DNA of 64,000 nucleotides from an uncultured Bacillota bacterium. GTDB lineage: Bacteria > Bacillota_I > Bacilli_A > RFN20 > CAG-826. Within the stretch, counting starts at the first letter, position 1. The number at the start of each line of letters is the position of its first letter. Positions 1 through 64,000 of the stretch are shown one piece after another. Below the pieces are notes generated by a model, which saw only the letters and a program-made list of their open reading frames with translations, did not search any database and had not been told where the DNA came from. The position numbers were made by a program, and so were the translations under genes. The DNA is taken from positions 654,316-718,315 of the forward strand of contig CASEPN010000001.1 in assembly GCA_949289845.1 (NCBI GenBank), read 5' to 3'.

Positions 1-34
1 GCTAGGATGCGGAAGCTTGGAAAGGAACCGAACG

Positions 35-1243
35 ATGGACAAGTACGTGGAAAAGGCTCTGGAGCGGTTCCTCCGCTACGTGAGGATCGACACCCAGAGC
101 GACGAGAATAGCGAGGAGACGCCCTCCGCGAGAAAGGAGCTGGACCTCCTTCTTCTTCTCCAAAAGGAACTAAAAGAGTTAGGAATTGAAGGGGAAATCG
201 ATCAATACGGGAGGCTATACGCCCATATCCCCGGGGAGGAGGGCGTCGCAAGGATCGGGCTCAACAGCCACGTGGACACCGCCTCCGAGCTAAGCGGGGC
301 GAACGTCTCCCCCAGGATCATCGAGGACTACGACGGGGGCAGGATCGTCCTTTCCGAGGAAGCGAGCATGTCCCCCGAGGAATTCCCTGCCCTAAGGAAC
401 AGGGAGGGCGACACCCTCGTCGTGACGGACGGGAGGACGCTCCTTGGGGGAGACGACAAGGCCGGGGTCGCCCTCATCATGGGGACGATCGAGAGGGTCC
501 TCAAGGAGAATATCCCCCATCACCCTCTCTCCATCCTTTTCACGCCCGACGAGGAGATCGGCAGGGGCGCGGAGCACTTCGACCGCGAGAAGTTCGGCGC
601 GGACTTCGCCTACACGGTCGACGGGGACGACCCCCTCGCCATCGACTGGGAGAACTTCAATGCCGCATCTGCGAGGATCCATATCGAAGGGGTCGCCATC
701 CACCCGGGCGAGGCCAAGGGGAAGCTCGTGAACGCCCTCCGGCTCGCCTATGAGGTCGACTCCCTCCTTCCCGAGGGGATGCGCCCGGAGAACACCGAAG
801 GAAGGGAAGGCTTCTTCCATCCCCTCGCCCTCGAGGGAAGCGCGGCATCCTGCACCCTTTCCTACATCATCCGGAACCACGACAGCCACGCCTTCCTCGA
901 CCAGAAGAAGATGCTAGAGGAAGCGGTCAGGAAGGTCGGGGAGGCGCATCCCTCCGCGAAGCTTTCCTTAGAGATCAAGGGCCAGTACCGCAACATGGCG
1001 GAAGTGATCGAGGGGGACCCCAGGGCGCTCATGCATGCGAAAAGAGCGTTCCGCTCCCTTGGGCTCGAGCCGAGGAGCAACCCCATCCGCGGAGGGACGG
1101 ACGGGGCGACCTTCTCCTTCCTCGGCTGCCCCTGCCCGAACCTAGGCACGGGAAGCTACAACCACCACGGTCGCTACGAGTTCCTCTCGCTCAAGGACTT
1201 CGGGACGATGATGGACGTGCTCCTGGCGATCGTCAGGGCCTAG
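35..1243 (+). CDS. pepT: Peptidase T (tripeptide aminopeptidase)
   Basis: A zinc-dependent M20-family cytosolic exopeptidase that removes the N-terminal residue from tripeptides, feeding peptide catabolism. The 402-residue length fits PepT. Visible motifs, numbered from this start, are the metal-binding NSHVDT (around residues 77-82), GGDDKAG with the bridging Asp (around 140), TPDEEIGRG with the catalytic Glu pair (around 170), and a C-terminal GTDGATFS and YNHHGRYE region. The ATG at 35 is chosen because GGAAAGGA lies just upstream (19-26); an in-frame ATG at 17 would precede that site. No terminator with a U-tract was recognised downstream. Family assignment is confident. Confidence 0.93.
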   Translation: MDKYVEKALERFLRYVRIDTQSDENSEETPSARKELDLLLLLQKELKELGIEGEIDQYGRLYAHIPGEEGVARIGLNSHVDTASELSGANVSPRIIEDYDGGRIVLSEEASMSPEEFPALRNREGDTLVVTDGRTLLGGDDKAGVALIMGTIERVLKENIPHHPLSILFTPDEEIGRGAEHFDREKFGADFAYTVDGDDPLAIDWENFNAASARIHIEGVAIHPGEAKGKLVNALRLAYEVDSLLPEGMRPENTEGREGFFHPLALEGSAASCTLSYIIRNHDSHAFLDQKKMLEEAVRKVGEAHPSAKLSLEIKGQYRNMAEVIEGDPRALMHAKRAFRSLGLEPRSNPIRGGTDGATFSFLGCPCPNLGTGSYNHHGRYEFLSLKDFGTMMDVLLAIVRA

Positions 1244-1268
1244 GCACGAAACCCAACCGCACAAGAGA

Positions 1269-1369
1269 GGTCATGAGGACGTTCCGAAATTCCGCCCCAT
1301 GACCGAAACGCGTCCCTTGGATTGGCGGAAACTTTCCGCGTGCCCAAGGCCACACATGGCTCACCTTGG
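1269..1369. other. Cluster of inverted repeats, possible structured RNA
   Basis: Non-coding stretch after pepT with three nested or adjacent inverted repeats: GGTCATG (1269-1275) with CATGACC (1298-1304); GCGGAA (1325-1330) with TTCCGC (1334-1339); and CCAAGG (1344-1349), which can pair with either CCTTGG at 1315-1320 or CCTTGG at 1364-1369, giving mutually exclusive hairpins. No known RNA family was recognised and the strand is undecided. A 75-codon minus-strand ORF covers this area but has no recognisable product. Confidence 0.3.
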
Positions 1370-1399
1370 AAGATCATCCCCATTACATAGCGCATTCGA

Positions 1400-1560
1400 C
1401 TATCTAATAAGTGTTTGTTCAGTAAGCGCTTTTGTTGTATTTCACTAAACACTTTTGGGGTAGTCAAGGCATTAATTTGATCTATTCATAAAAATCTAAG
1501 AGTTATCTAAAAGAATATTTATAAATAAAACACTCAAATGAGACAAATCACGAAGCATCT
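1400..1560. other. AT-rich intergenic island
   Basis: A sharp drop in GC content inside a GC-rich chromosome, with no convincing gene. It contains a cre-like core AAGCGCTT (near 1425) and a TTGACT that could be a minus-strand -35 (near 1463-1468). It could be an upstream regulatory region for the structured stretch on its left, or a remnant of acquired DNA. Between 1560 and 1660 nothing was recognised. Confidence 0.35.
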
Positions 1561-1663
1561 TCCTTAGCACCCAAAGGATCAAGATGCCCACCTATCGACT
1601 AGGGCATGGCTGCGGCGAGGTTCCAACCTTATTTCCTCCAAGGAGCAACATCCGCGCGCATGC

Positions 1664-1690
1664 AAAAAACCTATAGCGGTCCGCTATAGG
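1664..1690 (-). terminator. Rho-independent terminator of tRNA-Gln
   Basis: Perfect inverted repeat CCTATAGCG/CGCTATAGG with a 3-base loop, followed on the minus strand by six T residues (plus-strand A run 1664-1669). It lies 14 bases beyond the tRNA 3' end. Confidence 0.9.
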
Positions 1691-1703
1691 CTTCTTTCGA
1701 TGG

Positions 1704-1778
1704 TGGCTGGGGTGGCTGGGATCGGACCAGCGCATCTTGGATTCAGAGTCCAATGCCTTACCACTTGGCTACACCCCA
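1704..1778 (-). tRNA. tRNA-Gln (CTG anticodon)
   Basis: On the minus strand a complete cloverleaf can be drawn: acceptor TGGGGTG/CACCCCA, D arm GCC/GGC, anticodon stem TTGGA/TCCAA with loop CTCTGAA giving anticodon CTG, T arm GCTGG/CCAGC, discriminator G and encoded CCA. It reads CAG glutamine codons. A second CCA follows directly. It has its own promoter and terminator, so it is a single-gene unit. Confidence 0.95.
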
Positions 1779-1788
1779 AGCGGAGCGG

Positions 1789-1816
1789 ATTATACCAACC
1801 GAGGCACTCCCATCAA
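1789..1816 (-). promoter_or_regulatory. Promoter of tRNA-Gln
   Basis: Minus-strand TTGATG (1811-1816) and a perfect TATAAT (1789-1794) separated by 16 bases, 10 bases before the mature tRNA 5' end. It is a near-consensus housekeeping sigma factor promoter. Confidence 0.85.
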
Positions 1817-1930
1817 GGGGCAAATGCGGGCATTTCCCTGCCCAGACACGGAAATCGGAACTTTTCCTTCGAAATTCTTAGGAAAAATAGGTGGTAAGGA
1901 ATTTAAATTCGTTATACCTTTACTATAAAG

Positions 1931-2551
1931 ATGGGCAAGAGGGTGGTCATCGCGATCGCCGGAGGCTCCGGATCAGGCAAGACGCTTCTGTCCGAGCGAC
2001 TCCGGGAAGAACTGAAGGACGTCGCCGTCCTTCCTTTGGATGCCTTCTACCGCGACCAGAGCGGGCTCACCCGCGAGGAACGCGCGAAGGTCAACTACGA
2101 CGACCCCGCGACCATCGACTTCGCCGAGTACCATGCGGCGCTCCGCGCCCTCCGCGAAGGGGCGGAGGAGATCGAAATCCCCTCCTACGATTTCGCCGAC
2201 CATGTGAGAAGGGCGCCCCGCCGCCTGAAGGGAGCGCCGATCATCATCACCGAAGGGACCCTCCTCCTCATCCCGGGCCCCCACAGGAAGGAGATGGACT
2301 ACGCCGTGTTCGTGAAGACGAGCGGCGACATCCGCCTCCTCCGCCGCATCAGGAGGGACGTCGCCGAGCGCGGGCGCTCCGTCTCCTCCATCCTGGACCA
2401 GTACCTTGCCACCGTCCGTCCCATGCACCGGAAATGGATATCCCCCTCGGAGAGGGAGGCGGACTTCCTGTTCCGGAACGACGGGATGGATGGCCTCGAC
2501 GAAGGTGAGGTGGAGAAGCTCTTGGAAGAGATAAGGAGGAAGATCTCATGA
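1931..2551 (+). CDS. udk: Uridine kinase
   Basis: Cytosolic P-loop kinase that phosphorylates uridine (and cytidine) in pyrimidine salvage. 206 residues, normal for Udk. The Walker A motif GGSGSGKT is at residues 11-18, followed by the family's DAFYRD and a VNYDDP segment that contacts the nucleoside; an LID-like RRIRRD region lies near 140. The ATG at 1931 follows an AT-rich stretch with no Shine-Dalgarno site close by; TATACC lies about 12 bases upstream, so a very short leader is possible. The next gene overlaps by 4 bases (ATGA), so the two are co-translated. Confidence 0.9.
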   Translation: MGKRVVIAIAGGSGSGKTLLSERLREELKDVAVLPLDAFYRDQSGLTREERAKVNYDDPATIDFAEYHAALRALREGAEEIEIPSYDFADHVRRAPRRLKGAPIIITEGTLLLIPGPHRKEMDYAVFVKTSGDIRLLRRIRRDVAERGRSVSSILDQYLATVRPMHRKWISPSEREADFLFRNDGMDGLDEGEVEKLLEEIRRKIS

Positions 2552-3348
2552 GCAAGATCATCGACTGCCACATGCACATCGGCTCCTGGCCGACCCTCAG
2601 GAAATGCGGAAACATGATCCTGCGCCTGATGGACGCCAAGGGAATCAGCTACGGGCTCATCTCGAACGCGGACTGCACGGAGTACCCCAAGAAGATCCGC
2701 GAGGACTGGGAGCCCGTCCACGTGAGCCAGGAGGAAGGCCTCGAGGCGGCCCTTCGCTTCGCCAGGCGGAACGAGGACAGGATCGGCGTCCTCGCCTGGG
2801 TGAACCCGAACAAGGAGACGCTCAGCAAGAAACTCATCTCCCTCATCAGCGAGAACCGCGACATCGTCTACGGGATCAAGATCCACCCCTGGGAGAGCCG
2901 CATCAAGCTGACGCACGAGAAGGTCGAGCCCTATATCGAGCTCGCCCGCGACATGAAGCTCCCCGTCCTCGTCCACACGGCGAAGGACAAATATAGCGAC
3001 GCGCGCTACCTCGCCTACATGGCGAAGGACTATCCCGACGTCCGCTTCATCGCCGCCCACATGCAGCTGAACGGGCGCTACGAGGACGTCCTCCAGATCA
3101 TGAGGAACTACCCCAACGTCTACGCGGACACCGCCTGGGTGAAGATGGAAGTCGCCAAGAAGGTGATGGAGGCGGTCGGTCCCGAACGCGTCCTCTTTGG
3201 CACCGACATGCCGATCGACGGGGAGGATTCCCTCGAGCATCCCATCTACCGCGAGTACTTCGCAAACGCCGCGGGGCTCGACAAGGAAAGCTACGAGATG
3301 CTCATGGGAAAGAACGCGAAGTCGCTTTTCCACCTCCACTTGAAGTAG
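2548..3348 (+). CDS. Amidohydrolase family (TIM-barrel) metal-dependent hydrolase
   Basis: 266-residue member of the Amidohydro_2 group (related to decarboxylases and lactonases with a TIM barrel). The visible metal-site pattern is DCHMHIG near the N terminus (His8, His10), IKIHPWE, LVHTAKD, IAAHMQ and the terminal FGTDMPI with the conserved Asp. Substrate cannot be told from sequence. It overlaps the uridine kinase stop by 4 bases and is followed by a strong terminator, so the two genes form one operon; a link to nucleoside metabolism is only inference from that pairing. Confidence 0.8.
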   Translation: MSKIIDCHMHIGSWPTLRKCGNMILRLMDAKGISYGLISNADCTEYPKKIREDWEPVHVSQEEGLEAALRFARRNEDRIGVLAWVNPNKETLSKKLISLISENRDIVYGIKIHPWESRIKLTHEKVEPYIELARDMKLPVLVHTAKDKYSDARYLAYMAKDYPDVRFIAAHMQLNGRYEDVLQIMRNYPNVYADTAWVKMEVAKKVMEAVGPERVLFGTDMPIDGEDSLEHPIYREYFANAAGLDKESYEMLMGKNAKSLFHLHLK

Positions 3349-3365
3349 AATCAGGGTCTCCTCCC

Positions 3366-3398
3366 AAGGCCAGGGTCACCTCCTTCCCTGGCCTTTTT
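3366..3398 (+). terminator. Rho-independent terminator of udk operon
   Basis: Stem AAGGCCAGGG/CCCTGGCCTT (3366-3375 with 3386-3395) followed by a T run, 17 bases after the amidohydrolase stop. Confidence 0.9.
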
Positions 3399-3417
3399 CC
3401 AACGGAAAAGGCGGGGC

Positions 3418-4071
3418 CTACTTGTCTCCGCCTTCGATCTTGTGGGAGGTCGCGTCGATGACCTCGACCCCGGGCCCCTCGATCCGCGCGGAGAGGTCCT
3501 CGCCCTCCTCCGGGTTCGTCGCGACGTCCTGGAAGGGCTGGACCTCGCCTCCCCCCTCCTGGATCTCGTACTCGTCCCCTTCTTCCCGGGGATCCTCGGG
3601 AAAGGGGGAGGATGCGGCCTTGAGGAAGTACATCCTCACGAGCCTCGTCAGAAGCATCCCTAGCTCGAGGAACACCGCCAGCCAGAGGATCCCATAAACG
3701 AAGGGGCCGCCCCAGAGATAGCCTTCCGAATAGGAAGCGAGGACTCCGCCGATCGAACTAAGGCCGAGAACCGTCCCGAGGAACAAGGAGCCATGGACCA
3801 GGAGCGAGGCGAGGTCGGAAACCTTCGTAAGGAAGGGGATCCTTTCCCCGCCGAAGAGGGAGACAGAAAGGAGGAACAGGGCGAGGAACGCCCCGAGGGA
3901 CACGAAGACGAGGGAGGAAAGGGGAAGCCCCCAGTCCGCCCCGACGAGATAGGCCTGGCTGAAAAGGATGGAGGAGGCGATCCCGCAGACGAGGGACCAG
4001 ACGAGAAGCGTCCCTCGCGTGTAGACGCGGTAGCGCGTTTCCGCTCCCCGGACAAAGTCTTCCATAGGCAT
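3418..4071 (-). CDS. Integral membrane protein of unknown function
   Basis: 217 residues. Four hydrophobic segments occupy roughly residues 20-150, followed by an acidic, Glu-rich cytosolic-type tail of about 65 residues. No family recognised. It sits 39 bases downstream of the TIR gene on the same strand but carries its own -10 element directly upstream, so it may be transcribed both from its own promoter and by read-through. A role in the neighbouring membrane-remodelling locus is possible but unproven. Confidence 0.65.
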   Translation of the reverse strand: MPMEDFVRGAETRYRVYTRGTLLVWSLVCGIASSILFSQAYLVGADWGLPLSSLVFVSLGAFLALFLLSVSLFGGERIPFLTKVSDLASLLVHGSLFLGTVLGLSSIGGVLASYSEGYLWGGPFVYGILWLAVFLELGMLLTRLVRMYFLKAASSPFPEDPREEGDEYEIQEGGGEVQPFQDVATNPEEGEDLSARIEGPGVEVIDATSHKIEGGDK

Positions 4072-4077
4072 GCGGCG

Positions 4078-4104
4078 ATTATACCGAAGGGATGGCTATT
4101 TCAA
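4078..4104 (-). promoter_or_regulatory. Leaderless-type promoter of the 3418-4071 gene
   Basis: Perfect TATAAT (4078-4083) ends 6 bases before the ATG at 4071, with TTGAAA (4099-4104) 15 bases further upstream and no Shine-Dalgarno site. Transcription would begin at or next to the start codon. Confidence 0.6.
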
Positions 4105-4110
4105 GGAAAA

Positions 4111-7100
4111 CTAGCCAAGAAGACCCAAGGGAAGGAAGACCGGGACGAGGAGGGAAAGCAGGGCGAGCGCGAGGAAGGGGATGAACAAGGCGAGCTTGAT
4201 CCCCTTGGAGCGGCCCGGCGCGGCAAGGGAAAGGAACCCGTTGATCGCGAAGGAGGCCGAAAGCGAGACGGCAAGGAGGGGACGGGCCCAATCCTGGCCG
4301 CCGCCGACGGCCATCGGGTAGACAAAAAGCAAGGAGACGAGGAAGGGGCCGATGGTAAGAAGGACCGCCAAAAGGAAGTTCAGGAACTTCCTCCTTCCCC
4401 TCGTCCAGGAATTCAGCCCGAGGAAAAGGACGAGGAGGGAAAAGGCGAAGCCGACATGGAAGAAGATCCCGACCATCCTCAGGACATCGCTGTCCGGAGC
4501 CTTCTTGAGGAAGAGGTAGAAGAGGAGCGACGCGATGAGCGAAAGCGATCCCGCGGCGATAGCCGAGCCTGACTGGGCGAAGGTCGCGAGGCGGTCTCCC
4601 TTCGTGATCGGGGCTTCTAAAGCGGCGGCTTCGTCGAGCGCGCGGAGGTTCCGCTGCGCCTGCCTGCTCTTTCTTTTGGCCGCGCGGGCCTTCTTCCTCT
4701 CCGAGGACTTCTTCGTGCCGCCCGCTTCCTTCCCGCTTTCCTTGAGGTAAGAAAGCCTGGCCTTTAGCCCTTCCGGGACGAGGCCGAACACCTCGAGGGC
4801 CATCTTCTTCGGACGGAAGGAACCGGTCTTATAGGCATGTTTTGAATAAATCGTCGCGATTTTGCGAAGATATTTGAGCCTTTCCTTACTGGACTTCGCC
4901 CGCTCGACCGTCTCATAGAGCAGAAGGGCGTTCCCCTCTCCTCCGATGGAGCAGGCCTCGTCGGAACTAAGGTCCTTCTTCGTCTTCACCAGGGCCTCGT
5001 AGCAGTTGCACCTCATGTTGGCGAGAAGCAAGAGGCACGAAAGGCGGTTCTTGTCCCCGGTGGTAAGCGCGACCTTCCGAGGTATCATGCGAAGCACTTC
5101 CCGGGCCTCGTCGAAGGATCGCTTCGCGATGAGGTGGCCGGCGAACTCGAAGGCCCGCTCGAGGAAAGCGTAGCTCCCGGCCCCTTTCCAGTCGGCGCAA
5201 TAGGGGACGATCTCCGCGAGCTTCAGAAAGCACCGGACAGCCTTCTTCCTTTGGAAAGGCGAGCGTACCACCGCCAAGGAATAGGCGTCGAAAGCCTGCT
5301 GGAGGCGGTTCCTCGCCCCTCCCTCGCAGAGGAGGTAGCCTCCTTCGACCATCTTGGACAAGAGGGGAACGATGTCCTTCTCTCTCAGAAAGTTCGGCCT
5401 GGAGAAGAAAGAATGCGAGAAATGGTAGATCCATAGGGCATCCGGGTCCTTCTTCCGGACGGGAACCTTGTCCCCGAGGAATCCCTCGCCCTTCAGGATG
5501 AGGGCGGATAGTTCCCCTGAGAGCCTCTTTCTGGAAGGATTCCCTTTGCTTTCCTCGAGGAGGCGGGCGGCGATCTCGTCGATCCGGCGGACGACTTCCG
5601 CCCGTTCGAGGTGGGTGAGGTGAGGATAGATGACCCTCAACAGCGCCTTCACCTTCTCCGTATCCTTCGGGAGGGGGTATGCCATGAGGCGCGCCCAGGT
5701 GGCCTCGGCGCACCGGAAGTAAGGGCACTGCCTGTACTTGGAGGTGTCTTCGGGAACCATGCAGGGCATCGAGCCGATGTAGGCCAGGAACAGGGTATCC
5801 CCTTCCCAGGAAAGGTCCTTCTCGACCGGGATCCCGAGATGGACCCCGGCCTCGCGGTTCACCTTCCTTGGCTCGAAATAGGCGACCGTCTCCTCCAGAA
5901 GAAGGCCGTAAGGCTTGCCCGGCGCGGGATTTCCCCCCGACTCCGCATAGGCGATCCTTGCCATCCTGTCGAAACAGGAAATCGTCTCCTTTGCCCAGCC
6001 ATTGAGGAGATATTCGGCCCGGAAAAGGAGCTCGCTTCCCTCAAGGGACAGTTTCTCGGAAGGGATATGGAGGAGCGCCGATCGCGCGCTTTCGACGTAG
6101 CGCCTCCAGGCGGGGCGTCCCCGCTCCTGCTTCGCGGCGAGCTCGAGGTTCGTCTTGGCGCGGTCGACCGCGTTCCTTTCCCGCTCGTCCTCTTCCCCGC
6201 GGCTCTCGAGCTCGAACTTCTTCCCCGAGGAAATGGAAATGACGTCCATCGCCTTCTCCTCGCCGAAGGTGATCCTCGATACCTCCCCTCGGGGCATCCT
6301 CCCAGGGTCAAGGGACTCGACGGAACTGACGACGGACTCCAGCCAGCCGGCGTTCCCGTCGGTGCGGACGGCCTGAATCGCCTGGCGGAGCCGGACGTGG
6401 AGGTCCTCCACACCGAACCCCTTCCCAAGGACGGGAATGAGTAGAAGGGAGGGATCCTTCTCGACCTCACGCCGGTGCAGGAACCTTCTCCATTCGTTAT
6501 AAATCCAGCGCCCATCGCTCCCGCTATACCAAGCGGGTTTCCCCGTGCAGACGAGGATGAACGCCCTGGCGCTGAAGAGGGCCTGGAAGATGAAGGCGTT
6601 GAAGCTTTCCCCTCCCCTCTGGAGCTTCGCCGAGGGATCGCTCCAGAAGACTGAATAGCCTTTCCCGCGGAGGCGCTCGAAGATCGCCCTGGCGATCGCC
6701 TGTCCTTCCGTGTTCTCCGGATCGGCCTTGTAGGAGATGAAGACGTCGAACCTCGTCCCGGGGCGGGAGCCGACCTCCTCCGCTTCGCGGACAAGCCCGT
6801 CGAGAATCGCGGCCTCGTGCCGGTAGAACTCCTTGAGCTGGCCGTCCCCTTCCTCCTCGGCGATCTTCATGGCTTCCTTGAATCGGAAGTTCTCGCTGAA
6901 AGGCTTCGTCGCCTTCGTCGCGAGGGTCGGGACCTCGAGGCGCTCGACTTCATTCTTCCCCTCGACGATGCTTCCCGCGTCAACGTGGGAGACGCAGTAC
7001 TGGCAAAGGGCGAGCTGGTAGAGGAAGCGCGAAAGAAGGAGGCGGAGCTTCTTCCTCTTCTCCCCCTCGCTCCCCTGGATGGCGTCCCGGAGGTCGGGGA

Positions 7101-7350
7101 GCTCGTTCTCGATCGTTCCCTCGGCGAGCCAGAAGTCGTAGTTGTTCCTGTCGAAGATGGCCTCTTGGAGCTTCTGGCCCCAGCGTCCCCCGGGGTCCGC
7201 CCCGGCGATGGAGAAGGACTCCTTGCAGTAAAGGCAGCGGGCGTGCTTCCCGTCGGGATCAAGCTCGACGGCGCCCCCGCAGTGGGGGCACTTAGCCTCG
7301 TGGAAGGCCTCCTCGCCGAAAAGAGGGTAGAAGTCCCCGTCCTTCCTCAT
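4111..7350 (-). CDS. Zinc-ribbon, TIR-domain, helical-repeat membrane protein
   Basis: 1079 residues from the ATG at 7350, which overlaps the upstream ATPase stop (ATGA); a GTG further upstream would add 15 residues. Domain order: zinc ribbon (Cys21, Cys24, Cys39, Cys42); a helical stretch; TIR domain about 200-330, beginning FDVFISYK and carrying Trp282-x3-Glu286, the WxxxE arrangement that holds the catalytic Glu in NAD-cleaving TIRs such as SARM1; a long alpha-helical, TPR-like region about 380-880; a Lys/Arg-rich linker; and about five membrane segments in the last 150 residues. Known TIR proteins cleave NAD or make NAD-derived signals; here the TIR would be cytosolic and tethered to the membrane. 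Last gene of the SPFH/ESCRT-III-like/AAA operon, so probably its effector or signalling output (inference). Confidence 0.8.
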   Translation of the reverse strand: MRKDGDFYPLFGEEAFHEAKCPHCGGAVELDPDGKHARCLYCKESFSIAGADPGGRWGQKLQEAIFDRNNYDFWLAEGTIENELPDLRDAIQGSEGEKRKKLRLLLSRFLYQLALCQYCVSHVDAGSIVEGKNEVERLEVPTLATKATKPFSENFRFKEAMKIAEEEGDGQLKEFYRHEAAILDGLVREAEEVGSRPGTRFDVFISYKADPENTEGQAIARAIFERLRGKGYSVFWSDPSAKLQRGGESFNAFIFQALFSARAFILVCTGKPAWYSGSDGRWIYNEWRRFLHRREVEKDPSLLLIPVLGKGFGVEDLHVRLRQAIQAVRTDGNAGWLESVVSSVESLDPGRMPRGEVSRITFGEEKAMDVISISSGKKFELESRGEEDERERNAVDRAKTNLELAAKQERGRPAWRRYVESARSALLHIPSEKLSLEGSELLFRAEYLLNGWAKETISCFDRMARIAYAESGGNPAPGKPYGLLLEETVAYFEPRKVNREAGVHLGIPVEKDLSWEGDTLFLAYIGSMPCMVPEDTSKYRQCPYFRCAEATWARLMAYPLPKDTEKVKALLRVIYPHLTHLERAEVVRRIDEIAARLLEESKGNPSRKRLSGELSALILKGEGFLGDKVPVRKKDPDALWIYHFSHSFFSRPNFLREKDIVPLLSKMVEGGYLLCEGGARNRLQQAFDAYSLAVVRSPFQRKKAVRCFLKLAEIVPYCADWKGAGSYAFLERAFEFAGHLIAKRSFDEAREVLRMIPRKVALTTGDKNRLSCLLLLANMRCNCYEALVKTKKDLSSDEACSIGGEGNALLLYETVERAKSSKERLKYLRKIATIYSKHAYKTGSFRPKKMALEVFGLVPEGLKARLSYLKESGKEAGGTKKSSERKKARAAKRKSRQAQRNLRALDEAAALEAPITKGDRLATFAQSGSAIAAGSLSLIASLLFYLFLKKAPDSDVLRMVGIFFHVGFAFSLLVLFLGLNSWTRGRRKFLNFLLAVLLTIGPFLVSLLFVYPMAVGGGQDWARPLLAVSLSASFAINGFLSLAAPGRSKGIKLALFIPFLALALLSLLVPVFLPLGLLG

Positions 7351-8570
7351 CCCTGGAGGCCCTCGTCGATGTCGCTGAGGGAGAAGCCTCCCCACTGGGC
7401 GTAGCGAGCGGGGCTCGTCTCCTCCTTGCTTCTTCCCCCGTGGGCGGCCCGAAGCGTCTGGAGGACCTCGTCCATGCGGATCCTCCCGTCGCCCTGCCCG
7501 TGGATCTTCCGGTGGGCGGCGTCCCTGGCCGCCTGGTCGAGCGCGGAGCGGATGTCCCCGCCTCCAAGGCCCTTGCTCTCGTCAATGAGCGCGTCGATGC
7601 TGAAGCCGTCGGAAAGCCCGTTCTTGTTCGCGTTGAGGAAGCGCTCGATCATCTCCTTCCTCGCGGAGTAGTTGGGAAGCCCGACGTATACCTTGACGTC
7701 GATCCTTCCTCCGCGGAGGACGGCCGGGTCCAGCGCCCAGGGAACATTCGTCGCGGCGAGGAAGAAGAGGTCCTCCTTCCTGCCGGAGAAGCCGTCCAGC
7801 TGCTGGAGGAACTCGCCCATCAGCTTCTCGTCATGGGGAGAGGAGCCGTCCCTCGCGCGAAGGAGCCCCTCGCAGTCGTCCATGTAGATGAGAGCGGGGC
7901 CGGGCTTGTTCGCCGCCTCGAAGAGGGAGGCGAGGTTCTTCTCGGAGTCCCCGACCCATTTCGAAAGGAGGTCGCTCGGGCGGACGTAGTAGAAGCGAGC
8001 GTCGATCTCGTGGGCGACCGCTTTGGCAAGCGTCGTCTTCCCCGTCCCAGGGGGACCGTAAAGAAGGAGGCCCTTCCCTCCCTTGAGCCCATAGGAACGG
8101 AACACTTCCGGGTGGCGGATGGGATCGATGAAGTTCTGGAAGATCTCGCGCTTGGCGTGCTCGAGGCCGATCACGTCGTCGAAGGTGACATCGGGCTTCT
8201 TCGCGGAAACCCATTCCTTTCCGCCTTCATTGGCTTCGGAAGAACCGGAATTCCCTGCAGAACCCGCGCTTCCTTGTTCGTTTCCGACATTGGTGGGCCG
8301 ACGGGGCGCGGGCGGATGGTTCTTCAGGTACTCTCGCTGCTTCTTCGCCCATTCCTCGACAAGCTGGGCGTGCTCGAGGATCGTCGCAGCCCTTCCCTGC
8401 TGGGCTTTCGAAAGTTCGGTGCCCTTGTTGGCCTCCGCGAGCTTCGCCATCTGCTGGGCGGCGAGGAGGTAGGCCTTCCGGGCGCTGATGAAATCACCCT
8501 TTGCCTCCAGTTCTTGCGCCTGCTCGTAGAAGCTCCGGAAGGAGAGCTCCAGCATCTGGACGTCGTTCAT
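7347..8570 (-). CDS. MIT-AAA ATPase, Vps4/katanin-like
   Basis: 407 residues. Residues 1-80 look like an MIT three-helix bundle (ARKAYLLAAQQM and following helices), 81-120 is a flexible linker, and 125-380 is a single AAA module. Walker A GPPGTGKT is at 172-179. SDLLSKWVGDSEK (199-211) matches the Vps4 pore loop with its aromatic Trp205. Walker B is LIYMDD (227-232), with Asp232 where the catalytic Glu is expected. Sensor 1 is Asn275 in AATN. The finger region LRGGRIDV keeps one Arg and lacks the second. The overall pattern is that of the meiotic clade (Vps4, katanin, spastin), which disassembles ESCRT-III filaments or severs microtubules. It overlaps both neighbours by 4 bases, implying tight co-expression with the ESCRT-III-like proteins upstream. 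Confidence 0.88.
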   Translation of the reverse strand: MNDVQMLELSFRSFYEQAQELEAKGDFISARKAYLLAAQQMAKLAEANKGTELSKAQQGRAATILEHAQLVEEWAKKQREYLKNHPPAPRRPTNVGNEQGSAGSAGNSGSSEANEGGKEWVSAKKPDVTFDDVIGLEHAKREIFQNFIDPIRHPEVFRSYGLKGGKGLLLYGPPGTGKTTLAKAVAHEIDARFYYVRPSDLLSKWVGDSEKNLASLFEAANKPGPALIYMDDCEGLLRARDGSSPHDEKLMGEFLQQLDGFSGRKEDLFFLAATNVPWALDPAVLRGGRIDVKVYVGLPNYSARKEMIERFLNANKNGLSDGFSIDALIDESKGLGGGDIRSALDQAARDAAHRKIHGQGDGRIRMDEVLQTLRAAHGGRSKEETSPARYAQWGGFSLSDIDEGLQG

Positions 8571-9190
8571 TTCCCTTCCTGCCCGCCGGTGGAGGCGAGG
8601 GCGTCCTTCGCCATCTCGCCTTCGATGCGCTTCATGAGGCTATCCAAGGACTCCTCGCTCTCCCCGCCCTCCTCAATCGCGGAGCCGGCGTCGAGGAGAC
8701 GGACGATGTCCTCGTCCTTCACCTCGCTGAGGCGGGCGCTTTCGGAACGGAAGGCTTCCTCGGAACGGGCGAGGAAGTCGTTGAGGCGATCCTCCTGCTT
8801 CTCATTGGCGGCGATCGCGGCGTCGAACTCCTTGACCGCGACGGCGTACTCCTTGTCATCGGCGAGCTTCACCATGTCGCGGCTGATCCCGCGCATCGTC
8901 TGGAGGAAGCCCTTCGTGGTGCGGAGGGTCTGCCAGTTCTGGTACATGATCTCGACGTTCAGCTTATAGGAGCGGATCCTCGTCTGCTGGGCGATCGCAG
9001 TCTTCATGCCGGCGAGGGCCAGGGAAAGCTGCTCCTTGATCTTGTGGCGAAGCGCCTCCTTGGCAAGGTCCATGTAGCGCTTCCTGGAGTCATCCAGCTC
9101 GGCGATCGCCTTGTCCATCTCGCGGACGGACCGGCGGACGGAATCGCGGAGCTCGCGCTCCTTGTCGGCCTGCGACTTGAAGAGTCCCAT
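8567..9190 (-). CDS. ESCRT-III (Snf7/CHMP)-like helical protein with C-terminal MIM1-like motif
   Basis: 207 residues, almost entirely helical. It starts MGLFK like many CHMP proteins, has a basic first half and an acidic second half (the ESCRT-III charge layout), and ends with LDSLMKRIEGEMA (182-194), resembling the MIM1 motif that binds MIT domains. The next gene encodes an MIT-AAA ATPase. ESCRT-III proteins polymerise on membranes to bend or cut them. A strong GGAGG-rich site precedes the ATG. Similarity was judged by eye; PspA/Vipp1 or a generic coiled coil are alternatives, but the length, charge, motif and neighbour all point the same way. Confidence 0.7.
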   Translation of the reverse strand: MGLFKSQADKERELRDSVRRSVREMDKAIAELDDSRKRYMDLAKEALRHKIKEQLSLALAGMKTAIAQQTRIRSYKLNVEIMYQNWQTLRTTKGFLQTMRGISRDMVKLADDKEYAVAVKEFDAAIAANEKQEDRLNDFLARSEEAFRSESARLSEVKDEDIVRLLDAGSAIEEGGESEESLDSLMKRIEGEMAKDALASTGGQEGK

Positions 9191-9192
9191 AT

Positions 9193-10146
9193 CTACTCCC
9201 CCTCCTTGTTCCCGCTGGAAGGCCCGTTAGAGACAGGCATCGCCGGGTTCTCGATAATCTCGCCGCCTTCGAGGCTAGCGCGGATGGAATCCCTTCTCTG
9301 GCGCGGGTTCCTCCTCCGTTCCTCGCTCCTCCTCGCCACGCTTTCCTGGACCGTGCTGATCGCGGCCTCGGTGTTCTGGGCGTGGGCCGTGATCAGGGCA
9401 TCGGTGGTGTTGAGGAAGGAACGTAGCGTCTTGACGTTCCGGATGACGTTCTGCAGGGCGTTCGGATCACCCGAAGGCTCGACGAGGCCGCGGGTAACGT
9501 ACTGGTCGAAGGCGAGGGAAGTGATCTGGATGGTGTCCTGCATGATGTGGATCGCTTCCTTCACGCTCTCGATATGGTCGGCGAGGATCTCGAGCTCCCC
9601 GGCGGCAAGGTCCTTCTCGGTGGGATCAGGGTTCTTCCGCGCCTCGTTGAAGAGGGCGTTGTACCGCTCGTTGGAGCCCCGGAGCTCCGCTTTCAGCTCC
9701 TCGAGCCTCGCCTTGCCCCGTCCGATTTCCTTCTCAAAGTCCTCCTTGCTGAAATCCATGATCTCCTTCTTTCCGAAAAGCCTCCGGAAGAACGCCTTGA
9801 TGCCGCCTTTCTTTGCCATGGCATCTCCTTTCTGCCCCTCCTTGAAGGAGGAACGCGCCTCGACGAGCCGGAGGGCTTCCTGGACTTCGAGGGCGAACAC
9901 CTTCCCGAAGCCTTCTCTCCCGAGGAGAGGGCGAAGCTCCCTCACATGCCCCGCTATCTTACCATCCGTTTCGAATGCGCGCGCATCGCGCGAAGGAAAT
10001 AAGCCTTCCAAGGCATCCAGGAGCTTCCGGATCGCTTCCTTCTCAGAGAGCCCTTCCTTCTCGAGGAGGAGTTTGAGCTCCTGGATCGCCCCTTCGAGGA
10101 CTTCCTTGTCCTTCTGGAGCGTCATCTCGTCATTCGGGGATGGCAT
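9193..10146 (-). CDS. Second ESCRT-III-like coiled-coil protein with N-terminal extension
   Basis: 317 residues. Residues 1-109 form a separate helical region; residues 110-317 begin MAKKGGIKAFFRRLFGKKE, a basic amphipathic helix suited to membrane binding, followed by long helices and a Ser/Arg-rich tail, much like the 207-residue neighbour in size and layout. A strong Shine-Dalgarno site (AAAGGAGATGCC) stands directly before Met110 (ATG at 9819), so a 208-residue form may also be made. The outer start has AAAGGAAG before it and overlaps the SPFH gene end by 17 bases. The 3' neighbour starts 3 bases after the stop. Probable partner subunit of the same filament (inference). Confidence 0.6.
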   Translation of the reverse strand: MPSPNDEMTLQKDKEVLEGAIQELKLLLEKEGLSEKEAIRKLLDALEGLFPSRDARAFETDGKIAGHVRELRPLLGREGFGKVFALEVQEALRLVEARSSFKEGQKGDAMAKKGGIKAFFRRLFGKKEIMDFSKEDFEKEIGRGKARLEELKAELRGSNERYNALFNEARKNPDPTEKDLAAGELEILADHIESVKEAIHIMQDTIQITSLAFDQYVTRGLVEPSGDPNALQNVIRNVKTLRSFLNTTDALITAHAQNTEAAISTVQESVARRSEERRRNPRQRRDSIRASLEGGEIIENPAMPVSNGPSSGNKEGE

Positions 10147-11029
10147 TTTTCTTCCTTTCGAATGGGTTTTGTGAGGTTTTTCCTTCTTGTTGGTGGTTCT
10201 TAGGCTCAGAAACCCCTTGTTCCTTCAGGAGGATCCCGCAGGAAGGGCAGTGGGCGCTTTCCGCGACGAGGACGTTGCCGCAATGGGAGCAACGGAGGAT
10301 CTCTTTCCCGCAGGAAGGGCATTTCCCCTCAAGGGAGGGGAGGATGGTCCCGCACTCGGGGCAGCAGCCGTTCCTGCTCCTGAGGCCTTCCAAGGCGGCC
10401 CTTTCCTCGGGAGGCAGGGAGATCTTCTCCACGACGAAGGAAAGGATCGAGAGGCCGTAGTCGTCCTCGAAGCGCCGTCCCAGAGCCACCTTGCATTCTT
10501 CCGAAAGGTCGGGAAGGCTTCTTTCCGGGGCGAGGAGGTCCGTCTTCCCTTCCGCCACGGAGGAAAGGACGATCTTCCCGATTTCCGGGAGGAAGAGGGA
10601 AAGGACGAGGTCCTGGACGTCCTCCGTGCGGTAGCTAGGCAGGGAAGCGCAAACCTTCTGGTAGAAGCGCCGCGCGTTCTTGATGCCGATCTCGAGCACC
10701 CCGTGCGCCCCGCAGGGGACGACCTTGCGGAGGACGGGGGCGTGAAGCCCGTTCCTCGTCCCCCAGGGCACTTTCATCCGCCCCTTCTCGTTGAGGAAGA
10801 TGGCCTCCACCACCTCGGGGTTCTTCCGGTGGGCGAGATATCCGCTGTTACGGAAGACGGGGGCGCTCCCCCCTCCCGAAAGAGGGTCCTGCTCGATCCC
10901 GTCCCTCACGAAGAAGGCGAGGACGCCGGGAGGGACGACCACGAGGGTCCTCCGGTCCAGCCCAGTGAAATCCGCTTTCTCAAGGAGGACCCCCTCCCGC
11001 GGCTGGAAGCGATAGATCCTCTTGCCCAT
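10130..11029 (-). CDS. SPFH/Band 7-like protein with C-terminal zinc ribbons
   Basis: 299 residues. The first 200 residues resemble the SPFH (Band_7_1, YdjI-like) family, which scaffolds membrane microdomains; the last 80 contain two zinc ribbons (CCPECG, CPSCG, CSHCG, CPSCG) and a polar tail. In Bacillus subtilis a YdjI-type SPFH protein is encoded with the ESCRT-III-family protein PspA, so an SPFH gene heading an ESCRT-III-like operon has precedent. This is the first gene of the five-gene operon and its ATG at 11029 has a -10 element six bases upstream and no Shine-Dalgarno site, suggesting a leaderless operon mRNA. Confidence 0.78.
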   Translation of the reverse strand: MGKRIYRFQPREGVLLEKADFTGLDRRTLVVVPPGVLAFFVRDGIEQDPLSGGGSAPVFRNSGYLAHRKNPEVVEAIFLNEKGRMKVPWGTRNGLHAPVLRKVVPCGAHGVLEIGIKNARRFYQKVCASLPSYRTEDVQDLVLSLFLPEIGKIVLSSVAEGKTDLLAPERSLPDLSEECKVALGRRFEDDYGLSILSFVVEKISLPPEERAALEGLRSRNGCCPECGTILPSLEGKCPSCGKEILRCSHCGNVLVAESAHCPSCGILLKEQGVSEPKNHQQEGKTSQNPFERKKNAIPE

Positions 11030-11035
11030 GGGGGA

Positions 11036-11041
11036 ATGATA
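11036..11041 (-). promoter_or_regulatory. -10 element of the SPFH/ESCRT-III-like/TIR operon
   Basis: TATCAT ends exactly 6 bases before the ATG at 11029; no Shine-Dalgarno site is present. This is the only evident promoter for the five-gene operon. Confidence 0.5.
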
Positions 11042-11053
11042 GCACCCCTGGCC

Positions 11054-11920
11054 CTAGAGCCAGAGGAAGGAATAGCCAAGCGCGAGCGCGCCCAGCGCCT
11101 GGAAAAGGAAGACGAGGCCCTTCTCCTTCCACCTCGTCCTGTCCTTCAGGAGATAAAGGGGCCCGAGCCCCGCGTTCATCGCCAGCCCTGCGAGAAGCGC
11201 CCCGAAAGGAAAGCCGCCTCCGACATAGAGGGTCGAGAGGAGGACGGAGGATGCGCAGTTGGGAATGAGTCCCACGACAAGGGCGAGAAGGGGCGTGATT
11301 GCCCTTTGGCCCTCGAGAAAGGAAAGGATGCTCTCTTCCCCGACATAGAAGACGAGAACCCCGAAAAGGAAGGAAACGAGGAAACTGTAGAGGAAAATCT
11401 TGAGGCTGTGGAGGAAGGGGTGGAGGAGATGTTCCTTGAGGAAAGGCCCCTCGCCTTCGATCTCGTGCCCGCAGCAGCCGATGTGGGAGGAGGGCTCCCC
11501 CTCGCAGGAACGAAGGTGCATGTCGACCTCCTTGCCCTTGTCCCGGAGGACGAGGTCGAGGACATAGCCTAGGAGCGCCCCTCCCAAGATCTTGATGAGA
11601 AGGAGAAGGAAGGCCATCCACCAGTCCCCCTCGAAGTTCCCGAGGAGGATGGGGAAGGCCTCGTCGCTGCAGGAGAAGAAGATGGCGAGGAGCGTCCCAG
11701 CGGTGAGGTGCCCCTTGAGGAAGAGGTCGCTCCCCACGACGGGGATGCCGCACTGGGGGATCGCCCCCGCCAGGGCCCCCATCGCCGGGGCGTAGCGCCT
11801 CTTGCTTTCCAAAAGCCGCGCGAGCTTCCCCTCGAAGAAGGAGAGGAGGAAGTAGACGAGGAAAGCAAGGCCGAATACCTTGGCAGAATCAATAAGCGAA
11901 TCCAGGAACACCTCAAGCAC
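11054..11920 (-). CDS. ArsP_2-type putative heavy-metal/manganese permease
   Basis: 288 residues with about eight to ten hydrophobic segments in two similar halves. The repeated IPQCGIP and IPNCASS signatures and the Cys/His-rich middle loop (SHIGCCGHE) fit the putative 10-TM heavy-metal exporter family (ArsP_2). It would export a metal ion across the cytoplasmic membrane; the ion is not identifiable here. The start is a GTG at 11920 with a -10 element (TATCAT, 11927-11932) six bases upstream. It ends 24 bases before the SPFH gene on the same strand. Confidence 0.72.
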   Translation of the reverse strand: MLEVFLDSLIDSAKVFGLAFLVYFLLSFFEGKLARLLESKRRYAPAMGALAGAIPQCGIPVVGSDLFLKGHLTAGTLLAIFFSCSDEAFPILLGNFEGDWWMAFLLLLIKILGGALLGYVLDLVLRDKGKEVDMHLRSCEGEPSSHIGCCGHEIEGEGPFLKEHLLHPFLHSLKIFLYSFLVSFLFGVLVFYVGEESILSFLEGQRAITPLLALVVGLIPNCASSVLLSTLYVGGGFPFGALLAGLAMNAGLGPLYLLKDRTRWKEKGLVFLFQALGALALGYSFLWL

Positions 11921-11926
11921 GGGGCA

Positions 11927-11955
11927 ATGATAGCCTCGCGGTCAAGGTCTATAAT
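11927..11955. promoter_or_regulatory. Back-to-back divergent -10 elements
   Basis: Minus-strand TATCAT (11927-11932) lies 6 bases before the GTG of the metal permease (leaderless type). Plus-strand TATAAT (11950-11955) serves the Mrp gene, whose mRNA would have a leader of roughly 30 bases containing AAGGAAGGAA. Confidence 0.55.
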
Positions 11956-11990
11956 CCGCGGCGATAGAAATCATAAGGAAGGAACGCGCC

Positions 11991-12818
11991 ATGCCAGAGG
12001 AATGCAACCACCACTGCGAAGGCTGCAGCGTCGAGAACTGCGGCTCCCGCATCGAGAGGCTGAAGCCCCACGAAGGGACGAAAATCGGGAAGACCATCGC
12101 CGTCTGCTCCGGGAAGGGAGGGGTCGGGAAATCGCTCGTGACCTCGCTCCTGGCCGTCAGCCTCATGAACGAGGGGAAGAAGGTCGCCATCCTCGACGCG
12201 GACGTGACCGGGCCCTCGATCCCCCAGGCCTTCGGCTTCAAGGGCTACGTCGCCTCGGGGACGGAGGAAGGCATCTTCCCCGCGCTGAGCAAGAGGGGAG
12301 CCGCCATCATGAGCGCGAACCTCCTCGTCGACGACCCCGCGACCCCGATCATCTGGCGGGGCTCGCTCCTCTCCTCCTTCGTCGGGCAGCTATACACGGA
12401 CGTCATGTACGGGAACGTCGACGTCCTCCTCATCGACATGCCCCCGGGAACCGGGGACATCCCCCTCACCATCTTCCAGCAGATCCCGATGGACGGGGTC
12501 GTCGTGGTGTCCACTCCCCAGGACCTCGTCTCCCTCATCGTGGAGAAGGCCGTCAACATGGCGAGGATGATGGACATCCCCCTCCTCGGCCTCGTGGAGA
12601 ACATGTCCTACGTCAAGTGCCCCGGGTGCGGGGAGAAGGTATATCCCTTCGGGAAGGGGAAAAGCGAGCAAGCCGCGAAGAAGTACGGCCTCCCCCTTCT
12701 CGCCGAGCTCCCGATCGAGGAAAAAACCCGCCTCCTCGTCGACGAAGGCAGGATCGAGGAATACCAGGGAGACGACCTCAAAGGGGTCATCGAGGCGATC
12801 CAGAAACTCGGGCAGTAA
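11991..12818 (+). CDS. mrp: Mrp/NBP35-family iron-sulfur carrier ATPase
   Basis: 275-residue deviant-Walker P-loop ATPase that assembles and transfers [4Fe-4S] clusters in the cytosol. The N terminus carries a Cys cluster (Cys5, Cys9, Cys12, Cys17) like eukaryotic NBP35; the deviant Walker A is SGKGGVGKS; the C-terminal dimer cluster motif is KCPGCGEKVYPFG. Start ATG at 11991 follows AAGGAAGGAA. The window encodes many Fe-S proteins (hydrogenases, EFR1 ferredoxin, Fe-S aldo-keto reductase) that would need such a carrier. A terminator follows closely, so it is monocistronic. Confidence 0.92.
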   Translation: MPEECNHHCEGCSVENCGSRIERLKPHEGTKIGKTIAVCSGKGGVGKSLVTSLLAVSLMNEGKKVAILDADVTGPSIPQAFGFKGYVASGTEEGIFPALSKRGAAIMSANLLVDDPATPIIWRGSLLSSFVGQLYTDVMYGNVDVLLIDMPPGTGDIPLTIFQQIPMDGVVVVSTPQDLVSLIVEKAVNMARMMDIPLLGLVENMSYVKCPGCGEKVYPFGKGKSEQAAKKYGLPLLAELPIEEKTRLLVDEGRIEEYQGDDLKGVIEAIQKLGQ

Positions 12819-12836
12819 GCCTGAAACCGCTTTCCC

Positions 12837-12866
12837 AAGGCAAGCCGAGAATATGGCTTGCCTTTT
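12837..12866 (+). terminator. Rho-independent terminator of mrp
   Basis: Stem AAGGCAAGCC/GGCTTGCCTT with an 8-base loop followed by TTC, 18 bases after the mrp stop. Confidence 0.85.
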
Positions 12867-12868
12867 CA

Positions 12869-12891
12869 TTAACGCCTGTTATTAGTTAACG
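12869..12891 (+). promoter_or_regulatory. Candidate MarR operator and promoter
   Basis: TTAAC (12869-12873) and GTTAA (12885-12889) form inverted arms, and TTAACG is also directly repeated. The element lies 20-40 bases before the marR start and overlaps a possible -10 (TATTAG). MarR regulators commonly bind such repeats in their own promoter. Confidence 0.4.
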
Positions 12892-12907
12892 AGGGTTAGG
12901 TAAATCT

Positions 12908-13324
12908 ATGGGATGGAAAGAAGTCGACGAGGCCGTCTTCCGAATCGCAGGCCTGGAAGAGGTGCAGGGGCTCGCCCAGTCGCTCGGGCGGCTCAACCAC
13001 GGGAACTACAGGGTCATGGACATCCTTTACGAGAATGCCCCCTTGACCGCCGGGGACCTCGCTGCGAGGGCGGGGGTCACCGGGGCGAGGATCGCCGTGA
13101 TCATAAGAAGGCTCCTTTTCCTGGGGCTAGCCAGGACGAAGCGCGACAAGAACGACCAGCGAAAGGTGCTCGTCTCCCTCACCAAGAAGGGGCAGGAGGA
13201 GATCGAAGGGACGAGGAAGTGGCTCCACAAGTCGATCCGCTCCCTCTTCGAGCCATTGGACAAGGAAGAGCGCGAGTGGGCGCTCCGCATCGCGAACAAG
13301 GTCGGGAGGAAGGAAAATGCTTGA
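12908..13324 (+). CDS. MarR-family transcriptional regulator
   Basis: 138 residues with a winged helix-turn-helix (about residues 30-105: LTAGDLAARAGVTGARI recognition region and the DQRKVLVSLTKKG wing). MarR dimers usually repress adjacent efflux genes until a ligand binds. The gene overlaps the following ABC transporter by 8 bases, so it very likely controls that exporter and itself; a repeated TTAAC element in the promoter is a candidate operator. Confidence 0.88.
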   Translation: MGWKEVDEAVFRIAGLEEVQGLAQSLGRLNHGNYRVMDILYENAPLTAGDLAARAGVTGARIAVIIRRLLFLGLARTKRDKNDQRKVLVSLTKKGQEEIEGTRKWLHKSIRSLFEPLDKEEREWALRIANKVGRKENA

Positions 13325-15974
13325 GCTAAAAGGATTGAAGAAGGACTACCTCGTCGGGGGCGACGTCGGGGAGGTCCACGCCCTCAAGGGCATCGACCTC
13401 GTCTTCCGGGACACCGAGTTCGTCTCGATCCTCGGTCCTTCCGGCTGCGGGAAGACGACGCTCCTCAACATCATCGGCGGCCTCGACCACGCCACGGAAG
13501 GAGACCTCGTCGTCGACGGGATCGACACCAAGGACTTCAAGGACTCCGACTGGGACAGCTACCGGAACCACCGCATCGGCTTCGTGTTCCAGAGCTATAA
13601 CCTCATACCCCACCAGACCGTCTACCAGAACGTCGAGCTCGCCCTCACCATCCGCGGGGTCGAGCGGGAGCAAAGGAAGGACCGCGTCATGGAGGCCCTC
13701 AGGAGGGTTGGCCTCGAAGGCGAGGAAGGTAAGCGCCCGAACCAGCTCTCAGGAGGGCAGTGCCAGAGGGTGGCGATCGCTAGAGCGATCGTTGGGGACC
13801 CCGAGATTCTTCTCGCCGACGAGCCCACAGGCGCGCTGGACACCGAGACCTCAGTCCAGATCATGGAGATAATCAAGGAAATCTCCAAGGACCGCCTCGT
13901 CATTATGGTCACGCATAACCCCGACCTCGCGGAACGCTACAGCACGAGGATCGTGCGCCTTCTCGACGGCAAGGTCCAGGAAGATAGCGACCCATTCGAT
14001 GGAAATCTGGTAAAAGAAGAGCCTTCTGCAGAGGAAACGCTGAGAAAAAGCAAGCTTTCCTTCGCCTCGGCCTTCCGCCTATCAGGCCAGAACCTCTATA
14101 GCAAGAGGAAGAGGACGTCGCTCGTAGCGATCGCCGCCTCGATCGGCATCATCGGTGTCAGCTCCGTCCTTGCCATATCTAGCGGCGTCACCGGCTACAT
14201 CGACAGCATGGAGGCGGACATGCTTTCCGGGAACCCCATCGCCGTCGAAGCCCAGGGCATCGACCTCTCCTCCCTTATGAACCTCGCCGGGAGCCTCGGC
14301 CAGATCGGCGCGGTCGTCGAAGGGACCGAGGAAGGCTACGTGAACGTGAACGAGACCATCACCGCCCTCGTCAACTCCGCGGGCGAGGTGAACGAGTTCA
14401 TGTTTTCCAACGAGATCACCCCCGAATATCTCGAATACGTGAAGGCGATGGACGAGGAATACTACGCCGGCATCGTCTTCGACTACGGGATCGACGTCTC
14501 CACGAACATCTACGTCGAGAGCAACCTCCAGGGCCTTCCCTACGAGATGCCGGGCTACGTCACTTCCCTCCAGGCCATCCGCACCGTCTACCGCTCGATC
14601 CTCGCCCAGACCGAGTTCACCGACTACGCCGACTACGTCAACATGCTTCCCAAGCCCTTCTCGCTCCTCCCCGATAGCGACGAGCTCATCCTCTCCCAGT
14701 ACGACATCCTCGAGACAGGAGGCGAGGACCGCCTTCCAAAGGCGGAGGACGAGATCGCCATCGTCCTCGGGAACGACGCCCTCAGCGACCTCACCCTCGC
14801 CGAGACGGGCTACCTCAGCCAGGAAGAGTTCCTCAACAACGTCTACCAGGCGATCGGAAGCGACCTCTACGACCCCGAGCTTGAGAAGAACCGCTTCTCC
14901 TACGAGGAACTGATGGGCAAGGAGTTCCTCTACTACCCGAACGACTCTATCTTCACGCGCTACGAGGCCACGGGCTCTTCCTACGACACCGTCCCGAGCT
15001 TCGTCTACTCCCCCAACAAGGACAGCGGGAGGGAGGAGGAATCCCTTTCCCTAAAGGTCACCGCGATCCTCCGGAAGAAGGAAGGGGTGAATTACGGATG
15101 CCTCAATAGCGGGCTCTACTACACCTCGGCCTTCCAGGACCGGGTGAGGGATGACGCGAAGGATTCCGAGGTGGTCCGCTACGTCGAGGAAAAGGGCCAG
15201 GACGGCCTCACCTCCAAGGACCCCGCGATCTACCCCTACCAGTACACGTTCGAGGGACAGCTCCTTTCCTCGATCGGCTACCTCCAGAGCTTCACCGAGC
15301 AGACGATGCTCGAGGGAGCGACGGGCGCCTTCGAGAACATGGTGCTCGTCTCGCTGAACGCCCTGGGAGGAGGGGACACTCCCCTGGCCATCGAGATATA
15401 CCCGAACCAGATCGAGGGGATGGACAAGGTCAAGGAGTACCTCGATGCCTGGAACGGGGATGGGACCATCGTCGTAGGAGGCAAGGAGCTGAGCGCGGAG
15501 GACCGTCCCGAGATCCGCTACACGGACTCACTCTCGATCGTCCTGGCGATGGTCAATAGCCTCATCGAGCTCATCACGACCGCCCTCATCATCTTCACCG
15601 CCCTCTCCCTCGTCGTCAGCACCGTCATGATCGCGGTCATCACCTATGTCTCCGTCATCGAGCGCGTGAAGGAGATCGGGGTCATCCGCTCCCTGGGCGG
15701 GCGGAAGAAGGACGTCAAGCGCCTCTTCAACGCCGAGACCTTCATCACGGGGCTTCTCGCCGGGCTCATCGGCATCCTCGTGACCTATCTCCTCCAGATC
15801 ATCCTCAACCTCATCGTCGGCGGGCTCTCCGGCATCTATACGATCGCCGCGCTCCCCTGGTGGGAGGCCGTCGTGATGGTGCTCCTCTCCGTCGGACTTA
15901 CCCTTCTCTCGGGGCTTGTCCCCGCGAGCCTCGCCGCGAAGAAGGATCCCGTCGTCGCCCTCAGGAGCGAGTGA
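13317..15974 (+). CDS. MacB-like ABC exporter, fused ATPase and FtsX permease
   Basis: 885 residues. Residues 1-225 form a LolD/MacB-type ATPase with Walker A GPSGCGKTT (40-48), signature LSGGQCQR and Walker B ILLADEPTG. One membrane helix follows at about 262-285, then an extracytoplasmic domain of about 450 residues, then three C-terminal membrane helices with an FtsX domain (about 745-880). This mechanotransmission-type design exports peptides, antibiotics or lipids or acts on the envelope. GGAAGGAAAA precedes the ATG, and marR overlaps the start. Substrate unknown. A terminator follows. Confidence 0.9.
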   Translation: MLELKGLKKDYLVGGDVGEVHALKGIDLVFRDTEFVSILGPSGCGKTTLLNIIGGLDHATEGDLVVDGIDTKDFKDSDWDSYRNHRIGFVFQSYNLIPHQTVYQNVELALTIRGVEREQRKDRVMEALRRVGLEGEEGKRPNQLSGGQCQRVAIARAIVGDPEILLADEPTGALDTETSVQIMEIIKEISKDRLVIMVTHNPDLAERYSTRIVRLLDGKVQEDSDPFDGNLVKEEPSAEETLRKSKLSFASAFRLSGQNLYSKRKRTSLVAIAASIGIIGVSSVLAISSGVTGYIDSMEADMLSGNPIAVEAQGIDLSSLMNLAGSLGQIGAVVEGTEEGYVNVNETITALVNSAGEVNEFMFSNEITPEYLEYVKAMDEEYYAGIVFDYGIDVSTNIYVESNLQGLPYEMPGYVTSLQAIRTVYRSILAQTEFTDYADYVNMLPKPFSLLPDSDELILSQYDILETGGEDRLPKAEDEIAIVLGNDALSDLTLAETGYLSQEEFLNNVYQAIGSDLYDPELEKNRFSYEELMGKEFLYYPNDSIFTRYEATGSSYDTVPSFVYSPNKDSGREEESLSLKVTAILRKKEGVNYGCLNSGLYYTSAFQDRVRDDAKDSEVVRYVEEKGQDGLTSKDPAIYPYQYTFEGQLLSSIGYLQSFTEQTMLEGATGAFENMVLVSLNALGGGDTPLAIEIYPNQIEGMDKVKEYLDAWNGDGTIVVGGKELSAEDRPEIRYTDSLSIVLAMVNSLIELITTALIIFTALSLVVSTVMIAVITYVSVIERVKEIGVIRSLGGRKKDVKRLFNAETFITGLLAGLIGILVTYLLQIILNLIVGGLSGIYTIAALPWWEAVVMVLLSVGLTLLSGLVPASLAAKKDPVVALRSE

Positions 15975-15992
15975 TCGCCCTAGAGCGTCAGC

Positions 15993-16021
15993 AAAAGGGG
16001 AGGCCGCGAAGCCTCCCCTTT
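15993..16021. terminator. Bidirectional-type terminator
   Basis: Stem AAAGGGGAGGC/GCCTCCCCTTT flanked by A and T residues, between the convergent ABC exporter and lipoprotein genes; it can serve both. Confidence 0.85.
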
Positions 16022-16038
16022 CTCATGCCCTATCGGAA

Positions 16039-16536
16039 CTACTGCTTCCAGACGATCGAGAAGGAGCCGTCCTCCCCGAACTCCGTGACGTCCTCGGACT
16101 TGTTCCAGATCTCGCCCTCGGGGACGCCCTCCTCGACGAAGGAGGTCGCGCCTTCCTCGGGAAGCATCGTCGCGCCCGGGTTCCAGCGCTGGACGAGAAG
16201 TCCGTCGACCGCCTCGTCGACGACGATCTCAATCGCGTTCTCCTCCTTGAGGGACTCCCCTTCATAGTAGACGGCGTCCATCCCCTCGCCCCAGGCCCAC
16301 ACCATGAAGACGGGGTCGTCGGTGAAGGCGTCCCAGTCGCTGGGGAAGGTGCCGCGGAGGGTCTTCCCGTCCTCTTCCTCGGCGGAAGCGGACGCGCTCG
16401 CGCTCGCTCCCCCGTTCACGGAGGAACTTCCCTCCTCGGCGGAGGAGGAAGCGGAAGAAGGGTCTCCTTGCCCGCACCCGGCAAGGAGCAGGGCGCCGGC
16501 GGCAAGGAGGAACAGGCTTGCTTTCTTGATTTCCAT
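16039..16536 (-). CDS. Small Ser/Ala-rich lipoprotein
   Basis: 165 residues with a lipoprotein signal (LLLAGC, Cys21), a Ser/Ala/Glu low-complexity linker to about residue 58, then an acidic folded part of about 105 residues rich in aromatic residues. It would be anchored on the outer face of the cytoplasmic membrane. The fold of the folded part was not identified; a carbohydrate-binding type beta domain is one possibility, because starch-binding-like FTDDP and VYYEG segments are present. A -10 element lies 7 bases before the ATG, suggesting a leaderless mRNA. Confidence 0.75.
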   Translation of the reverse strand: MEIKKASLFLLAAGALLLAGCGQGDPSSASSSAEEGSSSVNGGASASASASAEEEDGKTLRGTFPSDWDAFTDDPVFMVWAWGEGMDAVYYEGESLKEENAIEIVVDEAVDGLLVQRWNPGATMLPEEGATSFVEEGVPEGEIWNKSEDVTEFGEDGSFSIVWKQ

Positions 16537-16543
16537 AGCGCGA

Positions 16544-16549
16544 ATGATA
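16544..16549 (-). promoter_or_regulatory. -10 element of the lipoprotein gene
   Basis: TATCAT ends 7 bases before the ATG at 16536, with no Shine-Dalgarno site. Confidence 0.45.
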
Positions 16550-16589
16550 GCGCTTCCCCTCCAAAGGGCAACCTTGTTCCGGGCGGTGG

Positions 16590-16595
16590 TATCCT
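16590..16595 (+). promoter_or_regulatory. -10 element of the UvrA-like gene
   Basis: TATCCT ends 6 bases before the GTG at 16602, with no Shine-Dalgarno site. Confidence 0.4.
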
Positions 16596-16601
16596 CGTCT
16601 T

Positions 16602-19079
16602 GTGGAAAAGAAGATCGAAGTCCGGGGCGCGAAAGTCCATAACCTGAAGGGGATCGACGTCGACATACCCCTGGGTAAGATCGTCGGGATCGCCGGGGTG
16701 TCGGGCTCCGGGAAGAGCTCGCTCGCCCTCGGCGTGCTTTACCGCGAGGGGTCGCGCCGCTACCTCGAGTCCCTTTCGACGTACACGAGGCGGAGGATGA
16801 CGGGCGAGACGAGGGCCGAGGTCGACGAGATCCGGCACGTCCCGGCCGCGCTCGCCCTCCACCAGCGGCCCCCTGTCCCGGGGATCCGCTCGACGTTCGG
16901 CACCATGAGCGAGCTCCTGAGCTCCCTCCGCCTCATGTTCTCGAGGCTGGCTTCCCATAAGTGCCCGAACGGGCATATGGTCCCGCCCACGCTGGACGTC
17001 GCCCTAGGGAAAGCGCTCCGCTGCCCGGAATGCGGGGAGAACTTCCACGCGCCCTCCGCGGAGGAGCTTTCCTTCAATTCCGAAGGAGCCTGCCCCGAGT
17101 GCCAGGGCACCGGGATCGTGCGGGAGGTGGACGAGAGTACGCTCGTCCCCGATGAAAGCCTTTCCATCGAAGAAGGCGCGGTCGCGCCCTGGAAATCCCT
17201 GATGTGGTCCTTGATGACGGACGTATGCCGGGCGATGGGGGTGAGGACGGATGTCCCCTACAAGAATTTGACGGAAGAGGAGAAAAGGATCGTCATCGAC
17301 GGGCCGATGGAGAAGAAGCACATCCTCTATCGCCCCAAGGGAGGGACGGAGCAGCTGGCGGAGCTGGACTTCACCTACTACTCGGCGAAGAAGACCGTGC
17401 TGAACGCCCTTTCGAAGGTCAAGGACGAAAGCGGCATGAAGCGGGTCGAGCGCTTCCTCAAGGAAGGGGCATGCCCCCGCTGCCACGGGACGAGGCTTTC
17501 CGGAAGGGCGAGGGACCCCGTTCTCCACGGGCTCCATCTCGACGAGGCGTGCGCGCTTCCCTTGGAAGACCTGCTCGCTTGGGCGCAGGAGGTCCCGGGA
17601 AGCCTTCCCTCGGAAATGCGCCCGATGGCGGAAGCGATCCTCGAAAGCCTCCTCGTGCCCGCCAGGCGCCTCGTCGCCCTCGGGCTCGGCTACCTTTCGC
17701 TTGACCGGGCCGGGAGCACGCTTTCGACCGGGGAACGCCAGAGGGTCATCCTCGCCCGGGCGGTCAGGAACCGCACGACCGGGGTCCTCTATGTCCTCGA
17801 CGAGCCTTCGATCGGCCTCCACCCATCGAATCAGGAAGGCCTCCTGAAGGTCATGGAGGACCTGAAGGAAGACGGGAACACCGTCCTCCTGGTGGACCAT
17901 GACCCGCGGATCCTCCTTGCCGCGGACCATCTCGTCGAGATGGGCCCCGGCTCCGGCGCGGATGGCGGGGAAATCATCGCCCAAGGGCCTTTGGAAGAAG
18001 CGATCGAATGCCCGGGAAGCCAGATCGCCCCCTACCTCAAGGGGACGATGGGCGCCGTCCGGAAAAGGGCTGGGAGAGAGGACATGTTCCGGAACGGGGC
18101 GATTTCCATGAGGACCGGCGCAATCCACACGGTGCGTCCCCTTTCCATGAGGATCCCGAAAGGGAGGCTCGTCGCGGTGACCGGCGTCTCGGGCTCCGGC
18201 AAGACCACGATGGTCCTCGAAAGCCTGGTCGCGGGGATGGAGCGATCCCTGAAGGGGGAGCCTCTCCCCTCCCATGTCATTGAAATGCGTCACGAGGGCA
18301 TAAGGAGGGTGCGGCTCGTGGACGCCACTCCCATCGGGGCGAACGTCCGCTCGACCGTCGCGACATACGCGAATATCCACGACGAACTCCGCATGAAATT
18401 CGCAAAATCGCATCTTGCGAAGGAAGACGGCCTTCATGCGGGAGACTTCTCCTACAACACCGGCTCCCTCCGCTGCCCGGAGTGCGACGGGACGGGAACC
18501 ATCAGCCTCGACGTCCAGTTCCTCCCTGACGTCGAGATCCCCTGCCCTCGCTGCCACGGGGGAAGGTACTCGGAAAGAACGCTCCGTTACAAGATCCCCT
18601 CCCACGGGGAAACGGATATTTCCCTTCCTGAGCTCATGGGGGAGACGGTCTCCCGGGCCCGCCTTCTTCTCAAAGGCTATCCGAGCATCGCGCGGAAGCT
18701 ATCCGTCCTGGAAGAGCTGGGGCTCGGCTACCTCACGCTCGGGGAAAGCACGCCGGCCCTCTCCGGAGGGGAAGCCCAGAGGCTCAAGCTTGCCGAGGAG
18801 CTCGGGAAGGAGCAGGAAGACACCCTCTTCGTCTTCGACGAGCCGACGATCGGCCTCCACCCAAAGGACGTGGAAACCCTCCTCCACGTGCTTGACGGGC
18901 TCGTGGGGAAAGGGGCGACCCTCCTAGTGATCGAGCACGACGTCGATTTCATCCGGAACGCCGACTGGGTCGTCGACATGGGCCCGGGCGGAGGAAAGGA
19001 AGGCGGGAGGATCGTCGCGGAAGGGACTCCCGACGATATCAAGGCTTCCCCGGAAAGCCTGACCGGCCGCTATCTCTAG
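16602..19079 (+). CDS. Short UvrA paralogue (excinuclease subunit A-like ABC ATPase)
   Basis: 825 residues against about 940 for true UvrA. Two ABC ATPase modules are present: Walker A GVSGSGKSS and GVSGSGKTT, signatures LSTGERQR and LSGGEAQR, plus zinc-finger CPECG/CPEC and CPEC/CPRC pairs. The shortening falls in the N-terminal region that includes the UvrB-binding insertion, as in class II/DrrC-like UvrA proteins linked to antibiotic or DNA-drug resistance rather than standard repair. Start is GTG at 16602 with a -10 element six bases upstream. It stands alone; uvrB and uvrC are not in the window. Confidence 0.87.
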   Translation: MEKKIEVRGAKVHNLKGIDVDIPLGKIVGIAGVSGSGKSSLALGVLYREGSRRYLESLSTYTRRRMTGETRAEVDEIRHVPAALALHQRPPVPGIRSTFGTMSELLSSLRLMFSRLASHKCPNGHMVPPTLDVALGKALRCPECGENFHAPSAEELSFNSEGACPECQGTGIVREVDESTLVPDESLSIEEGAVAPWKSLMWSLMTDVCRAMGVRTDVPYKNLTEEEKRIVIDGPMEKKHILYRPKGGTEQLAELDFTYYSAKKTVLNALSKVKDESGMKRVERFLKEGACPRCHGTRLSGRARDPVLHGLHLDEACALPLEDLLAWAQEVPGSLPSEMRPMAEAILESLLVPARRLVALGLGYLSLDRAGSTLSTGERQRVILARAVRNRTTGVLYVLDEPSIGLHPSNQEGLLKVMEDLKEDGNTVLLVDHDPRILLAADHLVEMGPGSGADGGEIIAQGPLEEAIECPGSQIAPYLKGTMGAVRKRAGREDMFRNGAISMRTGAIHTVRPLSMRIPKGRLVAVTGVSGSGKTTMVLESLVAGMERSLKGEPLPSHVIEMRHEGIRRVRLVDATPIGANVRSTVATYANIHDELRMKFAKSHLAKEDGLHAGDFSYNTGSLRCPECDGTGTISLDVQFLPDVEIPCPRCHGGRYSERTLRYKIPSHGETDISLPELMGETVSRARLLLKGYPSIARKLSVLEELGLGYLTLGESTPALSGGEAQRLKLAEELGKEQEDTLFVFDEPTIGLHPKDVETLLHVLDGLVGKGATLLVIEHDVDFIRNADWVVDMGPGGGKEGGRIVAEGTPDDIKASPESLTGRYL

Positions 19080-19087
19080 GCGAAAGG

Positions 19088-19738
19088 CTACTTCTTGTCC
19101 TCGCCCCTGTAGCTCGTCTTGTAGCCGGGGTTCTCCCCGGGGCGGAGGGCGTTCGGGTAGAGGATGTCCGCCTTGATGTCGTTGGCGATCCCTTGGAGGC
19201 GCGAATAAAGGAACTGCGGGTCCTCGAGGTCCTCGAGCACGGCGGTTTCCTTCCCCGCGACGATGTAGATGTCCCCTACCTTGCACAACTTCTCGATGAT
19301 GCCGACCCTGAGGTTCACGGAAGTGAGGTCGCTATAGAGGATGCTCTGGATCCTCGCCCCGACCAAGCCCTTCCTCACGATGATGCGGCGGTCGGTGAAG
19401 GCATATTCCTCCATCTTGTGGCGTCTTCCCGCGGTCACCATGGAGTAGATCCACATCCACACGGGGACGAGATGGAAAAGGAAGAAGACCCCGATGATGA
19501 TGTAGAGAAACCAGGGCATCCCGGGAAATGAGGCCATCATGACGATCGCGAAGCCGTCGAAGAGAAGCCAGAGGATCGCGAACCCCATGAACTTCAGGGC
19601 GCTGTTCCAGACGTAGGACTTCTTGTTGGGCTTCCCGCGCCAAAGGATGCTCTCCCCTTCCGCGAGGACCGCGTCGATATCCTCCGTGGCAGGCTCGTCC
19701 GGCTTCCGGATGAAATAACGTTCATCGACCTTCTTCAT
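19088..19738 (-). CDS. PH-domain (DUF304-type) membrane protein
   Basis: 216 residues: a short N-terminal cytosolic part with a VLAEGESILWRGKPNK segment, two membrane helices (about 48-105), then a bacterial PH-like domain (AFTDRRIIVRKGLVGARIQSILYSDL, typical of bPH2/DUF304 proteins). Function of the family is poorly defined. The gene converges on the UvrA-like gene with 8 bases between. A -10 element lies exactly six bases before the ATG. Confidence 0.78.
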   Translation of the reverse strand: MKKVDERYFIRKPDEPATEDIDAVLAEGESILWRGKPNKKSYVWNSALKFMGFAILWLLFDGFAIVMMASFPGMPWFLYIIIGVFFLFHLVPVWMWIYSMVTAGRRHKMEEYAFTDRRIIVRKGLVGARIQSILYSDLTSVNLRVGIIEKLCKVGDIYIVAGKETAVLEDLEDPQFLYSRLQGIANDIKADILYPNALRPGENPGYKTSYRGEDKK

Positions 19739-19744
19739 GCTTTA

Positions 19745-19750
19745 AGCATA
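19745..19750 (-). promoter_or_regulatory. -10 element of the PH-domain gene
   Basis: TATGCT ends 6 bases before the ATG at 19738; no Shine-Dalgarno site. Confidence 0.45.
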
Positions 19751-19811
19751 ACGGATAGGAACGAGGAAAGGTTAGAGGACCTAGCAAAGATCGAACTTGC
19801 CATAAACTGCG

Positions 19812-19839
19812 GATACCATCAAAAATGCTCGATGGTATC
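19812..19839. repeat. Inverted repeat between PH-domain and acetyltransferase genes
   Basis: GATACCATC (19812-19820) pairs with GATGGTATC (19831-19839) around a 10-base loop. It could end the acetyltransferase transcript but lacks a clear T run. Confidence 0.45.
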
Positions 19840-19858
19840 TTGTAAAACATTCTCCCAT

Positions 19859-20353
19859 CTACTCGAATAGGAAGCGGAGGCGAACGAACTCTCCCCACTC
19901 GTTCCTGATGGGGCCGAGATCCTCGAAGGAAAGCTTCCCGTAGAAGCGAAGCGCGCCCGCGTTCACCGGGTGGACGAGGATCCCCACCCCGGGGGCGCCC
20001 TGCTCCTTGAGCTCCTGCAGGAGGCTTCCGACGAGAGCGCGCCCTCCTCCCATCCCCCGGAACTCCTTCCGGACCATCAGGCGCGAGAACGTCATGAGTC
20101 CAGGGACATCGAAGACCCCCTCCCCGAACTCTTCCTCCGCCACCCCTAGGGACGCGAAGCCGAGAACCCGTTCTCCCGAAACAAGGAGCCGGGCGCGCCC
20201 GCCTTGGATATCCTCGGCGAAAAGGGGCCCGGAAGGATATTCATCGTCCCAGATGAAAAGCCCCTCCTCCTCTAGCCCCCGAATCACCTCCCGCCTCAGG
20301 GAAAGTATCTCAGGGAGGTCATCTGGAGTCGCCGTCCGGTATTGGAAGTCCAT
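19859..20353 (-). CDS. GNAT-family N-acetyltransferase
   Basis: 164 residues with the GNAT fold signature: the acetyl-CoA pyrophosphate-binding motif VRKEFRGMGGGRAL near residue 110 and a terminal LRFYGKLSFEDLG motif B. It transfers an acetyl group from acetyl-CoA to an unidentified amine. Transcribed alone; TAGAAT lies six bases before the ATG, giving a leaderless start. Confidence 0.85.
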   Translation of the reverse strand: MDFQYRTATPDDLPEILSLRREVIRGLEEEGLFIWDDEYPSGPLFAEDIQGGRARLLVSGERVLGFASLGVAEEEFGEGVFDVPGLMTFSRLMVRKEFRGMGGGRALVGSLLQELKEQGAPGVGILVHPVNAGALRFYGKLSFEDLGPIRNEWGEFVRLRFLFE

Positions 20354-20359
20354 GCGGCG

Positions 20360-20365
20360 ATTCTA
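20360..20365 (-). promoter_or_regulatory. -10 element of the acetyltransferase gene
   Basis: TAGAAT ends 6 bases before the ATG at 20353; no Shine-Dalgarno site. Confidence 0.5.
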
Positions 20366-20431
20366 TCCGACTCCGCTTGCTGGATGTTGGGAAAGAGGAG
20401 GGGCTTATGGATGGAGTGGCCCCCTGCCTTG

Positions 20432-20437
20432 TAAAAT
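20432..20437 (+). promoter_or_regulatory. -10 element of the SDR-EFR1 operon
   Basis: TAAAAT ends 6 bases before the ATG at 20444; no Shine-Dalgarno site. Confidence 0.5.
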
Positions 20438-20443
20438 GTTCCT

Positions 20444-21343
20444 ATGCAAGAGACCCAGCCTTCTTCCAAGATCCCTGCCGATATCCTGGGGAGGCCCGTC
20501 GCCCTCAACGGGGCGACCGGCGGCATCGGGAGCGCCCTGGCCGAGCGCCTAGCCGAGGAAGGCGCGGAGCTTCTCCTCCTGGTGAGGGACGTGAAGAAGG
20601 GAGAGGCCTTCGCAGATAAGTTCAAGAAGCAGTACGGGACCAAGGCGAAGGTCCTTGCCTTCGACTTCGATCTTCCTGAGACGCTCGAGGAATCCCTTCA
20701 AGAGATCCGCTCCTCCGGATGCCGGCTTTTCTTCAACGTCGCCGGAATCTACCACCAGGCCCCGGACGTATCCTCGGGTCTCGAGAGGACCTACCTCATC
20801 AACTACGTGGAGCCCGTCCGCTTCATCCGTGCCTTGCTGGAAATATGTCCTGGCATCCGCATCGTCGCCGTCTCCTCCCTCACGGCGACCCTCTGGAAGA
20901 CGAGGAAGGCGCGGGAGGCGATCGACTGGGCGAGGCCTGAGGAGACGATGAACGGCGCGGGCGGGAGGACGATGAGCTACGCGCTTTCGAAAAGCCTCCT
21001 CATGTCCGCGCTCATTGGGCTTCAGGATGAAGGCGCGGACGTTCGCTTCGCCCACCCTGGGGTGAGCTGCACCAACCTCTTCGACCCCAAGAACAAGGCC
21101 TACCCTTCCTGGTTCTACAAGGTCGCCCCTCCCATCATGAGGAAGATCTTCATGCCCCCGAGAAAAGCGTGCCTTTCCGTCTACGAGGCCGGGGCGAGGG
21201 ACTTCGACGGAAAGGGAAGGTGGCTAGGCCCCCGCGGGCTCTTCCATGCGTGGGGGAAGCCAGGGGAAACGAAGCTTCCCGATTGGCTGAAGGAGGAATC
21301 CAAGGAGGCGCTTTCCTTCGCCCTTGGCTGGAAGGCAAGATGA
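20444..21343 (+). CDS. Short-chain dehydrogenase/reductase
   Basis: 299 residues, Rossmann fold. Visible: cofactor loop GATGGIGS, NVAG, catalytic Ser region VAVSSLTA and YALSK with catalytic Tyr and Lys. The C-terminal extension (about 60 residues) is longer than the minimal SDR. It is an NAD(P)-dependent oxidoreductase of unknown substrate. Its stop overlaps the start of the next gene by 4 bases, pairing it with an EFR1-type ferredoxin/flavodoxin protein, which hints at a shared redox pathway. Confidence 0.87.
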   Translation: MQETQPSSKIPADILGRPVALNGATGGIGSALAERLAEEGAELLLLVRDVKKGEAFADKFKKQYGTKAKVLAFDFDLPETLEESLQEIRSSGCRLFFNVAGIYHQAPDVSSGLERTYLINYVEPVRFIRALLEICPGIRIVAVSSLTATLWKTRKAREAIDWARPEETMNGAGGRTMSYALSKSLLMSALIGLQDEGADVRFAHPGVSCTNLFDPKNKAYPSWFYKVAPPIMRKIFMPPRKACLSVYEAGARDFDGKGRWLGPRGLFHAWGKPGETKLPDWLKEESKEALSFALGWKAR

Positions 21344-22251
21344 AGGGAAAGGCGCTCGTCCTTTACTTCTCGGGCACCGGCCATACGAAGGCCATGCTTG
21401 AAGTATTGAAGAAAAGAATGGAGAAAGAAGGGGATTTTTCCGTTCTCCTCCACTCCATCGGAGACAAGGGACCTGCCCCGGACATCGGGGAGTTCGACCT
21501 CGTCGTCTTCAGCTATCCGATCCATGCCTTCAACATGCCCCTGGACTACGAGAGGTACATAAGGAAGCTCAATTTCTCACGTGGCAGAGCCTACGCGATC
21601 CTTAAGCAAAGCGGGGAGCCCCACTTCCTGAACGATGCCTCCTCACGGACTTTGCTCCGGAAGATCAGGCGCTCCAGGAAGCCCTTCTATGGGGAATGGC
21701 ATCTCCTCATGCCCTACAACATCCATTTCCGCTACCCGGACTTCCTGGTGAAGAGGATCCTGGAGGGCGACCGCCTCCTGCTCGACGCCTTCCTGAGGAA
21801 GCTCGGGAAAGATGAGACGTCCTCCCCTAAGGAAAGGGTCCTCCTCTCCCCCGTCGGGTGGTTCTTCCGGATCGAGCGCTTCGCCGGCCCCGTGGCGGCA
21901 CATGGCTACGCAGTAGACCCCACTAGGTGCGTCTCCTGCCTCCGCTGCGTCCGTTCCTGCCCGAGGAATAACATAAGGCTTGAGGAAGGGAAGATCCTTT
22001 TCGGAAGGGACTGCCTCCTATGCATGCGCTGCGCCTTCCATTGCCCGGAGGACGCCATCCATATGGGTCTCTTCGACCGGTGGAAGGTGAACGGGGCGTA
22101 TCCCCTCAGAGCCATCGAATCCTCTTCCCCGAAGGAGGACGAGGAGTTCAAGAAGAAGCACCGCTGGTTCCTTTCCCTCTTCCCGAAATGGGAAAGAAAC
22201 GCGCAAATCGCGAGGGAAAAGGCGTTCTCCGAGTCAGTTTCCGAGGAGTAG
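21340..22251 (+). CDS. EFR1-family flavodoxin-ferredoxin fusion
   Basis: 303 residues. The N-terminal half is flavodoxin-like (LYFSGTGHTKAM phosphate loop, SYPIHAFNMP); the C-terminal part holds two [4Fe-4S] motifs, CVSCLRCVRSCP and CLLCMRCAFHCP. EFR1 proteins carry electrons between flavin and Fe-S partners in anaerobes. The start is the ATG inside the ATGA overlap with the SDR stop; longer in-frame starts run inside the SDR gene and are not credible. Role with the SDR is inferred from context. Confidence 0.87.
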   Translation: MKGKALVLYFSGTGHTKAMLEVLKKRMEKEGDFSVLLHSIGDKGPAPDIGEFDLVVFSYPIHAFNMPLDYERYIRKLNFSRGRAYAILKQSGEPHFLNDASSRTLLRKIRRSRKPFYGEWHLLMPYNIHFRYPDFLVKRILEGDRLLLDAFLRKLGKDETSSPKERVLLSPVGWFFRIERFAGPVAAHGYAVDPTRCVSCLRCVRSCPRNNIRLEEGKILFGRDCLLCMRCAFHCPEDAIHMGLFDRWKVNGAYPLRAIESSSPKEDEEFKKKHRWFLSLFPKWERNAQIAREKAFSESVSEE

Positions 22252-22306
22252 GGAGCATTTCCCCGCTCCTTCGCCCAAAATACTTGCGACTTAAGGAGGA
22301 GAGGGA

Positions 22307-23428
22307 ATGTACAAGCTCATAGAGGTAAGAAGCAGGAAGGAAATCCGCGATTTCATCGAGTTCCCGCTCCGCCTTTACAAGGGGAACCCCTACTTCGTCC
22401 CGCCCCTATACGGGGACGAGATGAAGCTCTTCCGGAAGGACGACTACCACCTCAAGGACAACGAGGTCGCCTTCTACTCCGTCTATGACGGGAAGAGGAT
22501 CGTCGGGCGCGTCCAGGCGATCCTCTCCAGGACATCCAACGAGAGAAGGGGCCAGAAGAGGGTCCGCTTCACGAGGTTCGACGCGATCGACGACCAGGAG
22601 GTGGCCCATCTCCTCCTTTCCAAGGTCGAGGAGTTCGCCAGGGAACGCGGAATGGACGAGGTATGCGGCCCCCTCGGCTACAGCGACCTCGACCGCGAGG
22701 GCCTCCTCATCGAGGGCTTCGACCAGCTCTCGACCTTCGAGGAGCAATATAACTTCGACTACTACCAGCGCCTCATCGAGAAGGAAGGGTACGAGAAGGA
22801 GGTCGACTGGGTGGAGAGGAAGATCTTCGCCCCCAAGGAGATCGACCCCAAGATCGGGCGGATCGTCCAAAGGACGATGGAACGGGCGAGGCTCCATGTC
22901 GTCCGCGGGATGTCGACGAGGAAGATCGTGGACCGCTACGGGGACGCCTTCTTCGACCTCATCGACGACGCCTACAAGGACCTATACCAGACCGTCCCCT
23001 TCTCCAAGGGCGAGAGGCAGGAGCTCATCAAGACGTTCAAGCTCGTCATCTCCGCGCGCTGGCTCCGCATCATCGTCGACGAGAATGACAAGGTCGTCTG
23101 CGTCGGGCTCTGCTTCCCCTCGATCGGGGAAGCCCTCCAGAAGTCCGGGGGCAGGCTCACTCCTATCGCGCTCCTCCGCCTCCTCCGCGCGGTGAGAAAG
23201 CCCAAGGTCCTCGACCTCGCCCTCATCGCGATCGACAGGAAGTATCAGAACAGCGGGGTGGCCTGGGCGATCTTCCACGAGCTCCAGCTCATGCTGAAGG
23301 AAGGGAACATCGAGCACTGCGAGACGAACCTCAACCTCGAGGACAACGAGAACATCCAGAACAACTGGTCGCGCTTCGAGACCGTCCTCCACAAGAGGAG
23401 GCGGGCGTTCCTCAAGAAGATCGCCTAG
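22307..23428 (+). CDS. YghO-like GNAT-related protein
   Basis: 373 residues. The N-terminal FIEFPLRLYKGNPYFVPPLYGDE-type opening and two acetyltransferase-like halves (central GPLGYSDLDREGLLIEG, C-terminal LALIAIDRKYQNSGVAW) match a widespread family related to E. coli YghO, annotated as GNAT superfamily without a known substrate. A strong AAGGAGGAGA precedes the ATG. It is followed by a good terminator and appears monocistronic. Confidence 0.72.
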   Translation: MYKLIEVRSRKEIRDFIEFPLRLYKGNPYFVPPLYGDEMKLFRKDDYHLKDNEVAFYSVYDGKRIVGRVQAILSRTSNERRGQKRVRFTRFDAIDDQEVAHLLLSKVEEFARERGMDEVCGPLGYSDLDREGLLIEGFDQLSTFEEQYNFDYYQRLIEKEGYEKEVDWVERKIFAPKEIDPKIGRIVQRTMERARLHVVRGMSTRKIVDRYGDAFFDLIDDAYKDLYQTVPFSKGERQELIKTFKLVISARWLRIIVDENDKVVCVGLCFPSIGEALQKSGGRLTPIALLRLLRAVRKPKVLDLALIAIDRKYQNSGVAWAIFHELQLMLKEGNIEHCETNLNLEDNENIQNNWSRFETVLHKRRRAFLKKIA

Positions 23429-23431
23429 CCA

Positions 23432-23460
23432 GGGCGGCCCCTCAGGGAGGCCGCCTTTTT
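23432..23460 (+). terminator. Rho-independent terminator
   Basis: Stem GGCGGCC/GGCCGCC followed by five T residues, directly after the YghO-like gene. Confidence 0.9.
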
Positions 23461-23598
23461 CGATGGGAGAGGTCCGCCTCCCCCTATGAAAACATGACCT
23501 AGGCAACATCATGAGACAACATCCCCGATATGAAACCGCATACAAGAAGCATCAAATAACATTCGATGAACACTAGATATTCATTAATGAGTTATTGA

Positions 23599-23612
23599 GG
23601 AAACGCTTACAG
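23599..23612. promoter_or_regulatory. Candidate CcpA cre site
   Basis: The minus-strand reading TGTAAGCGTTTCCT matches the cre consensus TGWAARCGYTWNCW at all 14 positions. It lies about 25 bases upstream of the -35 of the small-protein promoter, inside an AT-rich intergenic stretch (23461-23637) in which nothing else was recognised. Catabolite control of the small gene is inferred. Confidence 0.5.
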
Positions 23613-23637
23613 AAACGGCTTTCACAAGCAAGTCGCT

Positions 23638-23665
23638 TGAAGTGTCTTTCCCGGGCACTATATTG
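23638..23665 (+). promoter_or_regulatory. Promoter of the 46-residue small protein
   Basis: TTGAAG (23638-23643) and TATATT (23660-23665) are separated by 16 bases. The transcript would have a leader of about 50 bases carrying AAAGGAGGAC. Confidence 0.65.
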
Positions 23666-23722
23666 GTGTCGTCCCAAGGGGAGAAAGAACCCGGGACAAC
23701 GGGAAAGGAGGACAAAAACTCT

Positions 23723-23863
23723 ATGGACAAGAACGTCGTCAAGCCGATTCTTACCGACGTGGAGCAGGGCGCCCTCTACAGCCTCAGGCTCGAGGAAATC
23801 GCCGCCCAGGGACCGCTGTTCTCTGACGAAGAGGACTACATCCCGGACCCCGAGCTCCAGTAA
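23723..23863 (+). CDS. Acidic 46-residue small protein
   Basis: 46 residues, strongly acidic toward the C terminus (LFSDEEDYIPDPELQ ending), no Cys, no membrane helix, no signal peptide. No family recognised. It looks real because it has a near-consensus promoter, a strong Shine-Dalgarno AAAGGAGGAC about 8 bases before ATG 23723, a terminator right after the stop and a candidate cre site upstream. A longer in-frame start at 23642 would lie inside the promoter. Could be a regulatory or adaptor protein; a peptide-product precursor is less likely. Confidence 0.65.
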   Translation: MDKNVVKPILTDVEQGALYSLRLEEIAAQGPLFSDEEDYIPDPELQ

Positions 23864-23881
23864 GGGGACGATAGGCAATCA

Positions 23882-23911
23882 CCGGCCGGCTCCATCCGGG
23901 GCCGGCTTTTT
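23882..23911. terminator. Rho-independent terminator
   Basis: CCGGCC/GGCCGG hairpin followed by CTTTTTC on the plus strand, ending the small-protein transcript and abutting the end of the convergent MFS gene. Confidence 0.8.
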
Positions 23912-25174
23912 CTATCGCTCGATCCGGTACTGCTCCCGTTCCTCGTCATTCATTGCAAGGTCCCGCTTCCTGAGCATTCCGTTCCCGATCTCGTGGACGA
24001 CGAGCATAAGTGCCCCGAAGAAGAGGGGGACGACCGGAAGGAGGAGGTAGCCATCTCTCCCAAGCGACTCCGCGAAGAGGCCGAAGAGAGGGGAAAGGAT
24101 GAGGTTCCCCATGTAGGCGACCGCCATCTGGAGGGACATCGCCACCTGGCTGATCCTTCTCGAGAACCGGTAAGGGGTGAGGAGGATGATCGCCGGGTAT
24201 ATGGGCGCGCACCCCAGCCCCACCAGGCCGATCCCCGCGGAGCTAAGGATGTAGTTCCCTCCGAAGGCCCCCATCAGGGCGAGCAGCGACCCGAGGATGA
24301 TGAGGCCCTCCCCTCCCCGGATGAGATTCTTCGGCGAGATGCGGAAGGAAAGAAGGCCCGAAAGGAAGCGTCCGATGGTGATGCCGAGGTAGAAGCAGGA
24401 CCCGAGGGTCGCCGAGAGGGAGGAGTCGACCCCGAGCGCGTTATAAAGGAAGCTCGGGGTCCAGAAGCCGGTCGTCGTCTCCATCGCGCAGTAGGAGAAG
24501 AAGCCGACCGCGCATAGGTAGAAAAGAGGGGATTTGAGAAGCTTCCGGTGGTCGCCCTTCTGGACGGGCATCTCCTCCTCGGGGGCCTTGTCCCCTTCCT
24601 CCTTCTTCTTCCTCGCCACTTTGTCCCATAGGGGGATCCCGAGGAAGAGGAGGAGGGCGATGAGGCACTGGATGAAGGCGATGGTCCTGACCCCCCAGTC
24701 CCAGCCCTGGTTCGTCTGAGGATCGATGAGGGCCCCGACGAGAAGGGGCCCGAGGCTCGCCCCCACGCCCCAGCTGCAGTGGAGCCAGTTCATGTGGACG
24801 GCCTTGTAGTGGAGGGCGACGTAGTTGTTGAGCGCCGCGTCCACTCCCCCGGCCCCGAACCCCATGAGGACGGCGATCGGGAAGAATGCCCACCAGAACT
24901 CCGCGGTGACGAAGGAGAAGAGGAGGAGCCCCGCCGCGGTGAGGAGAACGGAGACGAAGACGTAGACGGAGGTCTTCACCTTCTGGAGGAAGAAGCTCGA
25001 GAGGAAGGAGGAAAGGATGGTGAAGAGGGACACCACCATCCCGATGTAGCCCGCGTAGTCCCCTGGGAGGTTCAGCGCCTCCGAGATCGCTGGGAAGCTG
25101 CTCCCGAGGACGGTGTCCGGGAGCCCGAGCCCCACGAAGGTCAGGTAGATCAAGAGAAGAAGCGCGATTGCCAT
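23912..25174 (-). CDS. MFS transporter, fucose-permease-like
   Basis: 420 residues with 12 hydrophobic segments in two halves joined by a highly charged loop (KKKEEGDKAPEEE, around 205-225). LPDTVLGSSFP, GFGAGGVDAALNNYVA and LHCSWGVGASLGPL segments resemble FucP/YfkF-like sugar and drug carriers. Substrate unknown. CATAAT lies seven bases before the ATG and no Shine-Dalgarno site is visible, so it is a leaderless candidate. Confidence 0.85.
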   Translation of the reverse strand: MAIALLLLIYLTFVGLGLPDTVLGSSFPAISEALNLPGDYAGYIGMVVSLFTILSSFLSSFFLQKVKTSVYVFVSVLLTAAGLLLFSFVTAEFWWAFFPIAVLMGFGAGGVDAALNNYVALHYKAVHMNWLHCSWGVGASLGPLLVGALIDPQTNQGWDWGVRTIAFIQCLIALLLFLGIPLWDKVARKKKEEGDKAPEEEMPVQKGDHRKLLKSPLFYLCAVGFFSYCAMETTTGFWTPSFLYNALGVDSSLSATLGSCFYLGITIGRFLSGLLSFRISPKNLIRGGEGLIILGSLLALMGAFGGNYILSSAGIGLVGLGCAPIYPAIILLTPYRFSRRISQVAMSLQMAVAYMGNLILSPLFGLFAESLGRDGYLLLPVVPLFFGALMLVVHEIGNGMLRKRDLAMNDEEREQYRIER

Positions 25175-25181
25175 GGCGGAG

Positions 25182-25187
25182 ATTATG
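25182..25187 (-). promoter_or_regulatory. -10 element of the MFS gene
   Basis: CATAAT ends 7 bases before the ATG at 25174; no Shine-Dalgarno site. Confidence 0.45.
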
Positions 25188-25245
25188 CCAAGCGCGCCCG
25201 GGGGTGGGAATTCATGCGATAATCGATTTGAAAAAGGAGACGTCT

Positions 25246-26121
25246 ATGAATCTTGAGTACTTCGACAAGGTCGCCCGCCTCGTCCACGTGAACGGGATCC
25301 GCGTGAGCAAGGGAGGGGACCTCATCGCCTCCAAGGACTACGAGGACCCCTGCCGGAGGAACATCTACTCCGCGACGAAGTCCGTGACCTCGCTCGCGAC
25401 GGGGATCGCTCTCAAGGAGGGGCTTCTCTCCCTCGAGGAACGCCTCCTCGACGCCTTCCCGGAGGAAGTCCCTTCCGAGAGGACCGGGACTCTCCCGGAA
25501 GCCCGGGTAAGGGACCTCCTCACGATGGGGCTTGGGCAGGAAAAGTCCTGGCTCATGGGGAAGGACCGGACCCAAATCCCAGAAGGGAAGGACTGGGTGA
25601 GAGAGGCTTTCCGTATACCCTTCACGCACCACCCCGGGGAGCGCTTCCTCTATAGCAACGTCGGCCCCTATCTCATGGGTGTCCTCATCGAAAAGCGCGC
25701 GGGGATGAGCCTCAGGGACTACTTGGCTCCCCGCCTCTTCCGTCCTCTCGGGATCCCGAGGCCCACATGGGAAAGCGATCCGAAAGGACGTACCTTCGGC
25801 GCGGGCGGGCTCTTCCTCTCGATCGACGAGCTCCATAGGCTCGGGCTCCTCGCGCTCCAGGACGGGAAGTGGGAAGGGAAGGCTCTCGTCCCCTCCTCCT
25901 GGATCCATGAGTGCAAAAAGAAGCAGATCGAGGGAGGGCCCTACTCCTACCTCTATTGGCTCGGCCCCCATGGCTCCTTCCGGATGGACGGGAAGTACAG
26001 CCAGCTTTCCATCGTCTTCCCTGGGAAGGAGGCTGTCATCACCGTAGCCGCGGAATGCAAGGACGAGGACACGGACGTCCTGAAGGAAGCGATCTACGGG
26101 AACCTCTACGACCAGCTATAG
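25246..26121 (+). CDS. Class C beta-lactamase-related serine hydrolase
   Basis: 291 residues. Catalytic SxxK is SATK (Ser42-Lys45) and the Tyr-x-Asn motif is YSN in LYSNVGPYL. The family includes esterases, penicillin-binding proteins and D-amino-acid peptidases; no signal peptide is seen, so a cytosolic esterase or peptidase is likelier than a resistance enzyme. ATG 25246 follows AAAAAGGAG; GATAAT about 30 bases upstream is a plausible -10. The longer reading from 25168 has no such signals. Confidence 0.83.
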   Translation: MNLEYFDKVARLVHVNGIRVSKGGDLIASKDYEDPCRRNIYSATKSVTSLATGIALKEGLLSLEERLLDAFPEEVPSERTGTLPEARVRDLLTMGLGQEKSWLMGKDRTQIPEGKDWVREAFRIPFTHHPGERFLYSNVGPYLMGVLIEKRAGMSLRDYLAPRLFRPLGIPRPTWESDPKGRTFGAGGLFLSIDELHRLGLLALQDGKWEGKALVPSSWIHECKKKQIEGGPYSYLYWLGPHGSFRMDGKYSQLSIVFPGKEAVITVAAECKDEDTDVLKEAIYGNLYDQL

Positions 26122-26142
26122 GGGAGGTCCCGCCAGATATGA

Positions 26143-26165
26143 AAAGAAGGCCCGCGGGCCTTCTT
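26143..26165. terminator. Bidirectional terminator
   Basis: Perfect palindromic hairpin AAAGAAGGCCC/GGGCCTTCTTT between the convergent serine hydrolase and CBS genes. Confidence 0.85.
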
Positions 26166-26582
26166 TCATTTCCCCTCCGGCATCAGGGCGTCCATGACTT
26201 TCATCCTCGTCACGATCCCGATGAACACCCCTTGGTCGTCGACGACGGGGGCGAAGTTCTGCCCGAGGATCGTCTTGAAGAGGGCGGGAACGGACTCCGA
26301 GACAGGGACCGCGCGGATGTCCCTGGAGGGAGGGATGCTCGCAAGAGGGCGCCTCTCCAGCTCGGGGAAGGAAAGGTGCCGCTCGGCGAGGTAGTAGAGG
26401 AAGTCCCCTTCCCGGAGGGAATAAAGGTACTTCCCCGTCTCGCGCGAGATCACGGGGATCATGCTGTAGCGCTTCTCCTTCATCTTCTCGATCGCCTGGC
26501 GGACGGTGAAGTCGTCGAAGAGATACTCGACCTGCGCCTTCGGGGTGAGGAGAAGGAGGATGTTCGTTCCCTTATCTTTCAT
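26166..26582 (-). CDS. CBS-domain pair protein
   Basis: 138 residues made of two CBS motifs (YSMIPVISRETGKYLYSL and FAPVVDDQGVFIGIVTR), with no other domain. Such stand-alone pairs bind adenine nucleotides and act as energy sensors for a partner, not identifiable here. TAGACT lies seven bases before the ATG at 26582, again without a Shine-Dalgarno site. Confidence 0.85.
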   Translation of the reverse strand: MKDKGTNILLLLTPKAQVEYLFDDFTVRQAIEKMKEKRYSMIPVISRETGKYLYSLREGDFLYYLAERHLSFPELERRPLASIPPSRDIRAVPVSESVPALFKTILGQNFAPVVDDQGVFIGIVTRMKVMDALMPEGK

Positions 26583-26637
26583 CGGGGATAGTCTAGCCCA
26601 GTTTCCCTATTCCGTGCGCGATCTACGGGGGATTTTC

Positions 26638-27120
26638 TTATTTTCCCTTGCGGTAGTGGATGAGGTAGCGAACCGCGCGGACCGTCTCCTCGACAAGGGC
26701 GAAGAGGGCCCCTCCCGAGATAAGGACCACGACGAAGAGCCAGTCCACGAACTCGACGATGAGGCCGAGGAGCGTCACGATGAAGATCGCCAGGGCGACG
26801 AGAGCGAGAATCGGGCAAAGGATCACCCGGACGATCGCGGAGGTCGGGCTCATCCTCCTCTTCTTCGTCCGCGCTTCCTGGACGGCCCCGGTCTTGGGAT
26901 CGACCCGTGTTACGCCGGCGTCGAGCCCGTCGGGCATGAGCTCTTCCGGAGTCGTCCCAAGCGCGGTCGCGATCCTGAGGTATTCCTCGGCACTCGGCTG
27001 CTCCTCGTTCGACTCGAGGGTCTCGATCCTGTCGAAGGGAATCCCCGACCTCTTCGCGAGGTCGTCCACGCTGAGGCGGAGGGCGTTCCTCCTCGTAGCG
27101 ATCTTCTCTCCTGCGTCCAT
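26638..27120 (-). CDS. XRE-family HTH protein with membrane helices
   Basis: 160 residues: an N-terminal Cro/C1-type helix-turn-helix (residues 5-65, RLSVDDLAKRSGIPFDRIETLE) and two or three membrane segments between about 90 and 150. A membrane-tethered DNA-binding protein, possibly a sensor of envelope state. The ATG at 27120 is preceded six bases upstream by TACTAT; upstream in-frame starts would run back into the tRNA-His terminator. Confidence 0.8.
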   Translation of the reverse strand: MDAGEKIATRRNALRLSVDDLAKRSGIPFDRIETLESNEEQPSAEEYLRIATALGTTPEELMPDGLDAGVTRVDPKTGAVQEARTKKRRMSPTSAIVRVILCPILALVALAIFIVTLLGLIVEFVDWLFVVVLISGGALFALVEETVRAVRYLIHYRKGK

Positions 27121-27126
27121 ACGCCC

Positions 27127-27132
27127 ATAGTA
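27127..27132 (-). promoter_or_regulatory. -10 element of the XRE gene
   Basis: TACTAT ends 6 bases before the ATG at 27120; no Shine-Dalgarno site. Confidence 0.4.
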
Positions 27133-27166
27133 TGCCCCGAAAGGAAGAAGAGGGGCATAGGGAAAC

Positions 27167-27192
27167 GAAAAGCGGCCCTCTTCCGGGCCGCT
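27167..27192 (-). terminator. Rho-independent terminator of tRNA-His
   Basis: Minus-strand stem AGCGGCCC/GGGCCGCT followed by TTTCG, 12 bases beyond the tRNA 3' end. Confidence 0.85.
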
Positions 27193-27203
27193 AGGTATCC
27201 TAC

Positions 27204-27280
27204 TGGGGCGGATGACGGGAGTTGAACCCGCGAATGACCGGTTCACAGCCGGTTGTGTTAACCCCTTCACCACATCCGCC
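27204..27280 (-). tRNA. tRNA-His (GTG anticodon)
   Basis: Cloverleaf on the minus strand: acceptor GCGGATG/CATCCGC with the extra 5' G characteristic of tRNA-His (27280), anticodon loop CTGTGAA giving GTG, T arm GCGGG with loop TTCAACT, discriminator C and encoded CCA (27204-27206). Confidence 0.95.
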
Positions 27281-27290
27281 AGCGGGCGTA

Positions 27291-27319
27291 AGTATAGGGA
27301 GAAGAGAAAAGGCGCGCAA
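27291..27319 (-). promoter_or_regulatory. Promoter of tRNA-His
   Basis: Minus-strand TTGCGC (27314-27319) and TATACT (27291-27296) with a 17-base spacer, 10 bases before the tRNA. Confidence 0.8.
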
Positions 27320-27329
27320 GGGAGGAAGG

Positions 27330-27788
27330 CTAGTTCCCCGGCGCCTCGTCCAGGGGCCCCTGGAGGGCGAGGAAGCCCTCGTAGTCCCTTTTCCTAAGGG
27401 ACTTCATGAGGAGCCTCTCCCTTTCCTTCCCTCCAGGACCTGCCAAGGAAAGGACTCGCTCCCGATATCCCTTGGCCTTCTTCCTTTTGATGAGAAGCCC
27501 GGCGAGAAGAAGCGATATCGCGAGGATAAGGAGGGCGAAGCCGATGAAGATGGGGACGACGGCGACCGCGTAGATCGCCATGAGGGCGAAGGCCATCGCG
27601 ATCCCCGTCCCGAGGTCGCTTCCCTCAGGAGGCTCGATCTTCACCCCGTAGAGGACATCGAAGCCAAGGATCAGGGCGATGGCAGAAAGCCCCAGGAAGA
27701 CATACGAGGCGATGCGGAACGCCCTCCGTTCCCGGAAAAGGCCGGACGCCTCTTGGAACTCTTTCTCAGTGAACCGGATCTCTTCCAT
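27330..27788 (-). CDS. Small membrane protein of unknown function
   Basis: 152 residues from the ATG at 27788 (preceded by GGAG; a TTG one codon earlier is less likely). Two clear membrane segments (about 25-45 and 70-100), the second followed by a Lys/Arg-rich stretch (KRKKAKGYRER). The short C-terminal cytosolic tail ends ALQGPLDEAPGN. No family recognised. It lies upstream of the tRNA-His gene on the same strand. Confidence 0.65.
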   Translation of the reverse strand: MEEIRFTEKEFQEASGLFRERRAFRIASYVFLGLSAIALILGFDVLYGVKIEPPEGSDLGTGIAMAFALMAIYAVAVVPIFIGFALLILAISLLLAGLLIKRKKAKGYRERVLSLAGPGGKERERLLMKSLRKRDYEGFLALQGPLDEAPGN

Positions 27789-27828
27789 CAAGATATCTCC
27801 AACGCGAAGGATAACGGGAAACCAACGG

Positions 27829-27854
27829 AAAAGGGAGGGCGAACCCGCCCTCCC
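27829..27854 (-). terminator. Terminator of the BIG2 surface protein gene
   Basis: Minus-strand stem GGGAGGGCG/CGCCCTCCC with a 4-base loop followed by TTTTCC. Confidence 0.8.
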
Positions 27855-27867
27855 CAGGAAGCTTGGA

Positions 27868-30489
27868 TTACTTCGCGACCTTCTTCTTGCGATAGAAGAG
27901 GTAGCCTGCGGCGCCCAGGACCGCGATCCCGAGCGACGCCCCGGCGATCGCCCAGTTCATGGAGCCCTCGTTCCCGTTGAAGAAGCGGAACGCCTGGACC
28001 GCGCCTTCCTCGTAAGGAAGCTGGCCGAGGTGCCTCGCCCAGGCCTCGTAGCGATTCTTTGCGTCAAGGTAGGTGTCCCCGGTCTTGAAGAGCTCGCGGC
28101 CATCCTCCCCCATCCTGTTGAGGTAGGCGTCCTTGGCGATCTCGAACTTCGTGAGGCACTGGTCCTGGGTGTCGGACTCCATCATGTAGCGGGTGAGCTC
28201 ATCGGCCTGATCTGCGGCAACGTGCGCACGCACATAGATCTCGACGTGAGGCTGTGCGCTAGAAGTCGAAGTCCTGTAGCAAGTGAAGCGGGGAGCGTCT
28301 TTAACGTAATTGAAACGGAAACTTGTCCGTGGTTCTTCAGCATTCCCTTCCACGGCGGTCAGGGTAAGCGAATCCCCGGAAGAAGCGAGGATCCAAGAAG
28401 AATTCCCGTCAGCAGAATCGTTAGTGTAAAGGTCGTTGCTCTTGGAATTGCCAGACGCAAGATATCCTTCATCGTCGCCTTCTCCGTCATAAAGGGAGAG
28501 GGAGCCTTCGGATACAGCAGACACGCGAACAGTGATGCGGGCGACGTCCGTCACGTTGTCAGCGATAGTAATCTTCCCGTCAACAGGCGCATCGATCTCA
28601 ACACCACCGCGGTAGCTTCCGCTCTGGGCGCCCATCGCGTAAGTCTTACCGCCATTGGTGCCGACAATGATGATCTCATCCCCAAGGAGAATGTCGTTGA
28701 CGGAGGTAGCCTTCACGTACTCCGTGGTCTGAAGAACCTCGACGTGATAGGTCCAGGTTGTTTCCGCGCTGACAGTGACATCCCCTCTGGTGTAGCTGAC
28801 AACGGCCTGGTGATCCCCAACATCCTCTTCGGTGAAGACATAACCTTCAGCAGGGGTGATGGTGAGACCTTCGTCATCAAGAGAGACGACCTCGCTATTG
28901 CCTTCCGAGTCATAGGCAATAACCGAAAGTCCCTCGAGGCTGGCCGCATCCCCCGTCATGTAGGAGAGTCTAGTGGGAGTAGTGTTGACTTGGACGCTAG
29001 CAAGAATGCCGAACTCAACTGGCATGGCATAAACCCAGTGGACAATCAGATATTCGAAACGAACCTGTTCATCGCCGCTTTGCGTGATAGTAATCGACTT
29101 GCTGCCATCAATTGGAGTTAGCACGCCTTCAGTATTCGTCCCAGTTCTCGTGGCATTTTCAAGCGATGCGTTGTCAAAGCCATACCTGTCGCTTAGAGCC
29201 TTCATTTCAACTGAAGTAATGCGGACATTCGCGAAAGGTTCAAGAACCAGTGAGTGCTTTTTATATACACGAATATCCGCATTAGTAACGACAGGAGTGG
29301 TAGTCGAGGAGTTCGGATACTGAGTCAGGGTAAAGCGGTCCTTGACCTCCCAAACAGCCGTATCCCCTCTCACAACCCCTTCGACGTCAGTTTGGCCACC
29401 ATTCCCGGCAAGCCTCGTCTGCCCGACAACTTCATTTGAAACGGTAATCGTGGCGCTACCCGTCTTGCCGTTCGGAGTTGTTGCGACAACAGTTGCCTCG
29501 CCGCCCTTCAGCCCAGTAACCAGACCTGCATCAGTGACGGAAACGATATCAGAATTCTCAGTGGACCAAGTCACTTCCTGGGAGGCGCCCGCAGGAAGAA
29601 CTGTAGCGGTCAGCTGGATAGTCCCGTCGACGATGGTCTCGGCTTCGCTCGGATCAACGGTAACAGAAACCGCCTCCGGAACAGTGAGGGTGATATTAAC
29701 ATCTGCATAGGCATGCCCATCGTCCTCGGCGGAAATCGGATCGCTCGCGGTGAACCGGATGCAGTTGTCCCCAATGGCGTACAAAGTGACACCGGACTCG
29801 ACGAAATCCCTGGCCGCAAAGCTATCGCCGGTCTTCGTCCCGATTTCGGCAGTGTAGTGCTCGTAGGCCTCGCCGCCTGCAGTTACTTGGAATTCAGAGA
29901 GATCAACGGCGTGGCCCGAGGTAGCATTGATAGAAGAGGGAGAAACTTCAATCGATTCAACGTAATCGCCAGAAGCAATCGCTTCCTCAATCCAATAGAG
30001 CTTTGCAGTGGGGTAGGTTTGACTGCTGGTATAGAAACGCAGTCTCCCGGAATTCAGCATCAGCAGCCTAGTGCTATTCCCGATTCCAGTTTTTCCGGAA
30101 CTGGTTCTAACAAACTCAACGTTTGCAGTTGCGGGTCTTGAAGTTTGTAGGTTGATGGTATTGGAAGTCGGGACCACCAAATAACCACTGTCGCAACTGA
30201 GCCAGAAAGAACCGGATTCTGCTAGTTCAAGAGTAAAAACGAGAGGTTCATCGGTTGTGCTTACCTGACCCCATTTGTCAGAAATCTCGTAAAGCAATCC
30301 GTAGCTATCGACATCACCGATTACGTACTGCCCGTTCTTGAGCTGGTCCGCCGAGGTGATCTGAATGTAGTCCCCAGGCGCGGCTTCCGCAACGACCCCC
30401 CCTGCTAGAGGAGAGACGATGCCGGCGCCCGCGAAGGCGAGGATGCCCCCGAGGAGGGCGAGACGGAGCCTGTTCCAGATACCTTTCAT
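27868..30489 (-). CDS. Large secreted, membrane-anchored BIG2-domain surface protein
   Basis: 873 residues. An N-terminal signal peptide (positive start, hydrophobic core, AEA cleavage region near 36), an ISDKWGQV-type beta-rich region, an Ig-like BIG2 domain around 270-350 (TVDPSEAETIVDGTIQLTATVLPAG style), further beta domains including a possible bacterial Ig of the SLEGLSVIAYDSEG type, and a C-terminal membrane helix with a KKKVAK basic tail; no LPXTG is visible. Probably a surface adhesin or binding protein. The stretch from about 28,200 to 30,350 is clearly richer in A/T than flanking genes. A clear AAGGAG precedes the start. Confidence 0.82.
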   Translation of the reverse strand: MKGIWNRLRLALLGGILAFAGAGIVSPLAGGVVAEAAPGDYIQITSADQLKNGQYVIGDVDSYGLLYEISDKWGQVSTTDEPLVFTLELAESGSFWLSCDSGYLVVPTSNTINLQTSRPATANVEFVRTSSGKTGIGNSTRLLMLNSGRLRFYTSSQTYPTAKLYWIEEAIASGDYVESIEVSPSSINATSGHAVDLSEFQVTAGGEAYEHYTAEIGTKTGDSFAARDFVESGVTLYAIGDNCIRFTASDPISAEDDGHAYADVNITLTVPEAVSVTVDPSEAETIVDGTIQLTATVLPAGASQEVTWSTENSDIVSVTDAGLVTGLKGGEATVVATTPNGKTGSATITVSNEVVGQTRLAGNGGQTDVEGVVRGDTAVWEVKDRFTLTQYPNSSTTTPVVTNADIRVYKKHSLVLEPFANVRITSVEMKALSDRYGFDNASLENATRTGTNTEGVLTPIDGSKSITITQSGDEQVRFEYLIVHWVYAMPVEFGILASVQVNTTPTRLSYMTGDAASLEGLSVIAYDSEGNSEVVSLDDEGLTITPAEGYVFTEEDVGDHQAVVSYTRGDVTVSAETTWTYHVEVLQTTEYVKATSVNDILLGDEIIIVGTNGGKTYAMGAQSGSYRGGVEIDAPVDGKITIADNVTDVARITVRVSAVSEGSLSLYDGEGDDEGYLASGNSKSNDLYTNDSADGNSSWILASSGDSLTLTAVEGNAEEPRTSFRFNYVKDAPRFTCYRTSTSSAQPHVEIYVRAHVAADQADELTRYMMESDTQDQCLTKFEIAKDAYLNRMGEDGRELFKTGDTYLDAKNRYEAWARHLGQLPYEEGAVQAFRFFNGNEGSMNWAIAGASLGIAVLGAAGYLFYRKKKVAK

Positions 30490-30558
30490 CCTGGTCTCCT
30501 TCCGCTTCCCCGGGGCCCTCCCCTAGAGGGCTTCCTCCCGGAGAAGCTCCGCGTGCGA

Positions 30559-30595
30559 GGAAAGAAGGCCATCCCTATGATCGACCCTTCTTTCC
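30559..30595. repeat. Inverted repeat in intergenic region
   Basis: GGAAAGAAGG (30559-30568) and CCTTCTTTCC (30586-30595), 10-base arms around a 17-base loop, between the Nudix and BIG2 genes. May be a terminator for the Nudix gene; no T run. Confidence 0.45.
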
Positions 30596-30616
30596 AAGGC
30601 GCGCTTCTTCACGGGC

Positions 30617-31564
30617 TTACTTTATCCCGGCCCCGAAGGGGCTTTCAAGAGGGGGAAGCGTTTTCCTGAAGCAAGGAAGGAGGGAAAGGAAAGGCTCCTC
30701 CCTCCTCCTCACGAGAATTCCCACCTTCCCCTCCTGGTTCCTCTCCCTCATCAGGGCGAGGGCCTCCCGCGGGCGCAGGGCGAGCGTCCTCTCTATGAGG
30801 GAGTCCCCGCGGGACACCATATGGAGGGGCTCCTTCTCCCCCACGGCCTTCGCGAGGAAGAAATGCGTGATGTTCCTCCTCCCGATGACGCGGTACTCGT
30901 CCTCGACGGACCCGAGGTAAAGGAGGGGCACGACATCCCTTCCCAGCTCCTCGAGGCATTCCCTCCTAAGGGCTTCCTCGAGGGTCTCGCCCCGGTCAAC
31001 GCCTCCTCCGGGGGTCTCGAGGTAGCCTTCCTTCCCGAAGGCGTCGTCCCTCCGGATCTCGTGGAGGAGCAGCTTCCCCTCCTCGTCGAGGACGAGCCCC
31101 CGGGCGATGATGCGGGGATGTTCCTCCCACCCTTCCTTCCGGAGAGGATAAAGGTCGTCCTCCATCCTGAAGCGGTACTTCCCCTTGAGGGACATGAGCC
31201 AGTCCTTCCTTCGAAGGGAAAGGAGGCTTCCCTCCCCGAGGGTCCCGTTCCCCCGGGGGAGGAGGACGTCCCTCCGCGGGAGGAAGCCGGCCTTGGGAAG
31301 GAGGGGCGACCCTTCCTTCCCGAGGAGGAACTCCTTCCCGTCCCGGAGGAAGAGGAGGTAGAGGAGGAAGGAGAAGGCTTCCTCCAGAAGGGGCGTTTCC
31401 CCTCTTAGGGAAAGCGAGAGGAGGCCCCCTCTTTCCCCGATGTCCCTGAGGGAGATTCCCCCAAGGGGAGCTTTCCCTTCCCTAAGGAAGAAGGAGAAGG
31501 TCCTCTCCCCCTTCCCGATCCTCTCCCGTTCCTCGAGAAGGACGTTCGTTCCCTGATATCCCAT
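30617..31564 (-). CDS. Nudix hydrolase with unusual N-terminal domain
   Basis: 315 residues. The C-terminal half (about 150-315) has a complete Nudix box (GGGVDRGETLEEALRRECLEELG), which hydrolyses nucleoside diphosphate derivatives. The N-terminal 145 residues are Leu/Gly/Arg-rich with LREGKAPLGGISLRDIGERGG, resembling a degenerate acetyltransferase (GNAT) fold rather than a named partner domain. ATG 31564 lies six bases after TAGAAT. It is transcribed divergently from the SpoU gene just 35 bases away. Confidence 0.72.
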   Translation of the reverse strand: MGYQGTNVLLEERERIGKGERTFSFFLREGKAPLGGISLRDIGERGGLLSLSLRGETPLLEEAFSFLLYLLFLRDGKEFLLGKEGSPLLPKAGFLPRRDVLLPRGNGTLGEGSLLSLRRKDWLMSLKGKYRFRMEDDLYPLRKEGWEEHPRIIARGLVLDEEGKLLLHEIRRDDAFGKEGYLETPGGGVDRGETLEEALRRECLEELGRDVVPLLYLGSVEDEYRVIGRRNITHFFLAKAVGEKEPLHMVSRGDSLIERTLALRPREALALMRERNQEGKVGILVRRREEPFLSLLPCFRKTLPPLESPFGAGIK

Positions 31565-31570
31565 GGAGCG

Positions 31571-31592
31571 ATTCTATCCCCTGCCCTATAGT
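31571..31592. promoter_or_regulatory. Divergent leaderless promoter pair
   Basis: Minus-strand TAGAAT (31571-31576) lies 6 bases before the Nudix ATG; plus-strand TATAGT (31587-31592) lies 6 bases before the SpoU ATG at 31599. The two start codons are only 34 bases apart, so the -35 regions must overlap the opposite gene's coding sequence. Confidence 0.55.
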
Positions 31593-31598
31593 GATGCC

Positions 31599-32318
31599 AT
31601 GGAACGGTATGGACGTGAGAAGGGAATCGGACTCGCCCTCGGGACGACCCTTTGCTACGAGATGCTGAGGAAGGGGAGGGAGGTCGCGCGGAAGCTCTAC
31701 TTGTCCCCCCTCCTGAGGGAGGAGAGGACGAGGAAGGAGCTCACCGCCCTGGCGAGGGAAATCCATGTCCCTGTCTTCGAGAACAACCTTAAGATCTTCC
31801 GGGAAAGCGAGAAGGAAAGCTGCTACGCGATCGGGGAGTTCCTCGTGAGGGAGGAGCCTCTTCCCAAGGACGAGGACCACGTCCTCCTCGAAAGCCCGGG
31901 CACCCTCGGGAACATCGGGACGATCATGCGCTCCATGGCATCCTTCGGCGTCCACTCCCTCGCCCTCCTCCTCCCCGCGGGAGACCCTCATTCCCCGAAG
32001 GCGGTCCGCTCCTCGATGGGCGCCTACTTCCAGACGAGGATCCGGACGTACCCTTCCTTCGAGGAATACGCGAAGGACTTCCCCGGAAGGAAGATCCTCC
32101 CCTTCATGCTGGACGGGGCGACCCCCCTCCGGGAGGCGGACCTCAAGGGCCCCCTCACCCTTGCCTTCGGGAACGAGGGAAGGGGTCTCGGGAAGGAATG
32201 GAAGGAAAGAGGGAGCCCCGTCCTCATCCCGATGGAAGAGGGGGTGGACTCCCTCAATCTCGATAACGCGGCCTCGATCGCCCTATACGCCCTCCACGAG
32301 AGGAGAAGGAAGGGCTAG
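31599..32318 (+). CDS. SpoU/TrmH-family RNA 2'-O-methyltransferase
   Basis: 239 residues with a SPOUT-class knotted fold: motif 1 GNIGTIMRS, motif 2 LAFGNEGRGL and motif 3 LIPMEEGVDSLNLDNAAS. Family members methylate ribose in tRNA or rRNA using S-adenosylmethionine. An in-frame ATG exists at 31563, but ATG 31599 is chosen because TATAGT stands exactly six bases before it. Motif 3 reads SLNLDNAAS where the family usually has SLNVSVAAG. Its stop overlaps the end of the convergent gene by 4 bases. Confidence 0.82.
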   Translation: MERYGREKGIGLALGTTLCYEMLRKGREVARKLYLSPLLREERTRKELTALAREIHVPVFENNLKIFRESEKESCYAIGEFLVREEPLPKDEDHVLLESPGTLGNIGTIMRSMASFGVHSLALLLPAGDPHSPKAVRSSMGAYFQTRIRTYPSFEEYAKDFPGRKILPFMLDGATPLREADLKGPLTLAFGNEGRGLGKEWKERGSPVLIPMEEGVDSLNLDNAASIALYALHERRRKG

Positions 32319-33283
32319 CGCCCCCGGAAGGCCCCAAGGAACTCCCGGAAGTCCTTGAGCGTCCCTTCCGCGAGCATCCGGAAGGGAGGGAGGAACCTCC
32401 GCATCCCGAACTCGACGAGGGCCATCGCGTGGCGGACCCTCCTCGCCCCCACCAGCTCCCCCTCGAAGATGGGGTGGATGATCCTCACCAGGAGCAAGGG
32501 CTCCACGGGATTCCCGAAGAGGGTCCCTTTCCCGAGGGCGAAGCCGCCGTTGGCGTAGCCGAGCGCCTTGGCGCACTCCCCCCGCTGGGAAGGCAGGAGC
32601 GGGAAGCTCGGGGAATAGGCGTAGAGGAGCACCCCCCGGAGCGGGGGCTCCTCCAGGTAGCGGAGCGAGACCGGGCATTCCCTCCCCGCCTTTTGGAAGG
32701 AGACGAGCATCCCCTCCTCGTCCTCCTGATAGGGATAGCCCCCTTCCTCCATGAGTTCGCGGAGGACCTTCCTTTGCTCGCAGGGGAAGAGCCTCCCCGG
32801 CCCGTCGATCCTCTCGTGGACGAGGAGGGACTCCCGTTTCCTCCGTTCCCTGAGGAGGGGGAGCCACTCTCCCGCGAGGTCGGGAAAGCCCTCTTTCACG
32901 AGGGAGGGAAGGATCTCCTTCCCCACGAGGGCCACGTTCCCGAGGGCGGCCTTGACCGTCTTCTCCCCCACGTCCTCGGGGAAGGAAAGGAAGGGGATCT
33001 CATAGGAAAGGTAGGGGCATTCCTCCCCCTTCCGCATGAGGAAGCGGCCCCAGAGGGCGCCCTCGTTCATCCGCTCGAGCGCCTCGTATAGCCTGGCTCC
33101 CGCCTCCTGCTCCCAAGGGATCTCCGCCCGCGCCTTCGAAAGGAGGGAGAAACCCTTCTCCTCGAAGGAGAAGGAGAGCCGTATCCCTTCCCCCTCGTCT
33201 AGGAACCTTCCCGGCCCGACGGGCCGAAAGGAAGGACGTTCCTCCATGAGGGAACGGAGGAGGCGCGCCTGGAGCTCTTCCAT
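32315..33283 (-). CDS. Two-domain protein, possibly YbjN-like
   Basis: 322 residues, soluble, two halves of about 160 residues that both open with LRxLMEE-type helices (LLRSLMEERPSFRPVG and VLRELMEEGGYPYQ) followed by beta-strand runs, as in tandem YbjN/type-III-chaperone-like folds. Function unknown. TATCCT lies six bases before the ATG. It converges with the SpoU gene and shares its last 4 bases. Confidence 0.5.
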   Translation of the reverse strand: MEELQARLLRSLMEERPSFRPVGPGRFLDEGEGIRLSFSFEEKGFSLLSKARAEIPWEQEAGARLYEALERMNEGALWGRFLMRKGEECPYLSYEIPFLSFPEDVGEKTVKAALGNVALVGKEILPSLVKEGFPDLAGEWLPLLRERRKRESLLVHERIDGPGRLFPCEQRKVLRELMEEGGYPYQEDEEGMLVSFQKAGRECPVSLRYLEEPPLRGVLLYAYSPSFPLLPSQRGECAKALGYANGGFALGKGTLFGNPVEPLLLVRIIHPIFEGELVGARRVRHAMALVEFGMRRFLPPFRMLAEGTLKDFREFLGAFRGR

Positions 33284-33289
33284 GAGGGG

Positions 33290-33295
33290 AGGATA
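33290..33295 (-). promoter_or_regulatory. -10 element of the 32315-33283 gene
   Basis: TATCCT ends 6 bases before the ATG at 33283; no Shine-Dalgarno site. Confidence 0.45.
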
Positions 33296-33314
33296 CGTCC
33301 CTTATGGCCAAAGG

Positions 33315-33336
33315 AAAAGACCGGGGTCTCCCCCGG
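33315..33336 (-). terminator. Terminator of the YbjN-like pair
   Basis: Minus-strand CCGGGG/CCCCGG hairpin followed by TCTTTTCC, 16 bases after the 33353-33877 gene. Confidence 0.7.
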
Positions 33337-33352
33337 CCTTCCTAGGAGCGGG

Positions 33353-33877
33353 TCAGCACTCGATGTAGGCCTTCTTGAACTCCTCGAAGGAGGAATACTT
33401 CCCCTCCGCGAGTTCCTTGAGGCAGGTCAGCTCCTCGTCGCCCCAGGCGATCGTGCGCTGGATGGCGCCCCGGGCGAACTGCATCCCCATGTCGTCGCTT
33501 CCGAAGGCGGTCCCCTCCTGGTAGTCGATGCGCTTGTTGTCCGAGGAAAGGACGAAGCGGCCCATCTTCCCGTTGTTCGTGTTCGCGTAGGCGAGGCCCT
33601 CCAGGAAGAGGGGGCGGTTCGCGATCCCGTCGATGTCGATGGGGCACACCGTCTGGATCCACGGGTAGGAGGTATCCGTCTCCTCATGGAAGAGGATGAT
33701 GAGGAGCAGCGAGTCGCGGGAGTCGCCCTTGAAGGTCGCGACGATGTTCCCGTCCTTCGTGTCGTACTTGTAGCCGAGGTCGTCCATCGCCTCGATGACG
33801 GCCTGGCGCATCCTCCTGTCGAGAGGGGTCGCCCCGCCCGTCGCGGGCTGCTGGGGCGCAGTCTTCTTGCCGAACAT
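33353..33877 (-). CDS. YbjN-like protein, copy B
   Basis: 174 residues starting MFGKK, with a low-complexity Gln/Pro/Thr stretch then a compact alpha/beta domain (RQAVIEAMDDLGYKYD, IVATFKGD, RPLFLEGLAYANTNN). The pattern matches its upstream neighbour, so the two are probably paralogues of the YbjN/bacterial sensory-transduction regulator fold. No catalytic motif; possibly a chaperone-like or scaffold protein. It lies 20 bases from the other copy and has AGGAGGAAG before the start. Confidence 0.55.
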   Translation of the reverse strand: MFGKKTAPQQPATGGATPLDRRMRQAVIEAMDDLGYKYDTKDGNIVATFKGDSRDSLLLIILFHEETDTSYPWIQTVCPIDIDGIANRPLFLEGLAYANTNNGKMGRFVLSSDNKRIDYQEGTAFGSDDMGMQFARGAIQRTIAWGDEELTCLKELAEGKYSSFEEFKKAYIEC

Positions 33878-33897
33878 CTTCTATCTTCCTCCTTCGA

Positions 33898-34401
33898 TCA
33901 AAGCTTGTTCCGGAACTCCTCCACGGAGCTGATCTCGCCGCGGGCGACGGCGAGGAGCTGCCCGAAGAAGCCCTTCTGCGTCCCTATGACGCGATTGCAG
34001 TAGGCATGGACGGTGGAGGGGGTGATCTCGCTCCCGACGAAGCGGAAGCCGGCGTCTGCGGCCAGGAAGTCCTGCCCGTCCCCCTCGAGGATGTGGATGT
34101 CCCCGACCACGAGCGCGTTCTCGGCGATGTTGAGGCACTCGAGGAAGAGGGGGTAGTCGACGGGGTCGGGAAGCGAGACGTAGAGCACGAAGCGCACGTT
34201 CACGGCGTTCCCGTTGTTCACCTCGTCCAGCTTGATCACGACCTTGCGGTCGCCATTGTCGAAGATGGCGACGAACTGATTTTCGTCCCGCTCGTCGCGG
34301 TACTCGATTCCCTTCGCGTCGAGGGCGGCCGCCATCCTCGCCTTCGCCCGCTCGAGGGCGCCCCCGCTCTCGGCGGGGCCGGTCTTCTTAGTTCCGAACA
34401 T
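33898..34401 (-). CDS. YbjN-like protein, copy A
   Basis: 167 residues, MFGTKK start, AKARMAAALDAKGIEY helix, then FVAIFDNGDRKVVI strands and a LFLECLNIAENALV helix parallel to copy B. It heads the two-gene operon: TATAAT lies upstream (34424-34429) with a leader carrying AGGAGGAAG. A cre-like sequence overlaps the promoter. Function unknown. Confidence 0.55.
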   Translation of the reverse strand: MFGTKKTGPAESGGALERAKARMAAALDAKGIEYRDERDENQFVAIFDNGDRKVVIKLDEVNNGNAVNVRFVLYVSLPDPVDYPLFLECLNIAENALVVGDIHILEGDGQDFLAADAGFRFVGSEITPSTVHAYCNRVIGTQKGFFGQLLAVARGEISSVEEFRNKL

Positions 34402-34423
34402 GTCTTCCTCCTGATTTGGGTGA

Positions 34424-34440
34424 ATTATAAAGCGCTTCCA
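34424..34440. promoter_or_regulatory. Promoter of the YbjN-like pair with cre-like overlap
   Basis: Minus-strand TATAAT (34424-34429) drives 34401. On the minus strand TGGAAGCGCTTTAT (34427-34440) matches the CcpA cre consensus at 12 of 14 positions and overlaps the -10. The -35 is unclear. Confidence 0.45.
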
Positions 34441-34537
34441 GGAAATTGCTGAGAAAGATTTTCACAAGATCGCCCCGTCCCCGGAAAGACCCCCTCGCCT
34501 GCCCCTTCCTGAGGATTCCCGGAAGCCTTCCGCGAGG

Positions 34538-35968
34538 CTACTCCCCGATCGCCATGACCGAGCGGATCGCCCCCTCGATCGTCTTCTCACGCGACTCGTG
34601 GCCGTACTTGTCCACGCTCGCCGCGTCCCTGACCTCGTGGGTGAGGCAGGAGGGGCCGCCGATGCAGCCGCCGACGCAGGCCATCCCCTCGATGAAGTTG
34701 AAGGGAGGGTTCCCGCGCTTCAGGGCCATGAGGGCCTTCTTGCATTCCTCGAGCCCCGAGCAGGCGATAGGCTTCGCCTCGAAGGAGCTTCCCTGCTCCG
34801 TGAGGGCTTCCTTGACGGCCTCGGTGAGCCCTCCGCTCCTTGCGAAGATGCGCCCGAAGAAGGAGGCGTTGTCGAGGGGCCTTTCCTCGAGGGACTTGAG
34901 GTCGATCCCCATCGCGTCGATGAGGGCCTGGAGCTCCTCGAAGGTGATGACGCAGTCGACGTAGGCGCGGGACTTCTCGTCGAACATTTCCATCTTCTTG
35001 GCGATGCAGGGCCCGCAGAAGACGATCTTCGCCCTCGGGTCGGTCTTCTTGACGTAGCGCGCGATCATCGCCATCGGGGAGAGATTGTGGCTGATCTTGT
35101 CCTTGAGCTCGGGGAAGGCGGTCTCGATGTAGCGGACGAAGGCCGGGCAGCAGGAGGAGGTGAGGACTCCCTTCTCCTCGAGCTCCTTGGCCTCCTCGTA
35201 GGCGACCATGTCGGCCCCGAGGGCGGCCTCGACGACATTCCGGAAGCCCATCTTCTCGATGCCCATGACGACCTGGCCGAGCTTCGCGTAGTGGAACTGG
35301 CTCGAGATCGAGGGGGCGACGATCATGTAGGGGACGGAGTCGCCCTTCTCCCCTTCCTTGAGGATGTCGAGGCACTTGAGGATGTAGCTCTTGTCCATGA
35401 TCGCGCCGAAGGGGCACATGTAGCTGCAGGCCCCGCAGCGCGTGCACTTCTCCTCGATGATCTCGGTGATCTGGTCCTCCCTCATGCGGATGGCCCCGAC
35501 CTTGCAGGCGGCCTCGCAAGGGCGCTTGTGGTTGAGGATCGCGCCATAGGGGCACGCCTTCATGCAAAGCCCGCAGTTCACGCAGCGCGTCTTGTCGATC
35601 CGCGCCCGGAGGTCCGTCCCGAAGGAGATGCAGTTGAGCCGGCAGGCCTGGGCGCAGCGGTGCGCCAGGCACCCGCGGCAGGCGTCGGTGACGGTCATGC
35701 CGCCGATCGGGCACTGGTCGCAGGCGGCCTCGATGACCTCGAGGATGTTGGGGTTCTCCTTGTCCCCGCCGATGGCGAGCTTGACGCGCTCGGCGGCGAT
35801 CGCCCGTTCCTTGTAGACGCAGCAGCGCATCGAGGGCTTCGGGCCCGGGGCGATCTTCCTCGGGATGTCCTGGAGGTCTTCCTCGAGCGTGCCGCGGAGG
35901 TAGCTCGAGGCCACCTCGCGGAGGACGCGGTACTTGAGCTCCTGCACCTGGGTGTCGAACTTGTTCAT
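34538..35968 (-). CDS. [FeFe]-hydrogenase-like protein with multiple 4Fe-4S clusters
   Basis: 476 residues. The N-terminal 200 residues are Cys-rich (CRGCLAHRCAQAC, CVNCGLCMKACP, CTRCGACSYMCP), followed by the hydrogenase large-subunit domain with H-cluster motifs TSSCCPAF, FCGPCIAKK and MACVGGC. The second motif has Gly where catalytic group A enzymes have Met. It may be a group B type [FeFe]-hydrogenase oxidising or producing H2 with ferredoxin. Last gene of the Rex-AdhE-hydrogenase cluster; 12 bases separate it from the phosphatase gene. Confidence 0.85.
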   Translation of the reverse strand: MNKFDTQVQELKYRVLREVASSYLRGTLEEDLQDIPRKIAPGPKPSMRCCVYKERAIAAERVKLAIGGDKENPNILEVIEAACDQCPIGGMTVTDACRGCLAHRCAQACRLNCISFGTDLRARIDKTRCVNCGLCMKACPYGAILNHKRPCEAACKVGAIRMREDQITEIIEEKCTRCGACSYMCPFGAIMDKSYILKCLDILKEGEKGDSVPYMIVAPSISSQFHYAKLGQVVMGIEKMGFRNVVEAALGADMVAYEEAKELEEKGVLTSSCCPAFVRYIETAFPELKDKISHNLSPMAMIARYVKKTDPRAKIVFCGPCIAKKMEMFDEKSRAYVDCVITFEELQALIDAMGIDLKSLEERPLDNASFFGRIFARSGGLTEAVKEALTEQGSSFEAKPIACSGLEECKKALMALKRGNPPFNFIEGMACVGGCIGGPSCLTHEVRDAASVDKYGHESREKTIEGAIRSVMAIGE

Positions 35969-35980
35969 GGGCGCTCCTTT

Positions 35981-37168
35981 CTAGAAATAGGCGACGCGGA
36001 TGTGCTTCCCCATCCTGCGGAGGGACTGGGCGAGGGCCTCGACGAGCTGCATCTTCGTCGCGATCGAGATCCCGAGGGAGGGGTCCTGGTGGGCGGGGTT
36101 CACCGCGCAGCCGACGAAGAAGCTGATGTCGCTCGCCTCCTCGAAGAGGACGCGGGCGAGGAGGGAGGCCCCGTCCTCCTTGTAGGACCAGTCGAAGTAG
36201 CGCTCGTTCTTCCCGAGGTAGTCCTCGGCGAGCCTCACGAGCGCGTTCAGGGTGATGACTCCCTCGGTGGCGAGGTCCACCCCATCGATATGGGAGATGG
36301 GCGGGATCATGGGGTCGGGGTAGTCGAGGGTGGGCTCCACCTTCGTCCCGAGGTAGCGGGCGCACACCTTCCCCGTCGTCCCCCCGCAGACGAGGTGCTT
36401 CCCCTCCTTGCTGAAGAAGAGGGACATCATCTTCCCGTCGTCCTCGGGGTTCGTCGCCGGGCCGACGAGGAGGTTCGCGTTCACCCTCTTCCTTCGCCGG
36501 AGGGCGAGGGCGGTCGTGTCGTCGCCCGGGCGCGAATTATAGAGGACGCGGCAGTGGTCGACCAAGAGGGTGGCGAGGTTCTTCGCCGAGAGGCCGGGCG
36601 AGAAGAGGGCCTCCATGTAGGAGCCGATCTCCTTCCTCGTCCAGCCGAAGTTGAGGGTCTCCCCCACCCCGGCGTATACCGCCCCGTCGCTCATGAGAAG
36701 GAGGGCGTCCTCCGGGGCGAGCCTTCCCCTGGCCCTCCTGACGGCCTTCCCCCCGATCTCGAGGTCGTCCCAGAGGAGGGGGGTCTCCTTCCCCCCGTGG
36801 AGGAAGAGGGGCTCGGGATTATCGAAGTTATAGATGGTGAAGGACCACTCGGGGGTCACCTTGGCGATCGTGAAGGTCGAGTAGGCGACGTTCCCCCGGT
36901 CCTTCGAGACGGGGAGGGTGCGCGCGAGGGCGTCCACCGCCTCGCGGAGGGGGAGCCCCCCTTCCACCATCCGCGAAAGGAGGGTCGAGGCGAGGGTGCT
37001 CAGGATGTTCGCCTGGACGCCGCTCCCGAGCCCGTCGGCGAGCACGAGGACGCTGTCCCCCGTCTCGGGGACGATCGCCCTCACCTGGTCGCCGCAAAGC
37101 TCCTCTCCCTTCTTGCAAAGGGAAAGGGAGCCCCACTCCAGCTCCGTCCTATCGGCCGTCCACGCCAT
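35981..37168 (-). CDS. SpoIIE/PP2C-type serine/threonine phosphatase
   Basis: 395 residues. Residues 1-215 form a PP2C/SpoIIE domain (GDQVRAIVPETGDSVLVLADGLGSG and RPGDDTTALALR carry the metal-binding Asp residues); residues 215-395 form a second domain of unknown fold. It overlaps the sensory hydrogenase by 20 bases, a strong sign that the two form a sensing pair. In clostridial genomes sensory HydS proteins commonly neighbour a protein phosphatase, so the likely job is relaying redox or H2 status to an unknown substrate. Confidence 0.8.
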   Translation of the reverse strand: MAWTADRTELEWGSLSLCKKGEELCGDQVRAIVPETGDSVLVLADGLGSGVQANILSTLASTLLSRMVEGGLPLREAVDALARTLPVSKDRGNVAYSTFTIAKVTPEWSFTIYNFDNPEPLFLHGGKETPLLWDDLEIGGKAVRRARGRLAPEDALLLMSDGAVYAGVGETLNFGWTRKEIGSYMEALFSPGLSAKNLATLLVDHCRVLYNSRPGDDTTALALRRRKRVNANLLVGPATNPEDDGKMMSLFFSKEGKHLVCGGTTGKVCARYLGTKVEPTLDYPDPMIPPISHIDGVDLATEGVITLNALVRLAEDYLGKNERYFDWSYKEDGASLLARVLFEEASDISFFVGCAVNPAHQDPSLGISIATKMQLVEALAQSLRRMGKHIRVAYF

Positions 37169-38846
37169 CCTCGTCCTCTCCCGGGAGGGCTTCCTTGAGC
37201 CTCGTCAGGGCGACCTTCGTCTCCGCGGCGCTCTCGCCGAGGAGGGAAGCGATCTCCTGGACCGCCCGCATGTTCCGCTCGACGACCTCGTTGACCGTCT
37301 CCGCGGTCTTCCTCGCCCTCTCCAGGGCCTCGCTCCGGCGCTCCTCCTCCTTCGTGATGTCGCGGAAGACGCCGATGAGGACGTGGAAGCGCTCCTCGTA
37401 GGTGATGGTCGCCATCAGGCACTTCCCGTACTCGGCGAGGTAGATCTTCCTGTCCTTCACCTTCTCGCCCCCGAGGGTGAGGGCGAAGAGCGCCGGGTCC
37501 ATGAGGGCGTTGATTTCCTTCCCCTTCAGGTCCTGGGGGGAAGGGGCGCCGACGAGCCTTGCCATCTCGGGGTTCGCTAGCTCGACATGGAAGGACTCGT
37601 CGAGGACGAGGATCGCCTCCTCGCTCCCCTCGACGATCGTGTCCCCGAAGTTCTCGGCCTTCGCCATGAGGTAGGGGAGGCACATCTCCTCGCTCGCCTT
37701 CCCCTCGAGGACGGCGATCGCCTTCGCCCGGCAGGTGGGATAGCCGCAGGAGGAGCAGTTGAGCTCGTCCCGGGGGCTCCTCTTCCCGATCGAGGAGAGG
37801 ACCCGGCGGATCTCTTCCTCGCTATGCTCTTTCCTGGGACGGGGCGCCCCGTGGAAGAAGGCGCTGAGGGCGCCCTTCTCCATGGGCTCGACGGGGAAGT
37901 CCCTGGGGCCGGCGCTATCGCGGACGAGGATCGTCCCGGCGAGGAGCGAGCCATTCCTCTTCCTGATGATGGGCCCGTTCACGCAGGAGCCGTGGCAGCT
38001 GCTCATCTCGACGAAGGCATGGTGGACCCTTCCTTCCTTGATGTCCTCGAGGGCGGAGAGGGTCTCGTCCATCCCCCCGACGGCGAGGTAGCGGTACCCC
38101 TCCTCCTTCCCCATCGTGTCGAGGATTCCTCCTTCGACCGGGAAGAGGCGGCACTTCCCTTCCTCCTTGCGATCCCCGCCTTGGGAGGTCTTCTTGAGGG
38201 AGATGCCCGCTTCCTCGAGGAGGAGGTCCAGCTCCTGGAAGGTGAGGACTGAGTCGACGAGCCCCTCGGACATGTCCCCTTCCTCCTTCTTGGCGATGCA
38301 GGGGCCGATGAAGATGACCTTCGCGTCCCTCTCCCTCGACTTGATCGCCTTCGCGTGGGCCTGGAGGGGGGTCATCACCGGGGCGAGAAAGGGCACGAGC
38401 TCGGGGTAGTACTTCTCCACGAGCGCGTTCACGCTCGGGCAGCAGGTGGAGATGAGGACGTCGGCCTTCCCTTCATGAAGGATCTCCTCGTAGCGCCTCT
38501 TCACGAGGGTCGCCCCGAGGGCCGTCTCCTCGACGCTCCGGAAGCCGAGGGAAAGGAGCGCCTCCTCCATGTCCTTGAAGGAGGAGCCGGGATAGGCGGC
38601 GTGGAAGCTCGGCGCAAGAGAGCAGACGGCCTTCCCCGAGCGGAGGAGCGCCTTCGCCTTGGCCCTGTCGTCCCTCACTTCCTTGCAGTTCTGGGGGCAG
38701 ACGAGGTAGCAGCGCCCGCAGAGGACGCAGTCCCCCTGGACGATCCTGGCCTGCCCGTCGTGGAAGCTGATGCTCTTCACCGGGCAGCTCCGGATGCACT
38801 TGTAGCAGCTCCGGCAGTCGTTCTCCTTGCTCACGAGGACGTTCAT
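37149..38846 (-). CDS. hydS: Sensory [FeFe]-hydrogenase (HydS-type) with PAS domain
   Basis: 565 residues. Two N-terminal 4Fe-4S motifs (CRSCYKCIRSCP, CVLCGRCYLVCP), H-cluster domain with STCCPSV, FIGPCIAKK and SSCHGSCVNGP, a CSSCGYPTC Fe-S domain, a PAS domain (about 410-515) and a C-terminal helical stretch. This is the group C design in which the hydrogenase acts as a redox/H2 sensor for a partner. It carries Gly in place of Met in the second H-cluster motif. Its partner phosphatase overlaps it by 20 bases. Confidence 0.87.
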   Translation of the reverse strand: MNVLVSKENDCRSCYKCIRSCPVKSISFHDGQARIVQGDCVLCGRCYLVCPQNCKEVRDDRAKAKALLRSGKAVCSLAPSFHAAYPGSSFKDMEEALLSLGFRSVEETALGATLVKRRYEEILHEGKADVLISTCCPSVNALVEKYYPELVPFLAPVMTPLQAHAKAIKSRERDAKVIFIGPCIAKKEEGDMSEGLVDSVLTFQELDLLLEEAGISLKKTSQGGDRKEEGKCRLFPVEGGILDTMGKEEGYRYLAVGGMDETLSALEDIKEGRVHHAFVEMSSCHGSCVNGPIIRKRNGSLLAGTILVRDSAGPRDFPVEPMEKGALSAFFHGAPRPRKEHSEEEIRRVLSSIGKRSPRDELNCSSCGYPTCRAKAIAVLEGKASEEMCLPYLMAKAENFGDTIVEGSEEAILVLDESFHVELANPEMARLVGAPSPQDLKGKEINALMDPALFALTLGGEKVKDRKIYLAEYGKCLMATITYEERFHVLIGVFRDITKEEERRSEALERARKTAETVNEVVERNMRAVQEIASLLGESAAETKVALTRLKEALPGEDEDGVDGR

Positions 38847-38887
38847 AGGGACTCCCTTCTCGGAAAAGGAAAGAGGGGCGCCTCCCC

Positions 38888-39136
38888 CTAGAGGAGAGGC
38901 GCCACCTTGTCGTCGAAGAGCTGCCCGACGTTCTCGGGGCGGATGCCGGGGACGATTTCGTCCCCCACCCGCACCGCCACCCCGTCGTGGGAGCAGCAGG
39001 AGAGGCAGAAGGCGGCCTTGAGCTCGACCTTCTCCTCCCAGTGGCGCTTCCGGATCTCCTCCCGGCAGCGCTCGATGACCTCGGGGGAGCCCTTGAGGTG
39101 GCAGGAGCTCCCGACGCAGATGCTAAGGGTGACCAT
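38888..39136 (-). CDS. Thioredoxin-like [2Fe-2S] ferredoxin (NuoE-like)
   Basis: 82 residues with CVGSSC (Cys7, Cys12) and CLSCC (Cys44, Cys48), the ligand set of a thioredoxin-fold [2Fe-2S] ferredoxin related to the NuoE/HydC subunit. It would pass electrons between NADH- or ferredoxin-linked partners and the hydrogenases. It starts 2 bases after the adhE stop and ends about 40 bases before the sensory hydrogenase gene. Confidence 0.85.
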   Translation of the reverse strand: MVTLSICVGSSCHLKGSPEVIERCREEIRKRHWEEKVELKAAFCLSCCSHDGVAVRVGDEIVPGIRPENVGQLFDDKVAPLL

Positions 39137-39138
39137 AT

Positions 39139-41802
39139 CTAGTTCCCCTTATACGCCTTCCGCATGATCTCGACCATCTCCGAGACGAGCGGCATGCGCG
39201 GGTTGCAGGGGGTGCACTGGTCCTCGTAGGCGAGGTAGGCGAGGGGCTCGAGGTTCTTCTCCCAGGTCGCCTCGTCGGGGACGAGGGACTGGAAGTTCGG
39301 GTCGATGCCGATCTCCCTGAGGAGGTTCATGACGGCCTCGCTCAGCTTCTCGGTCGCCTCCTCGGGCGTCTTGCAGGGAATGTCGAGGATCTTGCAGATC
39401 GTCATGTACTTCCGGTCGCACTGGTACTCCTCGTACTTGGGCCAGACGCTGAGCTTGGTGGGCACGGTGCCGTTATAGCGGATGACGTGCGGGAGGAGGA
39501 TGGCGCAGGTCCTGCCGTGGACGAGGTGGTACTCGGCGCCGATCTTGTGGGCGAGGGAGTGGGTGATGCCGAGGAAGGCGTTGGCGAAGGCCATGCCGGC
39601 GATCGTCGCGGCGTTATGCATCTTCTCCCTGGCCACGAGGTCGTGCTTCCCGTCCTTGACCGCCCGGGGGAGGTAGTCGAAGACGAGGCGGATGGCGTTG
39701 AGGGCAAGGCCGTCGGTGTAGTCGCTGGCCATGACGGAGGTGTAGGCCTCGATGGCGTGGGTGAGGACGTCCATCCCCGTCTCGGCGGTCGCCCTGGCGG
39801 GGAGGTTGGTGGTGAACTCGGGGTCGACGATCGCGATCGTCGGGGTGAGGGAGTAGTCGGTGAGCGGGTACTTCTTGAGGTTCGCCTTGTCGCTGACCAC
39901 GGCGAAGGGGGTGACCTCGCTCCCGGTCCCGGAGGTCGTCGGGATGCAGATGAGCTTGCTCTTCCGCCCGAGCTCGGGGTACTTGAAGGCGCGCTTCCTA
40001 ATGTCCATGAACTTCTGCTTGAGGTCGTCGAAGTTCACCTCGGGGTGCTCGTAGAAGATCCACATCCCCTTGGCGGCGTCCATCGGGGAGCCCCCGCCCA
40101 GGGCGATGATGGTGTCGGGCTCGAACTCCTTCATGAGGGCGACGCCCCGGCGGATGGTGCTGATGTCGGGGTCGGGCTCGACCTCGCTGAAGAGCTGGTA
40201 GGTGACCTTGTTCCGGCGGAGGTTGATCTGCTCGATGATCTTGTTGAGGAAGCCGAGCTCCACCATCGAGCGGTCGGTGACGATGAACACCTTGCTCATG
40301 TCCTTGCAGGACTTCAGGTACTGGATGCTGTTCCGCTCGAAATAGATCTTCTGGGGCACCTTGAACCACTGCATGGTGTTCCTCCTCTTGCCGACTTGCT
40401 TGATGTTCAGGAGATTGATGGCGCTGACGTTGCCCGCCACGGAGTTATGACCGTAGGAGCCGCAGCCGAGGGTGAGGGAGGGAATGAAGGAGTTATAGAC
40501 GTTGCCGATGCCGCCGAAGGTGGAGGGCGAGTTCCAGATGACGCGGATGGCGAGCACCCTGTCCCCGTACTTGTCGGCCATCTCCTGGCTCTTGCAGTGG
40601 ATGGCGGCGGAGTGGCCGAGGCCGCCGAACTCCAGCATCTGCTGGGACATCCTCGTCCCTTCCTCGAAGCCGTCGACCTTGTAGACGCCAAGGACGGGCG
40701 AGAGCTTCTCGCGGGAGAGAGGCTCCTCAGGACCGACGGAGTCGAGCTCGCAGCAGATGATCGAGGTCCCTTCGGGAATCTCGATCCCCGCGTTCTTGGC
40801 GAGGGTCGTCGTCCCCATGCCGGCGACGGCGGAGTTGAGGCGGGCGTTCTCCACGCCCGGCTGCCCCTTCTCCACGCCGAACATGTAGCGCTCGAGCTTC
40901 CTCGTCTCCTCCGGAGTGCAGAAGTAGGCGCGGTAGCGGCTCAGGAGCTTCTTCACGTCCTCGTAGACGGGCTCGTCGACGAAGATGGCGGACTCCGAGG
41001 CGCAGATCATGCCGTTATCGAAGGCCTTGGAGAGGACGACGTCGTTGACGGACTGCTCGAGGTCGGCGCTCCGGTCGATGTAGCAAGGGACGTTCCCCGC
41101 CCCGACGCCGAGGGCCGGCTTCCCGCAGGAGTAGGCGGCCTTCACCATCGAGTTCCCGCCCGTGGCGAGGATGGTGGCGACGTCGGGGTGCGCCATGAGG
41201 GCGCTGGTGGCTTCCATGGAAGGATGCTCGATCCACTGGATGCAGTTGGCCGGGGCTCCGGCGGCGACGGCGGCGTCCCGCATGACGATGGCCGCGGCCT
41301 TGGAGGACTGCTGGGCGCCCGGATGGAAGGCGAAGATGACCGGGTTCCTCGTCTTCATGCAGATGAGAGACTTGAAGATGACCGTGGAGGTCGGGTTGGT
41401 GACCGGGGTGATGCCGCAGACGATGCCGACGGGCTCGGCGATCTCGGTGATGCCGGTGACGGGGTTCTCGCTGATGACGCCGACCGTCTTCAGGTGGCGC
41501 ATGTGGTTGACCACGTACTCGCAGGCGAAGAGGTTCTTCGTGGCCTTGTCCTCGAAGACGCCGCGATGGGTCTCCTCGATGGCGGCGCGGGCGAGGGTGC
41601 CGTGGTGGTCGAGGCCGGCGACGGACATCTTCGCGACGATGTAGTCGATCTTCTCCTGGTCGAAGACAGGGTTGGTCGAGAACTCCTCGAGCGCTTTCTT
41701 GGCGCGCTCGACGAGGGAGTCGACCTCCTCCTGGGCGGCCTTCTTCCGCTCCTCGGGGGTCAGCTCCTTGGACGCGGGCTTCGTTTCCTTCTTCTCTGGC
41801 AT
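39139..41802 (-). CDS. adhE: Bifunctional aldehyde-alcohol dehydrogenase
   Basis: 887 residues: an N-terminal CoA-acylating aldehyde dehydrogenase (catalytic Cys in NGMICASES) and a C-terminal iron-dependent alcohol dehydrogenase (metal-binding His in GITHSLAHKIG and HLVHG). It turns acetyl-CoA into ethanol, oxidising two NADH, the main fermentative electron sink. AdhE forms helical spirosomes. The start ATG 41802 has AAAGGAGGAT upstream and lies 12 bases after rex, so both share one transcript. Reduced NADH state sensed by Rex is expected to derepress it. Confidence 0.96.
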   Translation of the reverse strand: MPEKKETKPASKELTPEERKKAAQEEVDSLVERAKKALEEFSTNPVFDQEKIDYIVAKMSVAGLDHHGTLARAAIEETHRGVFEDKATKNLFACEYVVNHMRHLKTVGVISENPVTGITEIAEPVGIVCGITPVTNPTSTVIFKSLICMKTRNPVIFAFHPGAQQSSKAAAIVMRDAAVAAGAPANCIQWIEHPSMEATSALMAHPDVATILATGGNSMVKAAYSCGKPALGVGAGNVPCYIDRSADLEQSVNDVVLSKAFDNGMICASESAIFVDEPVYEDVKKLLSRYRAYFCTPEETRKLERYMFGVEKGQPGVENARLNSAVAGMGTTTLAKNAGIEIPEGTSIICCELDSVGPEEPLSREKLSPVLGVYKVDGFEEGTRMSQQMLEFGGLGHSAAIHCKSQEMADKYGDRVLAIRVIWNSPSTFGGIGNVYNSFIPSLTLGCGSYGHNSVAGNVSAINLLNIKQVGKRRNTMQWFKVPQKIYFERNSIQYLKSCKDMSKVFIVTDRSMVELGFLNKIIEQINLRRNKVTYQLFSEVEPDPDISTIRRGVALMKEFEPDTIIALGGGSPMDAAKGMWIFYEHPEVNFDDLKQKFMDIRKRAFKYPELGRKSKLICIPTTSGTGSEVTPFAVVSDKANLKKYPLTDYSLTPTIAIVDPEFTTNLPARATAETGMDVLTHAIEAYTSVMASDYTDGLALNAIRLVFDYLPRAVKDGKHDLVAREKMHNAATIAGMAFANAFLGITHSLAHKIGAEYHLVHGRTCAILLPHVIRYNGTVPTKLSVWPKYEEYQCDRKYMTICKILDIPCKTPEEATEKLSEAVMNLLREIGIDPNFQSLVPDEATWEKNLEPLAYLAYEDQCTPCNPRMPLVSEMVEIMRKAYKGN

Positions 41803-41814
41803 GGGTATCCTCCT

Positions 41815-42456
41815 TTAAGAACGCATGGCGTCGGAATCCAGACGGTGGGCGAGGACGGCGAGGGAGCTGGCGAGGTTGACTTCCTCGAGGACCACTCCCC
41901 TGGGAACGGAAAGATGGACGGGGGCGAAGCTCCAGATCCCGCGGCAGCCGGCCCGGACCGCCATGTCGGCGGAGCCTTGGGCGGCGGATGCAGGCGTGCA
42001 GACGATCGCGATCCTTGCGTCGAGCCCCCGCGCGAGCCTCTCCATGTCCTCGATGGGGTAGACGTGGACGTCCCCGATGCGGAGCCCGACCTTGCGGGGG
42101 TCCACGTCGAAGGCCGCCTTGATGTCCAGGCCCATGTCGCGAAAGGAGGGGTAGCGGAGGAGGGCCGAGCCCAGGGAACCCGCGCCGATGAGGATCGCGG
42201 AGTCCGCCTCGCGATAGCCGAGGAAGGCCTCGAGGGTCTCGATGAGGCTCTCGACCTTCCTGCCCTTGCGGGGCCTTCCCCCTTCCTCGGAGACGGCCTG
42301 GAGGTCCTTGCGGACCTGCTCCTCGCTATAGCCCAGGGCCTGGCCGATCCTGGTGGAGGAGACATAGACCGCCCCTTCCTCCCGGAGCCCGATGAGGTAC
42401 TTCAGGTAGACGGGGTAGCGCTGCAGCTGGTTCTTGGAGAATTTCGCCTCTCTCAT
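41815..42456 (-). CDS. rex: Redox-sensing repressor Rex
   Basis: 213 residues from ATG 42456 (AAAGGAAAT just upstream). A winged helix-turn-helix (YVSSTRIGQALGYSEEQVRKDLQ) is joined to a Rossmann domain with LIGAGSLGSAL that binds NADH/NAD. Rex represses fermentation genes when the NADH/NAD ratio is low. It heads the adhE-hydrogenase operon, so it likely governs that operon; no canonical Rex site was identified upstream. The longer reading to 42516 lacks signals. Confidence 0.93.
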   Translation of the reverse strand: MREAKFSKNQLQRYPVYLKYLIGLREEGAVYVSSTRIGQALGYSEEQVRKDLQAVSEEGGRPRKGRKVESLIETLEAFLGYREADSAILIGAGSLGSALLRYPSFRDMGLDIKAAFDVDPRKVGLRIGDVHVYPIEDMERLARGLDARIAIVCTPASAAQGSADMAVRAGCRGIWSFAPVHLSVPRGVVLEEVNLASSLAVLAHRLDSDAMRS

Positions 42457-42525
42457 ATTTCCTTTCCCGGTGCGAAGGATAGCGGGAGCAAAATAGGAAC
42501 TCAACCATTCGAGCAAAGAATACCG

Positions 42526-42545
42526 ATATACCGAATTTAGGTATC
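42526..42545. promoter_or_regulatory. Inverted repeat upstream of rex
   Basis: ATACC (42528-42532) and GGTAT (42540-42544) form short arms about 75 bases before the rex start. It could be an operator but does not match the Rex consensus. Confidence 0.3.
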
Positions 42546-42613
42546 CGAAAACTCCGAAATCGATGTGTTTTCAAGGAACCAAGGTTTTCTAATTCAGGAA
42601 AACATTAGCAGTT

Positions 42614-43432
42614 TTATCCAAGCGCCACATCTAGGGCCATCATCAGGGCGAACCCGACGGCGAAGGAAAGGACAAGGATGTTGGAATGCCCTTCTTCCTT
42701 GCTGGGAATCATTTCCTCGACGACTACGTAGATCATCGCCCCGGCGGCGAAGCTGAGCGCATAGGGAAGCACGGGCTCCACGTAGGCGGCGAGAAGGCAG
42801 GCGAGAATCGCCGCCAGGGGCTCGACCACGCCGGAAAGAATGCCGTAGAGGCAGCTCTTCCCTTTCCCCTTCTTCTCGCGTAGGGGGAGGGCGACGGCAA
42901 GGCCTTCCGGGAAGTTCTGGAGGGCAATCCCGATCCCGATCACGAGCGCGGACATGAGGCTCATCGAGCCGTTGGTGAGGAAGGAGGCGATCGCCACGCC
43001 TACCGCAAGCCCCTCCGGGATGTTGTGAATCGTCATCGCGAGGAAGAGGAGCCCTTCCCTCGACATGGAGGAACTTCTCCCCTCCTGAGTGGAGTCCTTA
43101 GGGTGGATGTGGGGCACGAGGACGTCGAGGAGATAGAGAAAGAGGATGCCGACGAGAAAGCCCACGACAGGAGGGATCCAGGAAAGGGAGGTCCCGAGCT
43201 GGGCGTTGCTTTCCTCAAGGGAGGGCATGAGGAGCGAGAAGAAGGAGGCGGACACCATCACGCCCCCGGCGAAGCCATATAGGGCCTGCTGGAGCCAGCG
43301 GGGGCCGGCTCCCTTCCCGAATAGGGATAGGAGGGAACCAAGCACTGTCCCGAGGAACGGGATGGCGATGATGAGGGCCGCGTAGCCGATCTGCGCAGGG
43401 TCGACGTTCATGGAAGAAAGGATGGGTGCCAT
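42614..43432 (-). CDS. ZIP-family metal transporter
   Basis: 272 residues, eight hydrophobic segments, with the metal-binding signatures HNIPEGLAVG and QNFPEG and a His-containing loop (VPHIHP). ZIP proteins import divalent zinc, iron or related ions into the cytosol. It lies 158 bases upstream of rex, read in the same direction. TATAAA ends eight bases before the ATG, so its leader is at most a few bases. Confidence 0.9.
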   Translation of the reverse strand: MAPILSSMNVDPAQIGYAALIIAIPFLGTVLGSLLSLFGKGAGPRWLQQALYGFAGGVMVSASFFSLLMPSLEESNAQLGTSLSWIPPVVGFLVGILFLYLLDVLVPHIHPKDSTQEGRSSSMSREGLLFLAMTIHNIPEGLAVGVAIASFLTNGSMSLMSALVIGIGIALQNFPEGLAVALPLREKKGKGKSCLYGILSGVVEPLAAILACLLAAYVEPVLPYALSFAAGAMIYVVVEEMIPSKEEGHSNILVLSFAVGFALMMALDVALG

Positions 43433-43500
43433 ACGTGGAATTTATAGGTATTGCGCGCGCAAAGCGCAAGGAAAGCGAATGGAGGAAGAGGCCTCAATAC

Positions 43501-43523
43501 GAAAAACCCGGCAGAACCGGGTT
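43501..43523 (-). terminator. Terminator of the csoR-copA operon
   Basis: Minus-strand stem AACCCGG/CCGGGTT followed by TTTCG, after the copA stop. Confidence 0.85.
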
Positions 43524-43540
43524 CAAGATGCGGATTCCCG

Positions 43541-43741
43541 TTATTCGGCCTTATAGCCGGCCTTCGTGACGGCTTCCACGAGCGCGTCGCGGGAGAGATT
43601 CTTCCCCCTGACGAGGGCCTTCTTCCCTTCGAGGGAAACCTCGGCGTCCTCGACCCCCGGAAGGGCGAGCAGCGCCTCCTTCACGTGCTTCACGCACATC
43701 TGGCACATCATGCCCTCGACCTTGATCTCGATCGTTTCCAT
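43541..43741 (-). CDS. copZ: CopZ-like copper chaperone from internal start (candidate)
   Basis: In-frame internal start inside copA: a perfect AAAGGAGGTG (43747-43756) stands 5 bases before an ATG at 43741, predicting a 66-residue protein, the normal size of CopZ, beginning METIEIKVEG with metal site MCQMC. No stop codon separates it from the CopA frame. The CopA tail just before it (GGECPLSCP then a Gly/Lys-rich run) resembles a natural protein end. The free form is a prediction; the fusion may be the only product. Confidence 0.6.
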   Translation of the reverse strand: METIEIKVEGMMCQMCVKHVKEALLALPGVEDAEVSLEGKKALVRGKNLSRDALVEAVTKAGYKAE

Positions 43742-46054
43742 GCTTTCACCTCCTTTCTTTCCCTCTTCCCCGACGGGGCAGGAAAGGGGGCACTCCCCTC
43801 CCTCCTTGCCCCTGACAGGCTTCCAAAGGTTGATGGTCAGCGCGTTCAATACGACGAATACCGAGCTAAGGCTCATCGCCAGAGAGCCGATCATCGGGCT
43901 CAGGGCGATGCCCAGAGGGTAGTAAAGCGCCCCCGTCGCCAGGAAGATGCCAACAACGTTATAGATGAGCGCCCAGAAAAGCCCGAGCCGGATCGTGTGG
44001 AGCGTCCTTCTTGATAAGGAGAAGGCGTTCGCCACGTCCATCAGGTCCCCTCTGAGGAGGACGATGTCCGCGCTTTCCTTGGCAACGTCGGAGCCCGCGC
44101 CGATGGCGATCCCGATGTCGGCGGCGCTAAGGGCCACCGCATCGTTCACTCCGTCCCCCACCATCGCTACGAGAGACCCCCCTTCCTTCTTGAAGGAAGA
44201 GACGATCTCCGCTTTCTCAGCGGGGAGGACCTCGCTCCTCACCTCGTCGATGCCGACTTCCCTCGCAATCGACTCGGCGGTTAGGCGGTTGTCCCCCGTC
44301 AGCATGACCGTCCTTATGCCCTTCGAGGACAAGGCGCGGATCGCCTCCCCCGCACCAGGCTTGACCACGTCCTTGAGGGCGAGGAGGGCGCTCGCCTCCC
44401 CATCCACGAGTACATAGAGGACCGTCTTCCCTTCCGAGCCAAGCTTCGAGGAGATTTCCTTCAGGGAGGCGGGAATGCCATCTCGGAAGAGTCGGGCGTT
44501 CCCCGCAAGGACTTTCCTTCCTCCCACGATGCCCGAAAGGCCGATTCCGTCTAGCGAAGCGAATTCCTCGGCGGAAAGCGCTTCCGTTTCGGGACGGTAG
44601 TCGAGGATCGAGGAGGCGAGAGGGTGCTCGGAGCGTCTTTCCAAGGCGGCGAGGAGAGGATAGGGATCCTCTTCGCCGAGGAGGATGTAGTCGGTGACCT
44701 TCATCCGTCCCTCGGTGATGGTGCCCGTCTTGTCGAAGAGGACGGTCCCGACCGAGCTCGACCTTTCGAGGATTTCGGCGTTCCGGATGAGAAGCCCTGC
44801 CTGGGCGCCTTTCCCGGAAGAGACCATGATGGCGACGGGCGTGGCAAGCCCGAGGGCGCACGGGCAGGCGATGACGAGGACGGACACCGCGAAGTTGAAG
44901 GAGGTCTCGAAGCTTCCGGTCGCGATGATCCAGCCGAGGAAGACGAGGAGGCTGAGGAGGAGGACCGCGGGCACGAAATATAGGGAGATGCGGTCGGCGA
45001 GGCGGGAGATGGGGGCCTTGGAGTCGGAAGCCTCCTTCACCAGGCGGATGATCTGCTCGATGGAGGTGTCCTCCCCGACCTTCTCCGCCTCGATCTCGAG
45101 GTAGCCCGCCTCCAGGATGGCGCTGCTATAGACCGTCTCCCCCGGCCCCTTCAGGCGCGGCATCGACTCCCCGGTGATGTTCGCCTCCATGAGGGAGCCC
45201 TGCCCGGAAAGGATTTTTCCGTCCACGGGGACGAGGGCGCCCTTCCTCACGATGAGGATGTCCCCTTTCCTCACCTCCTCGACGGGGATTTCGCTTTCTT
45301 CCCCGTCCCTTCTGACGACGGCTTTCTTGGGGGCGAGGTCCATCAGGGATTCGATCGCCTTGGTCGTTTTTCTTTTGGAAAGGCCCTCCAGGTATTTCCC
45401 GAGCGAGACGAAGGTCAGGATCATCGCCGCGGAGTCGAAGTAGAGGGAGTGCATGTAGTCGTGGACAGGGCCCATGTCCCCGTGCCCGAGCCCGTATGCC
45501 ATCCGGAAGATCGCATAGAGCCCGTAGACGAGGGAGGAGAGAGAGCCGATAGCGACAAGGGAATCCATGTTCGGCTCCAGATGGAGGAGCCGGAGGATCC
45601 CGTTCTTGAGGTAATGCCCGAAGAGGATGAGGGACGGGACGGTGAGAAGCGCCTGGAGGAGGACGTTCAGGAGGGCGTTCTCCTCCCCCTCGAGGAAGGA
45701 GGGGAGGGGGATTCCGACCATCGGCCCCATCGAGACGTACATCAGGAGAAGAAGGAAGACAATGCCGGCGATAAGCTTTACGAGTTCCTTGTCAAAACCG
45801 CGTTTCTTAGGTTTTGAAATAGGTTTTGCGGGCTTATCCCCTTCCCCTTCGGGAATCGCGCGGTAGCCGCCCCGGCTGACCGCCAGGAGGATGTCCTCTT
45901 CCTGGATCGCTCCGTCCTCCCATTCGACATCCATGCTGTTGGTGAGGAGGGAGACCCGGCATTCCTTCACGCCGGGAAGCTTCCGCACGGCACGCTCGAC
46001 ATGGGCCTGGCAGGAAGCGCAGGTCATCCCTTCGACCAGGAACTTCTTTTTCAC
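43541..46054 (-). CDS. copA: Copper-exporting P1B-ATPase CopA with C-terminal CopZ domain
   Basis: 837 residues: N-terminal HMA copper-binding domain (GMTCASC, Cys12 and Cys15), eight transmembrane segments with the CPC motif in VIACPCALGLATP, the phosphorylation motif DKTGTIT, and a C-terminal second HMA domain (GMMCQMC). It pumps Cu(I) out of the cytosol. It overlaps csoR by 4 bases (ATGA). A strong Shine-Dalgarno site and ATG lie in frame near the 3' end (see separate entry), so a free CopZ chaperone may also be made. Confidence 0.95.
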   Translation of the reverse strand: MKKKFLVEGMTCASCQAHVERAVRKLPGVKECRVSLLTNSMDVEWEDGAIQEEDILLAVSRGGYRAIPEGEGDKPAKPISKPKKRGFDKELVKLIAGIVFLLLLMYVSMGPMVGIPLPSFLEGEENALLNVLLQALLTVPSLILFGHYLKNGILRLLHLEPNMDSLVAIGSLSSLVYGLYAIFRMAYGLGHGDMGPVHDYMHSLYFDSAAMILTFVSLGKYLEGLSKRKTTKAIESLMDLAPKKAVVRRDGEESEIPVEEVRKGDILIVRKGALVPVDGKILSGQGSLMEANITGESMPRLKGPGETVYSSAILEAGYLEIEAEKVGEDTSIEQIIRLVKEASDSKAPISRLADRISLYFVPAVLLLSLLVFLGWIIATGSFETSFNFAVSVLVIACPCALGLATPVAIMVSSGKGAQAGLLIRNAEILERSSSVGTVLFDKTGTITEGRMKVTDYILLGEEDPYPLLAALERRSEHPLASSILDYRPETEALSAEEFASLDGIGLSGIVGGRKVLAGNARLFRDGIPASLKEISSKLGSEGKTVLYVLVDGEASALLALKDVVKPGAGEAIRALSSKGIRTVMLTGDNRLTAESIAREVGIDEVRSEVLPAEKAEIVSSFKKEGGSLVAMVGDGVNDAVALSAADIGIAIGAGSDVAKESADIVLLRGDLMDVANAFSLSRRTLHTIRLGLFWALIYNVVGIFLATGALYYPLGIALSPMIGSLAMSLSSVFVVLNALTINLWKPVRGKEGGECPLSCPVGEEGKKGGESMETIEIKVEGMMCQMCVKHVKEALLALPGVEDAEVSLEGKKALVRGKNLSRDALVEAVTKAGYKAE

Positions 46055-46338
46055 CTAGTCCACCTCCTAACGAGCTCGTAGGCTTCCTCCATCGCCCCGG
46101 CGCCCTCTTCTTCCACTTCCTTGACCACGCAGGTGCGGAGATGCTTCTCGAGAATCTCGGTGGCAAGGGAACGGACGGCGCGCTCGATCGCCGATAGCTG
46201 GAGAAGGAGGTCGGCGCAGTAGCGGTCCTCGTCCACCATCCTCCTGACCCCGCCGACCTGGCCTTCGATGCGGGCCAGCCGGTGGTCGAGGGACTTCTTT
46301 TCTTCCTCGCTCCGATGAGTTTTCCTGCGCTTGTCCAT
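46051..46338 (-). CDS. csoR: Copper-sensing repressor CsoR
   Basis: 95 residues of the CsoR/RcnR family. The Cu(I) ligands Cys41, His66 and Cys70 are all present. It binds DNA when copper-free and releases it on Cu(I) binding, raising copper exporter expression. It leads the csoR-copA operon, and a palindromic operator sits over its own promoter. TATATT ends 8 bases before the ATG. Confidence 0.94.
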   Translation of the reverse strand: MDKRRKTHRSEEEKKSLDHRLARIEGQVGGVRRMVDEDRYCADLLLQLSAIERAVRSLATEILEKHLRTCVVKEVEEEGAGAMEEAYELVRRWTR

Positions 46339-46346
46339 GAACTAAA

Positions 46347-46374
46347 AATATACCCTCCCTGGGTATCTTTCCAA
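46347..46374 (-). promoter_or_regulatory. csoR promoter with overlapping CsoR operator
   Basis: TTGGAA (46369-46374), 16-base spacer, TATATT (46347-46352). A palindrome ATACCC-5 bases-GGGTAT (46350-46366) sits in the spacer and over the -10, matching the G/C-tract operator type bound by CsoR proteins. Confidence 0.75.
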
Positions 46375-46383
46375 GCATGACGA

Positions 46384-47721
46384 CTAGTTCTCGAGAGGGA
46401 CCCCGTGAAGATGGGGGAGGTGGCGCGCCTCTTCCTCAATCTCGATGAGCCCGTCGTAGAGATCCTCGGCCTTATGGAGGTAAAGGGGAAGGCAGGCGAG
46501 GGCATATACAGGAAGCGAGATGAGGACGGAAAGAAGCGCCCCGAGCCAGTCCCCCGTCACGAAGAAGAGGGAGGAGCCAAGGAGGGTCGCGGCGGTCAGA
46601 GGGACCTTGTTGAGCGTCGCGAGGAAGTAGCAGGAGGCGAAGACGATCCAGAAAGGCGAATAGGAAGGATCCATCCCGAGGAACTCTTCCGCGAGGAGGG
46701 TGGCTAGCCTCCCGAGGAGCGCCCCCATGGCGAGCGAGGGAATGACGATCCCGCCCGTGGAGCCGGCGTTCCCCCCGACGATGGTGAGGAGGAAGCGCAC
46801 GGCGAAGAACAGGAGCGCGCTCCACCAGATGGCGATTCCGGTCGTGTGCTCCACGAGGGCGTGCCCGCTTCCGATGACGGCCTCGTACGGGAAGAGGAAG
46901 CCCATAACCATGACGATGAGGAAGAAGACAGGCGTCCGGAGGCGGAAGAGGAGGCGGTCCCTCCGGAGCCTCACGTAGGCATTCAGCTTCCGGAAGAGCC
47001 AGGAGAAGAGATAGACGAGAGGAGGCACGAGGAGGAAGAGGATGCCGAGCATGTAGAAGCTCTCCCACCCGGGGAAGATGAGGCCCTCCAGGGCGAAGAT
47101 GCGCTTCATCCCGGCGGCCGTCTCCACCGCGTAGCTCACAAGGTAGGCGGAAAGGCACATGAGGATTCCTTTCCAAAGAAGGCGCCATGAGAAGTGGTGC
47201 CAGCCCTCCTCGAAGCCGTAGATGAGGCCGCTCAAGGGGGCAAGGAAGGCCGCGCCGAACCCGGCGGATAGCCCCATCGCAATCTCGCCCCGGTTCCCAA
47301 CGTTATGGCGGTCCAGCCTCTGCCCGAAGACCACGAGCTGGCCGGAAAGAAGGCCGCCCGCGCCCTCGGGGCCGAGGGGGATCGCCGTAACCGCGGTCAG
47401 GAAACTCCCGCCGACCACCGCGCCGATCCTGCCGAAGCCGGAGATGTCCTCTTCCCCGCGGATCGCCATGAGGACGTGGGGCACCTCGATGCCCTCGGCG
47501 ATCGGCTCCCTCCTGACGATCTGGTAGGAGAGGAAGGAAGCAACGAGGGTGATGATGATCTGCGCGAGGATGACATAGGGCTCGCGGCTCGCGTGCATCT
47601 CGATCGAAAGCTCCCCGAGGAGTTCGAAAAGAAGGCCGAACGTGCTGATGGAAAGCCCGATGAGCGCGCCGAGGAAGAGGACGTGGAGCGCATCCTTGAA
47701 GACGCCGGCAATCCGTCGCAT
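46384..47721 (-). CDS. ClC-family chloride channel or transporter
   Basis: 445 residues from ATG 47721 (an upstream ATG at 47757 lies over the -10 region), with about 10-12 membrane segments. Signatures: PLGPEGAGG (the gating Glu of GxEGP), FGAAFLAPLSG and GNAGSTGGIVIP. The gating Glu suggests a proton-coupled chloride antiporter. It ends 45 bases before csoR on the same strand but is separated from it by the csoR promoter, so the two are probably independent units. Confidence 0.88.
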   Translation of the reverse strand: MRRIAGVFKDALHVLFLGALIGLSISTFGLLFELLGELSIEMHASREPYVILAQIIITLVASFLSYQIVRREPIAEGIEVPHVLMAIRGEEDISGFGRIGAVVGGSFLTAVTAIPLGPEGAGGLLSGQLVVFGQRLDRHNVGNRGEIAMGLSAGFGAAFLAPLSGLIYGFEEGWHHFSWRLLWKGILMCLSAYLVSYAVETAAGMKRIFALEGLIFPGWESFYMLGILFLLVPPLVYLFSWLFRKLNAYVRLRRDRLLFRLRTPVFFLIVMVMGFLFPYEAVIGSGHALVEHTTGIAIWWSALLFFAVRFLLTIVGGNAGSTGGIVIPSLAMGALLGRLATLLAEEFLGMDPSYSPFWIVFASCYFLATLNKVPLTAATLLGSSLFFVTGDWLGALLSVLISLPVYALACLPLYLHKAEDLYDGLIEIEEEARHLPHLHGVPLEN

Positions 47722-47794
47722 CGAGGGAAGGTTATCCTTCCCCCGCCTCCTTGGCAACGGATAGCGATCGGTTGCCCTCTTCCCGCACCCGATC

Positions 47795-47800
47795 TAGGAT
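47795..47800 (+). promoter_or_regulatory. -10 element of the dam-endonuclease operon
   Basis: TAGGAT ends 6 bases before the ATG at 47807; no Shine-Dalgarno site. Confidence 0.4.
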
Positions 47801-47806
47801 CGGGCG

Positions 47807-48646
47807 ATGGCTTGGGAAGGGCTCAAACCGCCGGTGAAGTGGGCGGGCGGGAAAAGGACCCTCTACAAGAGGCTCCGCCCGCTCATGCCCGAGGCCATCC
47901 CCTTCTACTCGGAAGCATTCGTAGGGGGGGGTGGAATCCTTTTCCAGCTCGCTCCGGAGAAGGCGCTACTGAACGATGCCGAGCCTGAGCTGATCGACCT
48001 GTACGAGACCATCCGCGACGACTTGTCGGGTCTCATCCGCCTCCTTTCCAAATGGGACACGGACGAAAAGAGTTTCTACCGGATCCGCGACATCGACAGG
48101 ATCCCCGGGGCGAAGGAAAGCCTGAGGAAGACGTTCCGCGCGGCCAGGACGCTTTATCTCAACAAGACATGCTTCAACGGCCTCCATCGCCTCAACGGGA
48201 AGGGCGAGTTCAACGTCCCTTACTGCCACACGAGGAAAAACGTGCTGGACATAGAGGGCCTGAGCGCCCTTAGCGAATACCTGAAATCCGCGGATATCTC
48301 ATTTTTCTGCGGGGATTTCGAGCCATTCATCGATAAGGTTCCGGCGGATTGCTTTCTTTATCTCGACCCTCCCTACGACCCCATCAGCAAGACGAGCGCC
48401 TTCGTCTCCTACACGGACGGCGGGTTCGGGAAGGAGGACCAAAGGAGGCTCGCGGAGTGCCTGGGAAGGTTCCGGGAAAGGGGAGGAAGCTTCCTTTTGT
48501 CCAATAGCGACACCCCCTTCGTCCGCTCCCTCTACGAAGGCTGGTGCGAGCTGATCGAGGTGTCCGCCAGAAGGAGCCTGGCCGCTTCCTCCTCATCGAG
48601 AGGCAGCGTGGTGGAGCTCGCGATCCGGGGGAAGGGGAATGGCTGA
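47807..48646 (+). CDS. Dam-family (D12 class) adenine-N6 DNA methyltransferase
   Basis: 279 residues with the SAM site WAGGKRTLYKRL, FVGGGG and catalytic DPPYDP. It methylates adenine in DNA. Together with the overlapping 3' gene it forms a type II restriction-modification system; the class often recognises GATC, though this cannot be read from sequence. TAGGAT stands six bases before the ATG. Confidence 0.9.
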   Translation: MAWEGLKPPVKWAGGKRTLYKRLRPLMPEAIPFYSEAFVGGGGILFQLAPEKALLNDAEPELIDLYETIRDDLSGLIRLLSKWDTDEKSFYRIRDIDRIPGAKESLRKTFRAARTLYLNKTCFNGLHRLNGKGEFNVPYCHTRKNVLDIEGLSALSEYLKSADISFFCGDFEPFIDKVPADCFLYLDPPYDPISKTSAFVSYTDGGFGKEDQRRLAECLGRFRERGGSFLLSNSDTPFVRSLYEGWCELIEVSARRSLAASSSSRGSVVELAIRGKGNG

Positions 48647-49922
48647 GGGGAGGCTCGGTACCGAGAAGTCCTGGGAGCGCCTCTTCGAGGAGCTCGACAT
48701 CCTCGATAACGTCGAGGAGCACGGTTCCTTCCGGATCGGCGCGGAGAAAATCCACGCCTACCGCGAGCCGCGCCTCATGACGAAGTTCGACGAAAGCAAC
48801 GACCTTCCTGCAAACTTCAAGGAAAACGGCCTGGCGATCCTTCCTGTTTCCCGGACCGAGTGGACGATCGGGCCATACCGCGCCTACAAGGAGTTCGATA
48901 GGGGCAAGGAGCCGCCCGTATCCTACTTTGAGCCGCCCGCGGACTGCCTTCTTCTCCACGAGGAGAACATCAGGACAGAGGACCAGCGTCTCAGCCAGCT
49001 TTTCGCAAGCGGGGTGTTCTCGCGCTTCCTGGGAGAGGAAGTCCGCTACGTGAACCCCGGCCGCTTCGGGTCAGGAGGCTTTTCCTACCTCATCGGGGAC
49101 ACGAGGGAAAAGGACGTCCTCCACGAAGTCAGGGTCCAGGGAGCGCAGATGGAGATCGACGCCGCCTTGGAAGGCCCTTCCTCCATCACCCTCGTCGAGG
49201 CGAAGAATTTCTTCCCCAGGGACTTCCTGGTCCGCCAGCTCTACTACCCGTTCCTCAGCTATCGCTCGGGAGGGACGCTCGGGGAAAAGAGGATCCGGGC
49301 GCTATATATCACCTATCTTTCCGGGGTGTACCAGCTTTGGGAATATGAGTTTACTGATCCCTGGCGATACGATTCCCTCGTCCTTGTAAAGACTGAGCGA
49401 TGGCATCAGAAGGAAGAACATCCCTTTTCGATGGCAGATATCCAAGAGGCACTTGCCCTGCCTCTGAGGCAACCAATTACCAACACGTTCCTTCAGGCGA
49501 ACAATCTCGATTTGGCTATGAACTTGCTGCGCAAGATCGGGAGCGAAGGCATCACTGGGGACGAAGCAGCTAAAGCGATTGGCTATGTAAGGCGGCAAGG
49601 GAACTACTATCTAAGTTGTTTAGAATTCCTTTCTCTGATAAAAAGAGACAAGCATCGCTATTACCTGACACAAGATGGGAAATCCATCATAAGCATGCCG
49701 CCTTCTGATTTTTGGAAAGATCTAGCCAAAAGAATACTGACAGTTGAACCTATCCGGGCCCTAATGAACGGAATCCTCAAGGATGAATTGGAAGAAGCGG
49801 TGAAAATCGCATTTGGTTTGATTTCTTCAAATTTCAAACTTAACGACGGAACACCGAACAGAAGAATCAATTCCTCAATTTCCTGGTGCCGTCGGCTTCT
49901 GAGGGAAGCCGAAGGAAAGTAG
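48639..49922 (+). CDS. Type II restriction endonuclease (PD-(D/E)xK)
   Basis: 427 residues. The first 240 residues contain a nuclease core with Asp174 and Glu187-Ala-Lys189 (EIDAALEGP...VEAKN); the rest includes a winged-helix-type segment (EGITGDEAAKAIGYVRR, then YYLTQDGKSII) for DNA recognition. It overlaps the methyltransferase by 8 bases, as expected for a partner. The 3' half from about 49,310 is clearly richer in A/T than the 5' half, while the methyltransferase is GC-rich, which suggests mosaic origin. Confidence 0.75.
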   Translation: MAEGRLGTEKSWERLFEELDILDNVEEHGSFRIGAEKIHAYREPRLMTKFDESNDLPANFKENGLAILPVSRTEWTIGPYRAYKEFDRGKEPPVSYFEPPADCLLLHEENIRTEDQRLSQLFASGVFSRFLGEEVRYVNPGRFGSGGFSYLIGDTREKDVLHEVRVQGAQMEIDAALEGPSSITLVEAKNFFPRDFLVRQLYYPFLSYRSGGTLGEKRIRALYITYLSGVYQLWEYEFTDPWRYDSLVLVKTERWHQKEEHPFSMADIQEALALPLRQPITNTFLQANNLDLAMNLLRKIGSEGITGDEAAKAIGYVRRQGNYYLSCLEFLSLIKRDKHRYYLTQDGKSIISMPPSDFWKDLAKRILTVEPIRALMNGILKDELEEAVKIAFGLISSNFKLNDGTPNRRINSSISWCRRLLREAEGK

Positions 49923-49951
49923 GTCTCCCCTTTGCCCGGAGGTTTCTTTGC

Positions 49952-49957
49952 TACACT
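49952..49957 (+). promoter_or_regulatory. -10 element of the NatAB-like operon
   Basis: TACACT ends 6 bases before the ATG at 49964; no Shine-Dalgarno site directly upstream. Confidence 0.4.
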
Positions 49958-49963
49958 ACAGGC

Positions 49964-50728
49964 ATGGCGGAAATCATCCTTAGGACGGAAGACATCACCA
50001 AGCGCTTCCCTCTCCCCAGGAAGGAGAGGAAGACGGGCCACGAATGCCTCACGGCGGTCGACCGAGTCTCCCTTTCCCTCCGGAAAGGCGAGATATACGG
50101 CCTCCTCGGCCCCAACGGGGCGGGCAAGACGACGACTCTGCGCATGATTGGCTCCCTGATCGCCCCGGACGAGGGCTCGATCATCTACGAAAACCGAAAT
50201 ATCAACGAGGATCTGATGGGATATCGCTCTAAGATCGGCTTCCTTACCGCAGAGTTGAAGCAAGACGGATTCTTCAGCCCTGACTATCTCTTCGACTTCA
50301 TGAGCGAGCTCCACAGGATGCCGAAGGAAGAGTCAAGGGAACGAAAGGAACGGCTTTTCCAGGAATTCGGGATCGCGCCTTTCCGGGACAAGAGGATCGA
50401 GACTCTTTCGACAGGCATGAAGCAGAAGGCCTCCCTCGCCCTCGCCCTCGTGAACGACCCGGACCTCGTGATCTTCGACGAACCGACGAACGGCCTAGAC
50501 ATCCTTGGGACGAAGGCGGTCGAGGACTTCCTCCGTTCCCTCAGGACGAAGGGAAGGACGATCCTCCTTTCCACCCACATCTTCTCCCTCGTCGAGAAGC
50601 TCTGCGACCGCGTCGGCGTCCTTCTCGAAGGACGGCTCGTCAAGGAAGGGACGCTTGATGAAGTACGGGCCGGCAAGTCCCTCGAGGACAGTTTCTTCGA
50701 CCTCCTTGGGGAAAGGAGGGGGGCATGA
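49964..50728 (+). CDS. ABC-2 type exporter ATPase, NatA-like
   Basis: 254 residues: Walker A GPNGAGKTT, signature LSTGMKQK, Walker B LVIFDEPTNGLD. The order and size fit NatA of sodium or drug exporters. It is co-translated with the permease (ATGA overlap). The ATG at 49964 is chosen because TACACT lies six bases upstream; the 26-codon longer reading would run over that element. Confidence 0.88.
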   Translation: MAEIILRTEDITKRFPLPRKERKTGHECLTAVDRVSLSLRKGEIYGLLGPNGAGKTTTLRMIGSLIAPDEGSIIYENRNINEDLMGYRSKIGFLTAELKQDGFFSPDYLFDFMSELHRMPKEESRERKERLFQEFGIAPFRDKRIETLSTGMKQKASLALALVNDPDLVIFDEPTNGLDILGTKAVEDFLRSLRTKGRTILLSTHIFSLVEKLCDRVGVLLEGRLVKEGTLDEVRAGKSLEDSFFDLLGERRGA

Positions 50729-51906
50729 AGGCCTTCCTCGCGATCTTCCGGAAGGAGCTCCGGCGCTATCTGACCGACCTACGGATGCTCCTGGCGCTCT
50801 TCCTGCCCGGAATCCTCATCCTCGTCGTCTACCCGCTCATGGGGACCGCCCTCCAGGGCCTCGAGCTTTCCGGGAGCCCGGAAGGCGAGACCTTCTCCAT
50901 CGCCTACATGGAAGATTTCTCCGAGGAACGGGAGGAGCCCGTGCTCCTGTCCCTTTTCGAGAGCGCCCTCGAGGAGCAGCAGAAGGGGAACCTCGCCTCC
51001 TTCCACCCTGTCCCCCGGGCGGAACGCGAGGAGGCGATGGGCAAGGTCGGCGAAGGGGAGTACGACCTTTTCCTCGACTATTCCCCTTCCTTCGAGGACG
51101 TCCTATTCGACCGCTCGGACGTCCCCTCCCTCGCCCTTTATTACGACGGGGCCTCCGAGAAGGCCACCTACGCGCACGCTCTAATGCTTGAGCTCGTCCC
51201 TCTCGCCTACGACGGCTATCTCCTGAACCAGGGGCCGGAGGGCCCCATCGACGGGAACCTTGGGAAAGGCGACTACCAGGGCAACCAGCTCATCTCCTTC
51301 CTCTTCCCCCTCATCACCGTCTCCCTCCTCATGTCGAGCGTCTGCTCCCTCACCCCTGAGGCAATCGCAGGCGAGAAGGAAAGAGGGACCCTCGCCGCCC
51401 TCCTCATCGCCCCTGTCCCCCGGGGGACGATCGTCTGGGGCAAGATGGCCTCCGCCGGGACGGTGTCGCTCCTTTCCGGGGCGGTCAGCTTCCTAGGCAC
51501 CGTGCTCTCCCTCCCCTTCCTCATGGGAGGGAGTGGACTATCCCCTGCGCTCGTCTTCCCCGTGCTCCTCATCATCTTCTCCGCGCTCTTCCTATTCCTT
51601 GCCATCGGCTTCCTCCTCTCCACCCTCGCCCGTTCCGTGAAGGAGGCGAACTCCTGGATCGGACCCTTCCTAAGCGTTGGGATCCTTGCTTCTGTATTCG
51701 GAGCCTTCCTCGACCTGAGCGCATTGCCCTTCGCCTTCGTCCCAGTGCTCAACGTCGCGACCTGCATGGCCCTCGTCATCCGGAGCGAGGCGCTTCCCTG
51801 GGCCTATCTCACGGTCACGATCCTCGTCAACCTCGTGGCGACCGTCCTCCTCGTTTTCCTCACCGACCGCCTCTTCCGTTCGGAGAGGGCGCTCTTCCGT
51901 CGCTAG
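50725..51906 (+). CDS. ABC-2 type permease, NatB-like
   Basis: 393 residues: one N-terminal membrane helix, an extracytoplasmic domain of about 150 residues, then five membrane helices with the LTPEAIAGEKERGTLAALLIAP cytoplasmic coupling region characteristic of NatB/ABC-2 permeases. Works with the overlapping NatA-like ATPase to export sodium or a small molecule. Confidence 0.86.
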   Translation: MKAFLAIFRKELRRYLTDLRMLLALFLPGILILVVYPLMGTALQGLELSGSPEGETFSIAYMEDFSEEREEPVLLSLFESALEEQQKGNLASFHPVPRAEREEAMGKVGEGEYDLFLDYSPSFEDVLFDRSDVPSLALYYDGASEKATYAHALMLELVPLAYDGYLLNQGPEGPIDGNLGKGDYQGNQLISFLFPLITVSLLMSSVCSLTPEAIAGEKERGTLAALLIAPVPRGTIVWGKMASAGTVSLLSGAVSFLGTVLSLPFLMGGSGLSPALVFPVLLIIFSALFLFLAIGFLLSTLARSVKEANSWIGPFLSVGILASVFGAFLDLSALPFAFVPVLNVATCMALVIRSEALPWAYLTVTILVNLVATVLLVFLTDRLFRSERALFRR

Positions 51907-51997
51907 AGATTTCTCTTGACCTTTCCGAAGAGAAAGGGAAGATAGCGGGGCTTTCGCGCGTAGGCGCATAAGCCTAGATGTTCCAAGGAGTCCATCG

Positions 51998-54133
51998 ATG
52001 AACAAGATGAAGCTGCCACTTCTCATTCTCTCCGCGACGCTCCTCCTCGCTTCCTGCGGGAACGGGGACGATACTCTCTCCTCCTCCCTGAGCGAAGGGA
52101 CTTCCTCCTCCCTCGGGGAAGGAACCTCTTCCTCCTCTTCCAGCGAGAGCGACCCTCCCGCCAAGGAAGGCTGGACCGAGGCCCAGCTCTCCTTTCAGGA
52201 AAGTTATCTCGGGGACGGCTACTCCATCCCCTGGATGGATTTCGGAAAGGATGGCGAGTTCCAGCCCTACGAGATGGTGGGCGCCCTCGGATACGTCGTC
52301 GAGGACCTTCCCTACGGGGTGCTCCTCGACTACGCGGACCTTCTTGCCGAGAAGGGGTTCGTCGAGGATGAGGACTACCCCGACCTCCAGCTCGGAGAGC
52401 TCTGCTACTTCGACTATCAGGAAGGCAAGGAGTGGCGCTACGACCTATACATGGTGACCTCCGCCGGTAGCTTCACCTCCATCCAGGGCGACCTCCACAT
52501 CGACGTCTACCCGACCGTCTACGACCCCGAGTGGCCTTCCGCCGAGATCGCGATGGCGATGAACGCGAACGGCATGGGCGAGGTGACGGTGCCCGACTGC
52601 TCCTCCCTCCCGAGCCAGAACTACGTCTTCCGGAGCGTCGGCGGCATCGTCCAGGTAAGCTGGGAAGGCCCGGAGGACATCGCGGACGTGGACGCTCTCG
52701 AAAAGATCTTCACTGACGCGGGCTGGACCTACGATCCCCTCCAGAACGGCTATCTCGATCCCACCGGGACCGCCCTTTGCTACATCGGGATCGAGGAGAG
52801 CTTCGGAAACCTCTTCCTCCAGATCGGCTCGCCTCTCCCGACCGAGATCCCCCAGGACCAGCTGGACATCTACTTCACGGTGATGCTCCAGATCGATCCC
52901 GTCGACATCCCCGAATACCCCGGGAAGGCGACCTATGACTATCGCCTCATGGACAGCGACTATGGAATCTACGGCCTCGTCGTCCGCGCCGAGGGGCCGC
53001 TTACGAACTGGATCGAAGACCTTGAAACCAAGGGCTGGGACACGAGCCTTGCCAGCGAAGGCATCTATAGCGCCATCTCCGGCAACCTCGAGATGATCCT
53101 CGCCGAGCAAGACGGCGTCATCCTCGTCCTCTTCCAGTACCACTTCGTCTGGCCGACCGATGAGATCGCGGAGGCCATGGAGGACATTGGCTTCTCCGGG
53201 GTCTCCTTCCCCGACCTCACCTCCGCCGGGATCGCCGAGATGGTGGTCTTCAATGACCAGGCCTCGAACCCAGGCCTCGTCCAGCTCCAGATCCTTAGCT
53301 CCGACTACGGCTACATCGGCACCCAGATCGGCGCCATCCTCGAGGAGAACGGCTGGACCCTCGACGAGGCGCAAGGCGGCTACGTCGACCCGAGCGGGAA
53401 AGTGCTCGCCGTCGTCGGCGCCGCCCAGGACTCCTCCGGGATCATCGTCAACATCGTGAACATCCTGCGCGCGGGCGTGGTTTCCGCCACTTTCCCGAAG
53501 GATGAGCTCCTCTCCGCGATCGAGGAGCACTACGGCTCGCTCATCGCTCCGGACGCCGAGGCGCTCGACGTTCCCGCCCCGAGTTTCTCCGGGGTCGAGA
53601 GCTACTACCTCGGCTACGACGAGACCGGGCCCTACCTCCGGATGGAGGGGGTGACCGAGGAAGAAGTGTCCTCCTACGTCGCCACCCTCGAGGAAGCAGG
53701 CTGGGAGGACATTGGCCTTGCCTCGGTCCTCGGCTACACCGCCGCCTACGCGAACGAGGGGATGGACGTCGCCTTCTTCCTCGCCTACGACGCCAAGACG
53801 GGTACCCTTGTCTTCTCCTTCGACGCCCTTTCGGCGAACTACCTCTGGGACAGCGAGTACGTCGCGCTTTGCCTTGAGGCGCTCGGCATCAGCGAGGTGG
53901 CCTCGCTCCCCGAGATCGAGGGCTATGTCCTCACCCTTCCCATCCCTTCCTACGGGATGCTCAGCTTCATGGTCGCCGGGGACATCAAGGAAAGCTACGA
54001 GGAGGCGCTTGAGGCGGACGGCTGGACCTATGACGCGCCGAGCGGCTTCTACCTGAAGGGCGACGCCCGGGTCGGGGTCGTCTACGAGGAAAGCACCGGG
54101 CTCTCGACCATCATCGTCACCCCGGCGGTCTAG
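51998..54133 (+). CDS. Repeat lipoprotein A (six ~110-residue repeats)
   Basis: 711 residues. Lipobox LLLASC (Cys20), Ser-rich linker to about 50, then six imperfect repeats of about 110 residues. Each unit begins with a W/FPxxEI-type helix, has an S-x-P-D-type loop, and ends with an EenGWT...GY.DPtG strand pair (for example NGWTLDEAQGGYVDPSG). Acidic, Gly/Asp-rich, outer-membrane-face protein. No family recognised. Paralogous to the next gene. AAGGAG precedes the ATG. Confidence 0.75.
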   Translation: MNKMKLPLLILSATLLLASCGNGDDTLSSSLSEGTSSSLGEGTSSSSSSESDPPAKEGWTEAQLSFQESYLGDGYSIPWMDFGKDGEFQPYEMVGALGYVVEDLPYGVLLDYADLLAEKGFVEDEDYPDLQLGELCYFDYQEGKEWRYDLYMVTSAGSFTSIQGDLHIDVYPTVYDPEWPSAEIAMAMNANGMGEVTVPDCSSLPSQNYVFRSVGGIVQVSWEGPEDIADVDALEKIFTDAGWTYDPLQNGYLDPTGTALCYIGIEESFGNLFLQIGSPLPTEIPQDQLDIYFTVMLQIDPVDIPEYPGKATYDYRLMDSDYGIYGLVVRAEGPLTNWIEDLETKGWDTSLASEGIYSAISGNLEMILAEQDGVILVLFQYHFVWPTDEIAEAMEDIGFSGVSFPDLTSAGIAEMVVFNDQASNPGLVQLQILSSDYGYIGTQIGAILEENGWTLDEAQGGYVDPSGKVLAVVGAAQDSSGIIVNIVNILRAGVVSATFPKDELLSAIEEHYGSLIAPDAEALDVPAPSFSGVESYYLGYDETGPYLRMEGVTEEEVSSYVATLEEAGWEDIGLASVLGYTAAYANEGMDVAFFLAYDAKTGTLVFSFDALSANYLWDSEYVALCLEALGISEVASLPEIEGYVLTLPIPSYGMLSFMVAGDIKESYEEALEADGWTYDAPSGFYLKGDARVGVVYEESTGLSTIIVTPAV

Positions 54134-54152
54134 CCGAACGGGGACATCGACC

Positions 54153-54177
54153 AAGGGCCGGCATCCCGGCCCTTTTC
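54153..54177 (+). terminator. Rho-independent terminator
   Basis: Stem AAGGGCCGG/CCGGCCCTT, 4-base loop, followed by TTC, after repeat lipoprotein A. Confidence 0.85.
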
Positions 54178-54246
54178 GTTATCCCTGCAAAAACCGGGTC
54201 CATTTAGTATGGTTCAAAATTCCAAGCAGAATTCCTAACTTTTCTT

Positions 54247-54276
54247 TTGACAAGTTTCCTTCTTGCGGTTTCCTAT
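54247..54276 (+). promoter_or_regulatory. Candidate promoter of repeat lipoprotein B
   Basis: Consensus TTGACA (54247-54252), 18-base spacer, TCCTAT (54271-54276). It lies in a short AT-rich intergenic gap, about 50 bases before the ATG, which has AAAGGAG upstream. Confidence 0.5.
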
Positions 54277-54326
54277 CCCCATCGCGGAACAAGGGGCGTC
54301 CGCCAGCAAGGAAAGGAGAACGCATC

Positions 54327-56498
54327 ATGAAGAAAGCCTTGCCTCTGGGCCTCTTGGCCCTGACGCTCGCTCTGGCCGCCTGCGGCCCGACGACGACCGA
54401 AGGCTCCGGTTCCGATTCGAAGGGAACGGAATCGAGCTCCGTCGCCGGGACCGAAGGATCCCAGAGCTCCTCGAAACCCGAGGAAACCACCGATTCGGGG
54501 AGCAGCACCACTCCTCCCCCGGAGCCTGTGAAAGACTGGACCGACGAGGAGAAGGCCATCCAGGAGAGGTTCCTCGGGGAAGGGGAAAGCATCCCCTTCA
54601 TCGACCTCTCCCCCTATGCCTACGAGTTCGTCGACTACGGGAACTTCTTCAGCATCGAGGTGGCCGAGGCGCCCTACGCGGTCGTCCTCGACTACTACGA
54701 CATCCTCATCGCCGAAGGCTATGTCGAGGACACCCCGGAAACCTCCGGGCAGGGCGAGAGGCTCGTCTACGACTACCAGGACGGCTTCCACATCGAGTAC
54801 GACCTCTACTGCACCGACGAGAACTGGGCGTATAACGAAATCTCCGGCCTCGTCTCCATCGACGTGCACAAGGTCGTCTACAACCCGGCCTATCCCCAGG
54901 CGGAGCTCGACGCATGGCTCGCCCAGCAAGGAGTCGAAGGGGCGGCCATCCCCGACTTCAGCGTCCTTCCCAGCGAGAACTGGGCCAGTGGGACCGCGAC
55001 GGACTACTTCGCGATCGTGTGGAGCGGACCCCATGACGAGGTCGCCGTCGAGGACATCGAGAAGCTCCTTACCGACGCCGGCTGGACGCTCGACACCCTC
55101 CAGGGCGGCTACGTGAACGCGGACAAGAAGGTCGTGATCGCTGTTGGGACCACCACGGACGGGGCTGTCGCGATCAACATCCTCCTGCCCCTCCCGACCG
55201 AGTTCCCCATCGACGAGATCAACGAAGCGCTCGCCTCCCTCTACGGGGTCGGTCCCATCGAGATCCCCGGCTATCCGGGCGATGCGGCCTACGAGGTCGA
55301 CGACTCCCTCATCTGGATCGGCTACTTCACCGTGAACGTCTGGACGGAAGGGACCGCCAAGGTCTGGGCCGACGCCCTTGTGGAAGAGGGCTGGACCATT
55401 GAGACGGACGAGTACGGGAGCATTGCCTGCACCGATCCCACCGGGACGATCATCATGACCCTCACCGACAGCGAGAACGGCATCATGGTCGACTTCGCGC
55501 AGGCCCCCATCCTCTGGCCGGCGGAGGAGATCCAGGCCCACATGGCGAGCATCGGCGCCGAGTCGGTCGTCCTCCCCGACATCACCGAACTCGGCCTCAG
55601 CGGCGTGAGCGTCTACGACAACCAGGATGAGAACCCAGGCATGATCCAGATCGTCGTCTCCTCCCCGACCGCATGGGACAGCGACGTCATCGAGGCATAT
55701 CTCGCCGCTGGATGGGAAGAGTATGCTCCGCTGGGCGGCTACGTTGACCCGACCGAGACGGTGTACGCCGTCATCGGACTCAGCCAGAACTACGACATCA
55801 TCATCAACGTGTACGTCATGCCGGAGATCCTTACCGAATGGCCGGCCGAGGAGTTCGAAGCGCAGGTTTCCTACTACTTCTCCGAAGTGCTGGCAGCAGG
55901 GGCCGAGCCGCTCGCTCTCCCCGCGCCCACGGTCGCTAGCGCCGACGTCGGCTACATCCTCGCAAACGACGGCTACGGGCCGACCCTCAGCATCCTCGGG
56001 ATCGCTCAGGAGGAAGCCGACGCCTACATCGCCGCCCTCATCGAAGGCGGGATGGCGGACACCGGCCTCGGCGGGCTCTTCACCGGCGTCTACGCGTTCC
56101 TTGCCGACGAGGCGAGCGACATCGCTCTGCTCCTCTACTACGACGCGGAGAGCCAGACGCTGACGATCAAGCCCGACGCCCTCAGCTACTACTACAAGTG
56201 GGACGCCAGCTACGTCGAGGTTCTCATCTACTACCTCGGGCTCGCCGAAGACGTCCCTGTCCCGGCGATCGACGGGTACTGCTACATTGATGAAAGCATG
56301 CTCGACTACTACGGCATGTTCAGCATCTACGCCCCCGGCGATATCGTCGCGGACTACGGCGAGGACCTCGAGGCTGCCGGCTGGACCTACGACACCGAGA
56401 ACGAAGTCTGGGAGTACGGCGAGGCCTGGCTGTCCCTGGAATACGATGCCGATTATGGGCTGACCCTAATCACGATCATCGGCCCCGGGCTCTACTAA
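54327..56498 (+). CDS. Repeat lipoprotein B (six ~110-residue repeats)
   Basis: 723 residues, paralogue of the gene before it with the same plan: lipobox LALAAC (Cys19), Ser/Thr/Glu-rich linker, six repeats each holding a P.EEI/EL helix and a GWT..D.GGY.dP.. strand pair (for example AGWTLDTLQGGYV, NEGWTIETDEYGS). Probably arose by gene duplication. Anchored outside the cytoplasmic membrane; function unknown. AAAGGAG upstream of ATG 54327. Confidence 0.75.
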   Translation: MKKALPLGLLALTLALAACGPTTTEGSGSDSKGTESSSVAGTEGSQSSSKPEETTDSGSSTTPPPEPVKDWTDEEKAIQERFLGEGESIPFIDLSPYAYEFVDYGNFFSIEVAEAPYAVVLDYYDILIAEGYVEDTPETSGQGERLVYDYQDGFHIEYDLYCTDENWAYNEISGLVSIDVHKVVYNPAYPQAELDAWLAQQGVEGAAIPDFSVLPSENWASGTATDYFAIVWSGPHDEVAVEDIEKLLTDAGWTLDTLQGGYVNADKKVVIAVGTTTDGAVAINILLPLPTEFPIDEINEALASLYGVGPIEIPGYPGDAAYEVDDSLIWIGYFTVNVWTEGTAKVWADALVEEGWTIETDEYGSIACTDPTGTIIMTLTDSENGIMVDFAQAPILWPAEEIQAHMASIGAESVVLPDITELGLSGVSVYDNQDENPGMIQIVVSSPTAWDSDVIEAYLAAGWEEYAPLGGYVDPTETVYAVIGLSQNYDIIINVYVMPEILTEWPAEEFEAQVSYYFSEVLAAGAEPLALPAPTVASADVGYILANDGYGPTLSILGIAQEEADAYIAALIEGGMADTGLGGLFTGVYAFLADEASDIALLLYYDAESQTLTIKPDALSYYYKWDASYVEVLIYYLGLAEDVPVPAIDGYCYIDESMLDYYGMFSIYAPGDIVADYGEDLEAAGWTYDTENEVWEYGEAWLSLEYDADYGLTLITIIGPGLY

Positions 56499-56514
56499 TC
56501 CTTACCGGGAACTC

Positions 56515-56549
56515 AAAAGGGCTTCCTCCTCGCGAGGGAGCCCTTTCTT
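56515..56549 (+). terminator. Terminator of repeat lipoprotein B
   Basis: Stem AAAGGGCT/AGCCCTTT with an inner CCTC/GAGG pairing, followed by CTTG, before the convergent anti-sigma gene. Confidence 0.75.
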
Positions 56550-56565
56550 GTCGTGGGGATCCTCC

Positions 56566-58854
56566 CTAAGCCAAGGAGCGGGAGTAGGAAACGCCTTCGT
56601 AGACGATGGTGAGGAGGTCCCCTTCCCTCGTCACCGGGCATTCGCGGAGCTCGTGCTCCTTCCCGTCGAGGCTCGTCCAGGAGTAGAGGATCGTCCCTTC
56701 CCCCGTCCCTTCGTCATAGTCCTTGAGCCAGGCGATGCAGCTGGAATGGATCTCGCTTCCGTCCTCCCTATGTGTCACCTCGCTGATCTGGGCGTACTTG
56801 TCGATCTCGATCTCGCCACCGTCCTCCGACACGTACCTTCCGAGGATTAGGAGCCCCTCCCACGGGCGGCTCTCCTCTGGACGGGTCTCCCCTCCGTAAG
56901 AGATGCTGTTTCCGTCGAAACGGAGGACGGCCTCCTTCCCGGAAAGGAAACGGAGGTCTCCCAGGATCGTCCCGTCCTCGTACCGGTCGAACTTGATAGG
57001 CGCCCAGTCGACGAGCACGTAGTCCTCGAAGATGCAGAAGGCGTAGTCGTTCCACGTCTCCGTCTCAAGAGGCAGGTCGAGGGAGCGGGGCGAGACGATC
57101 TGCCAATAGTCGCTATGGGTCCCGTAGCGGCCCCAGTAGTCGCTCAAGTAGCGCCTTCCGACGGAGCCGGAATAGGAGACGTCCTCCCATACGGGCTCCC
57201 CCTTGTAGCCGTCGATCTCCAGGAAGGAGATGGAAGAGCCGTTATTCTCGATGATGGCGGAAGGGAGCGAGGACCCTTTCTCCAGGACATAGTCCTCCCT
57301 CCCGTTCATCCCGTAGGCCAGGGTGAAGATGGCTTCCTTCTCGCGGTCGATCCGCCGGTAGGAGCCGGTGAGGAGGTCCTCGTCCTGGTAGGTCAGGATC
57401 GTGTCGGTCGCGATATCGTAGAGGATGACCTCGAAGGAGCCGTAGCGAACCAGGAGGGAGTTCCCGTCGCGGACGACGCTCATGGGGTGCGTCGAGGAGC
57501 CGAGCCCCCACGAGATGCCGCCATCCTCGAACACCCAGCCGACCGTGGGGATGGATCCCCTTTCGTCGACCCAGATGCCATCGAGGACCGCATCGTACTC
57601 ATCCTGGTCCTCCGCGTGGCAGTAGATCCTCGTCCTTTCCGTGAACAAGGTGTCCTCGTCGACCGGGATGGCGTGCGCCTCGTCTAGGTAGCAGTCCCCT
57701 TCCAGGTACTTGATGTAGTCGAGGGTCCCCGGGGTGAGGTAGCCGCCAAGGGCAAGGAAGGTCTCTTCTCTCCCTTCGTCGAGGACGAAGGCCATGTCCA
57801 CCTCGACGGTCCCTTCGGGGCGGAGGAAGCAGGCGAAGGGGGGATCCCCGGCGATCCCGTCGATCCAGAAGGTCCTGGTGTATGGTTCGTAGGTCCCGCC
57901 CTGGTTATAGCCTGGAAGCTTCATCCGGACCTTTCCATCCTCGACGGAAAGGGACATCTCCCCCTTGCATACGAACTCCGTGTAAATGGGCCGGAAATGG
58001 CCTTCCCTGATCGAGAAGGCCTCGACGGCAGGCTGGCCGAACGCGCAGTAGTCGTCGATATAGGCGTACTCCCCCGCAAGGTCGATCTCCTCCAAGGGAA
58101 GGACTTCCGCTTCCAAGGAAACACTGATGGACGGGTTCGTCTTCAAATAGACGGTGATCAAGACCTTTCCAAGGGAGGAGTCTATCGCGCCGCATTCAAG
58201 GCCGATCTCGGAGTCCGTCGCGCGCGCCTTCGTCCCGTCGTCCCGCACTTTCTCGACGAGAAAGTCAGAGGAAAGGGGGACCTCCCCGTCGTAGTAGGCA
58301 CCTTTCCGGAAGCTTGCCTCGATGGAAACCACCTCGCTTTCGATGACCTCGACGTCGAAGGTAAGGCTTCCCTCCTCTGAAGAGACGTGGATGGGGTAGT
58401 CCCCGGGTTCCCCTTCCCGGAAGGCGCTCGCGTCGACCTGGATCGCATCCCCTGAGAGGACCTTCGTCTTCCCGGTCGGGCTCTGGGCCGATAGGGAAAG
58501 GCCGCTCTCGACGAAGGATAGGTTCCGTTCGTACGTCCTCTGGACCGTCCTTGGGTTGGCAAGCCTCACCGTCTCGACGTCGTCCCATAGCTCGAGGAGG
58601 GTTCCCTCTTCCTTCTGGGAATCGCTGGCGGCAGGAGACTCTGAAAGATTCTCCGGAGAAAGGATGGCGAGGGGGATGGCGATCCCAAGGACAAGGGCGA
58701 CGGAAGCCGCGGCACATGCGGCGTAAGCCCAGCGAAACCTCCTCTTCCGGGGCGAGGCAGGGAAATGAATCTGCTCCTTAAGAGTTTCGAAAGAATGAGA
58801 AATCTCTGCGGAATCCTCATATTTCTCCAGGAATTCCCTTTCTTCTTTCTTCAT
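56566..58854 (-). CDS. Membrane protein, probable anti-sigma factor with large ectodomain
   Basis: 762 residues from ATG 58854, sharing ATGA with the sigma factor. A cytosolic N terminus (about 40 residues), one membrane helix (about 43-65) and a large extracytoplasmic, beta-rich domain. No zinc-binding anti-sigma motif (HxxxCxxC) is visible in the N terminus, so the assignment rests on gene order and topology. The large ectodomain may sense envelope stress. Longer readings to 59019 run inside the sigma gene. Confidence 0.7.
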   Translation of the reverse strand: MKKEEREFLEKYEDSAEISHSFETLKEQIHFPASPRKRRFRWAYAACAAASVALVLGIAIPLAILSPENLSESPAASDSQKEEGTLLELWDDVETVRLANPRTVQRTYERNLSFVESGLSLSAQSPTGKTKVLSGDAIQVDASAFREGEPGDYPIHVSSEEGSLTFDVEVIESEVVSIEASFRKGAYYDGEVPLSSDFLVEKVRDDGTKARATDSEIGLECGAIDSSLGKVLITVYLKTNPSISVSLEAEVLPLEEIDLAGEYAYIDDYCAFGQPAVEAFSIREGHFRPIYTEFVCKGEMSLSVEDGKVRMKLPGYNQGGTYEPYTRTFWIDGIAGDPPFACFLRPEGTVEVDMAFVLDEGREETFLALGGYLTPGTLDYIKYLEGDCYLDEAHAIPVDEDTLFTERTRIYCHAEDQDEYDAVLDGIWVDERGSIPTVGWVFEDGGISWGLGSSTHPMSVVRDGNSLLVRYGSFEVILYDIATDTILTYQDEDLLTGSYRRIDREKEAIFTLAYGMNGREDYVLEKGSSLPSAIIENNGSSISFLEIDGYKGEPVWEDVSYSGSVGRRYLSDYWGRYGTHSDYWQIVSPRSLDLPLETETWNDYAFCIFEDYVLVDWAPIKFDRYEDGTILGDLRFLSGKEAVLRFDGNSISYGGETRPEESRPWEGLLILGRYVSEDGGEIEIDKYAQISEVTHREDGSEIHSSCIAWLKDYDEGTGEGTILYSWTSLDGKEHELRECPVTREGDLLTIVYEGVSYSRSLA

Positions 58855-59360
58855 CTTCCTTCCCCTCCCCTCAGTTTTCTGAGCGCCCGGTAGTACCGGC
58901 TTTTGATTTCCGCTTCCTTCCTGCCCGTCCTTCTGGCCAGCTCGGGGAAGTCGAAGCCTTCCCCAAGATGGAGCGAGATGATGGAGTAGTCTTCCTCCCC
59001 GACGACACGCCTGGCCCATTCCTCGAAGGCGATTGCCTTCGCGAAGTCCGGCGCGGAGGGCTCATAGTCCTCAGGGAAGGAAGCCTCGCGGCTTCTCTTC
59101 CTCAGAAGGCTGATGGCCTTGTTCCTGGCGCTCGCGGCAAGGTAGGGGCCGGGCTTCCCGTCGATCGAGGGAAGGGAGCGGTAGAAGTCAAGGAAGGTTT
59201 CGTTGAGGAGGTCTTCCACGTCCTCCCTCGCCCTGAGGTAGCGGGTCAGTACGTAGATCACCAGCCCCCGGTTCTCCTCATAAAGGCGAGCGAAAAGCGT
59301 TTCGACCTTCTCTCCGTCCTTCCGTTGGAGGGCGGACTTCAGCGCGCGGACGAGATCCAT
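58851..59360 (-). CDS. ECF-family RNA polymerase sigma factor
   Basis: 169 residues with region 2 (EDVEDLLNETFLDFYRSLPSI) and region 4 (SIISLHLGEGFDFPELARRTGRKEAEIKSRYYRALRKLR). It directs RNA polymerase to promoters for envelope or stress genes, released when its membrane partner is inactivated. It overlaps the partner's start by 4 bases. A matching promoter upstream suggests autoregulation. Confidence 0.9.
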   Translation of the reverse strand: MDLVRALKSALQRKDGEKVETLFARLYEENRGLVIYVLTRYLRAREDVEDLLNETFLDFYRSLPSIDGKPGPYLAASARNKAISLLRKRSREASFPEDYEPSAPDFAKAIAFEEWARRVVGEEDYSIISLHLGEGFDFPELARRTGRKEAEIKSRYYRALRKLRGGEGR

Positions 59361-59387
59361 GCTTCCTAGTTTCCGCCTTCGTTAGTT

Positions 59388-59416
59388 ATTACGAAATGCC
59401 CAGAGGTTTCGTTTCC
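59388..59416 (-). promoter_or_regulatory. Candidate ECF-sigma autoregulatory promoter
   Basis: Minus-strand GGAAAC (59411-59416), 17-base spacer and CGTAAT (59388-59393), close to the TGAAAC-N16-CGTA type known for Bacillus sigma-W and related ECF factors, about 27 bases before the sigma gene ATG. Confidence 0.55.
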
Positions 59417-59463
59417 CCAATTTGGACTCTATGGAAAGAAAGGCCGAGGCGAGGTGCGCCAAA

Positions 59464-59856
59464 CTAGACGCCGCCCGCGAAGATGAGGAAGAGGAAGACA
59501 GTTGTCAGGACGATCGCGACGAGGACCACGAGGAAGGCGAAGAAGTTCTTCCCCTTCTCATCCCCTTTGAAGGAACAGACGAGGGTGGTGAAGAAGAGCA
59601 TGAGGGAGGCGATGACCACCGGGAGGGCGATGACGAGGAGGACGATGACACATAAAGCGGCCCCGATGATGAACAGGAGGAAGTTCTCTTCCAGCGTGTG
59701 GGCGAAGAGCTCCCTGAGCCCCCAGGCGGAGAGAAGGGAGATGACGAGCATGACCAGGGTCTGGAACGCATAGAAGATGCGTCTCTTCCCGTCTGCCGCG
59801 GCAATGTCGAGCACCATCCCGATCGGGCTGAACTTGCTTCTGAATATATTCTTCAT
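59464..59856 (-). CDS. Small membrane protein of unknown function
   Basis: 130 residues with three to four membrane segments separated by short polar loops; starts MKNIFRSKFSPIG. No family recognised. ATG 59856 is chosen because TATTTT lies exactly six bases upstream (59863-59868); longer readings to 60258 run back through the tRNA-Trp region and its terminator. Confidence 0.65.
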   Translation of the reverse strand: MKNIFRSKFSPIGMVLDIAAADGKRRIFYAFQTLVMLVISLLSAWGLRELFAHTLEENFLLFIIGAALCVIVLLVIALPVVIASLMLFFTTLVCSFKGDEKGKNFFAFLVVLVAIVLTTVFLFLIFAGGV

Positions 59857-59984
59857 GTTCTTAAAATACAGAAAGGGCGATTCTACTACAACCTGGAACG
59901 CCGGTCCCATCGCCCTACCCTGAAAAGAGGACGGACACGACGCGTTTCCACAAGGAATTCCGCAAGAAGCCCTCCAAGATGAAG

Positions 59985-60009
59985 AAAAGGACCGGCTTCC
60001 CGCCGGTCC
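59985..60009 (-). terminator. Terminator of tRNA-Trp
   Basis: Minus-strand stem GGACCGGC/GCCGGTCC with a 5-base loop followed by TTTTC, 11 bases beyond the tRNA. Confidence 0.85.
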
Positions 60010-60020
60010 TTCCTTCTTCA

Positions 60021-60094
60021 TGGCAGGGGCTGAAGGAATCGAACCCTCGTCAAAGGTTTTGGAGACCTCTGTTCTACCATTGAACCAAGCCCCT
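60021..60094 (-). tRNA. tRNA-Trp (CCA anticodon)
   Basis: Cloverleaf on the minus strand: acceptor AGGGGCT/AGCCCCT, anticodon loop CTCCAAA giving CCA, T arm with TTCGATT loop, discriminator G and encoded CCA (60021-60023). A GAAA-capped hairpin CCGGAC/GTCCGG lies directly 5' of the tRNA in the precursor. Confidence 0.94.
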
Positions 60095-60151
60095 AGCCCG
60101 GACTTTCGTCCGGATGCGTATTTTACACGAAGGGAAGAGGTTGGGTAGTGC

Positions 60152-61255
60152 CTACTTCGTCTCGAAGAACCCCATGCACTCCGTGAGGAGCGAGATGATC
60201 GGGAGGCCCTGCGGGCACTTTCTCTCGCACTGTCCGCAATGGATGCAGCTGGAGGCAAGGCCCCTCCCCTCCGTCGCCTTATGGTAGGAAAGAAGCGCCT
60301 CCTGGATCGCCCCTTCCCTGAGGGCGAGGTTCCGCGCGCGGAAAATCGCGGGGATGTCGATTCCCTTCGGGCAGCCCCCGGTGCAGTATCGGCACCCCGT
60401 GCAAGGGATTTCCTTGCTTTTGGAATATAGGGCCTGGACCTTCCGGAGCACGGCCCGTTCCTCCGAGGACAAGGGACGGAAGCCCTTCATGACGCGGCAG
60501 TTGTCTTCCATCTGCGCCATATCCGACATGCCGGAGAGAATCGCGAGGATGCCGTCGAGGGAGCCGCAGAAACGAAGCGCCCAGGAGGGGAAGGACGCCT
60601 CTTTGTCGGAGGAGAGGAAGAGCTCCTTGGCCTCGTCCGGAGGATTGGCGAGGGTGCCGCCCTTGACCGGCTCCATGATGACGACGGGCTTCCCGTGGCG
60701 CCGGGCGACCTCGTAGCAGCCCCTGCTCTCGACCCTCGGGTTCTCCCAGTCGGCGTAGTTGATCTGGAGCTGGACGAAGTCGACGTCGGGGTGAAGGGCG
60801 AGCATTTCGTCGAGATAGCCAGGGTCGTCGTGGTAGGAGAAACCGTAATGGCGGATGAGCCCCTTCTCCTTGGCTTCCTTCACGAAATCCCAGATCCCGG
60901 CATTGTCGAAAGGCTCGATGTTGTTCCGCCGGATGGCGTGGAGGAGGTAGTAGTCGATATATCCCGCTTCCGTCCTCTCAAGGGAGACCCTTAGCTCGTC
61001 CCGCATCTTCTCCGGGGTATCCAAGGAACAAAGTTTCGTTGCAAGCGTGTAGGAACTGCGGGGATAACGCCTTACGAGGGCATCCCTGGCGGCGATCTCG
61101 CTCGCCCCGTCCCCATAGGCGTAGGCGGTGTCGAAGTAAGTGAATCCGGAGGAAAGGAAGAGGTCCACCATCCTCGAGGTCTCGTCGATGTCGATCCTCC
61201 CTTCTTTTTCCGGCAGGCGCATCAGCCCGAATCCCAGGAGACCTTTCTTGTCCAT
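60152..61255 (-). CDS. Aldo-keto reductase with C-terminal 4Fe-4S domain
   Basis: 367 residues. The N-terminal TIM barrel has the AKR signatures TYFDTAYAYGDG, LATKL and a HxI-like YLLHAIR; the C-terminal 80 residues hold two ferredoxin motifs (CTGCRYCTGGCP, CIHCGQCERKCP). Such fused AKRs are frequent in anaerobes and reduce carbonyls using ferredoxin or NAD(P)H. ATG 61255 follows GAGGAGGAA and lies 2 bases after the upstream gene's stop, so it is read in an operon. Confidence 0.88.
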   Translation of the reverse strand: MDKKGLLGFGLMRLPEKEGRIDIDETSRMVDLFLSSGFTYFDTAYAYGDGASEIAARDALVRRYPRSSYTLATKLCSLDTPEKMRDELRVSLERTEAGYIDYYLLHAIRRNNIEPFDNAGIWDFVKEAKEKGLIRHYGFSYHDDPGYLDEMLALHPDVDFVQLQINYADWENPRVESRGCYEVARRHGKPVVIMEPVKGGTLANPPDEAKELFLSSDKEASFPSWALRFCGSLDGILAILSGMSDMAQMEDNCRVMKGFRPLSSEERAVLRKVQALYSKSKEIPCTGCRYCTGGCPKGIDIPAIFRARNLALREGAIQEALLSYHKATEGRGLASSCIHCGQCERKCPQGLPIISLLTECMGFFETK

Positions 61256-61257
61256 GA

Positions 61258-61866
61258 CTATTCCTCCTCGACCAAGGTCGGCATCTCCCCTCTCGTGAGG
61301 GGGGTCTCGTAAATATAAGTATCGTCCATCTTCGAGAGCTCCTGGTACTTCTTCCTCGTGTCTTCCTTCCTCAGGCCCTTGAGCCCAAGGTCGCGGTACC
61401 GGACGAGGCACCAGGATACGAACTCCTTCGTCTCAGGATGCATGAAGTAGTGGGGGGCGCGGACCTCGAAATAAAGGAGGGTCGTCTCCGGACGGAAGTT
61501 CTTGGGGTCGTAGGTCCTCGAGGCCGAGAGCATGTCCGCGACGTACTCCATCGCGTACTTCCAAGGCATTCTCCTGGCGAGCACCCTTCCCCGGAAGAAG
61601 TCTGTCCAGTACTCCCAGTGATGGGCGTTCCTCTTCGTGTGGTGCTGGCAGGCGTAGGAGAAATAGTCGTTCCGGAGCCGCTCCTCGTACACCGGGGAAT
61701 GGTTCCCGGCGTAGTAGCGTGCGGACGGAAGGAACTCCTTCGGAGAGAACTTCGAGAGGTCATGCCTGAGGGCGTGGAAGAAGATGCCCATCGCCATCGC
61801 GTTCCTTATGACGCCGTGGCGATGCCTCAGGATGGTCCTCAGATGCTTGAAAGGATGGCTTTTCAT
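61258..61866 (-). CDS. DUF5662-family protein
   Basis: 202 residues from ATG 61866. HLRTILRHRHGVI, LRHDLSKFSPKEF, YYAGNHSP and QHHTKRNAHHWEYW carry the conserved His/Asp pattern of the DUF5662 family, which resembles HD-like metal proteins. The activity is unknown. It overlaps the DUF2752 gene by 4 bases and the AKR follows 2 bases later; one operon. Confidence 0.8.
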   Translation of the reverse strand: MKSHPFKHLRTILRHRHGVIRNAMAMGIFFHALRHDLSKFSPKEFLPSARYYAGNHSPVYEERLRNDYFSYACQHHTKRNAHHWEYWTDFFRGRVLARRMPWKYAMEYVADMLSASRTYDPKNFRPETTLLYFEVRAPHYFMHPETKEFVSWCLVRYRDLGLKGLRKEDTRKKYQELSKMDDTYIYETPLTRGEMPTLVEEE

Positions 61867-62309
61867 AGGAGTCCGGGGATGTTCCTGACGATCCCCCAGG
61901 CGATGAGGATCGCGATCACGAAGGAGAGAAGGACAGTGCACAAGGCCCGGACCGCCTTCGACTTCTTCCCTTTCCATTCGAGGAGGACGATGAGAAGGAA
62001 GGACGGGGCGAGAAGGAAGAGAAGGACGGGATTCGCCTCGAAGGCGCCGAGCACGTCGAGCCGCAGGAGGTCGCAAAGCATCGTCGTCACCCCGCATCCC
62101 GGGCACTTGAGCCCGGTCAGGAGGCGGAAGGGGCAGGGGATCCCGACGCCCCCCAGCTCGATGTAGAGGAAATAGATCCCCCCGAGGAGGAGGAACGTCC
62201 TCAGCGCGCGCGAAAGGGAGTAGGCGGGGCTCCTGGGCTTCCTCTCCTCATGTAGCTCGGCGAGGATGGAGCGCCCGGGGCGAAGGACATGGGAAGAGGA
62301 GGCGCCCAA
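61863..62309 (-). CDS. DUF2752 membrane protein
   Basis: 148 residues, three or four membrane segments, with the family's CPFRLLTGLKCPGCGVTTM cysteine motif. Start is a TTG at 62309 placed directly after the stop of the upstream gene, with AAGGGGA six bases before. Function unknown; the motif suggests metal binding or a membrane protein assembly role. Confidence 0.78.
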   Translation of the reverse strand: MGASSSHVLRPGRSILAELHEERKPRSPAYSLSRALRTFLLLGGIYFLYIELGGVGIPCPFRLLTGLKCPGCGVTTMLCDLLRLDVLGAFEANPVLLFLLAPSFLLIVLLEWKGKKSKAVRALCTVLLSFVIAILIAWGIVRNIPGLL

Positions 62310-62915
62310 CTATTTCCCCTTGATCCTGTTGTTCAGGTAGTACTGGATGTAGGCGAGGGCGGCGATCGGGGAGAGGAAGAGCCCGAGGACGACGGAAAGC
62401 CACGTCATGATGCCTTCCCCCTCTAGCTTCTCCGACATCTTGTAGTAGGCGTAGAGGCTATAGATGCCGCAGGTGACGAAGTGGAGGAGGACCACCGCGA
62501 CCCCCGAGGTCTTCCAGCGGCTATCGGGAAATTCCTCGATGAGGTCGTTCACAAGGAAACCGAGCCAGACGAGGGCGCCGATCCCGCAGGTGAAGAGCGA
62601 GATCAGGATCCAGACGACGAAGTTCCTCTCGGAGACAAGGGAGCTCCTTCCTTTCTTCCCGGAGCTTCCGAGGGCGGAGTCCACTTCGTCCTCAAGCGCC
62701 CCGACGGCCTTGAGGACGGTCTCTTCCTCCTTGCTCCCCTGGGACGCACGAAGGTTTTCCCCGCAGGAGGGGCAGAAGGAAGGATCCCCATCGATCTTGG
62801 AACCGCAGTTCGGGCAGAAGCGCTCGCCCGCATTCTCAGGGACGGGCTTCCCGCAGTAGGGGCAGAACTTCGCCTCCTCGGAGATGTCGTTGTTGCAGCT
62901 AGGGCATTTCTTCAT
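62310..62915 (-). CDS. Zinc-ribbon DUF4234 membrane protein
   Basis: 201 residues: two N-terminal zinc ribbons (CPSCN/CPYC and CPNCG/CPSCG), an acidic linker, then a DUF4234-type membrane domain with three or four helices. TATAAT (62941-62946) drives it with a short leader containing AAAGG. It leads the operon to DUF2752, DUF5662 and the AKR. Zinc-ribbon membrane proteins of this type recur in Bacillota; function unknown. Confidence 0.8.
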   Translation of the reverse strand: MKKCPSCNNDISEEAKFCPYCGKPVPENAGERFCPNCGSKIDGDPSFCPSCGENLRASQGSKEEETVLKAVGALEDEVDSALGSSGKKGRSSLVSERNFVVWILISLFTCGIGALVWLGFLVNDLIEEFPDSRWKTSGVAVVLLHFVTCGIYSLYAYYKMSEKLEGEGIMTWLSVVLGLFLSPIAALAYIQYYLNNRIKGK

Positions 62916-62970
62916 GGCTCAAACCTTTTCTTTCCGATTGATTATAAGTCCTATAGGGAGAGGGGAAATG

Positions 62971-62995
62971 AAAAAGAGGGAGCGCATGCTCCCTC
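62971..62995 (-). terminator. Terminator of lemA
   Basis: Minus-strand stem GAGGGAGC/GCTCCCTC with a 4-base loop followed by TTTTTC, 15 bases after the LemA stop. Confidence 0.9.
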
Positions 62996-63009
62996 GTGCG
63001 GACCGACCT

Positions 63010-63675
63010 CTAGAAGAAGGTTCCCCTGGCCTTCTCGCGGATCTCGGCGGTGGTGCTGAAGGGGATGCGGGTCGTATAGCCGGCCTTGGCGGCGACGATC
63101 ATCTTCGTGGGCCACTGCTGGATGGCGCTGTTCCACTCGTAGACGGAGTCGTTGTAAAGCTCCCTGGCGGCGGTGATCTCCTTCTGGAGGTAGCTGTTCT
63201 GCTGCAGGCAGCTCTCGATCTCGGCGTGGGCCTTGAGGTCGGGGTAGCGTTCGAAGGCGACGTTGATCTCGCCGAAGAGGCGGTCGACCTGGCTGGAGAC
63301 GGCGTTCCTCTCCGCGTCGCTGTTGGGGTTCACCCCGCCGCGGTAGGCGGCGACCTGGGTCATCACGTCCTTGTCGAGGTCGATGGCCTTGTCGAGGAGC
63401 TTCGCCGCGTTCTGGAGGATCACGACGCGCTGCTCGAGGTAGTTGTCGATGGTGGAGGCGTTCGCCTGGATCTTCTGCTCCAGGGAGCGGAGGTAGGTCC
63501 CGGCGTTGATCTTCATGAAGAGGAAGACGATGCCGGGGATGATCCCGAGGATCCAGAGGATGACCTCGAAGATGGTGGAGCCGACGCCCACCTTGACGGG
63601 GATCTGCTTTTCGATGACGCGGGCGTCCCTGCCTTCGGAGACGGGTCCGGCGACTTCGTCGAGAGGATTGGCCAT
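63010..63675 (-). CDS. LemA-family membrane protein
   Basis: 221 residues. One membrane helix (about 32-55) then the long LemA four-helix region (QANASTIDNYLEQRVVILQNAAKL and NSYLQKEITAARELYN). The family is membrane-anchored with unclear function. TATAAT (63712-63717) lies about 37 bases upstream with GGAAAGGAAC as ribosome site. Confidence 0.87.
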   Translation of the reverse strand: MANPLDEVAGPVSEGRDARVIEKQIPVKVGVGSTIFEVILWILGIIPGIVFLFMKINAGTYLRSLEQKIQANASTIDNYLEQRVVILQNAAKLLDKAIDLDKDVMTQVAAYRGGVNPNSDAERNAVSSQVDRLFGEINVAFERYPDLKAHAEIESCLQQNSYLQKEITAARELYNDSVYEWNSAIQQWPTKMIVAAKAGYTTRIPFSTTAEIREKARGTFF

Positions 63676-63736
63676 GTTTTCGTTCCTTTCCGGGGAATTT
63701 CCCTTGGGGTGATTATAGCAAAGAGGAGAGAGGGGG

Positions 63737-64000
63737 CTAGTCGCCCTCCTTGTCCTTCTTCTCCAGGGCGGACTCGATGTCCTTGTCGATGTTCTCGATC
63801 TTCTCCTCGATCCTCTCGTCCAGGTTCTCGAAGTAGTCCTCGAGGTCCAGCTCCCCGCAGTCCCCTTGGTCGAGAGGGGCGCGGAGGGGGATGAAGGAGT
63901 CGATAGGGGTTACCCCCTTCCCGGAGAGATAGTGGAGGAGGGCGTCCTTCGAATACCTCTCGTTCCCCAGCCCCATCCTGCGGATGGACACCCCATGGAC
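63737..64000 (-). CDS. Partial ORF at window edge
   Basis: At least 84 residues of an open frame whose 5' end runs past position 64000; a GTG at 63991 could be a start, but an uninterrupted frame continues to the edge. The C terminus is acidic and coiled-coil-like (ENLDERIEEKIENIDKDIE). No family recognised. LemA genes are often next to TPM or other membrane-protein genes, but this fragment is too short to decide. Confidence 0.45.
   Translation of the reverse strand, partial: VHGVSIRRMGLGNERYSKDALLHYLSGKGVTPIDSFIPLRAPLDQGDCGELDLEDYFENLDERIEEKIENIDKDIESALEKKDKEGD

Follow-up and report, generated by a model that had tools for sequence, protein, structure and literature searches.

In-frame internal initiation occurs in bacterial genes, and the short forms of ArcB and CheA are examples. 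In the copper ATPase CopA of Archaeoglobus fulgidus, one metal-binding domain (MBD) is N-terminal, and one is C-terminal. This CopA, with its two MBDs, works with CopZ (PMC11970713). In Escherichia coli, frameshifting allows copA to encode the pump along with a free copper chaperone, a small HMA protein (Meydan et al. 2017; Drees et al. 2017, both as cited in PMC10187127). In the open-licence literature, which leaves out most subscription papers, we found no earlier report that copA contains an internal start.

Here, we describe a copA gene in the window, i.e., the whole 64-kb stretch of DNA that was analyzed. As in the case of E. coli copA/CopA(Z), a pump and a small free HMA chaperone would come from one gene; however, E. 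coli copA frees the N-terminal HMA domain by frameshifting, whereas copA of the window would free the C-terminal HMA domain, which is most likely CopZ by descent, by an internal start. Separate, closely spaced copA-copZ pairs, e.g., in Listeria monocytogenes, have the same gene order, the CopZ-type domain, and a Shine-Dalgarno (SD) sequence at the end of copA, and the L. monocytogenes pair also has the two genes in the same reading frame, as in the window. These pairs are divided by a stop codon, while copA of the window has none, so that the pump also carries the domain. As in internal initiation of the ArcB/CheA type, a downstream in-frame start is proposed to yield either the C-terminal domain on its own or a shortened form; unlike in those cases, the nested product would be a complete metallochaperone, and the pattern extends over several phyla. 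A. fulgidus CopA resembles CopA of the window in being a Cu ATPase with two MBDs, but A. fulgidus CopZ is a separate protein, unlike the nested copZ.

RESULTS

copA of the window encodes a Cu(+) ATPase with two HMA domains

copA extends over 43541..46054 on the minus strand and encodes a P1B-type Cu(+) ATPase of 837 amino acids (aa), with a GTG start codon at 46054 and a stop codon ending at 43541. The protein scores 538 bits against TIGR01511 (cut-off, 397 bits) and contains the CPC and DKTGT motifs as well as GMTCxxC in the N-terminal HMA domain; by this score and these motifs, it belongs to the P1B-1 Cu(+) ATPases (CopA). HMA was matched in two stretches, one N-terminal and one C-terminal, i.e., copA is a fused copA-copZ gene.

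Upstream of copA is a gene for a csoR-family repressor (46051..46338, minus strand; PF02583, 92.3 bits). Based on the coordinates, its stop codon overlaps the GTG start codon of copA, and the two genes are, therefore, probably co-transcribed. The SD of copA itself, TAGGAGGTGG (approximately 46061..46070, minus strand; −11.5 kcal/mol), is located inside the end of the csoR-family gene. Directly 3′ of copA, reading the sequence by eye, we noticed a terminator-like hairpin, AACCCGGTTCTGCCGGGTTTTT (approximately 43505..43526, minus strand). The gene directly downstream of copA, at 42614-43432 of the window and on the same (minus) strand, encodes a ZIP-family metal transporter; there is no SD in the stretch before its listed ATG, and its true start may differ.

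A strong SD precedes an in-frame ATG at the boundary to the C-terminal HMA domain

The linker that joins the last transmembrane helix to the C-terminal HMA domain (approximately 43742..43828, minus strand) carries an internal SD, AAAGGAGGTG (43747..43756, minus strand; −12.2 kcal/mol). This SD is located 5 nt before an ATG codon (43739..43741, minus strand) that is in the copA frame and just before the C-terminal HMA domain, and the domain boundary on the minus strand reads ...GAG GGA AAG AAA GGA GGT GAA AGC ATG GAA ACG ATC.... From the internal ATG at 43741 to the stop codon ending at 43541, the frame comprises 66 residues. A sequence-only reading of this DNA had pointed to AAAGGAGGTG followed by the in-frame ATG at 43741 and to a 66-residue HMA product of normal CopZ size. 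Every detail of that account that can be read from the sequence was right, and 66 aa fits a single HMA domain of ~60-70 aa.

With SD strength calculated for the duplex with the anti-SD in the 16S tail, the internal SD is the best among the 47 in-frame ATG, GTG, and TTG codons of copA, and copA's own start is weaker (−11.5 versus −12.2 kcal/mol). In the 64-kb window, AAAGGAGGTG is present in one copy on the minus strand and in none on the plus strand. Among control codons, −7 kcal/mol or better was reached by 8 of 455 in-frame CopA ATGs in relatives, a comparison in which the choice of internal start slightly favors better SDs and to which nearest-start counts (see below) are preferred. In a second set, 37 of 1195 such ATGs reached this value. 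Because few control ATGs reach such an SD strength and the site is placed exactly at the domain boundary, chance would not be expected to produce this arrangement. The local RNA fold leaves the internal SD mostly unpaired, while the internal ATG is predicted to be paired in a helix, which speaks against initiation there; we conjecture that translating ribosomes might open this helix.

The C-terminal HMA domain is most likely CopZ by descent

The predicted nested gene, copZ (43541..43741, minus strand, in the copA frame), would encode a free copper chaperone of 66 aa. Its product covers the entire length of an HMA domain (Pfam PF00403, 60.3 bits; cut-off, 24.8), has the CopZ architecture (a single HMA domain of ~60-70 aa with GMxCxxC), and resembles solved copper chaperones and MBDs of Cu-ATPases. 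The best curated match is the CopZ family NF047957 with 77.8 bits for the nested product alone, which is under the NCBIfam equivalog cut-off of 85; hence, we name the domain CopZ-like based on tree and synteny and not based on the equivalog. We placed 88 HMA domains in a tree, which has few columns and little resolution at most inner forks but supports the split between N-terminal domains and C-terminal/stand-alone domains. The N-terminal CopA domains form one clade (support, 98), and the C-terminal domains intermingle with stand-alone CopZ proteins encoded beside unfused copA. Thus, the C-terminal domain belongs by descent with the stand-alone CopZ proteins, not with the N-terminal CopA domains, and is most likely a CopZ. 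The possibility that it is a copy of the N-terminal HMA domain was rejected based on the same tree.

The internal start is conserved at the level of nucleotides in the order

Among the 61 genomes searched first, many have the same fusion, with ~40-93% identity. We read 130 CopA ends from these earlier loci and from a survey of 279 genomes belonging to the order; 93 of these ends are fused. An in-frame ATG or GTG located 4-13 codons before GMxC is present in 83 of the 93 fused relatives, and at 72 of those 83 starts, the SD energy is −7 kcal/mol or better (nearest-start counts). Synonymous reshuffling of the five upstream codons gave a null mean of −4.0 compared with −9.2 observed (Wilcoxon p 6e-15); the fused sequences are kin, and this p value is no count of independent events.

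GGAGG occurs in two codon phases, i.e., AAA GGA GGT (Lys-Gly-Gly) and AAG GAG GAA (Lys-Glu-Glu), at a near-equal distance to the start, while the residues and length of the linker vary freely among relatives. The two codon phases of the SD, the unrelated linker residues, and the excess over the synonymous null together argue that the nucleotides, and not the protein, are conserved. In a relative with 93% identity (G018), the internal ATG is replaced by GTG, and GTG or TTG is the internal start in other loci; these swaps alter the residue and would leave the start function intact. As a natural control, we used other P-type ATPases that have a second HMA domain at the N terminus; none of seven such domains has a start preceded by an SD, while CopAs with two C-terminal HMA domains have such a start at the last HMA domain in three of three cases. 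With an SD and a start codon in frame, both conserved beyond protein constraint, the locus has the sequence features expected of a nested in-frame gene that would be read by internal initiation.

The fusion with an internal start extends beyond the order

A second collection was obtained by scanning genomes with a C-terminal alignment and without selection for an SD; it includes a few genomes of the order already counted. An internal start is present in 79 of the 80 fused loci of this collection, which are the best 80 loci kept and give no frequency estimate, and their mean SD energy is −9.1 compared with −5.7 for the synonymous null (p about 1e-14). The loci are mostly from Clostridia, Negativicutes, and Coriobacteriia and include Selenomonadaceae, Eggerthella, Gordonibacter (Coriobacteriia), Christensenella, and Bifidobacterium phasiani, as well as MAGs labelled Spirochaetaceae and Elusimicrobiales. 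Outside the order, a phylum-wide sample contained 40 fused loci, and 32 of these have a start at their last HMA domain under a looser SD limit of −4.5. Plasmids of Roseburia sp. 831b (L241) and Ruminococcus albus 7 (L242) have the csoR-copA fusion with the nested start; the SD of Roseburia sp. 831b is weaker (−5.6), and the R. albus 7 gene carries the locus tag RUMAL_RS18915. An artefact of assembly or of MAGs was rejected since the layout is present in many genomes, including the complete R. albus 7 plasmid and other cultured strains. Among loci of the same class, L282 (G476), L294 (G551), and L293 (G513) have CopA frames of ~1000-1120 aa with at least two tandem C-terminal HMA domains.

Unfused relatives, fusion history, and stand-alone HMA genes

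In five members of the same genus, copA terminates in a tail of the KKGE or NKGE type, then a stop codon, and the ATG of copZ follows two bases on; thus, the stop codon in these unfused members separates the SD-like stretch from the start. In L. monocytogenes (record L243:1567-1641), the stop codon TAG of copA is located within the SD of copZ (TCA TAG GAG GAA TAT AAC ATG), and copZ shares the reading frame of copA. As read from these codons, the loss of one stop codon from a Listeria-like arrangement would yield the common Lys-Glu-Glu form. The Listeria records NZ_CP030101.1 (2.9 Mb) and NZ_LR134401.1 (0.8 Mb) are filed as plasmids and look chromosomal by size. On a CopA tree of 128 genes, the fused state changes at least eight times, and the fusion was, therefore, gained or lost repeatedly.

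No stand-alone HMA gene was found in the genome of the window. Such a gene is present in 9 of 10 fused genomes without an internal start; among the 84 genomes that have the start, 38 also have such a gene (Fisher p 0.015). This p value ignores kinship in a set in which some genomes are incomplete, and with relatedness controlled, the association did not hold up, the independent pairs being too few. Start-less fusions usually come with a separate HMA gene, in keeping with the nested start as a source of free chaperone, and the 38 genomes with both indicate that some species have a further source besides the nested copy.

The sequence-only reading had proposed that the internal start gives rise to free CopZ; it had suggested checking whether relatives carry a stop codon that divides the two parts, and a conserved fusion without the site was to refute the proposal. 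Relatives with such a stop codon are present in the same genus, fusions without the site are a minority in which nearly all of those in the order have the separate HMA gene described above, and the fusion and the internal site are conserved together in the order and well beyond. These comparisons support the proposal.

DISCUSSION

We consider it very likely, judging from comparisons between genomes, that internal initiation in the fused copA-copZ gene produces free CopZ, in addition to the pump with its tethered CopZ. The csoR-copA mRNA is probably controlled by the CsoR-type repressor. Ribosomes starting at the GTG at 46054 would synthesize the CopA pump with the CopZ domain tethered at its C terminus, while ribosomes starting on the same mRNA at the internal SD and the ATG at 43741 would synthesize the free 66-residue CopZ, and free CopZ would bring Cu(I) to the CopA pump. 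The comparisons show the site, its strength, its conservation at the level of nucleotides, the descent of the domain from CopZ, and the presence of the same site in unfused relatives; from these, we infer initiation in the cell, a ratio between the two products, and loading of the pump by free CopZ.

Alternatively, separate copA and copZ genes lost the stop codon between them, the old ribosome-binding site of copZ survives without a function, and only the fused pump matters. This idea agrees with the unfused copA-copZ pairs in the same genus and in Listeria, in which the SD is located at or inside the end of copA, as well as with the repeated changes of the fused state, by which some fusions may be recent. 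However, fused CopAs down to ~45% identity retain the SD and the start in two codon phases and with a scrambled linker, and a relic would decay over such a distance; we regard this explanation as unlikely. The position of the site in the interdomain linker just past the last transmembrane helix is also what would be expected if an SD-like stretch slowed elongation between domains for folding or membrane insertion without any initiation. That a start-type codon is kept at a start-like distance, including by the residue-altering changes to GTG and TTG, and that comparable N-terminal linkers between HMA domains are without such a site, make pausing very unlikely.

Linkers rich in K, E, and G might contain SD-like sequences by chance, and linkers of the KGGE type have ~−9 kcal/mol even after synonymous shuffling. 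By contrast, shuffled linkers of the KEE type have ~−2 to −4 kcal/mol compared with near −11 observed, the same nucleotides code for different residues in the two phases, and the p values overall and in the second set are about 6e-15 and about 1e-14, respectively; such an effect of composition is, in our assessment, extremely unlikely. Finally, programmed frameshifting after the N-terminal HMA domain could yield a free chaperone in place of an internal start, as is known for E. coli copA (cited in PMC10187127). Nucleotides 180 to 420 of copA contain no in-frame slippery heptamer of the type X XXY YYZ, leaving this explanation with next to no probability; for the same reason, copA of the window was rejected as an E. 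coli-type CopA(Z) frameshift gene.

Returning to internal initiation, we think it likely that the dual-start copA-copZ gene is conserved over several phyla, has been missed by annotation, and is a common route to CopZ in gut bacteria, with one tethered copy per pump and a pool of free CopZ whose size depends on internal initiation, and that it arose repeatedly when copA lost a stop codon overlapping or abutting the ribosome-binding site of copZ. This arrangement would represent a third route to a copper pump and its chaperone, beside separate genes and the frameshifting in E. coli, and suggests that production of both from one gene was selected more than once. Because the fusion comes and goes among close relatives, the roles of tethered and free chaperone can be tested by comparison. 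Genomes in which the ATPase alone is listed would seem to be without CopZ. In both cultured genomes that we checked, i.e., those of Roseburia sp. 831b and R. albus 7, the locus is annotated as a single ATPase gene.
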